The position numbers were made by a program, and so were the translations under genes. DNA of 64,000 nucleotides from assembly GCF_030770395.1 (NCBI RefSeq), contig NZ_CP132480.1:2945387-3009386 (forward strand), read 5' to 3'. The stretch comes from Telluria beijingensis. Lineage in GTDB: Bacteria; Pseudomonadota; Gammaproteobacteria; Burkholderiales; Burkholderiaceae_D. Of this stretch, positions 1 through 64,000 are shown one piece after another. Under the pieces are notes generated by a model. That model was not told the origin of the DNA, made no database searches, and saw nothing but the letters and a program-made list of their open reading frames with translations. Position 1 is the stretch's first letter. The number at the start of each line of letters is the position of its first letter.

Positions 1-266
1 TTCTGGAACACCACCGCCCGCTCCGGCGACGGCCCGGCGATTTCGCGGTTGGCGCACAGCAGCACGCCTGCCGTGGGTTTCAGCAGCCCGGCGATCAGGT
101 TCAGCAGGGTCGACTTGCCGCAGCCAGAGTGGCCGATCAGCGTGATGAATTCGCCCTTGCGCACCGCGAGATCGATTCCCTGCAAGGCCTGGAACACGCC
201 CTTCTTGGTGTGGAACGCCATTTCCACGCCGCCGATGTCGATGAATTTCGATTGAAGCTCGTCCAT
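1..266 (-). CDS. Nitrate/nitrite ABC transporter ATP-binding protein, 3' part outside window
   Basis: Energises nitrate import with the permease and binding protein encoded just upstream. The 88 visible residues, starting at the ATG at 266, hold an N-terminal beta strand, the Walker A motif GHSGCGKST at residues 45-53 and the Q-loop (VVFQN) at the window edge; the signature and Walker B motifs lie beyond position 1. It begins 13 bp after the nrtB stop, so it is the third gene of the nrtA-nrtB operon. Both NrtC-like (with an extra C-terminal binding domain) and NrtD-like ATPases start this way, so the symbol is left open. The family assignment is firm from motif and context. Confidence 0.93.
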
Positions 267-279
267 GATCGCGTTCCTC

Positions 280-1197
280 TCAGTTGGCCACTTGTTCGTG
301 CGTCAGCGCCCGCGCCAGCGCCACCAGCGCCTGCTCCAGCAGCAGCCCCACCACGCCGATCACGACGATGGCGATGATGATGTTGGCGACGTTCAGGTTG
401 TTCCACTCGTCCCACACCCAGAAACCGATGCCCACGCCGCCGGTCAGCATCTCGGCCGCCACGATCACCAGCCAGGCGGTGCCGATGGCAAGGCGCACGC
501 CGGTCAGGATGTAGGGCAGCGCCGAGGGCAGCAGGATCCTGGTCAGGACCTTCCACTCCGACAGGTTCAGCACCCGCGCCACGTTCATGTAGTCCTGCGG
601 CACGCGCTGCACGCCGACCGCGGTATTGATGATCATCGGCCAGATCGAGCAGATGAAGATCGACCAGATCGCCGCCGGGTCGGCCGACTTGAATACCAGC
701 AGGCCGATCGGCAGCCAGGCCAGCGGCGACACGGGTTTCAGCAGGCTGACGATCGGCCCGAACATGCCGTTCACGAATTTCACCCGGCCGATGATGAAGC
801 CCAAGGGAATGCCGACCAGCGCCGCCAGCCCGAAGCCCAGCGCCACCCGCTTGAGCGAAGCCAGCACGTTCCAGCCGATGCCCTGGTCGTTCGGGCTGTT
901 GTAGTAGAACGGATCGGCGAACAGCGTCATCGCCTGCTGGAAGGTCACCACTGGCGATGGGAAGGCCTCGTTGCGGGTCGCGATCAGCTGCCAGGCCAGC
1001 ACCACCAGCGCCAGGCCGACGAAGGGGGGCAGCACCAGGTTCACTGCCCTGGCCAACGGCTGTCCGCGACGCGCGATGGCGACCGGCTTGCGCGCGGGAG
1101 GCGGGGCGCTGCCCGCGTCGGCGGCAACCGGGAAGTTGACCACGGTCGCACCACCGGTTGGCGGCGCAGGCAATTCGGATTTCAGGATAGCGTTCAT
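280..1197 (-). CDS. nrtB: Nitrate ABC transporter permease
   Basis: Inner-membrane channel subunit of the nitrate importer (NrtB/CmpB/SsuC-type BPD_transp_1 family), 305 residues, a normal length. A Pro/Ala-rich cytoplasmic N terminus of about 45 residues precedes the first membrane helix ([16 protein letters not shown]), followed by about five more. The C-terminal stretch contains the [19 protein letters not shown] region, the conserved cytoplasmic loop that docks on the ATPase in this subfamily. It lies 31 bp after nrtA and 13 bp before the ATPase gene, so the three are co-transcribed. Aliphatic sulfonate or taurine permeases are related, but the neighbouring NrtA-type binding protein favours nitrate. 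Confidence 0.93.
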
Positions 1198-1228
1198 GGC
1201 GTTTCCTTATGCAAGCGAGAGAAAAGAG

Positions 1229-2509
1229 TCAGGCCCTGACCTTGAACGAGGCGGCATAGGCTTTCGGGTCCTTGCCGTCCCAGACCGCGCCGTCCATCAG
1301 CTTCGAACTGCGCATCGGGCTGGCGGGGAGCGGCGCCTTGGCCAGCGTGGCCGCTTCCTTGTACAGCGCGACCTGGTTGACCTTCGAGGCGACGGCCAGG
1401 TAATCCGGATCCTGCTTCAGCAAGCCCCAGCGCCGATGCTGGGTCATGAACCACATGCCGTCCGACAGATAGGGGAAGTTGACCGCGCCGTCGCTGTAGA
1501 ACTTCATGGCGTGCGGGTCGTCCCAGGTCTTGCCCAGTCCATTCTGGTAGCGCCCCATGATGCGCTGGTCGATCGCGTCCTTGCTGGTGTTGACGTACGA
1601 CTTGGCGGCGATGACCTCGGCCATCCTGTTCTTGTTGGCCATCGAGGCGTCGATCCAGCGGCCGGCTTCCAGGATCGCGGCCATCATGGCGCGGCAGGTG
1701 TTCGGGTGCTTGTTCGCGAACTCCAGGGTCGAGCCCAGCACCTTCTCGGGATGGTCGCGCCAGATGTCCTGGGTGGTGATCGCGGTGATGCCGATGCCGT
1801 CCATGATCGCGCGGTGGCCCCAGGGTTCGCCCACGCAGAAGCCGTCCATGTTCCCGACCCGCATATTGGCCACCATCTGCGGCGGCGGCACGGTGATGAC
1901 TTTCGCTTCCTTCATCGGATCGATGCCATTGGCCGCCAGCCAGTAGTACAGCCACATCGCGTGGGTGCCGGTCGGGAAGGTCTGGGCGAAGGTGAATTCG
2001 CGCTTCTCGGTGCGCATTACCTTGGCCAGCGACTGGCCGTCGACCGCGCCCTTGCCCGCCAGCTGCTTCGACAGCGTGATCGCCTGGCCGTTGTTGTTCA
2101 GGCCCATCAGCACCGCCATGTCCTTGCGCTGGCCGCCGATGCCCATCTGGACGCCATACAGCAGGCCGTACAGCACGTGGGCCGCGTCCAGGTCGCCATT
2201 GGCCAACTTGTCGCGCACGCCGGCCCACGAGGCTTCCTTGCTCAGCACGAACTTGACGCCGTACTTCTTGTCGAAGCCCAGCACCGACGCCATCACCACC
2301 GAGGCGCAATCGGTCAGCGGAATGAAGCCGATCCTGATCTCGGTCTTCTCCGGCTTGTCCGAACCCGCCGCCCACACGCCGCCCGTTGCCAGTCCCATCA
2401 AGCTCCCTCCCGCGACCAGCCCTGCTCCATGAATGACTTTCCTGCGCATGACGTCGACTGCGGCATCCACCGGCAAGGCGCTCTTCGATTCAAGCTGCTG
2501 TTTTTTCAT
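1229..2509 (-). CDS. nrtA: Nitrate-binding periplasmic protein of ABC importer
   Basis: Periplasmic substrate-binding protein of the CmpA/NrtA family; delivers nitrate or nitrite to the NrtB channel. 426 residues from the ATG at 2509; a TTG four codons upstream is possible but less likely. The N terminus carries a twin-arginine-like signal (MRRKVIHGAG, residues 21-30, then a hydrophobic stretch ending VWAAG), so Tat export is probable, as in other NrtA proteins. The mature part opens with IRIGFIPLTDCASVVMA, typical of the NrtA/NasF group, and has the HAMWLYYWLAANG and GEPWGHRAI segments of the family. First gene of the operon. Expression appears controlled by the sigma-54 promoter and antitermination leader immediately upstream (listed separately). 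Confidence 0.95.
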   Translation of the reverse strand: MKKQQLESKSALPVDAAVDVMRRKVIHGAGLVAGGSLMGLATGGVWAAGSDKPEKTEIRIGFIPLTDCASVVMASVLGFDKKYGVKFVLSKEASWAGVRDKLANGDLDAAHVLYGLLYGVQMGIGGQRKDMAVLMGLNNNGQAITLSKQLAGKGAVDGQSLAKVMRTEKREFTFAQTFPTGTHAMWLYYWLAANGIDPMKEAKVITVPPPQMVANMRVGNMDGFCVGEPWGHRAIMDGIGITAITTQDIWRDHPEKVLGSTLEFANKHPNTCRAMMAAILEAGRWIDASMANKNRMAEVIAAKSYVNTSKDAIDQRIMGRYQNGLGKTWDDPHAMKFYSDGAVNFPYLSDGMWFMTQHRRWGLLKQDPDYLAVASKVNQVALYKEAATLAKAPLPASPMRSSKLMDGAVWDGKDPKAYAASFKVRA

Positions 2510-2533
2510 CGCGAATCCCAAATGTGATCAGGC

Positions 2534-2585
2534 AAAAAAAAAGACGCGTACCCGACATGAACGCATTCATGTCCAGGTAGACGTC
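2534..2585 (-). terminator. Intrinsic terminator inside the nrtA leader
   Basis: On the minus strand GACGTCTACCT (2585-2575) pairs with GGGTACGCGTC (2553-2543) with one mismatch, enclosing a perfect inner hairpin GACATGAA/TTCATGTC (2573-2566 with 2561-2554), and a run of nine T follows at once (2542-2534). This is a textbook Rho-independent terminator placed 24 nt before the nrtA start codon, so it must be an attenuator rather than the end of another gene. Its 5' arm overlaps hairpin P2 of the leader, making the two structures mutually exclusive. Confidence 0.85.
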
Positions 2586-2616
2586 GTTGTCTCGGTGGGC
2601 ATCGCCTTCGTTGGCG
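2579..2616 (-). promoter_or_regulatory. ANTAR-type dual hairpin antitermination leader (NasT/NasR target candidate)
   Basis: Two short stems with six-base loops lie in tandem on the minus strand. P1 is CGCC-AACGAA-GGCG (2616-2603) and P2 is AGAC-AACGAC-GTCT (2592-2579). Both loops have A at position 1 and G at position 4, the signature of RNA bound by ANTAR-domain antiterminators such as NasR and NasT. P2 uses bases that form the 5' arm of the following terminator, so stabilising P2 would prevent termination and allow nrtA transcription. The nasT/nasS regulator genes are not in this window. Confidence 0.72.
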
Positions 2617-2651
2617 GCACACGCAGCGCTCCATTGCGCTAATGCACAATA

Positions 2652-2667
2652 CGCAATGTTTATGCCA
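2652..2667 (-). promoter_or_regulatory. Sigma-54 promoter of nrtA operon
   Basis: The minus strand reads TGGCATAAACATTGCG, matching the -24/-12 consensus TGGCAC-N5-TTGCA, with exactly 10 bp between the GG and GC dinucleotides. The predicted start is near 2641, about 25 nt before hairpin P1, so the whole leader would be transcribed. Sigma-54 with NtrC control is usual for nitrate assimilation in Proteobacteria. Confidence 0.75.
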
Positions 2668-3218
2668 GCTGATCACGCAGAGTGAAACGCCTGCCGCCCA
2701 CGCGCCAGGCGCACCGTGCGATGGCGCAAACGCCGCACCGCGATTGCGCAGTGCATCATTTTGGCACCCTCAAAACAGCCCTTGCGAAAGATCAATCAGA
2801 ACGGCCTTCTACTACCGTTCGGCGCATGCTAGGATCAAGCGTTGCCTTACGAAAATACCAGTTGCGTCAATCGTGCGCCCCTTGTCTATACGTGGCATAC
2901 ATGTAAAATAAATAACGTCAGCAACGCAGCCGGCCTTGAAGGGCCACTGGGTTTGCGGGCACCGAATTCGACGCTTTGTACTGGCATCCGCATGTCACGC
3001 CGCATCCTTAGCATTATCTGTCGCCCGCCCCACCTAAGCCTGCGCTCCTGCACGGCGACCGACGCGACAGCGCGGCACAGTTGCCGGTCGGCTTACTCGC
3101 CTTCCTGAAGCGCAACGCGCGCCCGAACGGCGACATCCCATCGTATTCCGCCCGGCTCGCGCCGGCCACTCATACTATTTATTCGCCGATTCCGCCAGGG
3201 ACGGCACTGGAGCCATTC
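2668..3218. other. Intergenic region upstream of nrtA, no gene seen
   Basis: About 550 bp with no convincing coding sequence: the open frames are short and lack ribosome sites or protein-like composition. Near 2735-2749 there is GCACC-N5-TGCGC, an imperfect NtrC-like half-site pair about 70-95 bp upstream of the sigma-54 promoter, where an enhancer would be expected; the match is too weak to list as a site. The remainder shows nothing recognisable. Confidence 0.5.
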
Positions 3219-3413
3219 ATGAACACCGAACACACCGAACGCCACCACTCCCCGATCCACGCCGCGACCGCCGTCGACCGCAGCAATCCGCGCGCGCCGA
3301 AACGCGATATCGCGAAGGACATCGTCTCGAGCAGCCGTCGCCTGCGCACCCGCATCGGCGTCATCGCCGCCGCCTGCATCGGCCTGACCGCGCTGCTGGT
3401 CGCCTTCGAATAA
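3219..3413 (+). CDS. Small single-span membrane protein, unknown function
   Basis: 64 residues from the ATG at 3219, which has a GGAG ribosome site 7 nt upstream. The first 45 residues are polar and basic with many His, Arg and Ser; the C terminus (IGVIAAACIGLTALLVAFE, residues 46-64) is a single hydrophobic helix preceded by SRRLRTR, which would place the N terminus in the cytoplasm. Such tail-anchored mini-proteins are common but uncharacterised in Oxalobacteraceae. It stands alone, between the nrtA regulatory region and the promoter of the next operon. Not recognised as any named family. Confidence 0.6.
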   Translation: MNTEHTERHHSPIHAATAVDRSNPRAPKRDIAKDIVSSSRRLRTRIGVIAAACIGLTALLVAFE

Positions 3414-3438
3414 ACCGTGCCGGCTGGAACCGCCCAGG

Positions 3439-3468
3439 TTGTCGCACCGATCACGGCTGGGCTATACT
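3439..3468 (+). promoter_or_regulatory. Probable sigma-70 promoter
   Basis: TTGTCG (3439-3444) and TATACT (3463-3468) are separated by 18 bp, and the next start codon is at 3497. It would drive the small membrane protein gene and possibly the ABC operon behind it. Confidence 0.5.
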
Positions 3469-3496
3469 GCCCCGTATCGTCTTCCGCCGGGATCGC

Positions 3497-3811
3497 ATGC
3501 AGTTCCAGTCCATACGCCGCCAGTTAGCCAGCGCACCGCTCTGCCGGGTGCTGGCCTGCCTGTGCGCGCTGATCCTGGCCCTGCAACTCGTGGGCGCCTC
3601 GTTCCACGACCATGACCTGTCCGAGCACCTGCCCGACTGCGTCAGCTGCCACGTCGCGTCCCACTCCACCGCCGATCTTCCCGCGGTATCGCCAGAACTG
3701 CTGGCGGTCTTCCTCGTCATCGCCTACGTCCTCGCACGCCTGCCGCGCCCCGCGCCGGTCGTCCTGCGCCGCTACCTGATTCCATCCCGCCAGGCGCCTC
3801 CGCGCCACTGA
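3497..3811 (+). CDS. Small DUF2946-like membrane protein
   Basis: 104 residues. An N-terminal hydrophobic segment (residues 18-35, VLACLCALILALQLVGAS) is followed by a short periplasmic stretch rich in His, Asp and Cys (FHDHDLSEHLPDCVSCHVASH, residues 36-56 approximately) and a second helix (LLAVFLVIAYVLARLP). The H-D-H and C-x2-C arrangement resembles the DUF2946-type proteins, small membrane proteins often found with metal or copper genes, and suggests metal binding, though this is inference. It has its own promoter at 3439-3468 and lies 155 bp before the ABC exporter genes on the same strand. Confidence 0.6.
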   Translation: MQFQSIRRQLASAPLCRVLACLCALILALQLVGASFHDHDLSEHLPDCVSCHVASHSTADLPAVSPELLAVFLVIAYVLARLPRPAPVVLRRYLIPSRQAPPRH

Positions 3812-3966
3812 TCCGTCCCTGCATTCCCTGCAGGCCGGCGCGCGCCGGTCCGCAGGCGCGCCTGCGCGTTCGCGCCAGGCGTGCACCCCGCATGCGTTGC
3901 CGCCGGCCGTCCCGGTGCGCGGCTACGCCATGCCCCTGCTCCAGCAACACCCAGTAAAGGACCACG

Positions 3967-4713
3967 ATGACCATGAATTCCCCTGCCCTGGAAGCGAACG
4001 GCGTGACCGTCGCTTACCAGCCCCAGTCCACGCCCGTGCTGCGCGACCTGTCCCTGCGCGTCGCGCGCGGCGAGATCTATGCCCTGTTAGGGGGCAACGG
4101 CGCCGGCAAGTCGACCACCATGAACACCTTACTCGGCTTCACCGTGCCAACTGCCGGAAGCGTGCGCGTGTGCGGCATCGACGTCGCTGCGGACCCGCTG
4201 GCCGCGCGTGGCCAGCTGGCCTATGTGCCCGAGAACGTCGCGCTGTACGACCACCTCGACGCGGTCGAGAACATCGAATACTTCCTGCGCCTGAGCGGCA
4301 GCGCCTGGACCGCCGCAACTATCGACGAGGCGCTGGACGCCGTGCGCCTCGATCCCGCGGCCCGCCGGCGCCGCCTGGGCGGCTATTCGAAAGGCATGCG
4401 CCAGAAGGTCGCGATCGCGCTGGCCGTGGCGCGCCAGGTGCCGGTGCTGCTGCTGGACGAACCCACCACCGGCCTCGATCCGCAGGCCACCAGCGAATTC
4501 AACGCCCTGCTGCAGGGCCTGCGCGCACGCGGCAGCGCAATCTTCATGGTCACCCACGACCTGCTGGGGGCGGCCGAGGTGGCCGACCGCATCGGCTTCC
4601 TGGAGCGCGGCCACATCAGCCACGAAGTGACCGCCAGCGGCGCCGAGCGTTACGATGTGCGCGACCTGTACCGGCGCTATGCCGGCGCATCGCGCGTGGC
4701 GGAGGCGGCATGA
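3967..4713 (+). CDS. ABC transporter ATP-binding protein (NosF-like)
   Basis: Cytoplasmic ATPase, 248 residues, of the CcmA/NosF exporter class. Walker A GGNGAGKST at residues 42-50; a divergent signature GYSKGMRQK near 137-145 where LSGGQ is usual, a variant common in this class; Walker B and D-loop VLLLDEPTTGLD near 158-169; switch histidine in MVTHD. AAGGA lies six bases before the ATG at 3967; a second ATG two codons on is possible. Its stop overlaps the start of the first permease (ATGA), so translation is coupled. With the two DUF3526-type permeases it forms a complete ABC-2 exporter. Substrate unknown; NosFY, gliding and bacteriocin exporters share this architecture. Confidence 0.92.
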   Translation: MTMNSPALEANGVTVAYQPQSTPVLRDLSLRVARGEIYALLGGNGAGKSTTMNTLLGFTVPTAGSVRVCGIDVAADPLAARGQLAYVPENVALYDHLDAVENIEYFLRLSGSAWTAATIDEALDAVRLDPAARRRRLGGYSKGMRQKVAIALAVARQVPVLLLDEPTTGLDPQATSEFNALLQGLRARGSAIFMVTHDLLGAAEVADRIGFLERGHISHEVTASGAERYDVRDLYRRYAGASRVAEAA

Positions 4714-6146
4714 GCGCCAGCTTGACGCAAGCGCTGCCCGCCATCGCCCGCGGCGAATGGCGCGCCATGCTGCGCAACCAGGTCGCGGTGGCGGCCGGCA
4801 TCCTGATGCTGGCGCTGACGCTGGCCGCGATCCTGGTCAGCCAAGAACGCCTGGGCGCGGTCAACGCCGAACGCGCGCGCTTCCAAAGCACGGCCGACGA
4901 GCAGTGGCACAACCAGCCCGACCGCCACCCGCACCGCGTGGTGCACTACGGGCACTACGTGTTCCGCCCGCTGAGCCCCCTCGCCTTCTTCGACTTCGGC
5001 GTCGATCCGTTCACCGGCAACACGCTGTTCCTGGAGGGGCACCGCCAGAACAGCGCCAACTTCAGCGACGCCGGCCAATCGTCGGTGCTGCTGCGCTTCG
5101 GCCAGTTGACGCCAGCCTTCGTGCTGCAGGTGCTGACGCCCCTGCTGATCGTGTTCCTGGCCTTTGGCAGCGTGGCGCGCGAGCGCGAGCGGGGACAGTT
5201 GCGGCTGCAGATCGTGCAGGGCATCCCGGGCGCGACGCTCCTGCTCGGCAAGCTGGCGGCGCATGCCGGCGTGGCCCTGCTGCTCGGCGCACCCGCCTTC
5301 ATCGCCCTGGTCGCCATCGCGGCGATGCATCCGGCGGTCGCGCTGGAAGCGCTGACGATGCTGGCCGGGTATGCGCTCTACCTGCTGCTGTGGGTGGCGG
5401 CCGCGGTGCTGGTGTCGAGCAGCCTGCCGCGTGCGCGCGACGCCCTGCTGGCGCTGGTGGCCTGCTGGATCGTCACAGCGATCCTGCTGCCGCGTGTGAT
5501 GCCCGACTTCGCCGCCGACGACGTCGGCCGGCCGAGCCGCATCGAGACCGAGGTCGCGATCCACGAACGCCTGGCGGCGATCGGCGACAGCCACAACCCG
5601 AACGACCCGTATTTCAACGCCTTCCGTGCACGCACCCTGGAAAAATACGGCGTGCAGCGGGTCGAGGACCTGCCGGTGAATTATGGCGGGCTGTTGATGG
5701 CCGAAGGCGAGCGCATGACCAGTGAACTGTTCGACGAATTCATGCGCGCCGACTTCGCACGCCAGCGCCAGGAAAACGCCATCGTGCATTCGGCCAGCCT
5801 GTTCAGCCCCGTGATCGCGCTGCGCCGCATGTCGACCGCGCTGGCCGGCACCAATCTCGACAGCCACGCGCGCTTTCTGGTCGAGGGCGAACGATACCGC
5901 TACGCCTTCGTCCAGGCGCTCAACGGCCTGCACGCCAACGTCGTCTCGCCGCAGGGCGCGGGCGACGAGCGCATCGACAAGGCCCACTGGGACGAGACGC
6001 CGCGCTTCGGCTACCCGCCCGCGCCGTACGCCGAGGTCGCGCAGCGCCACGCCTGGCCGGCCTTCGCCGTGCTGGGCGGCTGGCTGCTGGCCCTGTGTTT
6101 CGCCGGCCAACTGATCGCCAAACGCCTGGAAAGGAAGGCCAAATGA
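4710..6146 (+). CDS. ABC-2 type permease, DUF3526 family (first)
   Basis: 478 residues from the ATG at 4710, which overlaps the ATPase stop by 4 bp. Architecture: a first membrane helix at about residues 22-42, a large extracytoplasmic domain (about 43-135) with the HYGHYVFRPLSPLAFFDFGV segment, then a run of five helices (VLTPLLIVFLAFGSVA; ALLLGAPAFIALVAIAAM; LLLWVAAAVLVSSSL; LLALVACWIVTAILLP), a second soluble region, and a last helix near the C terminus (AFAVLGGWLLALCFAG). This outline fits the DUF3526 permeases that work in pairs with one ATPase. It is followed by a homologous permease overlapping by 4 bp. Substrate not deducible. Confidence 0.85.
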   Translation: MSASLTQALPAIARGEWRAMLRNQVAVAAGILMLALTLAAILVSQERLGAVNAERARFQSTADEQWHNQPDRHPHRVVHYGHYVFRPLSPLAFFDFGVDPFTGNTLFLEGHRQNSANFSDAGQSSVLLRFGQLTPAFVLQVLTPLLIVFLAFGSVARERERGQLRLQIVQGIPGATLLLGKLAAHAGVALLLGAPAFIALVAIAAMHPAVALEALTMLAGYALYLLLWVAAAVLVSSSLPRARDALLALVACWIVTAILLPRVMPDFAADDVGRPSRIETEVAIHERLAAIGDSHNPNDPYFNAFRARTLEKYGVQRVEDLPVNYGGLLMAEGERMTSELFDEFMRADFARQRQENAIVHSASLFSPVIALRRMSTALAGTNLDSHARFLVEGERYRYAFVQALNGLHANVVSPQGAGDERIDKAHWDETPRFGYPPAPYAEVAQRHAWPAFAVLGGWLLALCFAGQLIAKRLERKAK

Positions 6147-7501
6147 AAACCCTCATCATCGAATTGCGCCAGGTGCTGCACTCGCGGCTGGCGGTCGGCG
6201 CCGTACTGCTGCTGGCGGGGCTGGCGGCCCTGTCGGTATGGACCGGCCTGCAAGCCGTCGGCCAGCAGCGCGCCGCGCTCGAACGCATCGCCGCCAGCCA
6301 CGCGCAAGACCACGCCGCTATCGCCGCCAAGCAGCTCAAGGGCGGCGCGGCCGAAGCCGGCTCGGTCGGCTACTACCTGCCGCACCTGACCGTGAATCCG
6401 CCGTCGGCCCTGGCCTTCGTCGCCATCGGCCAGCGCGACCTGCAGCCGCAGGCGCTGCGCGTGCGCCTGCTCGGCCTGCACTCGCAGATGTACGAATCCG
6501 AAGCCATCAACCCCGAACTGGCCATGCCGGGCCGCTTCGATTTCGCCTTCGTGCTGGTATTCCTGGCGCCGCTGTTCGTGATCGCGCTGATGCACGACCT
6601 GGTCACCAGCGAGCGCGAGGCGGGCCGCCTGCGCCTGCTGGCGTCACTGCCCGCGGGCGCCGCCAACACCTGGCGCCGGCGGGTCGGCTTGCGTTTCGGG
6701 CTGCTGTGGCTGGCGGCGCTGCTGCCGGTGGCCGTCGGCGCCCTGGCGGCCGGCGCCGGGGTGGCCGGCTTCGGCGCGATCGCGCTGGTCGCCACGCTGT
6801 ATCTCGCCTTCTGGTTCGGCCTGGCCAGCTGGGTGGCGGCGCGCGCCCACACCTCGAGCAGCAGCGCGGCGATCCTGCTGGCCTGCCTGGTCGGCCTGAC
6901 GATGATCCTGCCGACCCTGGCCGATGCCGCGATCGCGCGCCTGGCGCCGGTGTCGAAGGGTGTCGAACTGGCCCTGGCGCAGCGCCAGGCGGTGCACTCG
7001 GGCTGGGACATCCCGAAGCCGGAGACCTTCGCCAAATTTTTCCAGACCCACCCCGAGTGGAAGGACACGGCGCCGGTCGAAGGCCGCTTCCACTGGAAAT
7101 GGTATTACGCGATGCACCAGGCGGGCGACCAGGCGGTGGCGCAGGATGTGGCGCAGTACCGCGCCAGCATGCAGTCGCGCGAGGACTGGACGGCGCGTGT
7201 CGGCCTGCTGCTGGCATCGGTGAATGTGCAGGTGCTGCTGCACCGGCTGGCGGATACCGACCTGGCGGCGCAACTGGCCTACCAGGACCGGATCGCGGCC
7301 TACCATACCGAGCTGCGCAAGTTCTTCTACCCCTATCTGTTCGAAGAGCGGCCGTTCACGCAAGCCGACCTGGCCAGGCTGCCGCGCTACGCGGTCGGAG
7401 CTGCGGGCGGCGAGCTGGCGTCCGGCCAGTTGCTGGCGCTGGCCGTGCTGGCGCTGACGCTGCTCCGCGCCGGCCTGCGCCAGCTGCGGCGGCCGGCCTG
7501 A
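6143..7501 (+). CDS. ABC-2 type permease, DUF3526 family (second)
   Basis: 452 residues from the ATG at 6143, overlapping the stop of the preceding permease. Same layout as its neighbour: N-terminal helix (LAVGAVLLLAGLAALSVWTGL, about 14-34), an extracytoplasmic segment containing GYYLPHLTVNPPSALAFVA, a helix bundle at about 135-275, a long soluble insert with many Trp and His (FHWKWYYAMHQAG) and a C-terminal helix. The two permeases are homologous and presumably form a heterodimer above the shared ATPase. Last gene of the ATPase-permease-permease operon; the next gene is 78 bp away with its own ribosome site. Confidence 0.85.
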   Translation: MKTLIIELRQVLHSRLAVGAVLLLAGLAALSVWTGLQAVGQQRAALERIAASHAQDHAAIAAKQLKGGAAEAGSVGYYLPHLTVNPPSALAFVAIGQRDLQPQALRVRLLGLHSQMYESEAINPELAMPGRFDFAFVLVFLAPLFVIALMHDLVTSEREAGRLRLLASLPAGAANTWRRRVGLRFGLLWLAALLPVAVGALAAGAGVAGFGAIALVATLYLAFWFGLASWVAARAHTSSSSAAILLACLVGLTMILPTLADAAIARLAPVSKGVELALAQRQAVHSGWDIPKPETFAKFFQTHPEWKDTAPVEGRFHWKWYYAMHQAGDQAVAQDVAQYRASMQSREDWTARVGLLLASVNVQVLLHRLADTDLAAQLAYQDRIAAYHTELRKFFYPYLFEERPFTQADLARLPRYAVGAAGGELASGQLLALAVLALTLLRAGLRQLRRPA

Positions 7502-7579
7502 GGCATCGCTGGCGGCTTGACCATTCCTTCACCTGCCATGCCTTACAGTCCGGGCATTACTCACTCGGCGGAGGCCGTC

Positions 7580-8710
7580 ATGATCAAGTCGCTAGTCCTT
7601 GTCTTGCTTCTGCAACTCATCCCCGTCCTGTGCCAGGCGGCCCCGCGGGTGGCCGTGATCGTCTCGAGCAGCCAGCCGGAGCCCGGCAGGGCCGGCTTCA
7701 ACCTCGACGAGCTGGCCAAGGCTTGGCTGAGCCTGCATGACCATGGCGTCGACGTGGTCCTGTTCAGCCCGGCGGGAGGCAGCCTGCCGGTGCACGGACA
7801 CAAGGACCAGTACGCGCACATGCAGCGCTTCAAGCAGGCCACGCCGGCGCTGGCGCAACTGGCGGCCACCCGCCCGGGCGCCCTGCTCGACCAGCAATCC
7901 TTCGATGGCGTGCTGGTCATCGGCGGCGATGGCGCGGCGCGCGACCTGCCCGGCGACGCCAACGTCATCCGGTTCCTCGGTGCGATGGCGCGCGCGGGCA
8001 AGCCGGTCGCCGCGGTATGCCACGGGGTCGCCGCGCTGCTCGACGTCACCGGCGCCGACGGGCAGCCACTGCTCCAGGGCAGGACGGTCAGCGCCTTCAG
8101 CAATCGCGAAGAATCGCTGTTCGGCAAGGACGGCGGCCAGCATGCGCAGGACCGGCTCGAAACGCGCCTGCGCGCACGCGGCGCCGACTATCGCCAGGCG
8201 CCCGCCATGCTGCCTTACGTGGCGCAGGACGCCAACCTGGTCACGGCCCAGAACCCGGTCTCGGTGCAATTGGCGACGCGCCGCTTCATGCAACTGCTCG
8301 GGGTGACGCTCAAGCCGGCCCTGCACTTCCCGGACGACGCCAGCATGGCGCTGGTCGCCCAGGCGCTCGGCTCGGGCGCCGCGGTACTCGAGATGCAGCT
8401 GGCGCTGGACAAGGCCAGCTACGATGCCGACTGGATGATGCTGTATGCCCTGTATGGCCCCAGCGACGCCTATCCGGCCGACCGGCTGCCGCAAGTGACC
8501 TCGCTGGCGGAGACGATCGCGCGCCACTTTCCGCATCCCGAGGTGTACAAGGGCCTGGTGGCGCACCACCTGCGCGGGAAGGACCTGGGACGCGCCCGCG
8601 CCTGGCTGGCGCGCATCGCCAGCGACTATCCCGACTTTCCACGTGGCACAATGGAGGAAAACATCAGGCTGGCGGGCGCCAGCCTGGCCGCCCCGACGCC
8701 TGCCCGATGA
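7580..8710 (+). CDS. DJ-1/PfpI family protein with C-terminal extension
   Basis: 376 residues from the ATG at 7580, with GGAGG 6 nt upstream. Signal peptide at residues 1-20 (LVLVLLLQLIPVLCQA), so an exported member. Residues 22-230 form the DJ-1/PfpI fold: GVLVIGGDGAARDLP and the nucleophile elbow AVCHGVAALL with Cys at about 146, His next to it. The following 140 residues are an added domain rich in Ala and Leu that contains a helical segment ending SDYPDFPRGTMEENIRLA. Such type 1 glutamine amidotransferase-like proteins can be chaperones, glyoxalases or sensors; the substrate is unknown. The stop overlaps the response regulator start by 4 bp, so the protein is translationally coupled to the two-component system and may act as its accessory factor. 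Confidence 0.8.
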   Translation: MIKSLVLVLLLQLIPVLCQAAPRVAVIVSSSQPEPGRAGFNLDELAKAWLSLHDHGVDVVLFSPAGGSLPVHGHKDQYAHMQRFKQATPALAQLAATRPGALLDQQSFDGVLVIGGDGAARDLPGDANVIRFLGAMARAGKPVAAVCHGVAALLDVTGADGQPLLQGRTVSAFSNREESLFGKDGGQHAQDRLETRLRARGADYRQAPAMLPYVAQDANLVTAQNPVSVQLATRRFMQLLGVTLKPALHFPDDASMALVAQALGSGAAVLEMQLALDKASYDADWMMLYALYGPSDAYPADRLPQVTSLAETIARHFPHPEVYKGLVAHHLRGKDLGRARAWLARIASDYPDFPRGTMEENIRLAGASLAAPTPAR

Positions 8711-9396
8711 CCGTCCACGTCCTGAACATCCTGCTGGTCGAAGACAATGCGACCATCGCCGCCCAGCTGGGCGATTTCCTGGCCCAGGCAGGCTGCCTGG
8801 TCGACCACGCCGCCAGCGGCCGCGCGGCGCTGCGGCTCGCGCTGGACGGCCATTTCGACGTGATCGTCCTCGACCTCAACCTGCCCGACATCGACGGCGT
8901 CGAGGTATGCCGCCAACTGAAGGCGCAGCAGCGTTACCACACGCCGGTGCTGATGCTCACCGCCCGGGACAGCCTGGACGACAAGATCCGCGGCCTGTCC
9001 ACCGGGGCCGACGACTACGTCACCAAGCCGTTCGCGCTGGCCGAAGTGGCGGCCCGTTGCCAGGTACTGGCGCGCCGCCACTTGCTGCATACCGAACGCG
9101 TGGTGCGCATCGGGCCGCTGGCGATCTGCCGCCAGTCGCGCCAGGTGCAGCGCGATGGCCATCCGATCGCATTGAGCGACCTCGATTTCCGGCTCCTGCT
9201 GCTGCTGGTCGAGGCAGCGCCGCGCGCGCTGGGCCGCTCGGAGCTGATGGCCAGGCTATGGGGGGAACAGGCGCCCGACAGCGACGTGCTCAAGGCGCAT
9301 ATGTACACGCTGCGCCAGGCTGTCGACAAGCCGTTCGGCTTCAACATGATCCGCACCGTGCACGCGGCGGGATACCGGCTGCAGGCAACGCCGTGA
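8707..9396 (+). CDS. OmpR-family response regulator
   Basis: 229 residues. Receiver domain at 1-120 with acidic pocket E12/D13, phospho-acceptor D56 in VLDLNLPDIDG and Lys near 107 in DDYVTKPF; C-terminal winged helix at about 130-228 with the RTVHAAGYRL ending of the OmpR/PhoB class. Start overlaps the stop of the DJ-1 gene and its stop overlaps the kinase start, so the three are translationally coupled. Its target genes cannot be read here; the upstream ABC exporter operon and the DJ-1 gene are the closest candidates. Confidence 0.92.
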   Translation: MTVHVLNILLVEDNATIAAQLGDFLAQAGCLVDHAASGRAALRLALDGHFDVIVLDLNLPDIDGVEVCRQLKAQQRYHTPVLMLTARDSLDDKIRGLSTGADDYVTKPFALAEVAARCQVLARRHLLHTERVVRIGPLAICRQSRQVQRDGHPIALSDLDFRLLLLLVEAAPRALGRSELMARLWGEQAPDSDVLKAHMYTLRQAVDKPFGFNMIRTVHAAGYRLQATP

Positions 9397-10658
9397 AGCA
9401 GCGCATCAGCATCGGCATCCGGCGCCTGTTCGCGCTGCAGGCGCTGGTCCTGTGCCTGCTGTTCAGCGGCCTGGTGCTGGGCTACGCGCTGGTCGCGGAA
9501 GACAATGTATTCAATGCGCAGCTCGACAGCGAGTCGGCCTGGCTGCAAGCGCAGTATCGCGCGCATGGCGTCCTGCCCGAGCCGCGCTACCCCTTCATGC
9601 GGGTTCATCCAGGCTGGGATGCGCTGCCCGAACCGGTGCGACGCCTGCATGCGCGGGAGCCGGGCCGCGTCGAATTCACCCAGCCCGGTGGCGAGGTAAT
9701 CCACGCCAGGCAGGTCGCGCTGTCGCCGCAGGCATCGGTGGTGCTGGTGGCGCAGGTCGAGCCCTTCGGCTTCGCCGGGCACACCTGGAGGCCGGTGCTG
9801 GCCCTGCTCTTGCTGCTCAGCGCGCTGTTGGTCGGCGCTGGCACCTGGCTGGTCTATCGGCGGGTGGAGAAGCTGGTGGCGCCTCTCGGGCGCCTGGCCC
9901 GGCAACTGGAACAGGCCGATGGCGCGCCGCTCGCGCCCCGCTTCGCCGACGGCCTGCCGGACAATGAAACAGGCTACCTGGCGCGGGTGATCGAGGGCCA
10001 ATGGCGGCAACTGGAAGCGCAGCTGGCGCGCGAGCGCGATTTCACCCGCGACGTCAGCCATGAACTCAGGACACCGCTGACGATCCTGCGCAACCTGCAC
10101 CAGCAACTGGCGACCGAGTCCGGCATTACGCCGGCGCAGGTGCGCCAGCTCGGCGAGATGCTGGACTGGCAGCAGTCGACGGTGGATATCCTGCTGGCGC
10201 TGGCGCGCCAGGAATCGCTGGCGCGCACGGACATCGACCTTGGCGCGGCGGTGGAGCGCGTGATCCTGGCCCGTCCCGACACGACCTGGCCCGACGACTT
10301 CGCGCTGACGGTCGGGATCCCGGACCGGACCACGGTCGCATGCAATCCGCGGCTGCTCGAGCTATTGCTGGCGAACCTGCTGGACAATGCGCTGAAACAC
10401 GGCGCCGAACCGGCCCTGGACATCGCCTGCGACGGCGGCTGGCTCACGTTTTCCAATCCTGTCGCCAACGCTTCAAGCAAGCCGGCGCAGGCGCGCGCCG
10501 AAGGAATCGGGCAAGGCCTGCACCTGGCGGCGCGCATTTGCGCGGTTCACGGCTGGGAGCTGCGCGTGGACGAGCAAGCGGGCGGGCATTTCACGGCCGC
10601 GGTGTGCCTGGGGGCGGGCGGTCATGCTGGTGGACGGGTTTCCCGTCCACCAGCATGA
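9393..10658 (+). CDS. Sensor histidine kinase
   Basis: 421 residues from a GTG at 9393 that overlaps the regulator stop (GTGA). Two membrane helices (about 13-36 and 135-156) flank a periplasmic sensor of roughly 100 residues. The dimerisation and phosphotransfer segment DVSHELRTPLTILRNL has the phospho-acceptor His at about 223; the N box LLANLLDNALKHG is clear, and the G2 box appears as GIGQGLHLAA. The ATPase region is short and ends soon after, so it is compact but looks complete. The last 12 codons lie within a perfect 18-bp inverted repeat (10621-10659), so the C-terminal residues may be dispensable. Partner of the preceding regulator. Confidence 0.9.
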   Translation: MKQRISIGIRRLFALQALVLCLLFSGLVLGYALVAEDNVFNAQLDSESAWLQAQYRAHGVLPEPRYPFMRVHPGWDALPEPVRRLHAREPGRVEFTQPGGEVIHARQVALSPQASVVLVAQVEPFGFAGHTWRPVLALLLLLSALLVGAGTWLVYRRVEKLVAPLGRLARQLEQADGAPLAPRFADGLPDNETGYLARVIEGQWRQLEAQLARERDFTRDVSHELRTPLTILRNLHQQLATESGITPAQVRQLGEMLDWQQSTVDILLALARQESLARTDIDLGAAVERVILARPDTTWPDDFALTVGIPDRTTVACNPRLLELLLANLLDNALKHGAEPALDIACDGGWLTFSNPVANASSKPAQARAEGIGQGLHLAARICAVHGWELRVDEQAGGHFTAAVCLGAGGHAGGRVSRPPA

Positions 10659-10659
10659 C
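10621..10659. repeat. Perfect 18-bp inverted repeat between convergent genes
   Basis: GTCATGCTGGTGGACGGG (10621-10638), loop TTT, then its exact reverse complement (10642-10659). It overlaps the last codons of the kinase gene and lies 17 bp before the stop of the convergent chemoreceptor gene. No T-run follows on either strand, so it could be a bidirectional RNA end-stabiliser or a Rho-linked terminator; it also resembles the GTGGACGG palindromes at 33.8 kb. Confidence 0.85.
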
Positions 10660-10675
10660 CGCCGGCGCGCCGCGA

Positions 10676-12412
10676 TCAGAACTCTTCCCAACCCTCGCCC
10701 ACGTCCGCGGTTTCCGCTTTCTTCGCCTTCGCAGCGGCCGCCGGTGCTGCCTGTGCTTTCGGCCTGGCCGGCTTGGCGGCCGGCTTCGCCGGCGCCTTCG
10801 GCACCACCGCCGGCAGGTTGCCGGTCACGCGCTGCGCCGCCTTGACGGCAGCACGGCTGCTGCCCGCACCGGCCAGCTTGAACGCGCCGACAGTGTGCGC
10901 CAGCGCGGTCGCTTCTTCCTGGAGCGATGCAGCCGCCGCCGAGGCTTCTTCCACCAGCGCCGCGTTTTGCGTGGTCACCTGGTCCATCTGCGCCACGGCG
11001 CCGTTGATCTGCTCGATGCCGGCGGTCTGCTCCTGGCTGGCGGCGGTGATCTCGGCCATGATATCGGTCACGCGGTTCACGCTCTGCACGATCTCGGCCA
11101 TGGTCGAACCGGCGCAGTCGACCAGTTCCGAACCGTGGTGCACCTTGTCGACGGAGTCGTCGATGAGAAGCTTGATTTCCTTGGCCGCCGCCGCGCTGCG
11201 CTGGGCCAGGCTGCGCACCTCGCCCGCCACGACCGCGAAGCCGCGGCCCTGCTCGCCGGCGCGCGCCGCTTCCACCGCCGCATTCAGCGCCAGGATATTG
11301 GTCTGGAAGGCGATGCCGTCGATGACGGCGATGATGTCCACGATACGGGTCGCCGAAGCGTTGATCGCACCCATGGTCTGCACCACCTGCTCGACCACCG
11401 CGCCGCCCTTGCCCGCTACTTCAGATGCCGAGGTGGCCAGGGCATTGGCCTGGCGTGCGTTGTCGGCGTTCTGCTTGACGGTCGAGGTCAGTTCTTCCAT
11501 CGACGACGCGGTTTCCTCGAGCGAGCCGGCCTGCTGCTCGGTGCGCGAGGACAGGTCGAGGTTGCCGGCCGCGATCTGGCTCGAGGCGGTGGCGATATTG
11601 TCGGTGCCGGTGCGGACCTGGCTCACGATCTTCACCAGCGAGTCGTTCATGTCCTTCAGCGCCTGCAGCAGGCGGCCGGTCTCGTCCTTCGACGTCACTT
11701 CGATGGTCTGGGTCAGGTCGCCCTGGGCCACGGCGCCGGCGATCGCGACCGCCTGCTCCAGCGGACGCACGATGGCGCGCACCAGCACCCAGCCGACGAA
11801 GGCAGCCATGACCAGGCCGAACACCAGGCCGGCCAGGCATACCGCGCGCACCAGCTCGAAGGTCGATTGCGAGGCCTCGTATTCCTTCAGGGCCGCTTCC
11901 TGCTGTTCCTTGACCAGCTTCGCGCCCAGCTCATTCACCGGCAGGTACAGGCTGGTCATCGGACCGTTCAGCTGCGCCACCGCCTGCACGGTATCGCCCG
12001 CATTGATCGCGGCCACCGCCGGACGCAGGCCCTGCTCGACGAAGGTCTTGCGCGCCTGGATGAACTGCTCGTACAGCGCCTGTTCGGCGTCGGTCATCGG
12101 CAGCTGGCGGTAGCTGTCCAGGATCTTGCTGATCACCGCGATATTGGTGTCGACCGACGCCAGGGCGGCAGTGCGCTGGCCACCGTCTTCCATGCTGACT
12201 GCCTTGGCGACGGTCAGCTGGTTGGTCGTGATCAACTGGGTAACCTGGCTTACCTGCCCGAGACCGACCAGGCGGTGGTCATACATCTGCTTGAGCTCGG
12301 CATTCGCGATGCCGAGGTTATAGATGCCGATGACCGCGCCGGCGATCAGCTCGACGGCCAGGAAGGAGATGACGAAGATGAGGCGCGACTTGATGCTGAG
12401 GTTTTTGAACAT
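10676..12412 (-). CDS. Methyl-accepting chemotaxis protein
   Basis: 578 residues. First membrane helix at about 12-32, a four-helix-bundle ligand domain (about 33-188, Tar/MCP-4HB type), second helix at 190-212, HAMP (about 213-265) and the cytoplasmic signalling hairpin, whose tip [31 protein letters not shown] region is fully conserved. After it comes an Ala/Lys/Pro-rich tail of about 60 residues ending GEGWEEF, a CheR/CheB-tethering pentapeptide like NWETF. Monocistronic, convergent with the kinase gene and divergent from the symporter. The ligand cannot be told from the sequence. Confidence 0.95.
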
Positions 12413-12666
12413 GATTCGCTGGCCTGAAGCCCATGGACTAGAAAGGTGGTATCTATTGGATTATAGAAACATTAGTCTCCTTGTGGGAAGCATTGCTCAT
12501 TTCCTTGTGCTATCACCATTCTTCCGTCGCCGTGCAGCAACAGATAATGAACGGATCAGTTTCCTGCGCATATTCCTGTAGCGCATAAGCAAATGTGACA
12601 ATAAGACTACGGCAAGGCAACTTTGCCGATAGAATGGCGCGATTCTCCGCATCAACCCCAAGCGTT

Positions 12667-14067
12667 ATGACCTTTCCCGTCCTCCTGAACCTGGCCCTCG
12701 CCCTGGCCGTCTGCGCACTCCTGTATGGCCTGCAGGCCCGCCATGTCTCGTTCACCAAGCGCGTATTCGCCGGCCTCGGGCTGGGCGTGGTGCTCGGCGC
12801 CGGCCTGCAGGCCGCGTATGGGGCGGGCTCCAGCGAGATCGTCGCCACCAATACCTGGCTGGACGTGATCGGCAGCGGCTACGTCAAGCTGCTGCAGATG
12901 ATCGTCATTCCCCTGATCATGGTGTCGATCGTGCAAGCCATCCTCAAACTGCGCGACGCCTCGTCGCTGGGCAAGATCAGCACCCTCACCATCGGCATCC
13001 TGCTCGCGACCACGGTGGTCGCCGCTGTCATCGGCATCGCGATGGCCAAGCTGTTCGGCCTGTCCGCCGTCGGCCTGACGGCATCCGCGGCCGAAGTCGC
13101 GCGCGGCGAATACCTGCAAGGCAATCTCGCCACCGCCCAGGAACTGTCGCTGCCCTCGCTGCTGCTGTCCTTCATTCCCGCCAATCCCTTCCTCGACATG
13201 ACCGGCGCGCGCAAGACCTCGACCATCGCGGTGGTGGTGTTCGCGGTCTTCATCGGCATCGCGGCGGTCGGCGTCGCCGGCAAGAAGCCGGAGGTGTTCC
13301 AGTCGTTCAGCGGCTTCGTGCACGTGGCCCACGTGATCGTGATGCGCATGGTGACCCTGGTGCTGCGCCTGACCCCGTTCGGCGTGTTCGCCCTGATGGC
13401 GAAGATGGTGGCCGGCTCCAGCCTGCAGGACATCCTCGGCCTGCTCAATTTTGTCGTCGCCTCGTACGCCGCGCTGGCCCTGATGTTCTGCGTGCACCTG
13501 GCCATGGTGGCCTGCAGCGGCCTCAATCCGCTGCGCTATGTGAAGAAAATCTTCCCGGTGCTGGTGTTCGCGTTTACGTCGCGCACGAGCGCCGGTTCGA
13601 TCCCGATGAGCGTGGCGACCCAGACCGCGCGCCTCGGCACGCCGGAAGGCACGGCCAACTTCGCCGCTTCGTTCGGCGCCACCATCGGCCAGAACGGCTG
13701 CGCCGGCATCTATCCGGCGATGCTGGCGGTGATGATCGCGCCCACGGTCGGCATCGATCCGTTCACCGCGAGCTTCCTGCTGCCGCTGCTGGCGATCGTC
13801 GCCTTCGGCTCGATCGGCGTGGCCGGGGTCGGCGGCGGCGCCACCTTCGCTGCCCTGATCGTGCTGTCGGCAATGGACTTGCCGGTGGCGCTGGCGGGCC
13901 TCTTGATCTCGGTCGAACCGCTGATCGACATGGGCCGCACCGCCCTCAACGTCAGCGGCTCGATCGCGGCCGGCACCGTCACCAGCCGGGTGCTGGGACA
14001 GACCGACCTGCGGGTGTTCCAGGACGACGCCGAGATCAATCTCGACAGCGAGGAACGGGCAGTTTGA
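12667..14067 (+). CDS. Dicarboxylate/amino acid:cation symporter, TcyP-like
   Basis: Inner-membrane symporter of the DAACS (DctA/GltP) family, 466 residues from the ATG at 12667. About eight membrane helices and two re-entrant loops; the first loop reads AFTSRTSAGSIPMSVATQTARLG, where the S-R-T-S-A-G-S-I-P pattern is closer to the L-cystine transporters TcyP/YdjN than to glutamate carriers. The second loop region has SVEPLIDMGRTALNVSGSIAAG, with the Asp and Asn residues that bind substrate and cation. Upstream in-frame ATG at 12595 is less likely because the added residues do not fit the family. Single gene. Cystine uptake is the best guess. Confidence 0.82.
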   Translation: MTFPVLLNLALALAVCALLYGLQARHVSFTKRVFAGLGLGVVLGAGLQAAYGAGSSEIVATNTWLDVIGSGYVKLLQMIVIPLIMVSIVQAILKLRDASSLGKISTLTIGILLATTVVAAVIGIAMAKLFGLSAVGLTASAAEVARGEYLQGNLATAQELSLPSLLLSFIPANPFLDMTGARKTSTIAVVVFAVFIGIAAVGVAGKKPEVFQSFSGFVHVAHVIVMRMVTLVLRLTPFGVFALMAKMVAGSSLQDILGLLNFVVASYAALALMFCVHLAMVACSGLNPLRYVKKIFPVLVFAFTSRTSAGSIPMSVATQTARLGTPEGTANFAASFGATIGQNGCAGIYPAMLAVMIAPTVGIDPFTASFLLPLLAIVAFGSIGVAGVGGGATFAALIVLSAMDLPVALAGLLISVEPLIDMGRTALNVSGSIAAGTVTSRVLGQTDLRVFQDDAEINLDSEERAV

Positions 14068-14175
14068 CCGTCGTGCCGAACCGGCCGTAAACACCGCCCG
14101 CAGCGCAGCAATCGTGCGCTGACGCCTTGCCGAATCCGTCATGATGACGCCATGTTAACTTTTCGGCGGACGGTG

Positions 14176-14940
14176 ATGGAACAGAAGTGGCCACAAGAAA
14201 TCTGGCTCGTCAGGCATGGACAAAGCGCGGGCAATGTCGCGCGCGACATTGCCGAAGCCGCCGCCGGCCACCGCATCGACATCGCCGAACGCGACGTCGA
14301 CGTGCCGCTGTCCGAACTGGGCGAGCAGCAGTCCGCGGCCCTCGGCGCCTGGTTTGCGTCGCTCGCGCCAGATCAGCGTCCCAATGTCGTGCTGCATTCG
14401 CCCTATGTGCGCGCCACCGAGACCGCCAACCTCATCATGCGGCACCTGGACCGCGACGAGCTGCTGTGCGTGCTGGCGGACGAACGCCTGCGCGAAAAAG
14501 AATTCGGCGTGCTCGACCGCCTCACCACGCACGGCATCGCCCACCACTTCCCCGACCTGTACGAGCAGCGCAGCCACGTCGGCAAATTCTATTTTCGCCC
14601 GCCCGGCGGCGAGAGCTGGTGCGACGTGATCCTGCGCCTGCGCAGCGTGATGGACACGCTCGAGCGCGACTTCTGCGGCGAGCGCGTGCTGATCGTGGCG
14701 CACCAGGTCACGGTCAATTGCTTCCGCTACCTGTTCGAGCATCTCGACGAAGCGAAGATCCTCGAATTCGACCGCGCCGGCGACGTGCCGAACTGCTCGG
14801 TCACCTCGTATGAATTCGATCCCGGCATCGGCAAGCGCGGCGACCTGGCGCTGCGCCTGCTCAACTTCGTGGCGCCGCTCGAAGCCACCGGTACGCCGGT
14901 CACCGTCGCCAAGGACGTGCCCACCGCCCCCAAGGCCTGA
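14176..14940 (+). CDS. Histidine phosphatase family protein
   Basis: 254 residues from the ATG at 14176, preceded by GGCGGACGG; an earlier ATG at 14152 lacks a ribosome site. The catalytic motif LVRHGQSAGNVA is at about residues 11-22; the second His is in VLIVAHQVTVNCF and the proton donor Glu in REKEFG. This is the phosphoglycerate mutase-like branch with a longer insert (HFPDLYEQRSHVGKFYFRPPGGES) typical of broad-specificity phosphatases. It lies 9 bp before the nnrD gene, so the two form an operon; whether the phosphatase serves nucleotide repair is unknown. Confidence 0.88.
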   Translation: MEQKWPQEIWLVRHGQSAGNVARDIAEAAAGHRIDIAERDVDVPLSELGEQQSAALGAWFASLAPDQRPNVVLHSPYVRATETANLIMRHLDRDELLCVLADERLREKEFGVLDRLTTHGIAHHFPDLYEQRSHVGKFYFRPPGGESWCDVILRLRSVMDTLERDFCGERVLIVAHQVTVNCFRYLFEHLDEAKILEFDRAGDVPNCSVTSYEFDPGIGKRGDLALRLLNFVAPLEATGTPVTVAKDVPTAPKA

Positions 14941-14949
14941 CGCCTCGCC

Positions 14950-15948
14950 ATGGATACCACCGATCACGCAGCCGTGCACGACGTCGATGCCGCCAGCCTG
15001 GCGGCCTGGCCGCTGCCCCAGCCCGAAGCCGAGGGCGACAAGGAATTGCGCGGCCACGTGCTGGTGCTGGGCGGCTCGCGCGAAATGCCGGGCGCCGTCA
15101 TCCTGGCCGCCACCGCCGCCCTGCGCGCCGGCGCCGGCAAGCTGACCATCGCCACCGGCGCAAGCGTGGCCCAGCTGGTGGCGCTGGCCATGCCCGAGGC
15201 GCGCGTCATCGGCCTGACTGAGAACGAGACCGACGGCTTCCACCTCGACGCCCTGGACAGCCTCGATCCGCTGGCCGACAAGGTCGATGCGGTACTGGTC
15301 GGCCCCGGCATGCGCGACGCGCCGTGCACCGCGCGCCTGGTGCACGCGCTACTGCCGCGCCTCGACCAGGCCGGCGTCGGCCTGGTGCTCGACGCCTGCG
15401 CCATGGACGTCATGCTGCACATGCCGCACGACTGGCCCGACGGCAAGCCGATGCGCTTCGCGCGGCCCGTGATCATGACCCCGCATTGCGGAGAAATGGC
15501 GCACCTGACCGGTCTCGAGAAAGAATGCATCGTCGGCCGGCCCGATGCGCCGGCACTGCAGGCGGCGCGCGACTGGAATGCCGTGATCGCGCTCAAGGGC
15601 GCGCGCACGGTGATCGCGGCGCCGGACGGCACCTTGTGGCAGCACGAAGGCGCGGGCAATGTCGGCCTGGCTATTTCCGGTTCGGGCGACGTGCTTGCCG
15701 GCATCATCGCCGGCCTGCTGGCGCGGGGCGCGGCGCCGGAACAGGCCGCCTGCTGGGGCGTAGCCCTGCATGCGCGCGCCGGTGACCGCCTGGCGGAGCG
15801 CATGGGCACACTGGGATATTTGGCGCGAGAAATCTCGTTGGAAGTTCCTGCGCTGCTGGAACAGCTCGGGCACAAGAACACCCGGCAGCGCAAGGACGCC
15901 GGGCCTGCCACCCGTCGCGTGCCGGGTGACGAACAGCTGGGCGCCTGA
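14950..15948 (+). CDS. nnrD: ADP-dependent NAD(P)H-hydrate dehydratase
   Basis: Repairs hydrated NADH and NADPH by ADP-dependent dehydration. 332 residues in the ribokinase-like YjeF C-terminal fold: GHVLVLGGSREMPGAVILAATAALRAGAGK at about 34-64, AVLVGPGM at 115-122, ITPHCGEMAHL-type segment (MTPHCGEMAHLTG) and the nucleotide motif NVGLAISGSGDVLAGIIAGLLARG with the catalytic Asp in GSGDVLAG. The YjeF N-terminal epimerase domain is absent, so the epimerase must be encoded elsewhere. The C-terminal 35 residues are basic and not conserved-looking. Second gene of a pair with the histidine phosphatase. Confidence 0.9.
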   Translation: MDTTDHAAVHDVDAASLAAWPLPQPEAEGDKELRGHVLVLGGSREMPGAVILAATAALRAGAGKLTIATGASVAQLVALAMPEARVIGLTENETDGFHLDALDSLDPLADKVDAVLVGPGMRDAPCTARLVHALLPRLDQAGVGLVLDACAMDVMLHMPHDWPDGKPMRFARPVIMTPHCGEMAHLTGLEKECIVGRPDAPALQAARDWNAVIALKGARTVIAAPDGTLWQHEGAGNVGLAISGSGDVLAGIIAGLLARGAAPEQAACWGVALHARAGDRLAERMGTLGYLAREISLEVPALLEQLGHKNTRQRKDAGPATRRVPGDEQLGA

Positions 15949-16215
15949 CACGCCCGGCAAGTGGAAACTCTGTAAAAAATGTTACGGAGTTTCGCAAGAG
16001 TGCGGTATCTAACGAACCGGCGGCCGGGCTTCCGGTCTAATGGGCTCAGTTGGATTGAAGTACGCACCGGGGCCGCGTGTTGCGTCGGTTCCCTAAGTGT
16101 TCCGCTCATGAATTGCAGATGACGGAACTAACTGGCGCCGTTGTACCTCCACTGTCTCACCGAGGGTGAGCTGGAGACTTCGGCAAAAAGATAGACGTAA
16201 ACGAGGAGTTCAAAA

Positions 16216-16602
16216 ATGAATGCAATGACCAAAGCACCAAAAATCCTGCTGACCGCCGCCGTGCTGGCAACCCTGCTGGGCGCCTGCAAGAAGGATGACG
16301 CAGCGACCACCACCGTCCCAGCCGACACCTCGGCGACCATGCCAAGCAGCACCTCGGGCGCCACCGGCACCATGGGTGACACCGGCACTGGCGCGACCGG
16401 CACCGGCACCACCGGCACCGGCACCACCGACATGGGTACCACCGGCACCACCGGCGCAACCGGCACTGCGGGCGACACCAGCGGCGCGACCGGCACCAGC
16501 GGCATGACCGGCACCACCGGCACTGCCGAAGGCGCCACCAGCCCGACCACCACCGATCCGGCAACCACCACCACGCCACCGACCGGCACCACCGGCCAGT
16601 AA
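16216..16602 (+). CDS. Thr/Gly-rich lipoprotein, low complexity
   Basis: 128 residues. Signal peptide with lipobox TLLGAC, so Cys at about 25 would be lipidated; then KKDDA and a long run made almost only of Thr, Gly, Ala, Ser and Asp with TGTTGT-like repeats at residues 45-115, ending in Thr/Pro. A GAGGAG ribosome site precedes the ATG and a good terminator follows, so it is a real single-gene unit. Low-complexity Thr/Gly tails of this kind are extended and unstructured; a cell-surface spacer is a guess. Repeat number is likely to vary between strains. Function unknown. Confidence 0.8.
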   Translation: MNAMTKAPKILLTAAVLATLLGACKKDDAATTTVPADTSATMPSSTSGATGTMGDTGTGATGTGTTGTGTTDMGTTGTTGATGTAGDTSGATGTSGMTGTTGTAEGATSPTTTDPATTTTPPTGTTGQ

Positions 16603-16664
16603 GCATTGGTCCGCATCATCGAGTGACGCCCCGGATCGCCGGGGCATACTCTGGAAGTCCATGC

Positions 16665-16694
16665 ACCCGGCTCCTCACGGCCGGGTTGTTTTTT
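16665..16694 (+). terminator. Intrinsic terminator of the lipoprotein gene
   Basis: ACCCGGC (16665-16671) pairs with GCCGGGT (16680-16686) around an 8-nt loop and is followed by TGTTTTTT. The T-run touches the stop codon of the convergent kinase gene at 16693. Confidence 0.85.
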
Positions 16695-19600
16695 ATCCGC
16701 TGGTCCACGCCCTCGCCGCGACATCGCGGATCAGGTTCTCCACCAGGCCGAAGTCGGCCGGCTTGGTCAGGTGATGGTCGAATCCCGCCTGCTGCGAACG
16801 TTGCCGGTCCTGCTCCGCGCCCCAGCCGGTCAGCGCCACCAGGGTCGCGCTTTCCATGCCCGCGATACGGCGCATCGCCTGGGCTGCCTCGAAGCCGCTC
16901 ATGTCGGGAAGGCCGATGTCCAGGAACACGACCTGCGGCTGCCCTTCCCGGGCCAGGCGCAATGCCTGCGCGCCGTCGTAGGCGACAGTGACCACGTGTT
17001 CGCTCATCTCGAGCAGTGCCTGCAGCGTCTCGGCCGCGTCGACGTTGTCGTCCACCACCAGGATCCGCAGCACACCGACCGGCGTATTGGCCGTTGGCAC
17101 GGGCAGCGTGTCGCCAGGCGCCGCGTCCGGCGCATCGTCAGGCAACGGCAGCCATACCGTGAACCGGCTTCCCATTCCTGCGCCGCCACTACTGGCCGCG
17201 ACCCGGCCGCCGTGCAGCCCCACCAGGCGCTGGACCAGGTTCAGGCCCACTCCCAGGCCGCCCTGGGCCATGCTCGACCCGGCATGGTCCTGGGCATACA
17301 TGTCGAACACCGTCTCCAGCGCCTGGGGATCGATGCCGATGCCGTTGTCGGACACCGTGATCGCGACCTCCTCCGCGTTGCCGGCGGTCTCGACCCGGGC
17401 CGCAAGCTCGATCGCGCCGCCCTGCGGCGTGTACTTGGCGGCGTTGTTGAGCAGGTTGCTGAGGATTTGCGCCACGCGGTGGCGGTCGGCGCGCAGCGCC
17501 AGCGGCGCGTCGGGCAGCTTCACATCCAGCGCGTGCCGGCCCGCCTGCACCAGCGGCATGCTCATGTCGACTGCCTCGCGCACCACATCGGCCAGAAGCA
17601 CGCGCTCCAGCCGCAGGGTGACCTTGCCCTCGGCCAGGCGCGCCATGTCGAGCAGGTCGTCGACCAGGTGCACCATGTGGTCGACCTGGCGCCGCATGAT
17701 CGCCTGCACGTCGCCGCTGGCGGCGCCGATGCGCATCAGTTCCAGCCCCGAGCGGATGGGCGCCAGCGGATTGCGCAGCTCATGCGCCAGCGTGAACAGG
17801 AAATCGCTCTGCGCGCGGTTCTTCTGTCCCAGTTCGTGGGCCAGGCGCTGCAGCTCCTGTTCGGCGTACTTCTGGCTGTCGATGTCGATCACGGTGCCGA
17901 CGTAGCCGTCCGGCTCGCCCTGTGCATTCGTGCGCGGCAGGCCGGTATCGATGAACCAGCGATAGCTGCCGTCGTGGCAGCGCAGGCGGTAGTCGAACGA
18001 GAACGGTTCGCGCACCGCGTTCGCCGCCAGGAAGATCTCGCCCGAGCGCGGGCGGTCCTCGGGATGCACGTTCTGCAGCCAGCCAAAGCCCAGGTCCTGC
18101 TCGGGCGTGCGGCCGGTATAGTCGTACCAGCGCTGGCTCAGGTAGGTGCACACGCCCTCGTTGTCGGTGGTCCACAGCATGGCCGGCGAAGCGTCGACCA
18201 GGGCCCGCACCTGCGCCTCGCGCTCGCGCGCTTCGCGTTCCATCTGGCGCCGCTCGCGGCCCAGCGCCACCTGCGTGCGCACCCGCGCCAGCAGCTCGTT
18301 GGCCGAGAACGGCTTGACCAGGTAATCGTCGGCGCCGGCCTGCAGGCCTTCGACCTTGGCTTCCTCGCCGGCGCGCGCCGACAGCAGCATCACCGGCAGC
18401 AGGCGCAGCGCCTCGTGGTCGCGGATCTTCGCGATCAGGCCGAAGCCGTCCAGCTTCGGCATCATCACGTCACTCAGCAGCAGGTCGGGCGGATCCTGCA
18501 GCGCCAGCTCGAAGGCGGCCTGGCCGTCGGCGCAGGCGCGCACCTCGGCATGCGGCTCGAGCAGCGCCTTCAGGTAGGCCCGCATATCGTTGTTGTCGTC
18601 GGCAACCAGGATGCGCGGACGCGCCTCGCCAGCCATGGCCACGGCGTCTCCCGGTGCGACATCGCCCGGCGCCGGCTCGGCATCCGGCAGCCAGCGCAGC
18701 GCTTCCTCGACGAAGGCGGCGCCCATGCGGCGCCGGTCCTCGACGTCGCCTGGCGCCTGCACGATGCGGTCCTGCGGCAGGTGGGCCTGGCCGAACGGCA
18801 GGTCGACGTCGAAGCAGGTACCTTCGCCGAAGGTGCTCGACACCGCGATCGCGCCGCCATGCAGGCGCACCAGTTCCTGGATCAGGGCCAGGCCGATGCC
18901 GGTGCCCTCGTAGGTACGGCCCGGCGCGCCCTCGATGCGGTGGAAGCGCTCGAACATGCGCGGCAGCTCGTGCGCGGGGATGCCGGTGCCGGTATCCCGC
19001 ACCGACAGGCGCGCCATGCCGGCATGTTCGCGCAGGCTCACCGCGACCTCGCCCTGCAGTGTGAACTTGAAGGCGTTCGACAGCAGGTTGAAGACGATTT
19101 TTTCCCACATGTCGCGGTCGACGTAGACCGGCTGGCCCAGGTCCTGGAGCTCGAGCCGGTAGCCCAGGCCGCCCTTGGCCATCGCCGATTCGAACACCCC
19201 GGCCAGGTCGAGCGTCAGGTGCGCCAGGTCGACCGGCACGTAGCTGGCCTGGACCCGGCCGGCCTCGATGCGCGAGAAATCGAGCAGCGAATTGACCAGC
19301 TTGAGCAGGCGCAGCGCATTGCGGTGGGTGACCTCGATGCGCTTGCGCTGGGCCGGGCTCAAGCTGTCCGGCTCATCGGCCAGGGCGTCGTCGAGCGGGC
19401 CCAGGATCAGGGTCAGCGGCGTACGGAATTCATGCGACACGTTCGAGAAGAAGGCGGTCTTGGCGCAATCGATCTTGGCCAGTTCTTCGGCGCGGCGCTG
19501 TTCCTGCTCGTAGGCGATCACATTGCCCACCGCCGTGTTGACGGCCGCGCCCAGCAATTCGTAGAAGTTGCGGTACTCGGCGTCGAGCGCGCGGCGCACG

Positions 19601-20514
19601 CTCACCCCGGCCACCACGAAGCCGAACAGGTCCTGCTGGCCCGGCAGCGACAGCGGCAGCACCAGGGCCGAGCGCGGCGGGTCTTCATAGGGCCCGCAAG
19701 CCAGCCCGAGCAGGCGCGGAGCGACATCGTCGACCTGCGCGGCAGCACGCTCGGCGGCGCAACGCGCGAACGGCCAGCAGGTGTCGTCCAGGGACATCGC
19801 GGCCGGCGTCAGCGAACTGCCAGGCGGCAAACCACCGCCGCCGCGCAGCTTCAACTCGCCACTTTCCGGATCGACCTGGTAAAACAGCAGAAAAGGAACG
19901 TCCCCCTTCATGCGCTTGGCGTGGGTGGTCAGCTGCTGGCCGATTTCGGCGATCGAGCGGGTCGACGCCAGGCTGGCGGTCAGGTCGCGCAGACCCTGGC
20001 TGCGGCGCGCGCCCAACACCTGGGCCGTGGTTTCGGTGATCGGGTGGAACACCCCACCGACTGCGCCGGACTCGTCGCGGATCGGCGAGAACGAGAAGGT
20101 CATGTTCGCCTCCTCGAGATAGCCACTGCGGTCGAGGAACATCTGCTGGTCCTTGATATAGGCGCCCTCGCCCTGGTGCGCGCGCTCGAAGGCCGCCCCC
20201 ACCACCGGCAATGCCGAGGCCCACACCACCTTGAACGGCGCTCCCATCGACGCCGGGTGCAGGTCGCCGCAGATCGGGCGGTAGGCGTCGTTGTAGATCT
20301 GGATGTCGTCCGGGCCCCAGCACACCAGGATCGGGAAGGTCGAGGACAGGCACAGGCTGACCGAGGTGCGCAGGCTTTGCGGCCATTCGGACAAGGGTCC
20401 CAGCGGCGTCGCCGACCAGTCCATGCTGCGGATCAGTTCGCCCATCTCACCGCCGCCGGCAAGCCAGTTCAGGTCGGAACCGTTGGATGACGATGGCGAG
20501 GACAAATGAGGCAT
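16693..20514 (-). CDS. Hybrid sensor kinase with two kinase modules and two receivers
   Basis: 1273 residues from the ATG at 20514. No membrane helix, so cytoplasmic. Order: PAS (about 40-160), GAF (about 170-335), HisKA with phospho-His near 358 in NVSHEFRTPLTLI, ATPase domain to about 590, receiver (RILVADDNNDM at 634, Asp in LLLSDVMMPKLDG near 681), PAS (about 770-880, PEQDLGFGWLQNVHPEDR), a second HisKA with His near 908 in [12 protein letters not shown], second ATPase, and a C-terminal receiver (ILVVDDNVDAAETL near 1150, VFLDIGLPDMSG). Both kinase modules look active. No regulator with a DNA-binding domain lies beside it. An upstream in-frame ATG at 20607 would add 31 residues without homology-like character. 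Related in design to the kinase at 35-37.6 kb. Confidence 0.9.
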   Translation of the reverse strand: MPHLSSPSSSNGSDLNWLAGGGEMGELIRSMDWSATPLGPLSEWPQSLRTSVSLCLSSTFPILVCWGPDDIQIYNDAYRPICGDLHPASMGAPFKVVWASALPVVGAAFERAHQGEGAYIKDQQMFLDRSGYLEEANMTFSFSPIRDESGAVGGVFHPITETTAQVLGARRSQGLRDLTASLASTRSIAEIGQQLTTHAKRMKGDVPFLLFYQVDPESGELKLRGGGGLPPGSSLTPAAMSLDDTCWPFARCAAERAAAQVDDVAPRLLGLACGPYEDPPRSALVLPLSLPGQQDLFGFVVAGVSVRRALDAEYRNFYELLGAAVNTAVGNVIAYEQEQRRAEELAKIDCAKTAFFSNVSHEFRTPLTLILGPLDDALADEPDSLSPAQRKRIEVTHRNALRLLKLVNSLLDFSRIEAGRVQASYVPVDLAHLTLDLAGVFESAMAKGGLGYRLELQDLGQPVYVDRDMWEKIVFNLLSNAFKFTLQGEVAVSLREHAGMARLSVRDTGTGIPAHELPRMFERFHRIEGAPGRTYEGTGIGLALIQELVRLHGGAIAVSSTFGEGTCFDVDLPFGQAHLPQDRIVQAPGDVEDRRRMGAAFVEEALRWLPDAEPAPGDVAPGDAVAMAGEARPRILVADDNNDMRAYLKALLEPHAEVRACADGQAAFELALQDPPDLLLSDVMMPKLDGFGLIAKIRDHEALRLLPVMLLSARAGEEAKVEGLQAGADDYLVKPFSANELLARVRTQVALGRERRQMEREAREREAQVRALVDASPAMLWTTDNEGVCTYLSQRWYDYTGRTPEQDLGFGWLQNVHPEDRPRSGEIFLAANAVREPFSFDYRLRCHDGSYRWFIDTGLPRTNAQGEPDGYVGTVIDIDSQKYAEQELQRLAHELGQKNRAQSDFLFTLAHELRNPLAPIRSGLELMRIGAASGDVQAIMRRQVDHMVHLVDDLLDMARLAEGKVTLRLERVLLADVVREAVDMSMPLVQAGRHALDVKLPDAPLALRADRHRVAQILSNLLNNAAKYTPQGGAIELAARVETAGNAEEVAITVSDNGIGIDPQALETVFDMYAQDHAGSSMAQGGLGVGLNLVQRLVGLHGGRVAASSGGAGMGSRFTVWLPLPDDAPDAAPGDTLPVPTANTPVGVLRILVVDDNVDAAETLQALLEMSEHVVTVAYDGAQALRLAREGQPQVVFLDIGLPDMSGFEAAQAMRRIAGMESATLVALTGWGAEQDRQRSQQAGFDHHLTKPADFGLVENLIRDVAARAWTSG

Positions 20515-20645
20515 GGCGCAAGACCTTACAGGCGATGGAACGGGGACTTGCCGGCAAGAACTAACGCGCCGGTTTTGACAAGTCATTACGGGAGTGCCTT
20601 TAGGCAACCGCCATTAGACCATAATGCCCGGAAGTACGGCGTAGT

Positions 20646-21219
20646 TTACGGCGTGGATGAGCATTGCAAGGCCGTGTCAGACAGCGGCCGGTAATAGGGG
20701 TCGGCGTGCTCGATCGCGGCCCAGGCCGGATTCAGGGCGGCAAAGGTTGCGAACGCTGCCCGCGCCGCGTCGGGCTCGCCCATCCCGAGGCGCAAGCGGG
20801 CGATCCGGCGCCAGACGCGGTCCCAACCCGGCGCGAGTGCGGCCGCTTGCGCCAGTTGCCGGTCCGCCCGTGCCCGGTCGCCGCGGCGCCAGGAGCGTTC
20901 GCCCCGCAACAGCGCTTCGTTGGCGCGGCGCAGCCAGCACCGCCGCCAGCGCCTGCGGCGCCGGCTTCCCTAGCTGGAGCTGGCGCAGCGCCTCTTGCGC
21001 ATGGCCTGGATTGGTCTCGAACTGGCTGGCGACGGCGCCGACATTGGCGCGCGCATCGATGACGCTGCCCCCGACGGCCAGGTTGTTGGTGGCGACCGCC
21101 GCGCCGCAGGAGCGGGTGGCGTCGCAGGCGACGATGGAGAAAGTGGCGTGCGCCGGCGCCGGGGCGAGCAGCCCAAGCGCCAGCGCAAGGATCAGGGACA
21201 GGGCGGCGCAGCGTGTCAC
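20646..21219 (-). pseudogene. Decayed DUF1028 family gene
   Basis: The first part (21219 to about 20960) encodes a signal peptide and a DUF1028 N terminus: ATFSIVACDATRSCGAAVATNNLAVGG, then VGAVASQFETNPGHAQEALRQLQLGKPAPQALAAVL. Near 20950 the reading frame that continues the family is lost: the next family-like piece, WLRRANEALLRGERSWRRGD followed by a TPR-like helix pair, is in another frame and runs to the stop at 20646. The central part of the domain (over 100 residues in intact members) is absent at the junction. So there is an internal deletion plus frame change. Sequencing error cannot remove the middle of a domain, so decay is the better explanation. Confidence 0.75.
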
Positions 21220-21236
21220 GTGGCCACCCTCCCCGT

Positions 21237-24200
21237 TCAGGCCGTCAAGGCCTTGTTGCGGCCGCGGCCGGTGACGAAGCGGCCGGCGCGCACGATCATG
21301 CGGTAGACCAGGCGCACGAAGGTCAGGGTCAGGATCGCTTCCACGAAGGTCACCAGGAAGGCCGGCAAGGTGTTCCAGCGCTCGGCGCGGCGGCCGTACT
21401 TGGCCACCATGCGGTCGCGGGCGATCTCGATGCTGTCGTAGAAGGTCGGCACCACCAGCAGGGTCAGCACGGTCGAGGTGATCGTGCCGCCGATGATGGC
21501 GATCGCCAGCGGCTGGTAGAACTCGCCCGCGTCGCCGAAGGCCAGCGCCACCGGCAGCATGCCGGCGATCAGCGCGAAGGTCGTCATCAGGATCGGACGC
21601 AGGCGCTTGCGGCCGGCCGCCATCAGGGCTTCTTCGCGGTCCATGCCCTCGTGCTCCAGGGCGCGGGCGGCGTCCAGCAGCAGGATCGCGTTCTTGGCCA
21701 CCAGCCCCATCAGCATGATGATGCCGATCATGCTCATCAGGTTGAGCGTGTGGCCGGTGACGATCAGCGCCAGCACCACGCCGATCAGCGACAGCGGCAG
21801 CGACATCATCACGCCGATCGGCGCGGTGAACGAACCGAACTGCATCACCAGGATCAGGTACATCAGGGCGATGCCCGAGACCAGCGAGATGACCATCTCG
21901 GTGAACAGTTCCTGCTGGTCTTCACCCGAGCCGCCCAGCGCCAGGCCATAGCCCGGCGGGAAGTCGAAGGTGCGCGCCAGCTTCATGGCGTCGGCCGTGA
22001 CTTCGCCCGGCGAACGGCCCTGGGCATTGGCCGACACGGTGATCATGCGCTCGCCGTTCTTGTGGCGGATCGCCGACGGACCCTTGCCCATGGTGATGGA
22101 GGCGATCTGGTCCAGTGGCACCATCATGCCGGTGCCGCCGACCGAGATCGGCAGGCGTTCGATGCTCTCGGTGTTGACGCGGTCTTCCGGGTGCAGGCGC
22201 ACGGCGACGTCGCGGGTCTCGCTGGTCGGGTCGACCCAGTCGCCCACCTCGATGCCGGCGAAGGCCACGCGCAGCGACTGGGCGGCGTCGTTGACCGAGA
22301 TGCCCATCATATTGGCCAGGCCGCGGTCGAGCACGATCTGCAGCTCGTTCTTGGGATCCTGCTCGGACAGGGTGACGTCGACCGCACCCGGCACTTCGCG
22401 CAGCTTGACCATGAAGGCATTGGTCAGTTCCATCAGCTTGCGCGAATCCGGGCCGCTGAACTCGACCTGCACCGGTTTGCCGTTGCCGCTCAGGTCATCC
22501 ATGACCGTGTATTCGGCGCCGACCAGGCGGCTGATCTTTTCACGCAGTTCGACCGCGACTTCGGAGGCGCTGCGCTCGCGCTGGCGGCGCTTGCCGATGT
22601 CGACATACACCTTGCCGCCGTTCAGGTTGACGTTGCTGTTGGTGTCTTCGGTTTCAGGCAGGCTGCGCGCCAGTTCGGCGGCCGCCTCGACCTTGCGGCG
22701 GGCGTATTCGACGCTCGACGAGGCCGGCACCCGGACGTCGACCATGATCGTGCCCGAGTCCATCTTGGGCAGGAAGCTCGAGCCGCCGAACATGCTGTGC
22801 AGGACGATGGCGCCGACGAAGCTGGCCAGGGCGATGAAGCCCATCCAGCGCCGGTGGTGCAGCGCCCAGGCGATCACGTGGCCGTAGCGGTCGGCCTGGT
22901 GGTCGAACCAGTGGTTGAACTTGTCCAGCAGGCGGCCCATGCCTTTCTTGGGCGCGCTGTGGTGATCCGGCGGGTCGCCCCAGTAGGCCGACAGCATCGG
23001 GTCGAGCGTGAACGAGATGAACAGCGACACGATCACCGAGCAGGTGACGGTCAGCGCGAACGGACGGAACCACTCGCCGGACACGCCCGGCATGAAGGCC
23101 ACCGGCACGAACACGGCCATGATCGAGAAGGTCGTGGCAGCCACGGCCATGCCGATCTCGGCGGTGCCCTCGAGCGCCGCGGTGCGGCGGTCGGAACCCA
23201 TTTCCATATGGCGCACGATGTTTTCGCGCACCACGATCGCATCGTCGATCAGCACGCCGATCGCCAGCGACAGGCCCAGCAGGGTCATGAAGTTGAGGGT
23301 GAAGCCGCACAGCCAGACCGCGATGAAGGCCGCCAGCACCGAGGTCGGCAGGGCCAGCGCGGTGATCAGGGTCGAGCGCCAGGAATTAAGGAAGGCGTAC
23401 ACCACGAACACGGTCAGCACGGCGCCCAGCACCAGCGCCTCGATCACGTTGTTCAGGCTCGACTGCGCATCTTCGCCGCCGTCGCGCACGACTTCCAGCT
23501 TGGTGCCTTCCGGCAGGTGCTTGCTCGCTTCCTTGACAACCTCGTGGACTTTCTTGGCCAGCGACACGGTCGACGCATCGCGGGAACGGGAGATCTGCAG
23601 GCCGACGTTCGGCTTGCCGCTGCGCATGGACAGGCTGTTGATGTCGGCGAAGCCGTCCTGGATCTCGGCCACCTGGTTCAGGCGCACGATGGTGTCGCCA
23701 TTGCGCTTGACCACGATTTGCGAGAAATCCTCGGGGCGCTCGATGCGGCCGACCAGGCGGATGCCCTTCTCGTCGAGCTCGCTACGCAGCTTGCCGACCG
23801 GCGCATTGGTATTGCCGGTGCGCAGCGCGTTGGTGACCTCCGTGACCGACACATTGAATTCACGCAGCTTCTCGGCGCGCAACAGCACCGACAGTTCACG
23901 CCGCAGGGCGCCGTTGACGGCCACCGTCGAGACGCCGTCGATGGCGCGGAACTGGTCGGCCAGCACGTCCTCGGCATAGCGCGAGATCTCGGCATGGCTC
24001 TGGGTGCTGGACGACAGCGCCAGCGACATCACGGGCTCGGCGGCCGGGTCGATCCGGCGCAGCACCGGTTCGCGCATCTCGACCGGCAGCTTGTAGCGCA
24101 CCGCGGCGATGGCGTTGCGGACGTCGTCCGAGGCTTCGATCAGGTTGCGGTCGAAGTCGAACTCCATCCAGATCGTGGCGCCGCCCTCGTAGGAGTTGGA

Positions 24201-24443
24201 ATTGACTTCGGTGACGCCCTGGATCGCCTGCATCTGCTTCTCGAGGCGGTTGGTGATCTCGCGCTCGGACGTCTCGGGCGAGGCGCCCGGATACGGGATG
24301 TCGACCACGATGACGGGGATGTCGACGTCGGGGTTCTGGTTGACGCGCAGCTTGGACAGGGCCAGCAGGCCGATGGCCATCATCGCGACGATGATGACGA
24401 TCGTCGCGACCGGTTTCTTGACACTAAAATTGGACAGGAACAT
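21237..24443 (-). CDS. RND efflux pump inner-membrane permease (HAE1 type)
   Basis: 1068 residues, normal for the AcrB/MexF/MdtB class. Twelve helices: TM1 at the N terminus (ATIVIIVAMMAIGLLAL), the TM2-6 block at about 340-490, TM7 near 545 and the TM8-12 block at about 865-1010. The proton-relay acidic pair is in TM4 (GLSLAIGVLIDDAIVVRENI) and the Lys in TM10 region (MGLVAKNAILLLD). Two large periplasmic porter domains lie between. It is 27 bp after the adaptor gene. No outer-membrane channel gene is adjacent, so TolC must be supplied from elsewhere. Export of drugs or other hydrophobic compounds is expected, specificity unknown. Confidence 0.93.
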   Translation of the reverse strand: MFLSNFSVKKPVATIVIIVAMMAIGLLALSKLRVNQNPDVDIPVIVVDIPYPGASPETSEREITNRLEKQMQAIQGVTEVNSNSYEGGATIWMEFDFDRNLIEASDDVRNAIAAVRYKLPVEMREPVLRRIDPAAEPVMSLALSSSTQSHAEISRYAEDVLADQFRAIDGVSTVAVNGALRRELSVLLRAEKLREFNVSVTEVTNALRTGNTNAPVGKLRSELDEKGIRLVGRIERPEDFSQIVVKRNGDTIVRLNQVAEIQDGFADINSLSMRSGKPNVGLQISRSRDASTVSLAKKVHEVVKEASKHLPEGTKLEVVRDGGEDAQSSLNNVIEALVLGAVLTVFVVYAFLNSWRSTLITALALPTSVLAAFIAVWLCGFTLNFMTLLGLSLAIGVLIDDAIVVRENIVRHMEMGSDRRTAALEGTAEIGMAVAATTFSIMAVFVPVAFMPGVSGEWFRPFALTVTCSVIVSLFISFTLDPMLSAYWGDPPDHHSAPKKGMGRLLDKFNHWFDHQADRYGHVIAWALHHRRWMGFIALASFVGAIVLHSMFGGSSFLPKMDSGTIMVDVRVPASSSVEYARRKVEAAAELARSLPETEDTNSNVNLNGGKVYVDIGKRRQRERSASEVAVELREKISRLVGAEYTVMDDLSGNGKPVQVEFSGPDSRKLMELTNAFMVKLREVPGAVDVTLSEQDPKNELQIVLDRGLANMMGISVNDAAQSLRVAFAGIEVGDWVDPTSETRDVAVRLHPEDRVNTESIERLPISVGGTGMMVPLDQIASITMGKGPSAIRHKNGERMITVSANAQGRSPGEVTADAMKLARTFDFPPGYGLALGGSGEDQQELFTEMVISLVSGIALMYLILVMQFGSFTAPIGVMMSLPLSLIGVVLALIVTGHTLNLMSMIGIIMLMGLVAKNAILLLDAARALEHEGMDREEALMAAGRKRLRPILMTTFALIAGMLPVALAFGDAGEFYQPLAIAIIGGTITSTVLTLLVVPTFYDSIEIARDRMVAKYGRRAERWNTLPAFLVTFVEAILTLTFVRLVYRMIVRAGRFVTGRGRNKALTA

Positions 24444-24470
24444 GGTTGTTTTCCTTATGTGTTTCCCGTA

Positions 24471-25610
24471 TTACTTGCCTTGGGCGGCGGCGCCGGTGGC
24501 GGCGCTGGCCACGCGCGCGGTCGGCATGTCGACTTTTTGCCCATCCTTCAGGTTCGAGGTCGGGGCGCGCAGCACGATGTCGCCGGCGGCCAGGCCCTGC
24601 TTGACTTCGAGGTTGCCGGTGCGCGGGTCGCGCGCGCCGACCACCAGCTTGACCTTGGACAGGGTCTTGTCCTTGATGCGCCAGGTGTGGCTGTCGTCGC
24701 CCACGCGCACCAGCGCGCTTTCCGGCAGCATCAGGGCGTCGGTGGCGGCGGCGTCGACCCGGCCCTCGGCATACAGGCCGGCCACGCGCGGCTGCGACTT
24801 GTCGGCAAAGCCCACCAGCACCTCGACCTGGCGCGTGACCGGGTTGGCTGCAGGGTCGATCCTTTTCACGATGCCGGCGAACTGCTGGTCGGCATAGCCG
24901 TTGACGCGGAAATTGACTTTCTGGCCGACCTTGACCGTGCTGACCGAATCGGCCGACACCGCGCCTTCGAAGCGCATGCTGGTCGGATCGATCACTTTCA
25001 CCAGTTCCTTGCCGATGGTGGCGGTATCGCCATTGGATACCTTGCGCTCGGAGACGATGCCGTCGAACGGCGCGCGCACCGTGGTGCGGGCCAGTTGCTG
25101 GCGCGCGGTGGCGACGCGGCTCTTCGATGCCGACAGTTCGCTCAGGGCGTTGTTGCGCGCCATCTCGGCGTCGTCCAGGGCCTTGGCCGAAGTCATGCCG
25201 GAAGCGGTCAGGGTCTTGAGACGCTCGAGCTGGCGGTTGGCCTGCTCCAGCGCCAGGGTGGCGGCGCGCTGCGCATCCTCGGCCGAAGTCAGGGTGTCGC
25301 GGATCGAGGTTTCGTCGAGGCGCACCAGCACGTCGCCGCGCTTGACCGGCTCGCCGTTTTCCTTCAGCACCTGGAGCACGATGGCGGATACCTCGGCGCG
25401 CAGGTCGGCGCGGCGCTCGGGCTGGATCGAACCGGTGATCACCGGGCCCGACGAGATCGAATCGCTCTGGACCGTCAGCACGTCCTCGGGCGCCACCGTC
25501 AGCTGCGTCGGCTTGTTGTCCTTGGCCTGGCCAGGGGCCTTGGCGGAATCCTTGCCGCAGGCGACGAGGCTTGTGGCGATGGCTAGAACGAGGAGGGTCT
25601 TGCGCAGCAT
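24471..25610 (-). CDS. RND efflux periplasmic adaptor (membrane fusion) lipoprotein
   Basis: 379 residues. Signal peptide with lipobox SLVAC, so lipid-anchored at Cys 18. Barrel-sandwich lipoyl halves flank a helical hairpin of about 60 residues (TLTSAEDAQRAATLALEQANRQLERLKTLTASG and onward), followed by beta-barrel and membrane-proximal domains. It links the RND permease to an outer-membrane channel. First gene of the adaptor-permease pair; no divergent TetR or two-component regulator is beside it, and the 238-bp upstream gap holds a 12-bp palindrome CGTCAATTGACG (25695-25706) that could be a regulator site but has no other support. Confidence 0.92.
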   Translation of the reverse strand: MLRKTLLVLAIATSLVACGKDSAKAPGQAKDNKPTQLTVAPEDVLTVQSDSISSGPVITGSIQPERRADLRAEVSAIVLQVLKENGEPVKRGDVLVRLDETSIRDTLTSAEDAQRAATLALEQANRQLERLKTLTASGMTSAKALDDAEMARNNALSELSASKSRVATARQQLARTTVRAPFDGIVSERKVSNGDTATIGKELVKVIDPTSMRFEGAVSADSVSTVKVGQKVNFRVNGYADQQFAGIVKRIDPAANPVTRQVEVLVGFADKSQPRVAGLYAEGRVDAAATDALMLPESALVRVGDDSHTWRIKDKTLSKVKLVVGARDPRTGNLEVKQGLAAGDIVLRAPTSNLKDGQKVDMPTARVASAATGAAAQGK

Positions 25611-25848
25611 ATTGGTTCTCCAGAGAAGGACTTGGTTTTTTTATAAAAATGAGGATGGATACTCAGCGCGCAGTATTCAGGAGGGCCCCGGGGGCGTCAA
25701 TTGACGAACCTGTATAACGCCGAATTCGATGGATGAACTGCGTTTTTTGGCGATGAGCTGCATTCCAGCCCGGACGAAATGCAGGTCCGTTACCGGATTA
25801 AAACGGACAGCCGGACGTCCGCACAATGGACGCCGGCGTACATACATA

Positions 25849-26271
25849 TCAGGCGCCGCCCAGGACGGCGCTGATCAGGAAGCCCATGCCGATGCCGGTC
25901 AGGACGCCGCCCGCGATCTCGATCTTGGTATGGCCCATGCGCTCGCGCAGGATCACGTAATCTTCTTTCCCGTCGTGCAGGCGGTTGATCGACACCGCGT
26001 GGCGGCCGACATGCTGGCGCAGGCTGTTGGCGTCGATCATGACGATGAAGGCGAGCGTGACCGCCACGCCAAAGGCCGGATGGCCCATGCCCTCGCGCAG
26101 CGCGATCAGCGTGGCCATGCTCGATACGACCGCGCTATGGTTACTGGGAAAGCCGCCATTGCCGACCAGGTCGAAGGCCCAGCGCCGCAGTCGCACGCTG
26201 GAGATGAGAAACTTGATCGGACCGACCACCATCCAGGTCAGCACCGGTGTCACGAGGTAGATAATTTCCAT
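25849..26271 (-). CDS. Divergent PAP2 family protein (DUF212)
   Basis: 140 residues, mostly membrane-embedded with four predicted helices. The motif GGFPSNHSAVVSSMATLIALREG (residues 39-61 approximately) and RLHDGKEDYVILRERMGHT near 97-115 define the DUF212/YuiD family, which is distantly related to PAP2 acid phosphatases and keeps their P-S-x-H core and a C-terminal R-x-G-H-T. A phosphatase activity on a lipid phosphate is possible but not shown for the family. Divergent from the DUF475 gene with 157 bp between them. Confidence 0.88.
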   Translation of the reverse strand: MEIIYLVTPVLTWMVVGPIKFLISSVRLRRWAFDLVGNGGFPSNHSAVVSSMATLIALREGMGHPAFGVAVTLAFIVMIDANSLRQHVGRHAVSINRLHDGKEDYVILRERMGHTKIEIAGGVLTGIGMGFLISAVLGGA

Positions 26272-26325
26272 GATGTCTCAGGTTGAAAAATGCTGGGCGG
26301 AATTATCTCAGAAGCAAGAGCTCAG

Positions 26326-26357
26326 GGGCGACTTTCTGGGCGACTTTCTGGGTGACT
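26326..26357. repeat. 12-bp tandem repeat upstream of DUF475 gene
   Basis: GGGCGACTTTCT occurs twice in a row (26326-26337, 26338-26349) with a third partial copy GGGTGACT. It lies about 70 bp before the DUF475 start codon, inside the probable promoter region. Confidence 0.7.
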
Positions 26358-26428
26358 GTCGGAACCGGCGTATTTACCGCAGACACGGTAATATTGCTCC
26401 CACACGGCTATCCCTACAAGAGGCAGGC

Positions 26429-27487
26429 ATGCGGCATTTCAGGTGGTCCTTCATCGTCACGGCAGTCCTGATGACCCTCGCCGGCTGGTGGGGTTACGAG
26501 CATAAGGGCCTGCCCGGCCTGCTGCAAGCACTGTGGATCACCGCCATCCTGGGCGTGCTCGAAGTGTCGCTTTCTTTCGACAATGCCGTCGTCAATGCCT
26601 CGGTCCTCAAGCACTGGAACGAATTCTGGCGCAAGCTGTTCCTGACCGTCGGCATCCTGGTGGCCGTGTTCGGCATGCGCCTGCTGTTCCCGCTGGTCAT
26701 CGTTGCCGCCGCCACCGGCCTTGGCCTGTTCGACGTCTGGCATATGGCGATCGACAATCCCAACGAGTATTCGCGCCACCTGACCGAGCACCACGCCGAG
26801 GTCGCGGCCTTCGGCGGCGCCTTCCTGCTACTGGTGTTCCTGAACTTTTTATTCGACGAAGAAAAGGAATTGCACTGGTTTGGCTGGTTCGAGAGCAAGG
26901 TGGGCAGGTATGGCACCGAAGGGCTGGCGGTCCTGCTCACCCTGCTGGGCGTGATCGGCGCCATGAGCCTGATGCCCGAGGTGCGCAAGCTGGCGGTACT
27001 GATCGCCGGGGTGACCGGGGTGCTCATCTATATCGGCGTCAAGTGGCTCAGCGGGCTGCTCGAAGAGAAGGAAGAAGACCCGTCGGTCGGCGCCATGATC
27101 TCGCAGGGCAGCATCGGCGGCTTTCTCTACCTGGAGGTGCTGGACGCCTCGTTCAGCTTCGACGGCGTGATCGGGGCGTTTGCGATTACCAACGACGTCG
27201 TCATCATCATGCTGGGGCTGGCGATCGGCGCCATGTTCGTGCGTTCGATGACCGTGTTCCTGGTCTATAAGGGCACGCTGCAGGAATTTGTCTACCTCGA
27301 GCATGGGGCACACTACGCGATCGGGATCCTGGCGATGATCATGTTCGCCAGCGTGCACTATCACATCCCGGAATGGTTTACCGGGCTGTCGGGGCTGGCC
27401 TTCATCCTGGTGTCGCTGTGGTCGTCCATACGTTATCGGCGCAAGATCGCGGCGCAAGAGGCCGAGATGGCGGCGCGCACTGGTTAA
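26429..27487 (+). CDS. DUF475 (TerC-like) integral membrane protein
   Basis: 352 residues from the ATG at 26429, preceded by AGAGG. About nine helices. The conserved acidic motif SLSFDNAVVNASVL is near residues 47-60 and a second one, DASFSFDGVIGAFAITND, is near 238-255: paired F-D-N/G sequences in helices as in the TerC/Alx group, where they are thought to bind metal ions such as manganese. A charged loop FDEEKELHWFGWFES separates the halves. Single gene. Metal homeostasis or exoenzyme metallation is a reasonable expectation for the superfamily, not proven for DUF475. Confidence 0.85.
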   Translation: MRHFRWSFIVTAVLMTLAGWWGYEHKGLPGLLQALWITAILGVLEVSLSFDNAVVNASVLKHWNEFWRKLFLTVGILVAVFGMRLLFPLVIVAAATGLGLFDVWHMAIDNPNEYSRHLTEHHAEVAAFGGAFLLLVFLNFLFDEEKELHWFGWFESKVGRYGTEGLAVLLTLLGVIGAMSLMPEVRKLAVLIAGVTGVLIYIGVKWLSGLLEEKEEDPSVGAMISQGSIGGFLYLEVLDASFSFDGVIGAFAITNDVVIIMLGLAIGAMFVRSMTVFLVYKGTLQEFVYLEHGAHYAIGILAMIMFASVHYHIPEWFTGLSGLAFILVSLWSSIRYRRKIAAQEAEMAARTG

Positions 27488-27607
27488 ACATGTCTGGATG
27501 AGATTCGCGGTTTGCGATTACCGCAAGGCATGGCAGAATGGGCGCGCATCGCTTCTGCGCTGCCATATTGACAATCCCCGACCACTTTTCGATTGCCCTG
27601 CCCGACC

Positions 27608-28036
27608 ATGCCCAAAGCCCGTTCTTCCGCCATCCTGCTGTCCGTCATCGCCGTCGTGGCAGTGCTCGGTTCCCTGTATACCTGGTTCACCCTGACCTGG
27701 GCGTATTCCGAGGGCGACCGCGCCGGCTACCTGCAGACCTTCTCCAAGAAGGGCTGGTTGTGCAAGACCTGGGAAGGGGAGATCCTGCTGTCGAGCATGC
27801 CGGGGGCGATTCCGGAGCGCTTCGCCTTCACCGTGCGCGACGAGGCGGTGGTGCAGCAGTTGAACAGCAATATCGGACGCCGCGTGCAGATCTCTTACGA
27901 GCAGCACAAGGGCGTGCCGACCAGCTGCTTTGGCGATACCGAGTATTTCGTGAAGCGCGCGGTGACCGGGCCGGTGGATCCGGTGTCGCCGAGCCAGGCG
28001 CAAGGTGGGATGGAAAATCGGACGCCAGTGCAGTAA
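27608..28036 (+). CDS. Conserved hypothetical protein with N-terminal membrane anchor
   Basis: 142 residues from the ATG at 27608; a TTG five codons upstream is less likely. One hydrophobic helix at residues 7-28 (AILLSVIAVVAVLGSLYTWF), then a compact domain of about 100 residues: GDRAGYLQTFSKKGWLCKTWEGEILL, a VRDEAVVQQLN helix and a beta segment YEQHKGVPTSCFGDTEYFV with two Cys residues that could form a disulfide in the periplasm. The C terminus is a short flexible tail. No named family recognised. It is followed by a REP-like repeat pair, not by a further gene on this strand. Confidence 0.72.
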   Translation: MPKARSSAILLSVIAVVAVLGSLYTWFTLTWAYSEGDRAGYLQTFSKKGWLCKTWEGEILLSSMPGAIPERFAFTVRDEAVVQQLNSNIGRRVQISYEQHKGVPTSCFGDTEYFVKRAVTGPVDPVSPSQAQGGMENRTPVQ

Positions 28037-28046
28037 GCACACCCCC

Positions 28047-28152
28047 ACGTCGTTCCCGCGCAGGCGTGAATCCAAGTCATTCAAGCAGCCACCAGCTCAT
28101 CCCGTAGCAACTGAGCGGCAAACTTGGGTTCCCGCCTACGCGGGAACGACGT
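28047..28152. repeat. REP-like inverted pair (family A)
   Basis: Copy 1 (28047-28077) is the reverse complement, with a few changes, of copy 2 (28122-28152), which begins ACTTGGGTTCCCGCC and ends GCGGGAACGACGT. Each copy can fold alone through TTCCCGC/GCGGGAA, and the two can pair with each other across a 44-bp spacer. Further copies lie at 35083-35113 and 43302-43413. Confidence 0.85.
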
Positions 28153-28201
28153 GCGTCGGGACCCGGGTTGGCGGAGACGTGGGATGCATTGCCCACATGT
28201 A

Positions 28202-30595
28202 TCATTCCCGATCCTTGTTCCGATCCATATCCCGATCCAGCTCGCGCTGGGCCGCAATCACTTCCGCCAGCCTCGCCGCCGCCTGCGCGGCCGAGGTGTC
28301 CCCCGCCTTCGCCTGCGACTGCTTGAACCTTCCCAGCACTTCGCGCGTCAAATCCGCCGACACCGAGCGCTGGCCGGCTTCCACCTTGCGCTCGCCGATT
28401 TCGCGTTCGGTCGCCGCCAGCTCGGCGGCCTGTTCGTCCTGGCGCTTGCTTTCCAAATTCACCAGGTGCTTGCGCGCATCGGCCATCTGCAAGGTGGCAT
28501 GCGCCGCCTTGCGCTGCATCTCGGCATGCTGCTGGGCGTGTTCCAGCAACGCGCGCTGGGCTTCGCGTTTTTCCACCGCCGACTGCACCGCGGCCTGCTC
28601 GACCAGTTCGCGCTCGCGCGCCAGGCGCGCCTGCGCTTCCTCGGCCTCGGCGCGCGCCTCGGCGGCCTGGGCGGCGGCGTGTTCCGACGCCAGCCGCGCC
28701 GCCTGCGCCTCGTTGGCGCGGGCGTCGGCCGCGGCCTGGGCGCGCTGGGCGGCCAGCTTGCGCTCGACCAGGGCCAGCGATTCGCGTGCCGACCGGGCGG
28801 CCTCGCGCTCGGCGCCGATCGCCTGCTCGGTCAACGCCACCTGCTGGCGCTCGACCTCGGCCCGCTCGGCCTGGGCCTGGGCCAGTTCCTGCGCGCGGCG
28901 CGCATGCGCCTGCTGGGCGTCGCGGGTCGACTCGGCCTGCGCCGCTTCTTCCGCTACCGCATCCTGCTGGGCCTGCTGCGCTTCGAAGGTGGCGCGCTGG
29001 GCTTCTTCCAGGCGCCGCTCGGCCTGCGCCCTGGCGGCCAGCGCCGCGGCGGCGGCGGCTTCGGCTTCGCTGCGCGCCTGGGCCGCCAGCATCGATTCCT
29101 GTTCGGCCGCCACCTTGTGCTCGAGCTGGGCCAGCGCTTCGGCCTCGGCCGCGACCCGCTCGCGTTCGAGCTGGACCAGGCGTTCGGCTTCTTCGCGCTT
29201 TTGCTCGGCCAGTTGCGCGGCCTGGCGCTGCAGTTCGACCAGTTCGGCGTCGAATGCCACCGCATCCGCCTCGTCGGCATTGCGCTTGGCCTGGATCTCG
29301 GCCGCCTCGCGGGCCAGGGCCGCTTTTTGTTCAGCCAGGGCCTGCTCGCGCCGGTGTTCCTCGGCCTCAGCCTTGGCCGCCTCCACCGCCGCCTCGTCGG
29401 CCGCACGGCGCGCGCGCGCCTCGAGCGCCGCCACGGCCTCGGCCTCGAGCCGGGCCTGCACCTGCTCGTCCGCTTCTTCCTCGGCGCGGGCGCGGTCTTC
29501 GGCCACCAGGCGCAGCTTGCGGTCGGTCTCGATGCGGGCCTCGGTCGCGGCCAGGATGCGCGTCTCGGCCTCGCGCCGCGCCTCGGCGCTGGCGGCTGCC
29601 ATCTGCTCCAGGCGCTCGCGGTGGGTGGCGGCGTCGCGCAATTCCTTCTCGGTCTGCAGGCGCATGCGCAGCGACTGGGCCGCGACCCGCTCGGATTCGG
29701 CCTGGGCCAGCGCGATCGCCTCGCGCTCCTGTTCGATATGGGCGTAGGCGCGCGCTTCTTCCAGCGCGCGCGCCTCGGCCGCGGCGCGCGAGAAGGCCGA
29801 GGCCAGCGCCACCTGGTCGGCGCGTTCGCGCTGTTGCGTCAGTTCCAGCGCCTCGGTCTCGGCCTGGGCCAGCTTCTCGGCGGTCTGACGCGCGGCTTTT
29901 TCGGCGCGCTCGCGCTCGCGCGCCAGGATCGCGATACGGGCGTCGGCGCTGGCGTTGTGCAGCACTTCTTCCTTCGCCGCCTCCACCGCCGCCATGCGCT
30001 CGGCGGCCTGCAGGCGCGCCTGTTCGGTATGCGCCACCAGCTCGTCAGCCGCGCGGGCCGCCTTGGCCGACAGCTCCGCCTCGGCCTCCATCTGGGCCGC
30101 GGCGCGGCGCCGCGCTTCTTCTTCGGAGCGCGAGCGGGCCTCGGTCGCCAGCCGGATCTCGGTATCGCTCTTGACCCGTTCGCGCAGCTCGGCGGTCTCT
30201 TGCCGGATCGCTTCCAGGCGCTCGGCCGACGCTTTCGCCGCGGCGCGCAGCGAATCCAGCCGGTCGCGGTTGGCTGCGATCGCGTCTTCGGAGGCCTGGG
30301 AATTGGCCAGCGCGGCGGCAGCAGCGGCGGCGTCGAGGGCGGCGCGCTCCTCGGCCAGCGCGCGGGCGCGCGACTCGGCGGTCTGGCGGCTCTCGGCGGC
30401 GACGTTGGCCTTGGCCTCGGCTTCGACGCGCGCGATCGCTTCCTGGATCTCGCGCATTTCCAGCGGCTTGCGGGCGCCCGGCGTAGGGGCGCCCGGCGTA
30501 GGGGCGTCCGGCACAGGCGCGTCCGGCGCCGGCGCAGCAGGCATCAGGTCATTCGGCAGGTCGGCATCGTCTTGCTTGGCTGGATTCGGTTCCAT
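28202..30595 (-). CDS. Long Ala/Glu/Arg coiled-coil protein
   Basis: 797 residues. The N-terminal 45 are acidic and Pro-rich with a short degenerate repeat (PDAPVPDAPTPGAPTPGA); the remaining 750 are almost entirely Ala, Glu, Arg, Gln and Leu without Pro or Gly breaks, so one continuous coiled coil or single alpha helix about 100 nm long. No signal peptide, membrane helix or enzyme motif. The C terminus (GRFKQSQAKAGDTSAAQAAARLAEVIAAQRELDRDMDRNKDRE) is more varied and could be a docking end. Reminiscent of TolA-like or cytoskeletal filament proteins in composition only. Flanked by a REP pair downstream and by srkA upstream on the same strand. Function unknown. Confidence 0.75.
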   Translation of the reverse strand: MEPNPAKQDDADLPNDLMPAAPAPDAPVPDAPTPGAPTPGARKPLEMREIQEAIARVEAEAKANVAAESRQTAESRARALAEERAALDAAAAAAALANSQASEDAIAANRDRLDSLRAAAKASAERLEAIRQETAELRERVKSDTEIRLATEARSRSEEEARRRAAAQMEAEAELSAKAARAADELVAHTEQARLQAAERMAAVEAAKEEVLHNASADARIAILARERERAEKAARQTAEKLAQAETEALELTQQRERADQVALASAFSRAAAEARALEEARAYAHIEQEREAIALAQAESERVAAQSLRMRLQTEKELRDAATHRERLEQMAAASAEARREAETRILAATEARIETDRKLRLVAEDRARAEEEADEQVQARLEAEAVAALEARARRAADEAAVEAAKAEAEEHRREQALAEQKAALAREAAEIQAKRNADEADAVAFDAELVELQRQAAQLAEQKREEAERLVQLERERVAAEAEALAQLEHKVAAEQESMLAAQARSEAEAAAAAALAARAQAERRLEEAQRATFEAQQAQQDAVAEEAAQAESTRDAQQAHARRAQELAQAQAERAEVERQQVALTEQAIGAEREAARSARESLALVERKLAAQRAQAAADARANEAQAARLASEHAAAQAAEARAEAEEAQARLARERELVEQAAVQSAVEKREAQRALLEHAQQHAEMQRKAAHATLQMADARKHLVNLESKRQDEQAAELAATEREIGERKVEAGQRSVSADLTREVLGRFKQSQAKAGDTSAAQAAARLAEVIAAQRELDRDMDRNKDRE

Positions 30596-30690
30596 GCGAG
30601 GTCTCGGTGGCGGCGGTCTGGTCGATTATCCAGTAAAACCGTTCCGGCTGCTACGCGGAACTGGGCGGCAATATTGGTTCAGCTCATCCA

Positions 30691-31698
30691 TTAGACGGGC
30701 CATAGCGGCGGCTCGTCCATCAGGGCCACCTGCTCGCGCAGCTCCAGGATGCGGTCTTGCCAGTAGCGCTGGGTGTTAAACCAGGGGAAAGCCGCCGGAA
30801 AGGCCGGATCGTCCCATCGCATCGCCAGCCAGGCCGAGTAATGAATCAGGCGCAGGGTGCGCAAGGCCTCGACCAGGTACAGCTGGCGCGGGTGGAATTC
30901 GGCAAAATCTTCATAGCCGGCCAAGACGTCGCCCATCTGGCGCACCATCTCGTGACGCTCGCCCGAGAGCAGCATCCACAAGTCCTGCACCGCTGGCCCC
31001 ATGCGGCTGTCGTCGAAGTCGACGAAATGCGGGCCGTCGGGCGTCCACAGCACGTTGCCGCCGTGGCAGTCGCCATGCAGGCGCAAGAGGGGCAACTCGC
31101 CGGCCCGCTCGTAGCAGCGCGCCACCCCATCGAGGGCTTGCTCGACCACGCTCGACCAGGCCGCCATCAGCTCAGGCGGGATGAAATCATGGCTGCGCAG
31201 CCAGTCATAGGGCTGGCGGCCAAAGGTGACCGGGTCGAGCGCAGGACGATGCTGGTATGGCCTGGCCGCGCCCTGGGCGTGAATACGGCCGATGAAACGG
31301 CCAATCCATTCCAGCACGGCCGGGTCGCCCAGTTCGGGCGCGCGGCCGCCGCGCCGTTCGAACACCGAAAAGCGGAAGCCTTCGTAGTCGTGCAGCGTCT
31401 TGCCATCGATGACCATGGCAGGCACCACCGGCACTTCCTGCTCGACCAACTCGGCCACGAAGGCGTGTTCCTCGAGAATGGCCTCATCGCTCCAACGCGC
31501 CGGGCGGTAGAACTTGACCACCACCGGCGCCCCTTCTTCGCGTCCGACCTGGTAGACCCGGTTCTCGTAGCTATTCAGCGCCAGCAGGCGGCCGTCGCCG
31601 TACAGCCCGACGCTGTCGAGCGCGTCCATCACCAGGGCGGGATCGAGGCGGGAGAAAGGGTGTTCAGGCGTGTCGCCGGCTGTGGTCATGTTATCCAT
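30691..31698 (-). CDS. srkA: Stress response kinase A (YihE/SrkA)
   Basis: Serine/threonine kinase of the aminoglycoside-phosphotransferase fold. 335 residues from the ATG at 31698, close to the 328 of the E. coli protein; a later ATG at 31689 is also possible. Family marks: SYENRVYQVG near 43-52, the nucleotide Lys in VVVKFYRPARW, the catalytic loop LRLHGDCHGGNVLW, and the metal-binding FVDFDDSRMGPAVQDLWMLL, then the WLAMRWDDPAFPAAFPWF segment characteristic of SrkA. In E. coli it opposes MazEF-linked death and envelope stress; here it stands alone without dsbA beside it. The assignment is firm. Confidence 0.93.
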   Translation of the reverse strand: MDNMTTAGDTPEHPFSRLDPALVMDALDSVGLYGDGRLLALNSYENRVYQVGREEGAPVVVKFYRPARWSDEAILEEHAFVAELVEQEVPVVPAMVIDGKTLHDYEGFRFSVFERRGGRAPELGDPAVLEWIGRFIGRIHAQGAARPYQHRPALDPVTFGRQPYDWLRSHDFIPPELMAAWSSVVEQALDGVARCYERAGELPLLRLHGDCHGGNVLWTPDGPHFVDFDDSRMGPAVQDLWMLLSGERHEMVRQMGDVLAGYEDFAEFHPRQLYLVEALRTLRLIHYSAWLAMRWDDPAFPAAFPWFNTQRYWQDRILELREQVALMDEPPLWPV

Positions 31699-31856
31699 GC
31701 CCGCATTGTACGGTGGCGCACGGCGAAGCGGAAATCGCCCGCGATTCACCCTTGCTGGGTTCGCGGCCGCACAGAGTAAAGACATTGATACAAGGTTTCA
31801 TGTCACAAACACAGCCAGACGCATTCCGCGTTGGCGTGACACCTGATTGGAACCTT

Positions 31857-32894
31857 ATGAAAAAGATGACCCTGACCCTGGTCGCCCTCGCCGCCGGCAT
31901 GCTAGCTGGTACCGCCATCGCCCAGAATGCCCAGCCGCCAAAGGCCGAGCCGGCCATGCAAAAGGTGCTGGACGCGATGGCCGCGCTGAAACCGAAGCCG
32001 ATCGAGACCTTGACGCCGGCCGAGGCGCGCAAGCAGCCGAGCGCCGCCGACGCGGTCAAGAAAGTGCTGTCGGATGCCGGCCAGAGCACCGCGCCGGAAC
32101 CGGGCGTCACCATGAAGACGCAGACGGTCCAGGGCAAGGGCGGCAGCTTCCCGGTCCATATCTTCACGCCCGAGGGCACGGGACCGTTCCCGGTCATCGT
32201 CTACTACCACGGCGGCGGCTTCGTGATCGCCGACACCAAGGTGTATGAAGCGTCGGTGCGCGCGCTGGCCAAGGGCGCCAAGGCGATCGTGGTGTCGGCC
32301 GACTATCGCCTGGCGCCCGAACACACCTTCCCGACCCAGCCTGAAGACGCCTTCGCCGCCTACAAATGGGCGATCGAGAACGCGAAGCAGTTCAATGGCG
32401 ACCCGATGCGCGTGGCGGTGGCCGGCGAATCGGCCGGCGGCAACCTCGCGACCGTGGTCTCGATGATGGCGCGCGACCAGAAAGCCCAGCTGCCGCTGCA
32501 CCAGTTGCTGGTGTATCCAGTCGTCGACAACGACATGAACAACGAATCGTACAAGAAGAATGCCAACGCCAAGCCGCTCAACAAGGCGATGATGGGCTGG
32601 TTCTTCAAGCACTATGGCGCCGATCCGAAGAGCCCATACGCGCTGCCGCTGAAGGCGACCTCGCTCAAGGGCTTGCCGCCGGCGACCGTGATCACGGCCG
32701 AGATCGATCCGCTGATGACTGAGGGCAAGGCGTACGCCGACCGTCTCAAGAAAGAAGGCGTGACCGTCAACTACCGCCACTTCACGGGCGTGACCCATGA
32801 ATTCTTCGGCATGGGCGCCGTGGTGCCGAAAGCCAAGGAAGCCCAGCAGTTCGCCGCCGACGAACTGGCCAAGGCCTTCAACGCCAAGCGCTGA
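31857..32894 (+). CDS. Exported alpha/beta hydrolase of the HSL family
   Basis: Esterase-type enzyme, 345 residues from the ATG at 31857 with GGAA 9 nt upstream. Signal peptide at residues 1-22 ([16 protein letters not shown]). The oxyanion motif YYHGGGFV is near 115-122, the nucleophile elbow [11 protein letters not shown] near 186-196, the acid in [10 protein letters not shown] and the His in [10 protein letters not shown]. This is the hormone-sensitive lipase group (family IV), acting on short-chain esters, here in the periplasm. An N-terminal extension of about 60 residues, [30 protein letters not shown], forms the cap. Single gene. Confidence 0.9.
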
Positions 32895-33037
32895 TCCCGT
32901 CCCGGCGCCGCGGCCGTTGCGCCGCGGCGCCATCTGCCTTGTGGATAGCGGTTTTTTTCGTGCCGCACGGCGGCGCAGGCGTTACACTGGCGCCTTTACG
33001 CACAACCGGCGCCCGCGCGCCACCACCAGACACTCCC

Positions 33038-33733
33038 ATGCATCTCGAACAGCCCCTCTCCGAAAAAGAATTCGACGAACTCGACCAGTTCCTGTTATCC
33101 GACCGTTGCTCCGACGACGCGATGACGATGGACACCCTGCACGGCTTCCTGACCGCGATCGCGATCGGGCCGGAAACCATCATGCCGGCCGAATGGCTGC
33201 CAAAGGTATGGGGCGAGGACGCCGCGGACGCGCCGAAGTGGAAGAACCAGCGCGAGGAAGAAAAAATCGTCAACCTGATCATGCGCTTCATGAACGAAGT
33301 CCTGATCACGTTCGAAGTCTCGCCCAAGGAATTCGAGCCACTGTTCGTCGAGCATGAATTCGAAGGCAAGGTGCTGATCGATCCGGAAGCCTGGTGCTGG
33401 GGCTTCTGGGAAGGCGTCGAACTGCGCGCCGACTCCTGGGATTCCATCTGGAGCTCGGACGTGGCCGAACTGGCGCGCCCGATCTACCTGCTGGGCGCCG
33501 ACGAGATCGATGAAGAAGAACTGGCCCTGGTCGACAACCCGCACAAGATCCACGCGCTGGCCCTGGAAATCGAGGCCAATGTCCCGGCCATCTACCGCTA
33601 CTGGCTGCCGCTGCGCAAGGCCGCGGTCGAGACCGTGGTGCGCGAGGAGCCGAAGGTCGGCCGCAACGACGATTGCCCTTGCGGCAGCGGCAAGAAGTTC
33701 AAGAAGTGCTGCGGGGCGGAATCGGCTCAATAA
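33038..33733 (+). CDS. UPF0149 (YecA/YgfB-like) protein with SEC-C zinc motif
   Basis: 231 residues from the ATG at 33038. Residues 5-185 form the YgfB/YecA helical domain with the starting motif [35 protein letters not shown] and [11 protein letters not shown]. The C terminus is a complete SEC-C zinc-binding motif, [20 protein letters not shown] (C-x-C and C-C ligands), as in the SecA C terminus. In E. coli YecA binds ribosomes and is thought to help SecA-linked export. Single gene followed by a REP-like doublet. Confidence 0.9.
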
Positions 33734-33756
33734 AATTCGCCGTATTGGATCGTAGG

Positions 33757-33860
33757 GTGGAAGGCTTCGCCTTCCACGCGGTGATAGTTGGCAGATAAAT
33801 CCATCCAGCGCGAAACCGGAGCGGATAACCGTCACCACGTGGACGGCAGAGCCGTCCACG
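33757..33860. repeat. REP-like doublet (family B) between convergent genes
   Basis: GTGGAAGGC/GCCTTCCAC (33757-33765 with 33769-33777) and CGTGGACGGC/GCCGTCCACG (33838-33847 with 33851-33860) are two tight hairpins with 3-nt loops, flanking about 60 bp. The whole sits between the stops of the UPF0149 gene and the HPP gene, as expected of a BIME-like element protecting 3' ends. Confidence 0.75.
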
Positions 33861-33877
33861 CCACGTTCACAGCAGCA

Positions 33878-34987
33878 TCACGCGGCCAGCTGGACGCCAT
33901 GCAAGGCATCGAGCACTTCGACCGGCCCCGCCATCCCCACCAGCTTGCCCGCCCCATCGATCACCGGCACCCGCGCCAGACCGTGGCGTCCCGCCAGCGC
34001 GGCCACCGCGCTGGCCGGTTGAATGGCCTGCACGGCGATCCCGGTCATCATCAGTTCGGCCACCCGCGCCGCGTCCTTCTTCCCGCCCAGCACACCCAGC
34101 GCCCGCGTCCTGAAACTGCGCGCCTCGGCCTGCGCCACCTCGTGCAGCAGGGACTTCAGGGTCAGCACCCCATGCAGCCGCCCTTCTCCATCCACCACCG
34201 GCAAGGACGGCAGGCCGTGCCTGAGCAGGATGGCGCGCGCCGTCGCCAGCGGCATGTCGGGCGCCAGCCGCGCCAGCGGCGGCACCACCACGTCGCCCGC
34301 CTGCAGCATGCGCGCACGGCGCTCGGCAGCGTGGTGTTCGGCCTCGTTGACGATCACGGCCAGGTCGTCGCGCGAGACGTCGAGCGCTTCGCCGAAGTGC
34401 TCCAGCGCGGCGTCGATGTCCTCGGCCGCCACGGCCGATGGCGCTGGGGCGGGCTTGTGCACGTGGTGAGCGCCCGTCACCCGGTTGTAGAGCAGCGCCG
34501 CCAGCACCAGCAGCACTGTGTTCAAGCCGACCGGCGCCAGAGCGAAACCCAGTCCCAACTCGTGTACTTCCGATCCGCCCAGCACCGCCGTCATGGCCAC
34601 CGCCCCGCCCGGCGGGTGCAGGCAGCGCAGCAGGAACATCACGGCGATCGCCAGGCCGCCAGCCAGCGGCGCGGCGAACATCGGTTCCGGCACCAGCTGG
34701 GCACAGGCGACGCCCACCAGGGCCGAGACCAGATTGCCGCCGATGGCCGGCCAGGGCTGGGCCAGGGGACTGGCGGGCACGCAGAACAGCAGCACGGCCG
34801 ACGCCGCCATGGGGGCGACCAGCCAGGCGGCATGGAAGCCGGGCGCGCTCCAGGCCAGCACGAGCTGGCTCAGGACACCGGACAGCGCCAGGCCGAACAG
34901 CGCGCCGAACGCGGCCCGCGCCTGGCCCATGGGCGGCAAGGCGACCGGGTGCGGCCGCCGCAGCAGGGTAAGAAGAAAGGATGGCAT
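33878..34987 (-). CDS. HPP family membrane protein with two CBS domains
   Basis: 369 residues from the ATG at 34987. The N-terminal 165 residues are the HPP domain with four helices and the signature LLRCLHPPGGAVAMTAVLGG (H-P-P near 129-131). A linker of about 50 residues leads to a tandem CBS pair: DVVVPPLARLAPDMPLATARAILLRHGLPSLPVVDGEGRLHGVL and LMMTGIAVQAIQPASAVAALAGRHGLARVPVIDGAGKLVGM. HPP proteins of chloroplasts and cyanobacteria carry nitrite; CBS pairs bind adenine nucleotides, so nucleotide-gated anion transport is a reasonable idea. Single gene. Confidence 0.9.
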   Translation of the reverse strand: MPSFLLTLLRRPHPVALPPMGQARAAFGALFGLALSGVLSQLVLAWSAPGFHAAWLVAPMAASAVLLFCVPASPLAQPWPAIGGNLVSALVGVACAQLVPEPMFAAPLAGGLAIAVMFLLRCLHPPGGAVAMTAVLGGSEVHELGLGFALAPVGLNTVLLVLAALLYNRVTGAHHVHKPAPAPSAVAAEDIDAALEHFGEALDVSRDDLAVIVNEAEHHAAERRARMLQAGDVVVPPLARLAPDMPLATARAILLRHGLPSLPVVDGEGRLHGVLTLKSLLHEVAQAEARSFRTRALGVLGGKKDAARVAELMMTGIAVQAIQPASAVAALAGRHGLARVPVIDGAGKLVGMAGPVEVLDALHGVQLAA

Positions 34988-35082
34988 TGCACCAACGTTG
35001 AGCGCAAAGACTGTTATTACAGCACATTTGCACGAAATGGGTGCAAGACAGTCCAGAATTGGTGCAACTGACTGCTCGAGCG

Positions 35083-35113
35083 ACTTGGGCACCCGCCTAC
35101 GCGGGTGCGACGG
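35083..35113. repeat. REP-like copy (family A) with compensatory stem changes
   Basis: Reads ACTTGGGCACCCGCC then TACGCGGGTGCGACG. Compared with the other family A copies, TTCCCGC/GCGGGAA has become CACCCGC/GCGGGTG, so both arms changed together and the hairpin is kept. It contains the stop codon of the following kinase gene. Confidence 0.75.
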
Positions 35114-37610
35114 TTTGCTGGCCCGGGTCGTGGGTTGCGCCTGCTCCTGATCCTGCGCCCGCCTCCCCCGCCTCCCCCGCCTCACTGCGCACGCCCTCGA
35201 GCACCCGCAGCAGGATGTCGACATTGACCGGCTTGACCAGGTGATGCTGGAAACCGGCGGCCAGCGCGGCGTCGCGGTCCTGCTGCTGGCCGTAGCCGGT
35301 GATCGCGACCAGGGTCGCGCCGCTGGTCGCCGGGTCGGCCTTCAGGCGGCGCGCCAGTTCGCGGCCGTCCATTTCGGGCAGGCCGATGTCGAGCAGGCAC
35401 ACATCAGGCCGCACGCTGCGCGCGCGTTCGAGCGCCGGTAACGACCCGTGCTCGATCGCCACCTCGTGGCCCTGGGCCGACAGCAGCAGGCCCAGCGTCT
35501 CGGCGGCGTCATGGTTGTCGTCCACCACCAGGATGCGCAAGACCGCCTCGCCGGCCGGACAGGCCGCGCCAGGTTCGGGCGCCGGCGCGTCTTCTTCGTG
35601 CAGCAGCGGCAGGCTGATCACGAAGGTGCTGCCCTTGCCCAGGCCCGGGCTGGAACAGCCGACCGTGCCGCCATGCAGCTCGACCAGGTGCTTGACCAGG
35701 GCCAGTCCGAGCCCCAGGCCGCCCTGCGAGCGGTCGGACGAGCGCTCGGCCTGGGTGAACAGGTCGAATACGCGGCCGGTGAGCTCGCGGTCCATGCCGA
35801 TGCCCTCGTCGCGCACGCTCAGCACCAGGCGCGTGCCCAGCACCTCGGCGCGCAGGTCGATGCCGCGCCCGGGCGGCGTGTACTTGGCCGCATTGCCCAG
35901 CACATTGGCCACCACCTGCACCAGGCGCGCCTTGTCGCCGCGCACCGCCGCCGTATCGGGCGGCAGGCGCACGCCCAGTTGCTGCGAGCGCGCGTCGATC
36001 GTCGGCCGCACCTGCTCCACCGCTTCCTCGACCACGGTGCGCGCCGCCACCCGCGCCTGGCCCAGGGTGATGAGGCCGCGCGTGACGCGCGACACGTCCA
36101 GCAGGTCGTCCACGAGGCGCGTCATGTGGCGCACCTGGCGCCCGATGATGGTGCTGCTCTGGTGCACCCGGCGCTCGTCCATATTGCCCATGCGCAGCAG
36201 CTCGGCGGCGGCGCTGATCGGCGCCAGCGGATTACGCAACTCGTGCGCCAGCATCGCCAGGAATTCGTCCTTGCGGCGGTCGGCTTCCATTAATTTATCT
36301 TCCGCCAGCTTGCGGTCGGTGATGTCGCGGAAGAAGCTGGCGATGCCGCCGTCCTGGGTCGGATAGGCGCGGATATCGGTCCAGATGCGGCGGCCGTCCG
36401 GGAAGGTATGACACTGTTCGGCGGCGCCGGCGCGGCGCGTGTCCATCACGCGCCGGTACATGTGGCCAGCCTCGCTGTCGGCCATCGCGGTGAACACTTC
36501 CCAGTGGTTGCGGCCGATAACCTCTTCGCGCGTGACGGCGCAGATGCGCAAGCCCTCCGCATTCATGCGCTGCATGATCCAGTTGCGGTCGAACAGGGCG
36601 AAGCCTTCGGAGATATTGTCGAAGATGTCGCGGCTGCGGTCGCGTTCCTCGCGCAGCAGCGCCTGGGCGCGCGCGGTCTCGGCCGCGGCCCAGGTGCGCT
36701 CGGCCACGTCGCAGGCGAGCCGCACGTCGTGGGCGGTCCAGGAGCGCGGCGTCGGCGCATCGGCGCCCAGGCAGGCGATCAGGCGGCCCGATTTGACGAG
36801 CGGCACCACCAGCAAGGCGCCGATGCGTTCATCGTGCCAGGCGGCGCGCGGGTCGTTGGCGGCATCGTGGATGCGCACCACGGCCCCACTGCGCAGCTCG
36901 TCCACTACCGCGGGAGGAAAGTCCTGCAGCGGCGAGCGCGGCGCGGCGCCCTGGTCGGGCCACAGGCGCGGGGCGTCCAGCTGGCCGCTGATCGGATCGA
37001 TCTCGGCGTACAGCACCCGCGCCGCGCCCAGCTCGACGCCCAGCAGGGCGCTGGCGGTGGCGATCACCTCGCCCGGATCTTCCAGTGGGCCGAGGGCGTC
37101 GGATACCCTGAGCTGGAAGGCGGCGCGGCGCTCTGCCAGCACGCGGCCCGTGGTTTCCATGCAGGTGCAGAACAGGCCGCCGACCTGGCCGGCGCCATCG
37201 TACAGCGGCGCATACGAGAAGGTGAACCAGGCGCGCTCCGGGTAGCCGTTGCGCAGCAGGCTCAGTTCGAGGTCTTCGAAGAACACCGCCTCGCCCGCCA
37301 TGGTGCGCTCGACCAGCGGTTGCAGCTCGGGCCAGGCTTCCGGCCATACTTCGGCGAAAGGCAGCCCCGGCGCGCACGGATGGCGCTCGCCCAGGATGGG
37401 AATATAGGCGTCGTTGTGCAGGAAGGCGAGCTGCGGGCCCCACGCGATGAACATCGGGAAGGACGAATGCAGCATCATCTCCACCGCGGTGCGCAGCGGC
37501 GGCGGCCAGCCCTCGGGAGCGCCGAGGCTGGACGTATGCCAGTCGTGGCCGCGCATGCGCGCCGCCACCTGGCCATCACTCGAGAAAGCGGTATGCGGGA
37601 GCGGAACCAT
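35097..37610 (-). CDS. Hybrid sensor histidine kinase (PAS-GAF-PAS-HK-REC)
   Basis: 837 residues from the ATG at 37610, ten codons inside the longest frame. Soluble. PAS-like domain at about 30-140 ([20 protein letters not shown]), GAF at about 150-315, PAS at 325-440 ([16 protein letters not shown]), HisKA with phospho-His near 453 in [13 protein letters not shown], ATPase domain to about 680 (N box [32 protein letters not shown]) and a receiver from 693 ([14 protein letters not shown]; Asp in [12 protein letters not shown] near 737). The last 30 residues are Gly/Ala/Glu-rich and end inside a REP copy, so the tail may have been extended by the repeat. The N-terminal PAS resembles that of the 1273-residue kinase at 16.7-20.5 kb, so the two are paralogues. 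No cognate output regulator adjacent. Confidence 0.9.
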
Positions 37611-37684
37611 ACCGCCGATTGTCGCACACCTGCTTATCAATACAGCACTGTTTTTTTGCTGTTTTTACCGCATTTTTTATCCGA

Positions 37685-38269
37685 CTATTTCTGGATGAAA
37701 TGCTCGCGGTAATAGCGCAGCTCGTCGATCGACTCGGTGATGTCGGCCAGCGCCGTGTGCTTCTGGGCCTTCCTGAAACCGCTGGCGACCTCGGGCTTCC
37801 AGCGGCGGCACAATTCCTTCAGGGTCGACACGTCCAGGTTACGGTAGTGGAAGAAGGCTTCCAGCTTCGGCATGCCGCGCGCCATGAAGCGGCGGTCCTG
37901 GCAGATCGAGTTGCCGCACATCGGCGATTTATTGGCCGGTACGTATTTCTTGAGGAAGGCGATCAGTTCCTGCTCGGCCTGGGCTTCGGTGACGGTCGAC
38001 GCCTTCACGCGGTCGATCAGGCCCGACTTGCCGTGGGTGCCCTTGTTCCAGTTGTCCATCTTGTCCAGGGTGGCGTCCGACTGGTGGATGGCGAATACCG
38101 GGCCCTCGGCGATGACGTTCAGCTCGGGATCGGTGACAACCACCGCCACCTCGATGATGCGGTCGTTGTCCGGATCCAGGCCGGTCATTTCCATGTCCAC
38201 CCAGACCAGGTTGAACTCGTTGGGACGCTGGGCCGCGGCGGACTCGGTGGTTGGTGTAGCTTGTGACAT
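37685..38269 (-). CDS. orn: Oligoribonuclease
   Basis: DEDDh 3'-5' exonuclease that degrades two- to five-nucleotide RNAs and pGpG, the final step of cyclic-di-GMP removal. 194 residues from the ATG at 38269; an upstream in-frame ATG at 38302 is discounted. Exo I reads [16 protein letters not shown], with Exo II and III in [16 protein letters not shown] and [22 protein letters not shown] (His and Asp of DEDDh). A Pro/Thr/Ala-rich N-terminal extension of about 15 residues is present. Divergent from the M48 protease gene with 58 bp between the starts, a common arrangement in Burkholderiales. Confidence 0.96.
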
Positions 38270-38327
38270 AATTCTCTCTTTGCCTAGTCGTGTTTTATCC
38301 AATCCTGCATTTTCTCACAGGCACAGA

Positions 38328-39590
38328 ATGTCTTCATTCGGGTTTTCGGTTTTGTTCGTCGTTTTCTTCGTGCTGACCCTGGTGCTGCGCACCTGGCTGG
38401 CCGCGCGCCATATCCGCCATATCGCGCGCCACCGCGCCAGCGTGCCGGCCGAGTTTGCGCCAAAGGTGCCGCTGGCGGCGCACCAGAAAGCGGCCGACTA
38501 TACCGTCGCCAAGACCCGCCTCGGCCTGGTGGGCATGCTGTGGGGCGGCGCGGTCCTGATCGGCTTTACCCTGCTGGGCGGCCTGCAGCTGCTGTCGCTG
38601 GCCATCCTGCCGCTGACCGGGCCGGGCCTGTGGCACCAGATGGCGCTGGTGGTGGCCTTCGGCATAGTCTCCGGCCTGCTCGACCTGCCGCTCGACTGGT
38701 ACCGCCAGTTCGTGCTGGAGCAGCGCTTCGGCTTCAACAAGATGACACCCGGCCTGTGGGTCACTGACATGGTCAAGGGCGCAGTCGTTGGCGCCGTGAT
38801 CGGCCTGCCGCTGCTGTGGGTCGTGCTGACCCTGATGGAAAAGTCGGGAGACCTGTGGTGGTTTTACACCTGGCTGGTGTGGAGCGGCTTCCAGCTGCTC
38901 ATGATCGCGGTCTACCCGAGCGTGATCGCGCCGCTGTTCAATAAATTCACCCCGCTCGAAGACGCCAGCCTCAAGCAGCGCATCGAAGGCCTGATGGCGC
39001 GCGTCGGCTTTGCGTCGCGCGGCCTGTTCGTGATGGACGGTTCCAGGCGCAGCGCCCACGGCAACGCTTATTTCTCCGGCCTCGGCCGCGCCAAGCGCAT
39101 CGTGTTCTTCGACACCCTGCTGTCGCGCCTCGAGCCGCAAGAGATCGAGGCCGTGCTGGCGCACGAACTCGGCCACTTCAAGCTGCGCCACATCGTCAAG
39201 CGCGTGACCGTGATGTTCGCCATGTCGCTGGCCTTCCTGGCCCTGCTCGGCTACCTGAAAGGCCAGGCCTGGTTCTATACGGGCCTGGGCGTGCTGCCCT
39301 TCATGAACGCCGCGAACGACGGCATGGCCCTGTTGCTCTTCGTTTTGGTACTGCCGGTGTTTACCTTCCCGCTGGCGCCGCTGTCCTCGATCACGTCGCG
39401 CAAGCACGAATTCGAGGCGGATGCCTTCGCGGCGCAGCATACCGACAGTCGCCACCTGGTGTCGGCCCTGGTCAAGATGTACGAGGATAACGCCTCGACC
39501 CTGACGCCGGATCCGCTGCATTCGGCCTTCTACGATTCGCATCCGCCGGCCTCGGTGCGGGTGAAACACCTGACGATGGCGGGCGCATGA
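38328..39590 (+). CDS. M48 family Ste24-type membrane metalloprotease
   Basis: 420 residues from the ATG at 38328. Several membrane helices at about 5-25, 65-90, 105-125, 150-175 and 290-330. Zinc site: AVLAHELGHFKLRH with HELGH near 278-282, and the third ligand Glu in SRKHEFEADAFA near 358. A CAAX protease-like Ste24 fold, used in bacteria for membrane protein quality control. The stop overlaps the phhB start by 4 bp and phhB overlaps rsgA, so the three are one operon, an order often seen in betaproteobacteria after orn. Confidence 0.93.
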   Translation: MSSFGFSVLFVVFFVLTLVLRTWLAARHIRHIARHRASVPAEFAPKVPLAAHQKAADYTVAKTRLGLVGMLWGGAVLIGFTLLGGLQLLSLAILPLTGPGLWHQMALVVAFGIVSGLLDLPLDWYRQFVLEQRFGFNKMTPGLWVTDMVKGAVVGAVIGLPLLWVVLTLMEKSGDLWWFYTWLVWSGFQLLMIAVYPSVIAPLFNKFTPLEDASLKQRIEGLMARVGFASRGLFVMDGSRRSAHGNAYFSGLGRAKRIVFFDTLLSRLEPQEIEAVLAHELGHFKLRHIVKRVTVMFAMSLAFLALLGYLKGQAWFYTGLGVLPFMNAANDGMALLLFVLVLPVFTFPLAPLSSITSRKHEFEADAFAAQHTDSRHLVSALVKMYEDNASTLTPDPLHSAFYDSHPPASVRVKHLTMAGA

Positions 39591-39919
39591 AGCTCGAACA
39601 CCGCGACTGCGTCCACAATGCGAAGGCGCTCGATCCCTGGGCGATCGATGCGCTACTGGCTGACGTCCCTGGCTGGATGTCGGTCGACGGCATCCTGTCG
39701 CGCGAATTCCGCCTGCCGGACTACCGCGCCACCATCGCCTTCGTGAACGCGGTGGCGCAGGTCGCCGAAGCCCAGGACCATCATCCTGAAATGACGGTCG
39801 GCTATGCCACCTGCCGCGTGACGTGGAGCACCCACTCGGCCGGCGGCGCCCTGACCGAAAACGATTTTATCTGCGCCGCGAAAGTGAATGCGCTTTACCA
39901 AGGAATCACCAGCGCATGA
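39587..39919 (+). CDS. phhB: Pterin-4a-carbinolamine dehydratase
   Basis: Recycles the oxidised pterin cofactor of aromatic amino acid hydroxylases. 110 residues, the usual length. The family signature is complete: [31 protein letters not shown], with the tandem His-His-Pro and the later His and Asp. Overlaps the protease stop and the rsgA start by 4 bp each. No phenylalanine hydroxylase gene is nearby, so its role may be general pterin recycling. Naming after phhB rests on family membership. Confidence 0.92.
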
Positions 39920-40830
39920 GCGACTCACTCGACACCCTGACTGGAACCATCATTGCGGCCCATGGCCGTCACTACCTGGCCGACGCGAACGGCGAAAAGC
40001 TGCAATGCGTCACGCGCGGCAAGAAGACCAATGTCGCCGTGGGCGACGTCGTGCACCTCAAGCGCACCTCGAACGACCAGGCCGTGATCGAGAAGATCGC
40101 CGAGCGCACCACCCTGCTCTACCGCTCCGACCAGTATAAATCGAAGCTGCTGGCGGCGAACATCTCGCGCCTGTTCATCGTCGTCGCCACCGAACCCGGC
40201 TTCACCGACGACCTGGTCTCGCGCGCGCTGGTGGCCTGCGAGGCGGCCGGCATCGAGGCCCACCTCATCCTGAACAAGATCGACGTCGACGACCTGCTGC
40301 CGCGCGCGCGCGAACGGGTCGCGCCGTATGCCGCGCTGGGTTATCCGGTGCACGAGGTGTCGGCCAAGGCCCGGCCCGAGGAGACCGTGGCCAAGCTGGC
40401 GCCACTGCTGGCGGGCCACTCGTCGATCTTCATCGGCCAGTCGGGCATGGGCAAGTCGTCGATGATCAACCTCTTGGTGCCGGACGCCGACATCGCGGTG
40501 CGCGAGATCTCGGCGGCCCTCGACACGGGCAAGCACACCACGACGTTTACCCGCCTGTACTGGCTGCCCGAGGTGGATGGGAAGCCTTCGGCGATCATCG
40601 ATTCGCCCGGCTTCCAGGAATTCGGCCTGTATCACCTGACCGAAGGGATGCTGGAACGCGCCTTCGTCGAGTTCACGCCCTACCTGGGCGGCTGCAAATA
40701 TTACAACTGCCGCCACCTGGCCGAGCCGCAATGCGCGGTGCTGGACGCGGTCGCCGAAGGCAAGATCGCGCGCATGCGCCACGAGCTGTATGCGCAGCTG
40801 CTGCACGAGTCGTCACAGACCCTGTACTAA
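39916..40830 (+). CDS. rsgA: Ribosome small subunit-dependent GTPase A
   Basis: Late 30S assembly GTPase. 304 residues. Order of motifs is circularly permuted as in all RsgA/YjeQ proteins: an OB-fold at residues 1-75, then NKID (G4) near 119, a G1 loop [14 protein letters not shown] near 174, and DSPGFQEFG (G3) near 234. The C-terminal zinc knuckle is [14 protein letters not shown] (C-x4-C-x-H-x5-C). The start overlaps the phhB stop. Unambiguous. Confidence 0.96.
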
Positions 40831-40877
40831 TAAACAAGCAGAAACCGTCACTTTCCCTAACGGAAAGAAAAAGCCCT

Positions 40878-40883
40878 TATAAT
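40878..40883 (+). promoter_or_regulatory. Probable -10 box of argF promoter
   Basis: TATAAT, a perfect -10 hexamer, ends 30 bp before the argF start codon. No good -35 hexamer is found at 16-18 bp. The predicted leader is only about 24 nt. Confidence 0.45.
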
Positions 40884-40913
40884 TCAAGGGACAACAAACG
40901 AGTAGACCAGATT

Positions 40914-41837
40914 ATGCCAGGCACCACTCCGATCAAGCACTTCCTGCAATTCTCCGACTTCACGCGCGACGAGTTCGAATACGTCATCAAGCGCGCGGCG
41001 ATCATCAAGCGCAAGTTCAAGGCCTACGAGGTCTATCATCCGCTGGTCGACCGCACCCTGGTGATGGTGTTCGAAAAGAGCTCGACCCGTACCCGCCTCA
41101 GTTTCGAGGCCGGCATGCACCAGCTGGGCGGCGCCGCCATCTACCTGAATACCCGCGACAGCCAGCTGGGCCGCGGCGAGCCGGTCGAAGACGCCGGCCA
41201 GGTCATGAGCCGCATGTGCGACATCATCATGGTGCGCACCTTCGGCCAGGACATCATCGAGCGCTTCGCCGCCAATTCGCGCGTACCGGTGATTAACGGC
41301 CTGACCAACGAACACCACCCCTGCCAGGTGCTGGCCGACGTGTTCACCTTCTGGGAACACCGCGGCTCGATCGCCGGCAAGACGGTGGCCTGGATCGGCG
41401 ACGCCAACAATATGCTGTACTCGTGGCTGCAGGCGGCCGAGGTATTCGGCTTCCACCTGAACGTATCGACGCCGAAGGGCTACGAGATCGATCCGAGCCT
41501 GGTATCGACTTCGCGCTACACCCTGTTCGACGATCCGTCGGAAGCCTGTCTAGGTGCCCACCTGGTCAATACCGACGTCTGGACCAGCATGGGCTACGAG
41601 AAGGAAAACGCAGAACGGTTGAAAGCGTTTGACGGCTTCATCGTCGACGAAGCCAAGATGGCGCGTGCGGCCGACGACGCCCTCTTCATGCACTGCCTGC
41701 CTGCGCACCGCGGCGAGGAAGTCTCGGCCGGCGTCATCGACGGCCCGCAATCGGTGGTCTGGGACGAAGCCGAGAACCGCCTGCACGTGCAGAAAGCCCT
41801 GATCGAGTACCTGCTGCTCGGCCGTATTGAAGACTAA
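40914..41837 (+). CDS. argF: Ornithine carbamoyltransferase
   Basis: Makes citrulline from ornithine and carbamoyl phosphate in arginine synthesis. 307 residues, typical. Carbamoyl-phosphate site SSTRTR at 56-61, HHPCQVLAD near 132-140, ornithine loop SMGYEKE near 229 and the catalytic HCLPAHRGEEV near 264. Followed 113 bp later by argG on the same strand, so successive pathway steps are neighbours. Anabolic type is inferred from the company of argG and the absence of arcA or arcC. Confidence 0.97.
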   Translation: MPGTTPIKHFLQFSDFTRDEFEYVIKRAAIIKRKFKAYEVYHPLVDRTLVMVFEKSSTRTRLSFEAGMHQLGGAAIYLNTRDSQLGRGEPVEDAGQVMSRMCDIIMVRTFGQDIIERFAANSRVPVINGLTNEHHPCQVLADVFTFWEHRGSIAGKTVAWIGDANNMLYSWLQAAEVFGFHLNVSTPKGYEIDPSLVSTSRYTLFDDPSEACLGAHLVNTDVWTSMGYEKENAERLKAFDGFIVDEAKMARAADDALFMHCLPAHRGEEVSAGVIDGPQSVVWDEAENRLHVQKALIEYLLLGRIED

Positions 41838-41950
41838 TTTTTTACCCCCGAAGCTTGATCGTTGGCCGTCCATCCTGTTGTAATGACGGGATGGATTTGC
41901 GCGCCAGCTGACCATCATTCCCCTACCATCCCTCCATCACTGGAACTCCC

Positions 41951-43183
<1,233 letters not shown>

Positions 43184-43229
43184 GATTGTCGTGGACCGGT
43201 TGTGCGGCCGGTTCTGGGCAAGCAAATAA

Positions 43230-43249
43230 ACCGCCTTCGGGCGGTTTTT
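43230..43249 (+). terminator. Intrinsic terminator after argG
   Basis: ACCGCC (43230-43235), loop TTCG, GGCGGT (43240-43245), then TTTTCGTTTTT. A compact stem with a UUCG tetraloop 46 bp after the argG stop. Confidence 0.9.
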
Positions 43250-43301
43250 CGTTTTTGGGTTTGGGCTGGTGGGTGTGAAGGCGTGGGTGGTGTGCTGGCG
43301 A

Positions 43302-43413
43302 ACTTGGGTTCCCGCCTGCGCGGGAACGACGTGCCAGGGGACGTGGCCGGAGCCTCGTTGTTCGCATTCCGCCACCACACCCAACGTCGTTCCCGCGCAG
43401 GCGGGAACCCAAG
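43302..43413. repeat. REP-like inverted pair (family A) next to the GIY-YIG gene
   Basis: Copy 1 at 43302-43332 and copy 2 at 43384-43413 are exact reverse complements over 30 bases, separated by about 51 bp. Each also folds alone via TTCCCGC/GCGGGAA. Same family as 28047-28152 and 35083-35113. The GIY-YIG nuclease gene starts 55 bp after copy 2. Confidence 0.9.
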
Positions 43414-43467
43414 CTACTTTGCGCCGCCACAAGCCCACCCCGCACCCGCACACGCAAACTGGCCCTC

Positions 43468-43761
43468 ATGGACAAGCCCTCCTACGTCTACATGCTGGCC
43501 AGCCGCCCCTACGGCACCCTCTATATCGGCGTCACCTCCGACCTGATCAAACGCATCTGGCAGCACAAGGAAGCTGCAGTACACAGCTTCACGAAACACT
43601 ATGACATCAAGCGCCTGGTCTGGTACGAAATCCACACCGACATCACCGCCGCCATCACCCGCGAAAAACAGCTCAAACGCTGGAACCGCGACTGGAAAAT
43701 CAACCTGATCCAGTCGATCAATCCTGCCTGGCGTGACTTGTACCCCGACATCTGCCAGTGA
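43468..43761 (+). CDS. GIY-YIG nuclease superfamily protein
   Basis: 97 residues, the size of stand-alone YhbQ-like GIY-YIG domains. Catalytic outline intact: YVYMLASRPYGTLYIGVTSDLIKRIWQHK with the Y-V-Y and Y-I-G strands at about 6-20 and the Arg in the following helix, then the metal-ligand Glu in TREKQLKRWNRDWK near 67. So an active nuclease is plausible. Substrate unknown. It follows the REP inverted pair by 55 bp and ends 21 bp before the convergent carboxylesterase stop; there is no operon partner. Confidence 0.88.
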   Translation: MDKPSYVYMLASRPYGTLYIGVTSDLIKRIWQHKEAAVHSFTKHYDIKRLVWYEIHTDITAAITREKQLKRWNRDWKINLIQSINPAWRDLYPDICQ

Positions 43762-43782
43762 GCCCAGGTCACGTCGCACGCA

Positions 43783-45369
43783 TCAGCGCGGCTCCCACTC
43801 CGCCCACAGCTTGCGCTCGGTCGCATCCAGATCCGACTGCACGCGCAGCTTCGGCCTGGCATCGAACACCATGGTCGGCCGCTTGGCCAGGTCATACGCC
43901 GGCCAGGCCGGCGCATTGCCCGCCGCCGGGCGCCCGGTCTTGATAAACGACAGCCACTGCCCGAACATCACGTCCTTCAACTGCTCGGCCTCGGGACCGA
44001 CCGGCCCCAGGTGCGGCGCCGTCGAATCGTGCAGGTTGTCGAATACCAGCGCCAGTTCCGAGCCGTGTACCGCATACCCCACCTTCTCGCCGCTGGCGAA
44101 CGGCATGTCGAGGCGGTACACATAGGCCTTGCCGCCGCCCTTGGCCTGGGCCTCGGCCATGCGCACGGTCGGGATCCAGTATTCCACCGCGCTCAGGGCC
44201 TTGTAGCGCAGCTGGGCGTCGTTCAGCCTGGGGAAGGCTTTCGGATACTTCGAGAACACCTTGTCGAATTCACTAAGGGGCAGGTTGGCCAGCTCCTTGC
44301 CCTCGATATTGCCGTTCATGGTCTTGGCCGGGCCAAAGAACGCATTCTCGTCGCGCGCGGTGCCCATGATGACCGGGATATCGCGCGCCACACCCTGCGC
44401 CAGCGCCGCCACCGGCAGTACTGGCATCGTGACGCCATCGACCACGCCGCGGAACGGATATTTATAGGAGTTCTCGGCGATCAGCTTGACCTGGGCCGCC
44501 AGCAGATCCTTGGCCGGCAAGGTCGTCAGCTCGCGCGCGCGGCTCTTGTCCAGGCCAGCCCGCGCCAGGATGCCTTCGGTGACTTCGCTCGCCATGGTTG
44601 GCGTGGCCAGGGTCTGGCCGCCGCCGCTCTGGCTGATCGCGCCGTGGAACAGGCCTTTCGCGGCAGGCATCGCCAGCAGCGACACCACGTTCTTGCCGCC
44701 GGCGCTCTGGCCGCCGATCGTCACGCGGCCCGGGTCGCCGCCGAAGGCCGCGATATTCTTCTGGATCCACTCCAGGCCCTTGATCTGGTCCAGCAGGCCG
44801 TTGTTGCCGCTGCCGACGTAGTCCTGGCCCAGCACGCTGCTCACGTCCATGAAGCCGAACACGCCCACGCGGTAGGCGACCGACACCACCACCACGCCCT
44901 GGCGCGCCATATTGGCGCCGTCGAACACCGGCATGCTGGTGGTGCCGGCCACGTTGCCGCCGCCGTAGATGTACACGTACACCGGATGCGGGCCCGGCGT
45001 CTTCGGCGTCCACACGTTCAGGTACAGGCAATCCTCGGAATACTCGGGCCCCACCGGCACGTACTTGCTGGGCCCGATCGGCATCTGGATCGGCGCCTTG
45101 GGGAAGGCCTTCGCTTCCAGCACGCCGCTCCATGGCGCAGCCGACTGCGGCGCCTTGAAGCGCAGCGCGCCGACCGGCGGCTGGGCGTAGGGGATGCCGA
45201 GGTAGCGCGCGACGTCGCCGCCATCCTGGCCGCGCAGCACGCCGGACGGGGTGCGCAGTTCGGCGGTAGCGTCGGTGAACGCGGCGGCCCAGGCGGGCGC
45301 CTGCAGCATCAGGCCGGCGGCCAGCAGGAGTTTGGCGCCGGTGGTCAGGAACAGTCGTTTCGAATTCAT
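43783..45369 (-). CDS. Exported type B carboxylesterase
   Basis: 528 residues from the ATG at 45369, which has AAGG 9 nt upstream; in-frame starts at 45381 (ATG) and 45408 (TTG) are possible. Signal peptide at 1-30 (LLLAAGLMLQAPAWAAA). Carboxylesterase/lipase fold: EDCLYLNVWTP near 120, VYIYGGGNVAGTTSMPVFDG, nucleophile elbow VTIGGQSAGGKNVV (Gln in place of the usual Glu before Ser), acid in GTARDENAFFGP and His in YAVHGSELALVFDN. Last gene of the leftward transcription unit that starts at DUF3311, 42 bp after the porin. It may release a carbon source from an ester in the periplasm. Confidence 0.88.
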   Translation of the reverse strand: MNSKRLFLTTGAKLLLAAGLMLQAPAWAAAFTDATAELRTPSGVLRGQDGGDVARYLGIPYAQPPVGALRFKAPQSAAPWSGVLEAKAFPKAPIQMPIGPSKYVPVGPEYSEDCLYLNVWTPKTPGPHPVYVYIYGGGNVAGTTSMPVFDGANMARQGVVVVSVAYRVGVFGFMDVSSVLGQDYVGSGNNGLLDQIKGLEWIQKNIAAFGGDPGRVTIGGQSAGGKNVVSLLAMPAAKGLFHGAISQSGGGQTLATPTMASEVTEGILARAGLDKSRARELTTLPAKDLLAAQVKLIAENSYKYPFRGVVDGVTMPVLPVAALAQGVARDIPVIMGTARDENAFFGPAKTMNGNIEGKELANLPLSEFDKVFSKYPKAFPRLNDAQLRYKALSAVEYWIPTVRMAEAQAKGGGKAYVYRLDMPFASGEKVGYAVHGSELALVFDNLHDSTAPHLGPVGPEAEQLKDVMFGQWLSFIKTGRPAAGNAPAWPAYDLAKRPTMVFDARPKLRVQSDLDATERKLWAEWEPR

Positions 45370-45411
45370 GTCAGCCTTCATGGTGTTGGTCGAGGGTCGA
45401 GAAGTCAAGCA

Positions 45412-46830
45412 TCACGGGATGCGCGGGAAGTTGAACAACGCGCCGATATTGGCGTTGATGCGCACGCCCAGCACCAGCGCATCCTGGATGTCGCGCGGGT
45501 AGTTCGGCGTCACGCGCGAATCGGGCTTGTGCAGGTACTGGATGTTCGGCGCCACCGTCACGCCCGGCGCCAGCGCATAGCTGTAGGCCGCTTCCAGCAC
45601 ATAGCCTTCCGAGTTCACGCGGCCGGTGCCGCCGCCCAGCGCGCGCCGCTCGCTCAGGAACGCCACCTGCTTGTCCGGCATCTTGAGCGTGCTGGCGACG
45701 ATGCCGAAGGTATCGTTGTCACGGCCGGCGAAGGTGCCAGTCTTGACCACGCCGACCTTGGCCGTGTACTTGATCGCTTCCGAATCGCTGCGGTTGTACA
45801 CCATGCTGCCGAACATGGCGACGTTGCGGCGCGACTTCAGGTCGGGCCGCCACAAGACCCTGTCGCCCATCAGGTACAGGCCGTTGCCGTGGCGGTGCGT
45901 GAGGCGCTTGCCGCCGAAGCGGGTGAACGACTGCCCTGCCGTATTCAGGTAGACGTCGTTGCGCGCCGCGTCGAGGTACCAGATACCCAGGCGCACGCGG
46001 CGCGGCATCGGATCGTTATGGAACTCGGTCTCGTAGCCCGTCTCGAGCATGTAGTTCTGGCCGGTGATGCGGCTCGAGCTGAAATCCCACAGGTGGGTGC
46101 CGGCGTCCAGCGTGGCCGGGTCGATCGAGAACGAGCCGGCATGCACATAGGTCTTCTCGCTCGGCCGGTAGCTGATTCGACCGCCCCAGGTCGACAGCGG
46201 CGCCAGCACGGTGCCGGACGACTGGCTGAAGCCATACAGCGCGCCGCTGTGGGCGTGGTTCTGGAACAGGGTCGAGAACGGCGACTTGGCGAAAGTCTGG
46301 AAGGCGCTCATGCGGCCGATCGAGAAGCTCAGGTCGTTCTTGTTCACCAGCGAGAAGTTCTGGTGGAAGCTCAGGTCGAGGAAGCGCAGCAGCGTGAACG
46401 GCGCCGAGTTTTCCTGGGCCGACGTGCCGCCGCCGATGTAGTAGCTGGTCAGGCTGCGGCTCTTGATGCCGATGATGGTGGCCTGGACCTTGCCGCCCTT
46501 CCAGCCGACCAGCCGGTCGAGGTCGAAGTCGGCGCCCGCCACCGCGTACTGCGAGGCGGTGGCGCCCTGGTCGATGCCGCCGCTGGGATTGGCCGCCAGT
46601 TCCATGTTCAGCATCAGGCGGGTATAGATGCCCTTGTCGGCCAGCGAGGCCAGCACGCCGCTATCGGTCGGCTTTTGCGGCGCCGCCTGGCGCCCCGCCT
46701 CGGTGGTCACCGCCGCATCGGTGGCGCCGGCGCGGGCCGGATTCGGGGCCTGGGCCCAGGCCGCGCTGGCGCCCATCGCGCACACCATGGCGCAGGCGCC
46801 GGACAGGCGCTTTCGGTCGAGTCTACTCAT
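45412..46830 (-). CDS. OprB-type carbohydrate porin
   Basis: Outer-membrane beta-barrel, 472 residues. Signal peptide at 1-26 (GACAMVCAMGASAAWAQ). The rest alternates polar and apolar residues in strands rich in Tyr, Gly and Asn, with the OprB-like segments LMLNMELAANPSGG, YSYALAPGVTVAPNIQYLHKPD and the C-terminal strand ALVLGVRINANIGALFNFPRIP. Ribosome site GGAG precedes the ATG. Between RidA (59 bp away) and the carboxylesterase, so it likely passes the substrate of the catabolic cluster through the outer membrane. Solute not deducible; sugars and organic acids are both known for the family. Confidence 0.88.
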   Translation of the reverse strand: MSRLDRKRLSGACAMVCAMGASAAWAQAPNPARAGATDAAVTTEAGRQAAPQKPTDSGVLASLADKGIYTRLMLNMELAANPSGGIDQGATASQYAVAGADFDLDRLVGWKGGKVQATIIGIKSRSLTSYYIGGGTSAQENSAPFTLLRFLDLSFHQNFSLVNKNDLSFSIGRMSAFQTFAKSPFSTLFQNHAHSGALYGFSQSSGTVLAPLSTWGGRISYRPSEKTYVHAGSFSIDPATLDAGTHLWDFSSSRITGQNYMLETGYETEFHNDPMPRRVRLGIWYLDAARNDVYLNTAGQSFTRFGGKRLTHRHGNGLYLMGDRVLWRPDLKSRRNVAMFGSMVYNRSDSEAIKYTAKVGVVKTGTFAGRDNDTFGIVASTLKMPDKQVAFLSERRALGGGTGRVNSEGYVLEAAYSYALAPGVTVAPNIQYLHKPDSRVTPNYPRDIQDALVLGVRINANIGALFNFPRIP

Positions 46831-46889
46831 CTTCTCACTCCATCATTCTAGTTAATTGTCGGGAACGGTTCGAGGACGGCGGGCCGGGT

Positions 46890-47294
46890 TCAGGCCAGTG
46901 CGGCGGTGACCTCGATCTCGATCAGGAAGTCCGGCAGCGCCAGCGCCGCCACACCCACCACCGTGTTGGCGGCCGGCTCGGCCTCGCCGTAGAAGGCCGC
47001 GATCTCGGCGCAGATCGGACCCAGTTTTTCCGGGTCGTGGTTGACGATGTAGGTGCGCATGCGCACCACGTCGGCCGGGGTGGCGCCGGCCGCGGCCAGC
47101 ACCTGCTTCAGGTTGGCCAGCGCCTGGCGCGCCTGGGCCACCACGTCGCTGCCGCCCACCAGCTGGTACTGGCTGTCCCAGGCCACCTGGCCGGCCAGGT
47201 GCAGGGTGCGGCCGGGCTGCTGCTCGACGGCGTGGGAAAAGCCGAACGGGACGCTGGCATACATGGTGTCGGGATTGATGGCGCGGCGGGTCAT
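46890..47294 (-). CDS. RidA family (enamine/imine deaminase-like) protein
   Basis: 134 residues, usual for YjgF/RidA. Family residues seen: HLAGQVAWDSQ with Gly and Gln in the binding cleft, VVRMRTYIVNHD with the substrate-gripping Arg near 104, and FLIEIEVTAAL at the end. RidA proteins hydrolyse reactive enamines or imines formed by amino acid oxidases and PLP enzymes; here it lies in the gene set with a flavin amine dehydrogenase, where such an imine would arise. The C-terminal segment has Leu-Pro before F-L-I-E where archetypal RidA has another pattern, so it belongs to a side subfamily. AGGAG ribosome site present. Confidence 0.9.
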   Translation of the reverse strand: MTRRAINPDTMYASVPFGFSHAVEQQPGRTLHLAGQVAWDSQYQLVGGSDVVAQARQALANLKQVLAAAGATPADVVRMRTYIVNHDPEKLGPICAEIAAFYGEAEPAANTVVGVAALALPDFLIEIEVTAALA

Positions 47295-47337
47295 GGAATG
47301 CTCCTGGTTCGAAGGTGATTGGGTTGGTCGGATGCGC

Positions 47338-47886
47338 TCATGGCGCCCGGGTACCGCTGCCGTGCTGGCACAGCTCGAAGATGTGGCCCCACGGGTCGCG
47401 GAAATAACGGAAGGCCGAACCGGCGGTCGGCCCCTCGTCGAGGGCGATGCGCTCCATCACGCTGCAGCCGTTTTCCAGCAGCACGGCGGCCGAGGCTTCG
47501 AGGTCGTCGACCTCGATCCCGAGGTGGTGGCTGCCGACGTGGTTGCTGGGCAGCGGCGCGCTGCTGCCGCCCAGCGGGCGCCGGTACTCGAACAGCTCGA
47601 GCCGGAAGCCATCCGGGAACTGCAGCATCGCCAGCCGCAGCCGGGCGTCCGGAATGCCGAGGTGCGCCTCGGTCCAGTCGCGCCCCTCGGCGTCGCGCGG
47701 GATGTCGGCCGCGTCCAGCGGTCCCAGGGCGTAGAGCGGCGTCACACCGAACACGCGGCGGTAGAAATCGATGACGGGTTCCAGCTCGGCGACCGTCCAG
47801 GAGACGTGATCGATGCGGCGGAAACTGATAAGTGCTTGGCTCAAGGCGTGACCTTTCCTGACGCGGTGTGCGTCATGCGTGAACAT
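47338..47886 (-). CDS. VOC family (glyoxalase/dioxygenase fold) protein
   Basis: 182 residues from the ATG at 47886. A TTG at 47844 with AGGAAAGG 7 nt before it would give 168 residues beginning SQALISFRRIDHVSW and is a serious alternative start. Two beta-alpha-beta-beta-beta modules with metal ligands: His in RIDHVSWTV, His in GSHHLGIEV and Glu in FRYFRDPWGHIFELCQ, the pattern of methylmalonyl-CoA epimerase or lactoylglutathione-lyase-like members. In the leftward operon between the symporter and RidA. Reaction unknown. Confidence 0.85.
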   Translation of the reverse strand: MFTHDAHRVRKGHALSQALISFRRIDHVSWTVAELEPVIDFYRRVFGVTPLYALGPLDAADIPRDAEGRDWTEAHLGIPDARLRLAMLQFPDGFRLELFEYRRPLGGSSAPLPSNHVGSHHLGIEVDDLEASAAVLLENGCSVMERIALDEGPTAGSAFRYFRDPWGHIFELCQHGSGTRAP

Positions 47887-47941
47887 CGGTGGAACGAAAC
47901 TTCAAGAAGGCGGCGGCGCACGCTGGCGCCGCCGCGGTTCC

Positions 47942-49444
47942 TCAGGCGGCGGCCGCCTTGCCAGTCGGCGCCGGCGCCACCGGCAAGCCCGGTCCGAGCG
48001 CCAGGCCGGCGCGGCCCGGCGCCCTGGTCATGAGGCTGACCGCCACCATCACCACGGCATTGATGGCCATGGCCAGCAGGCCCGGCTCCCAGCCCGGCAG
48101 GGTCGCCGCCCAGTAGGTCTTGGCGAACGGCGCGACCAGGGCGGTAAAGCCCGCGACCACGCCGCAGATGACGCCGACGGCGGTGGCGCGGCGCCACAGG
48201 AAGGCCAGGAACACGCCCGGGGCCAGCATGCCGATGGCCGAATAGGCGTTGAGCAGGATCGACATCAGCGAACCTTTCTGCAGCAGCGAGACCGCCACCG
48301 CGATCACCGCGAAACCGACCACCGACACCCGCGACAGCAGCAGCGCGTTGCGCTCGCCCAGGTTCGGCGCCAGCGGCGTGACCACGTTGCGGGTGAAGAT
48401 CGAGGCGGCGGTCAGCAGCAGCACCGAGCCCGGGGCCAGCGCCAGCAGGAAGCCGGTGCCGGCCAGCAGGCCGATCACCCACTCGGGATACTGGTTCGAC
48501 ACGAACTGCAGCAGGGCCGCGTTCATGTTGCCGCCCGGCGGCTGGGTGCCGGCCACCAGCGCGCCCAGGCCCAGCACGATGATGAAGAAGAAGGCCAGCG
48601 AATAGATCGGCTGCCAGATGGCGTTGCGACGGATCGCGGTCGGGCTGTGGGCCGAATACGAAATCTGGAACAGGTGCGGGAACACCCAGTTGCCGAGCGC
48701 GATGTTCAGGGCCGAGGTGATCAGCCAGATGCCGGTGGTGGTGGCGTTCGGATCGATGCCGGGAAGTTTGGTGATGCCGGGATAGCTTTGCTCGGCCAGG
48801 GTGAACACGTCCATCAGCGAGCTGGCGCCGACCTTGTCGGCCAGGGTCCAGGCCAGGATCACGACCAGCACCACCATCAGGATGTCCTTGATCGCCGCCG
48901 CATAGGCGGCCGAGCGCAGGCCGGCGAACAGCACGAAGGTCACCATCACCAGGCCCGCGAGCAGGTGCGAGACGAGCGGCGAGACGGCGTCGCCGAAGGT
49001 GAGCGCGACCACCAGGCCCAGGCTCACCAGCTGGATCTGCACGTACACGATCAGGGCGCCGATGCCGACGATCCCCGTGACCACGCCCAGCCACGGCGCC
49101 TCGTAGCGGGCGGCAAAGAAGTCGGCCTGGGTCACCAGGCCGGCCGTGCGCCCGGCGCGCCAGATCTTCGGCATCAGCAAATAGCCGATGGCATACGACA
49201 GCGACACCGAGCAGAAGGCCAGGTAGGCCGGCGCGCCCATCGCCCAGGCATAGCCGGCGATGCCGAACACGGCGAAGGTGGTATAGATCTCACCGGCGTT
49301 CATGAACCAGAACAGCAGGGTGCCCATGCCGCGGCCACCCAGCGCCCAGTCGGCGACGGTCTTGTTCTTCGTCTTGGCGCGGCCGAAGCCGATGGCGCCG
49401 ACCACGGTCGTCAGCAGCAGCAGGAGTACGATGCTCAGTTTCAT
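47942..49444 (-). CDS. Sodium:solute symporter (SSS family)
   Basis: Inner-membrane importer of 500 residues with about 13 helices. SSS marks: the N-terminal GRGMGTLLFWFMNAGEIYTTFAVFGIAGYAWAMGAPA region, ALNIALGNWVFPHLFQISYSA, and APGSVLLLTAASIFTRNVVTPL near helix 8 with Na-site Ser and Thr. Its start overlaps the DUF3311 stop by 4 bp, the classic pairing of this subfamily. Organic acids or amino acids are typical substrates. It heads, with DUF3311, the leftward transcription unit of the catabolic island and is probably the uptake route for the compound the dehydrogenase acts on. Confidence 0.92.
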   Translation of the reverse strand: MKLSIVLLLLLTTVVGAIGFGRAKTKNKTVADWALGGRGMGTLLFWFMNAGEIYTTFAVFGIAGYAWAMGAPAYLAFCSVSLSYAIGYLLMPKIWRAGRTAGLVTQADFFAARYEAPWLGVVTGIVGIGALIVYVQIQLVSLGLVVALTFGDAVSPLVSHLLAGLVMVTFVLFAGLRSAAYAAAIKDILMVVLVVILAWTLADKVGASSLMDVFTLAEQSYPGITKLPGIDPNATTTGIWLITSALNIALGNWVFPHLFQISYSAHSPTAIRRNAIWQPIYSLAFFFIIVLGLGALVAGTQPPGGNMNAALLQFVSNQYPEWVIGLLAGTGFLLALAPGSVLLLTAASIFTRNVVTPLAPNLGERNALLLSRVSVVGFAVIAVAVSLLQKGSLMSILLNAYSAIGMLAPGVFLAFLWRRATAVGVICGVVAGFTALVAPFAKTYWAATLPGWEPGLLAMAINAVVMVAVSLMTRAPGRAGLALGPGLPVAPAPTGKAAAA

Positions 49445-49743
49445 GCGTGCCCCGCCGGCGCCTGGGCGCTTTCGCTATTGGCGATGGCGGCCATGAAGGC
49501 TTCTTCCTCGGCCTGCACCCCGGCGCGGCGATCGAGTTCGAATACGATCGCGAACAGCACCGTGGCCAGGATCACACCGGCCATCTGCCAGGCCATGGGG
49601 AATGGCAGGCCGAACGGCTTGTAGGTCACATCGTTGATGAAAGGCGCCATGCCGAGCTGCCACACGAAGGGCAAGGTCAGCAGCCACAAGTGGCCTCGGC
49701 GGATCACCCGTGCGGGTGGATCGGTATGCAAATCGGACTTCAT
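49441..49743 (-). CDS. DUF3311 small membrane protein, symporter partner
   Basis: 100 residues from the ATG at 49743. Two helices (HLWLLTLPFVWQLGMAPFIND and MAWQMAGVILATVLFAIVFELDRR) with the family's P-x4-G-x-P-F turn (YKPFGLPFPMAWQ). The acidic C terminus overlaps the symporter start. DUF3311 proteins accompany SSS transporters and probably act as small subunits, though this is not proven. The promoter at 49797-49825 and the operator at 49773-49793 lie directly upstream. Confidence 0.88.
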   Translation of the reverse strand: MKSDLHTDPPARVIRRGHLWLLTLPFVWQLGMAPFINDVTYKPFGLPFPMAWQMAGVILATVLFAIVFELDRRAGVQAEEEAFMAAIANSESAQAPAGHA

Positions 49744-49772
49744 GGCGGAACCTTTTCGATACGATGAGATGT

Positions 49773-49793
49773 TTGTGCAGCAAAACTGCACAA
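49773..49793. promoter_or_regulatory. Operator 1 of the XRE-cupin regulator (candidate)
   Basis: TTGTGCAG-N5-CTGCACAA is a perfect 8-bp inverted repeat. Its core GTGCA-N7-TGCAC is shared with the second site at 49937-49955. It covers the predicted start of DUF3311 transcription. Confidence 0.7.
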
Positions 49794-49796
49794 CGA

Positions 49797-49825
49797 AACT
49801 TATTTTAAGAAATGTACGAAGTCAA
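49797..49825 (-). promoter_or_regulatory. Candidate promoter of the DUF3311-symporter operon
   Basis: On the minus strand TTGACT (49825-49820) and TAAGTT (49802-49797) with 17 bp between. The -35 is good, the -10 is weak, consistent with a regulated promoter. Start predicted near 49790, in operator 1. Confidence 0.5.
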
Positions 49826-49900
49826 GATTTTTAAACGCGATTGTCATAATCCGGCCAAAAACGAGGGAAAGCACGTAGATTCCCTGCCACAAGCAAATAA

Positions 49901-49929
49901 TTGACAAGCGTAAAAGCAGGTGAAATAAT
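49901..49929 (+). promoter_or_regulatory. Sigma-70 promoter of the XRE-cupin regulator operon
   Basis: Perfect TTGACA (49901-49906), 17-bp spacer, AATAAT (49924-49929). The predicted start near 49936 abuts operator 2. Confidence 0.8.
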
Positions 49930-49936
49930 CAAAGAG

Positions 49937-49955
49937 CGTGCAGTATTAATGCACG
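49937..49955. promoter_or_regulatory. Operator 2 of the XRE-cupin regulator (candidate)
   Basis: CGTGCA-N7-TGCACG, matching the core of operator 1. It begins at the predicted start site of the regulator gene, so autoregulation is likely. Confidence 0.7.
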
Positions 49956-50018
49956 AATGCCCCGGAATGGTGCGTACTGCGGTGCGTGCACCCGGGCTGT
50001 ACATGAAGAGGAGTTCCT

Positions 50019-50555
50019 GTGATTGGTAAACGTCTGCATGACCTGCGCGTGGCGCGCGGCCTGTCCCTGCGCGGCCTGGCCGAGATCGCGGGCGTCTCGC
50101 CGACCCTGCTCAGCCAGGTCGAGCGCGAAGTGACCGAACCGAGCCTGACCACGCTGCGCAGCCTGAGCGCGGTGTTCGGCGAATCGATGTCGGCCCTGTT
50201 CGCCGACCCCGGCGCGCCGTCGGTCTGGCACAGCCGCCCCGGCGAACGCACCACCCTGATGGGCCCCAAGGGCGGCGTCAGCTACGAGCGCCTGACCCGC
50301 GGCAACGGCCAGATGGAAGTGCTGCGCGCCGTGTTCGCGCCGGGCCAGTTCTCGGCCGAGGATGGCCTGCGCCACCCGTCGCTCGAATGCGTGTACGTAA
50401 TCAAGGGCACCCTGACGGCCGAGATCGCGGGCGCCGTCTACCACGTGGCGGCCGGCGAAAGCATCACCTTCGACGCCCAGCAGTCGCACCGCTACCGCAA
50501 TGCCGGGAACGAGGATGCCGAAGTGATCGTCTCGATCACGCCGCCCGTGCCCTGA
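50019..50555 (+). CDS. XRE family transcriptional regulator with cupin sensor
   Basis: 178 residues from a GTG at 50019, preceded by GAGGAG. Helix-turn-helix at residues 3-60 (LHDLRVARGLSLRGLAEIAGVSPTLLSQVERE), then a cupin-2 barrel at about 95-175 (HPSLECVYVIKGTLTAEIAG; VAAGESITFDAQQSHRYRNAG) with the His residues of the cupin metal site. This is the HipB/PuuR type of small-molecule regulator used for amino acid and polyamine catabolism. It heads the rightward genes and faces the leftward operon; two identical-core operators lie over the two start sites, so it probably controls both directions and itself. Confidence 0.92.
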   Translation: MIGKRLHDLRVARGLSLRGLAEIAGVSPTLLSQVEREVTEPSLTTLRSLSAVFGESMSALFADPGAPSVWHSRPGERTTLMGPKGGVSYERLTRGNGQMEVLRAVFAPGQFSAEDGLRHPSLECVYVIKGTLTAEIAGAVYHVAAGESITFDAQQSHRYRNAGNEDAEVIVSITPPVP

Positions 50556-50652
50556 GCCGCATACCGTTGTTTTGAGCCTGGACATCGTCCTGGCTGCGCC
50601 CTGCGCCGCCAGCGGCCCCCGCTCGCCCTTTTTTTGACTGGAATGGACCACC

Positions 50653-51582
50653 ATGAACCGCAACGACATCAACTGGACCGGCTACATCCCGGCCATCACC
50701 ACCCCCTTCACCCGCGACGGCGCGATGGCATGGGACGACCTCGCCGCGCAGCTGGAGTGGTACGTCGAGCAGCGCATGCATGGCGTGGTCCTGGCCGGCA
50801 CCTCGGGCGAATGGTTCAGCATGAACGAGCACGAACGCGCCCAGCTGTTCGAAGAAGCCGGCCGCACCATCGACCGCCGCATCACCGTGCTGGGCGGCTG
50901 CAACGCTTATACCGCCGATGAAGCGATCCGCCATGCGCGCGCCGCCGAGAAGGCTGGCCTGGACGGCATCCTGCTGACCCCTCCCCCCTATATGGTGCCG
51001 AGCCGGCGCGAACTGGTCCAGTTCTACCAGGACGTCTCGGACGCCACCGACATCCCGATCTGCGTCTACAACTGGCCGCGCGGCTGCGTGGTCGACATGG
51101 ATACCGAGCTGCTGGGCGAGATCAGCGAGATCGACCACGTGGTCGCGATCAAGAATTCCACGCCCAACTTCGCCGGCTTCCTGGAAGGCCTGTACGCGCT
51201 GGGCAACAAGGTGCGCTACTTCAACGTGCCGACCTCGGAACTGGGCGCCGACCTGGTCTCGATCGGCCGCGGCGACGGCCTGATGGGCGCCGGCGGCGTG
51301 CTCGGTTCGGACCATCCCGACTTCTGGCGCCTGATCGAGAACGGCGACAAGGCCGGCGCGGTGGCGCTCGGCGCGCGCGACCGGGTAATCATGAAAGCCT
51401 GGTTCAACAAGGACTTCGCCGGCAACTTCGGCAGCGCCCAGGCCATCCTCAAGACCGCCCTGCGCCTGCGCGGTGTGCCGGCCGGCTACGTGCGCCGTCC
51501 GCTGCTCGACCTGACCCCGGCCGAGGTGGAACAGGTGCGCGCCACGCTCGAAGGCCTCGGCATCGAGACCGGCGCCGCGTGA
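50653..51582 (+). CDS. DapA (dihydrodipicolinate synthase) family lyase/deaminase
   Basis: 309-residue TIM barrel of the N-acetylneuraminate lyase superfamily. Schiff-base Lys in VVAIKNST near 166, GTSGEW near 49-54 in place of GTTGE, and the Tyr in VYNWPRG near 138. The GTSGEW and NWP variants point away from lysine synthesis toward catabolic members. In hydroxyproline degradation a DapA-type enzyme deaminates 1-pyrroline-4-hydroxy-2-carboxylate, and the three dehydrogenase genes just downstream have the form of the enzyme that makes it. So that step is the leading idea; other sugar-acid dehydratases in the superfamily remain possible. Stop overlaps the next start (GTGA). Confidence 0.85.
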   Translation: MNRNDINWTGYIPAITTPFTRDGAMAWDDLAAQLEWYVEQRMHGVVLAGTSGEWFSMNEHERAQLFEEAGRTIDRRITVLGGCNAYTADEAIRHARAAEKAGLDGILLTPPPYMVPSRRELVQFYQDVSDATDIPICVYNWPRGCVVDMDTELLGEISEIDHVVAIKNSTPNFAGFLEGLYALGNKVRYFNVPTSELGADLVSIGRGDGLMGAGGVLGSDHPDFWRLIENGDKAGAVALGARDRVIMKAWFNKDFAGNFGSAQAILKTALRLRGVPAGYVRRPLLDLTPAEVEQVRATLEGLGIETGAA

Positions 51583-52778
51583 AGCAGCCGCCCGCTCCCG
51601 CCGACAGCCGCGTCGTCGACACCCTGGTGATCGGCGGCGGCCTGCTGGGCAGCGCCGTTGCGTACTACCTGGCGCAGGCCGGCAGCCGCGTGCTGCTGGC
51701 CGAGAAGGACCAGATCAACCGCCAGGCCTCGGGCCAGAACGCGGGCAGCCTGCACTTCCAGCTCGAATACCGGATGATCGAGAACGGCCTGGAAGCGGCG
51801 CGCAAGGCGGCCGAGGCGATGCCGTTGCACCTGCATGCGCAGCAGGCCTGGGCGGGCCTGGAGCAGGAACTGGGCAGCCCGCTGGGCGTGGCCCAGCATG
51901 GCGGCTTCATGGTGGCCGAGACGCCGCAACAGGTCGAACGCCTGGCGCAAAAAGTCGAACTGGAACGGGCGAGCGGCCTGGTGACCGATCTGCTCGATGG
52001 CGACGAGGTGCGGCGCCGCGCGCCCTACCTGGGGCCGTCGATCCTGGCGGCCGCCTTCTGTCCCACCGAGGGCAAGGCCGATCCGCGCCGCTGCGCGCTG
52101 GCCTATGCCAATGCCGCCGTGCGCCTGGGCGCCGAGCTGCGCACCGCCTGCAGCGTCACCACGCTGGCCAGGACCGCGCACGGCTGGCAGGCCAGCCTGG
52201 AAGACGGCAGCAACTGCCGCGCCGCCACCATCGTGATCGCGGCCGGCGCCTGGTCGGGCCGGGTCGCGCAGATGGCCGGCACCGTACTGCCGGTCAGCCC
52301 GGTCGGCCTGACGATGACGGCTACCGCGCGCAGCGCGCCGCTGGTGTCGCACCTGGTGCAGCATGCCGGGCGGCGGCTGTCGATGAAGCAGACCGGCGAA
52401 GGCAATGTGTTGATCGGCGGCGGCTGGCCGGCGCGCCTGCACCAGGAACACGGCATCGTCGACCTGGAACGCAAGCCCGAACTGCTGCTGTCCTCACTGG
52501 CCGGGAATATGGCGGCCGCGGCCAGCGTGGTGCCCGGCGTGGCCCATTTGCCGGTGCTGCGCGTCTGGACCGGCATGACGGCGCTGATTGCCGACCAGTT
52601 GCCGCTGATCGGCGAAGTGCCGCGCGCGCCGGGCGCCTTCATCGCCACCGGCGGCTCTGCCTTCACGCTCGGCCCCACTTATGCCCGCGTGCTGGCCGAC
52701 AAGGTGCTCGGCAAGAGCCCCGTCTTCGACGTCAGCCGCTACGACCCCAACCGATTCGCGAGCCTGACCTTTGCTTAA
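51579..52778 (+). CDS. FAD-dependent oxidoreductase (DAO family), dehydrogenase subunit
   Basis: 399 residues from a GTG at 51579 overlapping the lyase stop. Rossmann dinucleotide motif TLVIGGGLLGSAVAYYLAQAG at about 15-35, then a D-amino acid oxidase-like substrate domain with QASGQNAGSLHFQLEYRM and a C-terminal VWTGMTALIADQLPLIGEVP segment. This is the HcnC/LhpB type of beta subunit that oxidises an amine or imino acid. It works with the small [2Fe-2S] and the large FAD subunits encoded next. The following gene starts 8 bp before its stop. Confidence 0.9.
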   Translation: MKQPPAPADSRVVDTLVIGGGLLGSAVAYYLAQAGSRVLLAEKDQINRQASGQNAGSLHFQLEYRMIENGLEAARKAAEAMPLHLHAQQAWAGLEQELGSPLGVAQHGGFMVAETPQQVERLAQKVELERASGLVTDLLDGDEVRRRAPYLGPSILAAAFCPTEGKADPRRCALAYANAAVRLGAELRTACSVTTLARTAHGWQASLEDGSNCRAATIVIAAGAWSGRVAQMAGTVLPVSPVGLTMTATARSAPLVSHLVQHAGRRLSMKQTGEGNVLIGGGWPARLHQEHGIVDLERKPELLLSSLAGNMAAAASVVPGVAHLPVLRVWTGMTALIADQLPLIGEVPRAPGAFIATGGSAFTLGPTYARVLADKVLGKSPVFDVSRYDPNRFASLTFA

Positions 52779-53061
52779 AACCCTTCGCATCCAACCCAAC
52801 GGCGGCGACGGCCTGCGCCCCGCGCCGGTCACCATTTTCGTCAATGGGGCCCCGACCACGGCCTATCCGGGCGAGACCGTCGCCACCGCCCTGCTGGCCG
52901 CCGGCAGCGCCCGTTTTCGCACCACGGCGCGCGGCGCGCCGCGCGCCCCTGTGTGCAATATGGGCGTGTGCTTCGAGTGCGCGGTGACGGTCGACGGCCG
53001 TCCCGGCACGCGCAGCTGCATGACCCTGGTCGCGGACGGCATGCGGATCGAGAGGTCCTGA
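52771..53061 (+). CDS. Small (2Fe-2S)-binding subunit of the dehydrogenase
   Basis: 96 residues from a TTG at 52771, overlapping the DAO gene by 8 bp. Ferredoxin-like fold: ITIFVNG-type strand (VTIFVNGAPTTAYPGETVATALLAAG) and the cluster ligands in CNMGVCFEC plus a later Cys in TRSCMTLV. Same layout as HcnA or the gamma subunit of hydroxy-D-proline dehydrogenase. Transfers electrons between the flavin subunits. Firm by context. Confidence 0.9.
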   Translation: MLKTLRIQPNGGDGLRPAPVTIFVNGAPTTAYPGETVATALLAAGSARFRTTARGAPRAPVCNMGVCFECAVTVDGRPGTRSCMTLVADGMRIERS

Positions 53062-54516
53062 ATGACTACCGAACACAATGAAGACTACGACCTGCTGGTG
53101 GTCGGCGCCGGGCCGGCCGGCCTGGGCGCGGCGCTGGAAGCGGCCGCGCGCGGCCTGAAGGTGGCCGTGGTCGACGAACAGCATGCGCCGGGCGGCCAGA
53201 TCTTCCGACAGCCCCCGGGCAGCTTCAAACAGCCCGAAGGCGGCGCAAAACTCGCCTATCCGTTCGGCCGCGAGCTGCTGCGGCGTGCGCGCGCCGACAC
53301 CCGCATCGCCTGGCATTACGGGACCATGGCCTGGGGCGTGTTCCGCGACCCGCAGCAGGAGTGCCTGCGGCTGGGCGTGAGCAAGAACGACGCCGGCGCC
53401 ATGCTGAACGGACGCGCGCTGCTGGTCGCCACCGGCGCCTATGACTTGCCGGTGGCCTTCCCCGGCTGGACCCTGCCCGGCGTGATGAGCGCCGGCGGCG
53501 TGCAGACCCTGCTGAAAAGCCAGTTCCTGCGTCCGGGCAGCCGCTTCGTGCTGGCCGGCTCGCATCCGCTGCTGCTGCTGGTGGCCGACCTGCTGCTGAC
53601 ATCCGGCGCCGAGGTGGCGGAAGTCGCGTTCGCGCGCCCGCGTCCCGCCATCGGAGAACTGCTGCGCGGCTGGCGCGCCGTGCCCGGCCATCTTGGCCTG
53701 ATGTTGCAGGCGGCGCGCGCCGCGTGGAACCTGAAGCGGCATGGGGTACCGCTGCGCTTCGGCAGCATGATCAAGGCCGCATCCGGCGCCGACGCCGTCG
53801 ACGGCGCGACCATGGTCGACGTCGACCGCGACTGGCGGCCGCTGCCCGGCACCGAACGCCATGTGGAGGCCGACACGCTGGTCATCGGCTACGGCCTGCT
53901 GGCATCGACCGAGCTGGCGCGCCAGGCCGGCTGCGCGGTCGACTACAAGCCCGATGAAGGCGGCTGGATCGTGCGCCGCGACGCCACCATGCGCAGCAGC
54001 GTGGACGGGGTCTGGGTGGCGGGCGAGCCGGGCGGCGTCGGCGGCGCCGAACTGGCCCACCTGGAGGGCCGGCTGGCGGCGCTGGACATCGCGCGCACGC
54101 TGGCGGCGCCTGGGCAGCGACCGGGTGACGACGAACTGGATGCCGTGCAGCGTGCGATCCGCAAGGCGCACCGCTTCAGCGACGTCGTGCGCGATTTCTT
54201 CGCCCCGAACATGGCGGCGCTGGCGCGGTTGGCCAGCGGCGATACATTGGTGTGCCGCTGCGAGGAAGTCAGCGCCGCCGAGGTTCGCGATTTCCTGGAC
54301 AGGAATCCGCACGTCAGCGACGTCAACAGCGTCAAGCTGGCCTGCCGCACCGGCATGGGCATGTGCCAGGGTCGCTATTGCCAGCACACGACCGCGCAGA
54401 TGCTCAGCGAAGCGACCGGCAAGCCGGTCGACTGCCTCGGCCACCACACGGCGCGGGCGCCGGTGAAACCGGTGTCGGTGATCAGTCTGGCGCAGTTGCA
54501 GGACACATTGAGGTAG
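53062..54516 (+). CDS. NAD(P)/FAD-dependent oxidoreductase with BFD-like domain, dehydrogenase subunit
   Basis: 484 residues. FAD motif LLVVGAGPAGLGAALEAAARG at about 10-31, PGGQIFRQP near 43, second nucleotide motif around LAGSHPLLLLVADLLL, and a C-terminal BFD-like [2Fe-2S] domain with CRCEEVSAAEVRDFLDR and CRTGMGMCQGRYC. This is the HcnB/OoxA/LhpE-type alpha subunit. The adjoining DAO and [2Fe-2S] genes complete a heterotrimeric membrane-linked amine dehydrogenase. Last gene of the rightward set; its stop is 5 bp from the convergent beta-lactamase stop. Confidence 0.92.
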   Translation: MTTEHNEDYDLLVVGAGPAGLGAALEAAARGLKVAVVDEQHAPGGQIFRQPPGSFKQPEGGAKLAYPFGRELLRRARADTRIAWHYGTMAWGVFRDPQQECLRLGVSKNDAGAMLNGRALLVATGAYDLPVAFPGWTLPGVMSAGGVQTLLKSQFLRPGSRFVLAGSHPLLLLVADLLLTSGAEVAEVAFARPRPAIGELLRGWRAVPGHLGLMLQAARAAWNLKRHGVPLRFGSMIKAASGADAVDGATMVDVDRDWRPLPGTERHVEADTLVIGYGLLASTELARQAGCAVDYKPDEGGWIVRRDATMRSSVDGVWVAGEPGGVGGAELAHLEGRLAALDIARTLAAPGQRPGDDELDAVQRAIRKAHRFSDVVRDFFAPNMAALARLASGDTLVCRCEEVSAAEVRDFLDRNPHVSDVNSVKLACRTGMGMCQGRYCQHTTAQMLSEATGKPVDCLGHHTARAPVKPVSVISLAQLQDTLR

Positions 54517-54520
54517 GCGG

Positions 54521-56095
54521 CTACAACAGGCCGAGCGACTGCAGCGCCGCCTTGCCGAGCGGGACCCGCTTGGCGGCCACCGTGTCGTCGGTGATGTCGA
54601 CATTCATGGCGAAGGCATACACCTTGCCGTCTTTTTCGACCCAGCCGACCCACCAGCCGATCTGGTTCTTGCGATCATCCGGCATATACCATCCGGTCTT
54701 GGCGTACAGATTGGCGGCGCCCTCCTGGCGAACGATCTCGCGCACCGCCGCCATCGCCGGCTTCGGGAACGGCAGCCTGTCCTGCGCCAGCCGGCCCAGG
54801 AAGCGCACCTGCTCGACCGCGCTGATCTTCAACGGTCCCTCGAGCCAGAAGGTGTCGATCGTGTTCCCAGCATTCATATTGCCGTAGTCGAGCTTGCGCA
54901 AGCCCTCGCGCATGCGCGGCATGCCGATGCGGCGCGCCAGTTCCTTGTAGACGGGGACGTTGGAGACCCTGATCGCTTCGCGCAACGGCATGTCCCTGGC
55001 CCATTGCGGCATGAGCGTGGGGCCGCCGCCGTAGGGAAGCACTTCGTCCACATCGGCCACGGCCCCGGCGTCCAGGCCGATCAGCGAGTTCGGAATCTTG
55101 AAGGTCGAGGCCGGGACGTAGCGGATGCTGGCGCGCTGGCGGTCGTGGCCGGTGAATTCGCCGGTGGCGACATCGTGCACGACCAGGGTGCCGGTCACGC
55201 CCGCTTTTTCGAACATCTCGCCGATCCGCGCATCGTCGCGCCACACGATCGGCGCCGTCTTCGCTTCCGTCGCCAGCGTCTTCGCCAGCCACGCGCGGCC
55301 CTTGTCGGCATAGGCGCGGCAGGCGCCCTTGTCGACAAGCGCGCCCCGCGCCTGGCGCTGCCACAGGCCGCTCGCCTCGGGATGGGCCGAGACCAGCACG
55401 TCGCAGGGCAGCGCCGCCACGCGCGCGATCGAGCGCTCGATGTCACGGCGCGCGGTCGGGTAGGCCGGATCGCCGCTGTAGCGGAAGGCGCCGGCGCCGA
55501 TGGCGGTCAGGCTGTCGGCATAGACCATGTCGACCGCCTTGCCCGCGGCCTGCGAGCGCCAGGTCCAGGTCGAGCCGCCCTGGGTGTGGCCCGGCGTCGC
55601 GTGCAGCGTGACGGCGAGCGGTCCGAGCTTGACGGTCTCGCCATCGCGCACCTCGGTCACCCTGGCGACCGGCGCCATGGCCGGCAGGCTGCCGTATTGC
55701 GGATCGCCGCGGCTGGCCTGCCCGCTGCGCAGCACCGGCGCCGCGGCCGGCGTCGCCTTCACCTCCGCGCCGGACAGGCGCTGCAATTCGGCGATCCCGC
55801 CCGCATGGTCCATGTGCTCGTGCGAGTTCAGGATGATGCGGATGTCCTCGACCTTGAAGCCGAGCTTGCGGACATTGGCTGCGATCAGCGGCGCCGCTTC
55901 GGCGGTGGCGCCATCGATCAGGATATGGCCGTCCTTCGACGCGACCAGCACCGAACTGAGACCGCGGGTGCCGACGTAATAGCTGTCGGCGGACAGGGCG
56001 AACGGTTCCTGCGGCGTGTTCCAGTCATCGGCCGTCGCGGGTGCGACGCACGTGACGAGGCCAGCCGCGGCGAATGCCAGGCTTGTGAGCTTCAT
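54521..56095 (-). CDS. Bifunctional beta-lactamase: subclass B3 metallo-enzyme fused to class D (OXA) enzyme
   Basis: 524 residues in one open frame. Signal peptide at 1-22. Residues about 25-275 are a B3 metallo-beta-lactamase: zinc ligands HEHMDH at 92-97, H170 in TPGHTQGG, S195 in VYADSLT and H238 in VSAHPEASGLW, so both zinc sites are complete. Residues about 280-524 are a class D enzyme: STFK at 330-333, SNV at 378-380, YGN at 404-406, KTG at 466-468 and IGWWVGW. Almost no linker separates the halves and there is no second signal peptide. Both active sites look functional, so it should hydrolyse a broad range including carbapenems. A fusion of this type from Massilia (MSI-OXA) is, to my memory, already described. 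Third gene of blaI-blaR1-bla, 10 bp after blaR1. Confidence 0.93.
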   Translation of the reverse strand: MKLTSLAFAAAGLVTCVAPATADDWNTPQEPFALSADSYYVGTRGLSSVLVASKDGHILIDGATAEAAPLIAANVRKLGFKVEDIRIILNSHEHMDHAGGIAELQRLSGAEVKATPAAAPVLRSGQASRGDPQYGSLPAMAPVARVTEVRDGETVKLGPLAVTLHATPGHTQGGSTWTWRSQAAGKAVDMVYADSLTAIGAGAFRYSGDPAYPTARRDIERSIARVAALPCDVLVSAHPEASGLWQRQARGALVDKGACRAYADKGRAWLAKTLATEAKTAPIVWRDDARIGEMFEKAGVTGTLVVHDVATGEFTGHDRQRASIRYVPASTFKIPNSLIGLDAGAVADVDEVLPYGGGPTLMPQWARDMPLREAIRVSNVPVYKELARRIGMPRMREGLRKLDYGNMNAGNTIDTFWLEGPLKISAVEQVRFLGRLAQDRLPFPKPAMAAVREIVRQEGAANLYAKTGWYMPDDRKNQIGWWVGWVEKDGKVYAFAMNVDITDDTVAAKRVPLGKAALQSLGLL

Positions 56096-56105
56096 GAAGA
56101 TATCC

Positions 56106-57827
56106 TTAGGTGGTGGTTTGGAGCGCGTCCAGCCTTGCCGGGAGTTCGCGCAGGAAGGCTTGCTTCAACAGCGGGCCGGCGGCCCCGCGTTCCTGGCGCG
56201 GTTCGAGGACCATGCGCGCGAACACGATCGTGCGACCTTCCTTGCTGGCCCAGCCGACGAACCAGCCATACGCAAGATGCGGGTCGGCCACGCCATCGCG
56301 CGGGGCCAGGAAGGCGGTGCCGGTCTTGGCATGCACGTTCCAGCCATTGGGCAGGTCGGGCAGCCGCAGCAGGGTGGCCGTCATGTCGTAGGCCTGGGGC
56401 TTCAGGCCCAGTTCGCGCCGGACCAGCTTGCGCAGGAAGGCGGTCTGCTCGCGCGGCGATATCTGCAGAGACGATCCGATCCAGGACTCGGCCACGCCGC
56501 CCGACAAGTCCTGGTTGCCGTAGTCGAAACGCCGCAGGTACGACTGCAGGCCATTGAGGCCGAGGCGGGTCGTGACCTCCTGCGCATACCAGACCGTCGA
56601 ATGGCGGATCCAGCCCGTGGGGTCGGTCGTGGTGCGCCAGGCCGGCAGCCAGTCGGCATAGCCCTGCCTGAACGGCAGCGCCGGCGAATGCGTGTCGTGC
56701 AGGATACCGGCGTCGTAGCCCAGCAGGCTGACCGCGATATTGAAGGTGGACGCGGGCGTGACGCGCGCGCCGCAGTCGCCCTGCTCCACCAGCCGTTCGC
56801 CGCTGGCGGCGTCGAGCATGATGGTGCAGTCGAGCCGGAATGGTGCGCTGGTCCAGGCCAGCGCGGGCTGCAGCGCCAGGTTGCCGCCGAAGGCCAGCGC
56901 CAGGATGGCGAGGCCGGCGCCGCGGCTCCACAGCGCATGGCGCGTTGCGGCGGGAGCACGGATCAGTTCGACCCGGGCCGCCAGCGTATTCGGGCTGACG
57001 CCGCCAAAGGCCAGCGCGCCATGTGCGGCATGATGCTGCATGCGCAACTGGGCCACCAGCGCGGCGGCATAGGCGCGGCGTTCGGCTTGCGGCCGGCCGC
57101 GCAGCACGTCGCGGTCGCAACCGAGTTCCTGGGCCCACGTGAGTCGTTCGCGCAGCCGGCGCATGGCGGGGTTGAACCAGCACAGCGCCTGCAGCATGGC
57201 GCCCACCGTACACCACCACAGGTCGCCGCGGCGCCAGTGCGTGAGTTCATGGGCCACGATCAGTTCGCGCTGCAGCGCAGGCATATCGCGCAGGGAGCGC
57301 GGCAGCAGCAGGCGCGGCTTGAACGGGCCGACCAGCATCGGCGGAATCGGGGCGTCGACTTCGATCATGGCCGGCAGCGCCGCCGCCTGGCGCGCGCCGC
57401 CTTGCGCCAGGCGTTCCAGCATGCGCTGGCCCTGCCACAGGCGGCCCAGCATCCAGGCCAGGCCGGCCACGTAGGCCAGAACCCAGGCCCAGGCCAGCCA
57501 CGCCAGCCAGGAACGCTGGCCTGCGTTGGCAAGCGGCGTGACCGCCCCGACGTCCTGCTCCGGCTGCGCCGCAGGCAGGCTCGCCGCCGCGTTCACGTCC
57601 ACTTCGAACACGGGCAGCATGTTCACCTGCTGTCCCGGGGGCGCCAGCAGCAGCATGAAGGTGGCCGCGATCGCCAGCTGCGCCAGCAGCCAGGTCGAGC
57701 GCTGCATGCCCAGCGCCGGCAGCCAGCGCCGCGCCAGCCCGGCCGCGCCCCACACCGCCAGCCCCGCCGCCAGGCAGCCGAGGCTGGCGAACAGGAAGCG
57801 GATGGCCAGCTGGTCGGGCGCCGTCAT
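56106..57827 (-). CDS. blaR1: BlaR1-like M56 sensor protease with class D-type sensor domain
   Basis: 573 residues from the ATG at 57827. N-terminal membrane part with helices at about 8-30, 46-62, 108-128 and 303-320. M56 zinc protease site HELTH at 193-197 and third ligand Glu 234 in QELGCDRD. The periplasmic C terminus (about 325-573) is an OXA-like penicillin sensor: STV at 410-412, YGN at 436-438, KTG at 501-503, but the first motif is S-T-F-N at 360-363, with Asn where the carbamylated Lys of SxxK is expected. Overlaps the blaI stop by 4 bp. Should detect beta-lactam and trigger cleavage of BlaI; the missing Lys may alter acylation. Confidence 0.9.
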   Translation of the reverse strand: MTAPDQLAIRFLFASLGCLAAGLAVWGAAGLARRWLPALGMQRSTWLLAQLAIAATFMLLLAPPGQQVNMLPVFEVDVNAAASLPAAQPEQDVGAVTPLANAGQRSWLAWLAWAWVLAYVAGLAWMLGRLWQGQRMLERLAQGGARQAAALPAMIEVDAPIPPMLVGPFKPRLLLPRSLRDMPALQRELIVAHELTHWRRGDLWWCTVGAMLQALCWFNPAMRRLRERLTWAQELGCDRDVLRGRPQAERRAYAAALVAQLRMQHHAAHGALAFGGVSPNTLAARVELIRAPAATRHALWSRGAGLAILALAFGGNLALQPALAWTSAPFRLDCTIMLDAASGERLVEQGDCGARVTPASTFNIAVSLLGYDAGILHDTHSPALPFRQGYADWLPAWRTTTDPTGWIRHSTVWYAQEVTTRLGLNGLQSYLRRFDYGNQDLSGGVAESWIGSSLQISPREQTAFLRKLVRRELGLKPQAYDMTATLLRLPDLPNGWNVHAKTGTAFLAPRDGVADPHLAYGWFVGWASKEGRTIVFARMVLEPRQERGAAGPLLKQAFLRELPARLDALQTTT

Positions 57828-58207
57828 GGCGCGGCGTCCTTCTCGACCGGCCAGTCGTTCAGCAGTTGCTCCAGGCGCGCCAGTTCGGCATCGTCGACCA
57901 GTTTGCTGCCGGTGAACATATTGACCGGCAGCGGCGTATCGATCTCCATCACGCGCCGGCCGAAGTCGTGGGCAAAAGCGGCCAGCGTGTCGACCTTGTC
58001 GCTCACCGCCTCGTACACCTGCACGCCGTGACGCTGCTCCTGGCGCACCATGTCTTTTTCGAGCATGCGTTCGAGCGTCTTGCGGGTCGACGAATACGAC
58101 CACGCCATCTCTCCGACGACCGCGTCGTGGATTTCGCGGGCGCTCAGCGGCTGCTGGCGCCACAGGGCCTTGAGCAGACTCAGTTCGGAGATCGAGGGGA
58201 CGGCCAT
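57824..58207 (-). CDS. blaI: BlaI/MecI/CopY family repressor
   Basis: 127 residues from the ATG at 58207. Winged helix at about 5-75 (SISELSLLKALWRQQPLSAREIHDAVVGEMAWSYSSTRKTLERMLEKDMV) and a helical dimer domain (FGRRVMEIDTPLPVNMFTGSKL; VDDAELARLEQLLND). Start of the operon blaI-blaR1-bla. Binds the palindromic sites upstream (58222-58257) and is removed when BlaR1 senses drug. Confidence 0.94.
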   Translation of the reverse strand: MAVPSISELSLLKALWRQQPLSAREIHDAVVGEMAWSYSSTRKTLERMLEKDMVRQEQRHGVQVYEAVSDKVDTLAAFAHDFGRRVMEIDTPLPVNMFTGSKLVDDAELARLEQLLNDWPVEKDAAP

Positions 58208-58221
58208 GACAAACACTCCAT

Positions 58222-58257
58222 TGCGACGATTGACGCAATGATGCGACAACTGTCGCA
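58222..58257. promoter_or_regulatory. Tandem BlaI operators
   Basis: TGCGACA-AC-TGTCGCA (58242-58257) is a perfect 7-bp palindrome inside the promoter spacer; TGCGACGATTGACGCA (58222-58237) matches it at 13 of 16 positions and covers the predicted start site. The sites are 20 bp apart centre to centre. Confidence 0.8.
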
Positions 58258-58267
58258 CAGCTGTCAA
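58238..58267 (-). promoter_or_regulatory. Promoter of the bla operon
   Basis: On the minus strand a perfect TTGACA (58267-58262), 18-bp spacer and CATCAT (58243-58238). The first operator fills the spacer. Confidence 0.7.
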
Positions 58268-58975
58268 CTAGTTACGGAGGTCGTCCACCGGTTCGCTGCC
58301 GAAGCCGGGCGCCAGCAGGTAGTCGGCCAGCTTGCGCGCGCAATCCTCGGGCGAATCGAGCGCGCCGCCCTCCTTCAGGTCGACGAAGCGCTGGCGCAGC
58401 GGAAAGTCGCTGCCGGGTGTGGCGCGGATCGCGGCCTGCATATCGGTGTCGATCACGCCCGGCGCCAGGCTGCAGGCGCGCACCCGCAGGTCGCCGTCGA
58501 GCAGCACCGCGCGCGCGTGGTGGTCGAGCGCCGCCTTGGTGGCGCCGTACACGGCCCAGCCGGGATAGGCACTGCGCGCAGCGCCGCTCGAGACGTGCAG
58601 GATGCGCCGCGCGGCCAGGGGGGCGGCCCGCACGAAGGCCGCCGCCAGCGCCAGCGGCGCCGCGACGTTGAGCGTCACCGCGCGCAGCACGTCCGCCGGG
58701 TCTTGCGCGGCGAGCGGGCCGACCGGCGTGACCACACCCGCGTTATTGACCAGGAAGGCGTTGTCGGCATCAAGCAGGTAAGCGCGCAAGGCGTCGCCCG
58801 CCAGCCAGGCTTGCAGGGCGGCCGGGTCGGCCAGGTCGACTTCGGCCTGTTCGATCCCGGCCAGCGGCGAACGGCCGCGCGCCATGCCCAGCACGGCGAT
58901 GCCGCGCCCCTGCAACTCGGCCGCGATGGCGGCCCCGAGGCCACGGGTGTGGCCAGTGACGATTGCCTTCTTCAT
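58268..58975 (-). CDS. Short-chain dehydrogenase/reductase
   Basis: 235 residues from the ATG at 58975, preceded by GAGGAAG. Classical SDR fold: cofactor motif VTGHTRGLGAAIAAEL (T-G-x3-G-x-G) at about 6-20, NNAG near 77-80, catalytic Ser in HVSSGAA and YGATK with Tyr-x3-Lys near 143-147. Substrate unknown; sepiapterin reductase-like and 3-oxoacyl reductase members share these marks. It lies 16 bp after the murB stop on the same strand and so may be co-transcribed with murB, not with the bla operon, whose promoter begins beyond its stop. Confidence 0.9.
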   Translation of the reverse strand: MKKAIVTGHTRGLGAAIAAELQGRGIAVLGMARGRSPLAGIEQAEVDLADPAALQAWLAGDALRAYLLDADNAFLVNNAGVVTPVGPLAAQDPADVLRAVTLNVAAPLALAAAFVRAAPLAARRILHVSSGAARSAYPGWAVYGATKAALDHHARAVLLDGDLRVRACSLAPGVIDTDMQAAIRATPGSDFPLRQRFVDLKEGGALDSPEDCARKLADYLLAPGFGSEPVDDLRN

Positions 58976-58991
58976 GCTCGCTTCCTCACAT

Positions 58992-60020
58992 TCAGATGAA
59001 TACGGGTTCGGGTTCGAGCGCCACGCCGTAGCGCGCGGCGACGTCGGCCTGGATCGCCTGGGCGAGGCGAACCACGTCGGTCCCCTGCGCATCGCCCAGG
59101 TTCACCAGCACCAGCGCCTGCTTGTGATAGACACCGGCCGGGCCGATATGGCGCCCTTTCCAGCCGCACTGGTCGATCAGCCAGCCCGCGGCCAGCTTTT
59201 CGCTGCCGTCCGGCTGGCGGTGGTGGACCAGGTTCGGGTAGGTCTCGAGCAGGCGCGCGCACTCCCTGCTGGAGACCACCGGGTTCTTGAAGAAGCTGCC
59301 CGCATTGCCGATCTCGGCCGGGTCGGGCAGCTTGCGGCGGCGGATCGCCTCGACCAGCGCGCCGACCTCGCGCGGCGTCGGCGCCGCCAGGCCTGCCTCA
59401 TGCGCGGCATTGGCCAGCTCGGCGTAGCGCAGGTTCGGCGCCCAGGCCGCCGGCAGGGCGAAGGTGACGTCCAGCACGATCAGGTCGCGCCCTTCGGCAT
59501 GCTTGAAGATGCTGTCGCGGTAGCCGAAGCGGCAGGCGGCGGCGTCCAGCGTGCGCAGATCGCCGCTGGCCATGTCGAAGGCGGTGAGGCTGTGGAACAC
59601 GTCTTTGGTCTCGACGCCATACGCGCCCACGTTCTGGATCGGCGCGGCGCCCACGGTGCCCGGGATCAGGGACAGGTTTTCCAGCCCGCCCAGGCCCTGC
59701 TCCAGCGTGTAGCCGACGAAGGCGTGCCAGTTTTCGCCGGCCTGGGCCCGCACCAGGATCTTGCCGTCGTGCTCGCCCAGGATGGCGCGGCCCTGGCCGC
59801 TCATGTGCAGCACCAGGCCGTCGACGTCTTGCGTGAACAGCAGGTTGCTGCCGCCGCCCAGCACCAGGCGCGGCAGGCCGGCCAGGGCGGGATCGGCCCG
59901 CACCGCGGCCAGTTGCGCGGCGCCGGTGACGCGCAGGTAATGGCGGGCGCGGGCGGGGATGCGGAAGGTGTTCAGGCCGGCGAGCGGCTGGTCGTGGACG
60001 ATGGGCAGGTCTGGATGCAT
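58992..60020 (-). CDS. murB: UDP-N-acetylenolpyruvoylglucosamine reductase
   Basis: Second enzyme of UDP-MurNAc synthesis; reduces the enolpyruvyl group with NADPH. 342 residues from the ATG at 60020, exactly the E. coli length. FAD-binding segments LVLGGGSNLLF at about 70-80, ENLSLIPGTVGAAPIQNVGAYGVE near 117-140, YRDSIFKH and the catalytic Ser in GNAGSFFKNPVVS near 228, which marks a type I MurB. The murB gene is here away from the mur/dcw cluster, as in many betaproteobacteria. Divergent from yajQ. Confidence 0.97.
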   Translation of the reverse strand: MHPDLPIVHDQPLAGLNTFRIPARARHYLRVTGAAQLAAVRADPALAGLPRLVLGGGSNLLFTQDVDGLVLHMSGQGRAILGEHDGKILVRAQAGENWHAFVGYTLEQGLGGLENLSLIPGTVGAAPIQNVGAYGVETKDVFHSLTAFDMASGDLRTLDAAACRFGYRDSIFKHAEGRDLIVLDVTFALPAAWAPNLRYAELANAAHEAGLAAPTPREVGALVEAIRRRKLPDPAEIGNAGSFFKNPVVSSRECARLLETYPNLVHHRQPDGSEKLAAGWLIDQCGWKGRHIGPAGVYHKQALVLVNLGDAQGTDVVRLAQAIQADVAARYGVALEPEPVFI

Positions 60021-60162
60021 GTCTTGGACGAATGAAAATGTCGTTTCATTATAGTGGTTCACGCTTCCCCTCCTTTCTGGAAGGGCAAAACGGTCGCGAT
60101 TCGGGCCGTTGTCCGCTAAAATAGAGGGATTCATCTAATGCAATATCAGAAAAGGACTCTCC

Positions 60163-60648
60163 ATGCCATCGTTTGATGTGGTCTGCGAAGCAGACATGGT
60201 CGAAGTAAAGAATGCGGTCGAACAATCGAACAAAGAAATCACGACCCGCTTCGACTTCAAGGGCAGCTCAGCCAATGTCGAACAAAAAGAGCGTGAACTG
60301 ACCCTGCTCGCCGATTCCGACTTCCAGCTCGGCCAGGTCAAGGACGTGCTCATCAACAAGATGTCGAAGCGCAAGGTCGACGTGCGCTTCCTCGACGAAG
60401 GCAAGGTCGAGAAGATCGGCGGCGACAAGGTCAAGCAGGTGATCAAGGTGCGCAACGGCATCGAGACCGAAGACGCGAAGAAGATCACCAAGCTGGTCAA
60501 GGAAAGCAAGATGAAGGTGCAGGCCAGTATCCAGGGCGAATCGGTGCGCATCACCGGCGCCAAGCGCGACGACCTGCAGACGGCGATGGCGATGCTGCGC
60601 AAGGACGTGCAGGACCTGCCGCTGGCATTCAATAATTTCCGCGACTAA
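60163..60648 (+). CDS. yajQ: YajQ family nucleotide-binding protein
   Basis: 161 residues. Starts [20 protein letters not shown], with TTRFDFKGS near 26-34 and [22 protein letters not shown] near 125-146: the two ferredoxin-like domains of the family. YajQ proteins of Xanthomonas and Pseudomonas bind cyclic di-GMP and modulate a LysR regulator. AAGGA ribosome site lies 9 nt before the ATG. Its proximity to orn, which clears pGpG, is about 22 kb and therefore not operonic. Firm family call. Confidence 0.96.
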
Positions 60649-60834
60649 TTAGATTTTTAGTTAACGCATCGCATCGTGGCCGGCATGACCGGCCTGGAGA
60701 GCGAGGCGCCCGCAAACAGGAAGCGCGGCGCCTTGCATCGCTTGGAGTAGAATGGCGCCGTGCGAACTTCGCGCGCAATTCTTGACGCGCGCGCCGCGGC
60801 AACCCCGGGCAGAATTGGTAGTCTAAGGATAGCA

Positions 60835-62103
60835 ATGAAACGTGTTGATGATTTCCGCCTACGTATGGGCAACAAGGAATATGTGCCCATCATGATCGGC
60901 GGAATGGGCGTGGATATCTCGACGTCCGAGCTGGCCCTGGAAGCGGCCCGCCTCGGTGGTATCGGTCATATCTCCGACGCCATGTCGCAGGACGTGTCCG
61001 ACCGCAAGTTCGACACCACCTTCGTAAAAGACAAGACAAAGACCTACAAGTTCAACATCAATAATATGAACAAGGCCGTGGTCCAGTTCGACCTGGACCA
61101 CCTGGCCGAGGCGACCCGTCGCCACGTCGGCGCCACCATGGAAGCGAAGAAAGGCGATGGCCTTATCTACGTCAATTGCATGGAAAAGCTGACCATGAAC
61201 GCGCCGAAGGAAACCCTGCGCGTGCGCCTGGGCGCTGCCCTCGACGCCGGCATCGACGGCATCACCCTGTCGGCCGGCCTGCACCTGGGTTCGTTCGAGC
61301 TGATCAAGGACCACCCGCGCTTCCGCGATGCCCACCTGGGCATCATCGTGTCCTCGGTGCGCGCGCTGCAACTGTTCCTCAAGAAAGTCTCGCGCCTGGA
61401 CCGCAAGCCCGATTTCGTGATCGTCGAAGGCCCGCTGGCCGGCGGCCACCTGGGTTTCGGCCTCGATGACTGGAAGCAGTACGACCTGCACACCATCATG
61501 GACGAGATCCACGCCTTCATGCAGGCCGAGCAGCTAGGCATCCCGGTGATCGCCGCCGGCGGCGTGTTTACGGGTTCGGATGCGGCTGGCTTCATGGAAA
61601 AAGGCGCGGCCGGCGTGCAGGTGGCGACCCGCTTCACCGTGACCCACGAATGCGGCCTGCCGGATAGCGTGAAGCAGGAATACTTCCGCGCCGGCGAAGA
61701 CGATATCGAAGTCAACGGCGTCTCGCCGACCGGCTATCCGATGCGCATGCTCAAGAACACGCCGGCGATCGGCTCCGGCATCCGCCCCGGCTGCGAATCG
61801 TATGGCTACCTGCTCGACGCCACCGGCAACTGCGCCTACATCAACTCGTACAACCGCGAGGTGCAGGCCCATCCGGACCAGAAGAAAGTGGTCGTGATGG
61901 ACAAGACCTGCCTGTGCACGCATATGCGCAACTTCAATTGCTGGACTTGCGGCCACTATACCTACCGCCTGAAGGACACCTCGCACCTGCTGGCGGACGG
62001 CAACTACCAGATCCTGAGCGCGGAGCACGTGTTCAAGGATTACCAGTTCAGCGTGAACAACGAGATCGCGCTGCCGGAAAAGCAGGAAGTCGTGGCGGCG
62101 TAA
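60835..62103 (+). CDS. NAD(P)H-dependent flavin oxidoreductase (nitronate monooxygenase-like)
   Basis: 422 residues from the ATG at 60835, with AAGGA 6 nt upstream. TIM-barrel flavin enzyme of the 2-nitropropane dioxygenase family: PIMIGGMGVDIST at the N terminus, VEGPLAGGHLGFG near 201 and IPVIAAGGVFTGSDAAGFMEKGAAGVQVATRF near 240-270, the FMN phosphate site. A C-terminal addition of about 90 residues has DKTCLCTHMRNFNCWTCGH with four Cys, possibly a metal or cluster site not usual in nitronate monooxygenases. So it may be a distinct branch. Single gene ended by a strong terminator. Confidence 0.88.
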   Translation: MKRVDDFRLRMGNKEYVPIMIGGMGVDISTSELALEAARLGGIGHISDAMSQDVSDRKFDTTFVKDKTKTYKFNINNMNKAVVQFDLDHLAEATRRHVGATMEAKKGDGLIYVNCMEKLTMNAPKETLRVRLGAALDAGIDGITLSAGLHLGSFELIKDHPRFRDAHLGIIVSSVRALQLFLKKVSRLDRKPDFVIVEGPLAGGHLGFGLDDWKQYDLHTIMDEIHAFMQAEQLGIPVIAAGGVFTGSDAAGFMEKGAAGVQVATRFTVTHECGLPDSVKQEYFRAGEDDIEVNGVSPTGYPMRMLKNTPAIGSGIRPGCESYGYLLDATGNCAYINSYNREVQAHPDQKKVVVMDKTCLCTHMRNFNCWTCGHYTYRLKDTSHLLADGNYQILSAEHVFKDYQFSVNNEIALPEKQEVVAA

Positions 62104-62135
62104 GCGCAGAAGTTAAGTAGAGCAACCCTTCCAGG

Positions 62136-62164
62136 AAAGCCACGGCAATGCCGTGGCTTTTTTT
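62136..62164 (+). terminator. Intrinsic terminator after the flavin oxidoreductase
   Basis: AAAGCCACGGC (62136-62146), loop AAT, GCCGTGGCTTT (62150-62160) and further T to 62164. Confidence 0.92.
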
Positions 62165-62183
62165 ATCCATATACAACCACTAA

Positions 62184-63071
62184 ATGTACACGATGAACGT
62201 TCCTCATCCTGACCTGGCCGAATTCGCGGCGCGTGCCGAGCAGGGCTATCGCTGGGCCAACCTGACAGGCCTGCTGGCACAAATTCGAAGAAGCGAGAGA
62301 TACGGCGACGCGAATGGCGTGATGGAATTGACGACAGGAGAGCTTGGGCTATTCGATCCTGTCGAGGCACAACTGCAACTGGTCAATGCTGTCGAAGCAA
62401 AGAGATTGGGCAATGCCGCTTTTCGGCCCATCTTCAGTCACCGTTCTCGTGGCCTGCCTCATGGGCTGAATCCCTACACTGATTGGACAATGTCTTGCCT
62501 GACCCGGAAGCCTACTCACACCTATATTTTCCTGGGCCTGGATTTTTATGATGTCGCCGCGCTGGCGGACGTTGGTGACTGGGCCTACTATCTTTCCAAT
62601 CCCTTTGTGGATCGAGACCCTTTCTGGCACAGAATCTGGGCATGGATTCTTTGGCAGACAAGAAAAAATAGCAAGACTAGCAAGGAGTCATGGGTAGACA
62701 TGGTCGACCGGACTGATGCAGCTAATTACATCCAGAATGACGGCGGCGCGTTCATTTTTCACAATCAGCTACCCTATCTTCGTCCGGCAGGGACTGGCAG
62801 CTCTGACGATAAATGGCCGGAGAACGAGCGGAAGAAAAAAGGCGTGATGGAAGACATCGTCGAGGATCTTGCATTATTGCGTCAATGTTCCATCGGTCCA
62901 GTTCGTACTTACTGTACGAGTAAGTTAGCAGTAGCACTGCTCACGCGCGCCGGCTATGAAGGGAACGAGATCGTGTGCTGGAGTGCCCATCCGTCGCAAT
63001 GTTTTCATCCCTCAACCGTCCGGGCCCGTGGCGTTCGTTTTCGGCCATTCCGAAGTGATGCAGGTAGATAG
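62184..63071 (+). CDS. Orphan protein in lower-GC DNA, possible uracil-DNA glycosylase-like fold
   Basis: 295 residues from the ATG at 62184; an ATG at 62193 is equally possible, and neither has a clear ribosome site. Base composition is near half G+C, well below the neighbours, which suggests transfer. No family is recognised with confidence. Three segments resemble, in order, the motifs of the uracil-DNA glycosylase superfamily: YIFLGLDFYDV near 118 (compare G-x-D-P-Y), FIFHNQLPYLRP near 193 (a strand ending in Asn) and VCWSAHPSQ near 267 (compare H-P-S). Last residues are basic and may have been altered. This fold is a tentative inference only. Confidence 0.55.
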   Translation: MYTMNVPHPDLAEFAARAEQGYRWANLTGLLAQIRRSERYGDANGVMELTTGELGLFDPVEAQLQLVNAVEAKRLGNAAFRPIFSHRSRGLPHGLNPYTDWTMSCLTRKPTHTYIFLGLDFYDVAALADVGDWAYYLSNPFVDRDPFWHRIWAWILWQTRKNSKTSKESWVDMVDRTDAANYIQNDGGAFIFHNQLPYLRPAGTGSSDDKWPENERKKKGVMEDIVEDLALLRQCSIGPVRTYCTSKLAVALLTRAGYEGNEIVCWSAHPSQCFHPSTVRARGVRFRPFRSDAGR

Positions 63072-63073
63072 CA

Positions 63074-64000
63074 CTATTTCCGCTCGTACCAAGCCATGAT
63101 GGCCTCATACTCCGCCTGCACCTGTTCGTAACCCCCGCCCGCCGGCACCAGATCGTGATCCGCCGCCGGCACGCGCCGCACCGTCACATCCCTTCCCTGC
63201 CCGCGCAACTGGGCCACCATCACCTCGGTCGACAGGATCGGCGTGCTGGCGTCCTTCATTCCGCTGACGACATACACGCGCGCCTTCGATTGCAGCAGGT
63301 TGTCGCCGGCCGATTGGGCGAAGAAGCTGCTCCAGCGGCGGTAGGGATGGCCCCAGGCGAACTTGGTGCCGCTGGACGGGTCGGCCAGGATATCCCGGAC
63401 CGTGGTGTCGATCGCAGCGAGTTCGCGCTGTTTGTCAGCATCCGACCCACCGCCCTGGTGGATGCGCGCCGCGAAGTCATACAGCTGGGTCGTCCCCGAC
63501 GCGCCGCTGAGCGCCACCGCGCCGACTTCCGGCATCGTGCGTGCAAGGCCGGCCGCCAGTGCCCCGCCCTCCGAGACGCCGATCACCAGCACACGCGTCG
63601 CATCCACCTCGGGCCGCGCCAGCGCATGGCGTAGGGCCTGCTGCAAGGTAGCCAGCCAGGTGTCGTACGAAAAATAGTCATTGAAGGCCTGGCCGCAAGC
63701 GGCGACGTCGCCCGCAGACCCGTCTTGCCGGGCCGGCTGGTAAGGCTTGTCGACGGCCATCACGGCGTAGCGGCCAGTGGCCGCCAACGGCACCCAGTGG
63801 AAGATCGATGCACTGCGCTGGTCCGTGCCCAGCCCGCTGAACGGCGGCGTGCAGCCCCAACCCTGCACGAACAGCACCAGCGGCGCCTTGGTCTTCGGTG
63901 TCGACAGGTAATAGCTCACTCGCGGTCCTTCGCCGCGGGGCAAGGTGGTGCGCAGCATGCTCCAGGCACCGAAATCGAAGGTTTCCTGCCCGGCTGCGGG
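63074..64000 (-). CDS. Alpha/beta hydrolase, N terminus outside window
   Basis: The reading frame stays open through the right edge: upstream of an internal ATG at 63958 it continues as QETFDFGAWSM and so on, so the true start and probably a signal peptide lie beyond 64000. The 308 visible residues contain LVLFVQGWGCTPPF, the nucleophile elbow VIGVSEGGALAAGL, a catalytic-Asp region VSGMKDASTP and a His in PAADHDLVPAGG. The enzyme class is dienelactone hydrolase/prolyl-oligopeptidase-like; substrate unknown. It converges on the preceding orphan gene with stops 2 bp apart. Confidence 0.82.
   Translation of the reverse strand, partial: PAAGQETFDFGAWSMLRTTLPRGEGPRVSYYLSTPKTKAPLVLFVQGWGCTPPFSGLGTDQRSASIFHWVPLAATGRYAVMAVDKPYQPARQDGSAGDVAACGQAFNDYFSYDTWLATLQQALRHALARPEVDATRVLVIGVSEGGALAAGLARTMPEVGAVALSGASGTTQLYDFAARIHQGGGSDADKQRELAAIDTTVRDILADPSSGTKFAWGHPYRRWSSFFAQSAGDNLLQSKARVYVVSGMKDASTPILSTEVMVAQLRGQGRDVTVRRVPAADHDLVPAGGGYEQVQAEYEAIMAWYERK

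Follow-up and report, generated by a model that had tools for sequence, protein, structure and literature searches.

A B3/class D beta-lactamase fusion, probably formed in place from two adjacent genes, in a BlaI/BlaR1-type operon of Telluria beijingensis

We report that one gene of Telluria beijingensis encodes a complete subclass B3 metallo-beta-lactamase domain followed, in the same reading frame, by a complete class D (OXA) beta-lactamase domain, and that it forms the last gene of an operon of the BlaI/BlaR1 type (Table 1). It lies in a 64,000-nucleotide stretch of contig NZ_CP132480.1, which is called the window below. We consider it likely, with a probability of about 0.8, that the gene specifies an inducible, exported and bifunctional beta-lactamase that arose when two neighboring genes fused in place. 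What we say of its export, the activity of its two halves, its induction, its substrates and any benefit of the fusion is predicted from sequence. The fusion would be a natural single-chain metallo/serine beta-lactamase in which two unrelated mechanisms are joined, and fused and separate genes occupy the same place in relatives, so that the advantage of fusion is directly testable.

Table 1. Positions in the window of the fusion gene, its domains, the upstream regulatory genes and the candidate control signals
Feature	Coordinates	Strand	Evidence
B3-class D fusion beta-lactamase, 524 aa	54521..56095	(-)	Open frame; both domains above NCBIfam cut-offs; conserved catalytic residues; AF2 and Foldseek
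B3 metallo-beta-lactamase domain, about residues 23-278	55262..56029	(-)	NF033105 on residues 24-277; best solved relative MEM-A1, 6e0s
Short linker, about residues 279-284	55244..55261	(-)	Site of the B3 stop, OXA start and OXA signal peptide in unfused relatives
Class D (OXA) domain, about residues 285-524	54524..55243	(-)	NF012161 on residues 291-523; OXA-85 fold
blaR1-like gene, 573 aa: M56 protease and class D-like sensor with S-T-F-N for SxxK	56106..57827	(-)	Pfam PF05569 and PF00905; translation
blaI-like repressor gene	57824..58207	(-)	Pfam PF03965 Penicillinase_R, 67.2 bits against 22.6; 4-base overlap with blaR1
Second dyad copy, imperfect, two mismatches	58222..58237	(-)	Sequence
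CATCAT, possible -10 box	58238-58243	(-)	18 bases on from TTGACA
Perfect dyad TGCGACA-GT-TGTCGCA, putative BlaI operator	58242..58257	(-)	Sole perfect copy in genome; upstream of blaI in relatives
TTGACA hexamer, possible -35 box	58262..58267	(-)	Sequence; TTGAC[AG] conserved in six rows aligned

One frame carries two complete beta-lactamase domains

The fusion gene starts with ATG and, according to the open reading frame list and the translation, runs without interruption to the end of its 524-residue product. From N to C terminus, this product is composed of a signal peptide, the B3 domain, a linker of a few residues and a class D domain of the OXA-50/60 type. The B3 half scores 313.6 bits against the NCBIfam model bla_subclass_B3 (cut-off 240) and the class D half 276.6 bits against bla_class_D_main (cut-off 250), in agreement with the Lactamase_B and Transpeptidase domains found by Pfam. 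The single uninterrupted B3/class D frame described in a first-pass annotation of this DNA is thus borne out, coordinates included, by open frame, translation and profiles; that annotation left aside the content of the BlaI/BlaR1 operon, the unfused orthologues at this place and a second group of fusions, which are treated below. Among solved structures, the closest by sequence is MEM-A1 (6e0s) over residues 7-278 and, over residues 291-515, a class D enzyme (4ied). An AF2 model made with 30 fusion sequences reached a mean pLDDT of 83.4 and a pTM of 0.68; in Foldseek comparisons its B3 half matched MEM-A1 (TMt 0.94, 62% identity) and its class D half OXA-85 (TMt 0.90, 43% identity). Fold and catalytic residues of MEM-A1 and SMB-1 (B3) and of OXA-50, OXA-60 and OXA-85 (class D) match the respective halves, but all of these are separate enzymes.

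The same annotation had also proposed one signal peptide and nearly no linker, and both hold: a single putative signal peptide can be read by eye at the N terminus, and in the model the C-terminal helix of the B3 domain (residues 258-279) gives way almost at once to the first class D strand (residues 284-287), so that the linker would measure about 4-6 residues. With a pTM of 0.68, the model does not settle how the two domains are placed relative to each other.

A database search for fused B3-class D entries, as the annotation had advised, did find them. Among the best 120 of 5597 protein matches, 31 full-length fusion proteins are 74-100% identical to the window protein (group G1), with 100% query cover; a further 17 (P0034-P0050) are 54-61% identical (group G2), and four entries are fragments (P0032, P0033, P0051 and P0052). 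Five of the 62 genomes compared in the genus likewise have this frame open over its full length. An assembly or frame artefact that joined two real adjacent genes is suggested by nothing except that relatives do carry two adjacent genes at that place; the same frame is open in those five genomes and in the 31 listed proteins, and a base error would not account for the loss of the OXA signal peptide. We regard an artefact as extremely unlikely.

Both active sites are conserved and both halves are under purifying selection

Catalytic residues were compared in an alignment of 30 fusions that are 55-100% identical to the window protein. It was derived from 35 rows (A1) by removing five fragments or entries with a changed frame (P0032, P0033, P0049, P0051 and P0052), and the resulting set (A2) draws 14 rows from the 31 full-length G1 proteins and 16 from the 17 G2 proteins among the matches listed. 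The zinc ligands H92, H94, D96, H97, H170 and H238, which make up the HxHxDH motif and two further histidines, are invariant. The class D half holds the full set of motifs, S330-T-F-K333, S378-N-V, Y404-G-N, the omega-loop tryptophan W417 and K466-T-G; of these, S330, K333, S378, N379, V380, Y404, G405, W417, K466 and G468 are invariant, and N406 and T467 are at least 90% conserved. KPG replaces KTG in P0040, and YGS replaces YGN in P0005. The earlier reading of two intact active sites (HEHMDH, H170 and H238; STFK, SNV, YGN and KTG) therefore stands, its residues being present here and conserved among the 30 fusions. These residues suggest that the B3 half is a zinc-dependent hydrolase and that the class D half works as a serine acyl-enzyme with a carboxy-lysine.

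Both halves are under similar purifying selection: in ten pairs from the five fusion genomes (Nei-Gojobori), dN/dS is 0.11-0.27 for the B3 half and 0.10-0.21 for the OXA half, and 0 to 1.13 for the short signal peptide. These values bear on the view that just one half is an active beta-lactamase, the other being retained as a scaffold or a substrate trap. Fusions can retain a domain for stability, and the class D motif changes in P0040 and P0005 would fit an idle serine half; against this, the residues of both active sites vary little or not at all (invariant or at least 90% conserved) among the 30 fusions and dN/dS is low on both sides of the linker, and we consider a single active half quite improbable. 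If both halves are active, the zinc half should act on penicillins, cephalosporins and carbapenems, and the serine half should add oxacillin-type penicillins and still work under zinc scarcity; the protein may then also withstand zinc chelators or serine inhibitors given singly, as the first-pass annotation had proposed.

One related entry departs from the pattern: P0054, from Massilia sp. UYP11 (on a contig of 169588 bases), has a B3 half 80% identical to that of the window and reads otherwise beyond the B3 domain. It looks like a disrupted copy of the fusion, although the change may come from a sequencing error.

The fusion probably formed in place from a tandem pair

In the census of 62 genomes of the genus, five carry the fusion and six (G008, G009, G011, G038, G039 and G049) carry separate, adjacent B3 and OXA genes after blaR1. 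The fused gene occurs in the named records of Massilia timonae CCUG 45783, M. arenae and Massilia sp. HP4, and the unfused pair in those of M. aurea (two strains), Massilia sp. YIM B02443 and Oxalobacteraceae sp. CFBP 13730. All seven of these loci (L021-L025, L027 and L028), fused and unfused, share the upstream order PfaD-YajQ-MurB-SDR-BlaI-BlaR1. In the unfused L006, L024, L025 and L028, there is a four-base overlap between B3 stop and OXA start; in the likewise unfused L027, the first possible OXA start overlaps the B3 gene, and a later start leaves a short gap. The unfused OXA protein begins with a signal-like peptide of its own, which the fusion lacks.

The simplest history, and the most likely one, is that the fusion formed in place from such a tandem pair. 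The ancestral operon would have been blaI, blaR1, a B3 gene and an OXA gene, an arrangement that persists in relatives, and the fusion lineage would have lost the stop/start junction together with the OXA signal peptide. With junction and peptide gone, a single exported chain would carry one two-zinc hydrolase for every serine (carboxy-lysine) acyl-enzyme hydrolase.

We built trees of the two domains separately, the B3 tree being a quick one of 73 rows and the OXA tree a careful one of 55 rows, after seven long-branched rows had been dropped from 62. Unfused genes supplied 36 rows of the B3 tree (28 of the 68 proteins listed as P0053-P0120 and eight of ten loci, L016 and L017 being absent; the B3 row of L014 was trimmed to a start picked by hand) and 26 rows of the OXA set (11 proteins and 15 loci, L056 being absent), seven of which were removed for the careful tree. 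G1 and G2 are separate in both trees, with unfused genes closer to each, and a single clade of G1 plus G2 is rejected for the B3 half (AU p 0.007) as well as for the OXA half (AU p 0.00026). They also stand apart in a quick OXA tree of all 62 rows, made without an AU test. The B3 halves of G1 group with the tandem B3 genes of the M. aurea type, and the OXA halves of G2 group with the tandem OXA genes of that type (support 90/92 in the careful tree), in which G2 alone has 59% bootstrap and the unfused OXA P0118 sits with it. Since both domain trees reject a common clade, fusion probably happened at least twice; the two trees place the tandem genes differently relative to G1 and G2, so a simple history for each locus is not assured.

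The rival account has one ancestral fusion giving rise to both groups, with the unfused genes produced by fission or recombination rather than at least two independent fusions. The join lies at a nearly identical place in G1 and G2, P0118 falls with G2, and the discordant placement of the tandem genes in the B3 and OXA trees is what recombination would leave. However, both trees reject one clade; the halves of the window protein are nearer to unfused genes (up to 72% identity for B3 and 68% for OXA) than to G2 (at most 61% and 65%, respectively); and fission would require a new stop, a new start and a new OXA signal peptide. We find a single ancestral fusion unlikely and prefer at least two fusion events. 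Hosts and operons of G2 did not turn up, neither in searches with P0001 of 62 genomes of the genus and 392 of the family nor in searches with P0037 of 74, 17 and 5 genomes of three other genera; these genome sets overlap, and an empty answer without a positive genome carries no weight.

A BlaI/BlaR1-type operon with a putative operator

The operon reads blaI-blaR1-bla, all genes co-directional and the fusion last, as expected of BlaI/BlaR1 control, and blaR1 ends 10 bases before the fusion starts. The perfect dyad upstream of blaI is the one copy in the 6.02 Mb genome. The dyad recurs before blaI in L021-L025 and L028, relatives both fused and unfused; L027 has an imperfect version of it, and it is also present at other bla loci of the family. 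A slightly looser version was found in 19 of 189 loci, and its reversed control in none (1.26 Mb); these loci were picked for their bla genes and some overlap, and the dyad alignment comprises six of the eight loci intended. The conserved dyad suggests a single BlaI regulon across the family, and it may be the site to which BlaI binds. A wider dyad regulon within this genome is not supported, as matches with up to two mismatches numbered 28 (forward) vs 26 in the reversed control.

The conserved dyad, roughly TGYGACANNTGTCRCA (58222-58257 (-) in the window), stands upstream of bla or blaI genes. The loci that carry it are L021-L025, L027 (imperfect), L028, L110, L120, L121, L123, L127, L132, L172-L174, L177 and L178.

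In the proposed course of induction, BlaR1 would sense a beta-lactam and, through its M56 protease, end the repression that BlaI exerts at the dyad ahead of blaI, whereupon the operon would be expressed.

The BlaR1 sensor has asparagine in place of the SxxK lysine

Like the BlaI/BlaR1-blaZ systems of S. aureus and B. licheniformis, the operon has a Penicillinase_R repressor and an M56 receptor, the latter with both the HExxH protease motif and a penicillin-binding-type sensor. Unlike in those systems, the sensor is class D-like: it scores 277.4 bits against the NCBIfam profile of class D enzymes, just below the cut-off of 280, and 138.5 bits against blaR1_generic (cut-off 400). It also has asparagine where the receptor of S. 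aureus has the SxxK lysine K392. In S. aureus BlaR1, the serine is primed by K392, and a lasting acyl complex depends critically on decarboxylation of this lysine (PMC5957439); the sensor of the window is devoid of this lysine, and induction by the textbook route is therefore uncertain. The asparagine is present in 121 of 121 rows (the query and the best 120 of 710 homologues), and more distant BlaR1 homologues may differ, as these 120 are the closest of the 710. Among the operons read, 16 of 17 genomes have asparagine and one, G054, has lysine. With its SxxN motif, the receptor poses a clear question as to the way in which BlaR1 proteins of this group sense beta-lactams.

The sensor has the look of a class D enzyme converted to a receptor, the tree being silent on which came first. 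Many of these S-x-F-N receptors bear the database name class D beta-lactamase. Derivation of the OXA half from the neighboring BlaR1 sensor was rejected: the two are 34% identical and belong to different class D lineages.

Relation to known fusions and to MSI-1

Class C-class D fusions with BlaR1-type genes nearby are described in Massilia, Duganella and Janthinobacterium (PMC5967600). LRA-13 and its homologues resemble the window enzyme in having two complete beta-lactamases per chain, in their occurrence in Oxalobacteraceae and in the BlaR1/BlaI genes nearby (PMC5967600). LRA-13, however, joins two serine enzymes (classes C and D), whereas the window protein is a zinc enzyme (B3) followed by a serine enzyme, and the LRA-13-type class D/class C fusions are another lineage than the B3-class D fusions. 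In its accessible text, a survey of 24,916 OXA-domain proteins records as long beta-lactamase homologues only fusions with class C, three N-terminal extensions and a single fusion with a crotonase; M56-class D proteins are noted there in Oxalobacteraceae, and neither a B3-class D fusion nor the BlaR1 asparagine is mentioned in that text (PMC9045261). Our literature search, with most subscription papers beyond its reach, found no report of a B3-class D fusion. Public databases do contain the M. timonae fusion protein, under the name of a hypothetical protein or of a metallo-beta-lactamase-type one.

The first-pass annotation had named an enzyme of Massilia, MSI-OXA, as a possible precedent for the fused form, which is probably mistaken. 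MSI-1 (NF000456) is the best B3-kind match of the fusion, at 399.2 bits well below the cut-off of 550. The B3 protein of L027 scores 544.4 bits against this model, just under the cut-off, and a class D gene adjoins it; in this locus B3 and OXA are two genes, whereas in the window they are one. In the paper on M. oculi MSI-1, that gene is said to overlap a separate putative OXA gene. Given this reported overlap and the two genes of L027, MSI-1/MSI-OXA most likely represents the unfused form. The name MSI derives from Massilia oculi (PMC10740994).

Other beta-lactamase sets in the genome and the family

Compared with its own genome, the fusion matches three places only: itself, the BlaR1 sensor and one weak metallo-beta-lactamase-fold protein. 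In a search that covered subclass B3 and classes A, C and D, the genome has no other B3 or class D enzyme, and all matches to class A and class C profiles are below cut-off. In the plasmid collection, 80% of the fusion is covered at no place in any of the 4747 records with a match (0 of 4747), and this collection thus gives no hint that the fused gene is mobile. Nor did anything point to a mobile element at the locus in a comparison that covered the upstream genes, which relatives share, and tRNA genes, none of which was found in the window.

Elsewhere in the family, blaI-blaR1 is followed by a B3 gene and then a class C gene (L173 and L174), by a class C gene alone (L176) or by a B3 gene and another class D gene (L177), and in L175 BlaI-BlaR1 is divergent to class C. 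Together with the two fusion groups, these loci invite a wider picture: in Oxalobacteraceae, zinc and serine beta-lactamases would have fused into one exported chain at least twice independently; B3 plus class D, B3 plus class C, class C alone and a class D-class C fusion would all stand under one family-wide BlaI regulon; and BlaR1 would be a class D enzyme made into a receptor by an invariant change of the SxxK lysine to asparagine, sensing beta-lactams without a carboxy-lysine. We put this forward tentatively, at somewhat below even odds.

Positions 1133-5250 of L172 hold an LRA-13-like fusion in which class D precedes class C and which is divergent to blaI-blaR1. Its class D half groups with the BlaR1 sensors, and the idea that the OXA half of the window is an LRA-13-type class D domain was rejected.

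Convergent on the bla operon of the window, at 50653-54516 (+), lie genes for a DHDPS-family aldolase, a DAO oxidase, a 2Fe-2S protein and a FAD/BFD oxidoreductase, which we take to resemble an amino-acid catabolic set. Among the eight loci compared, these downstream genes were met again only in L023.
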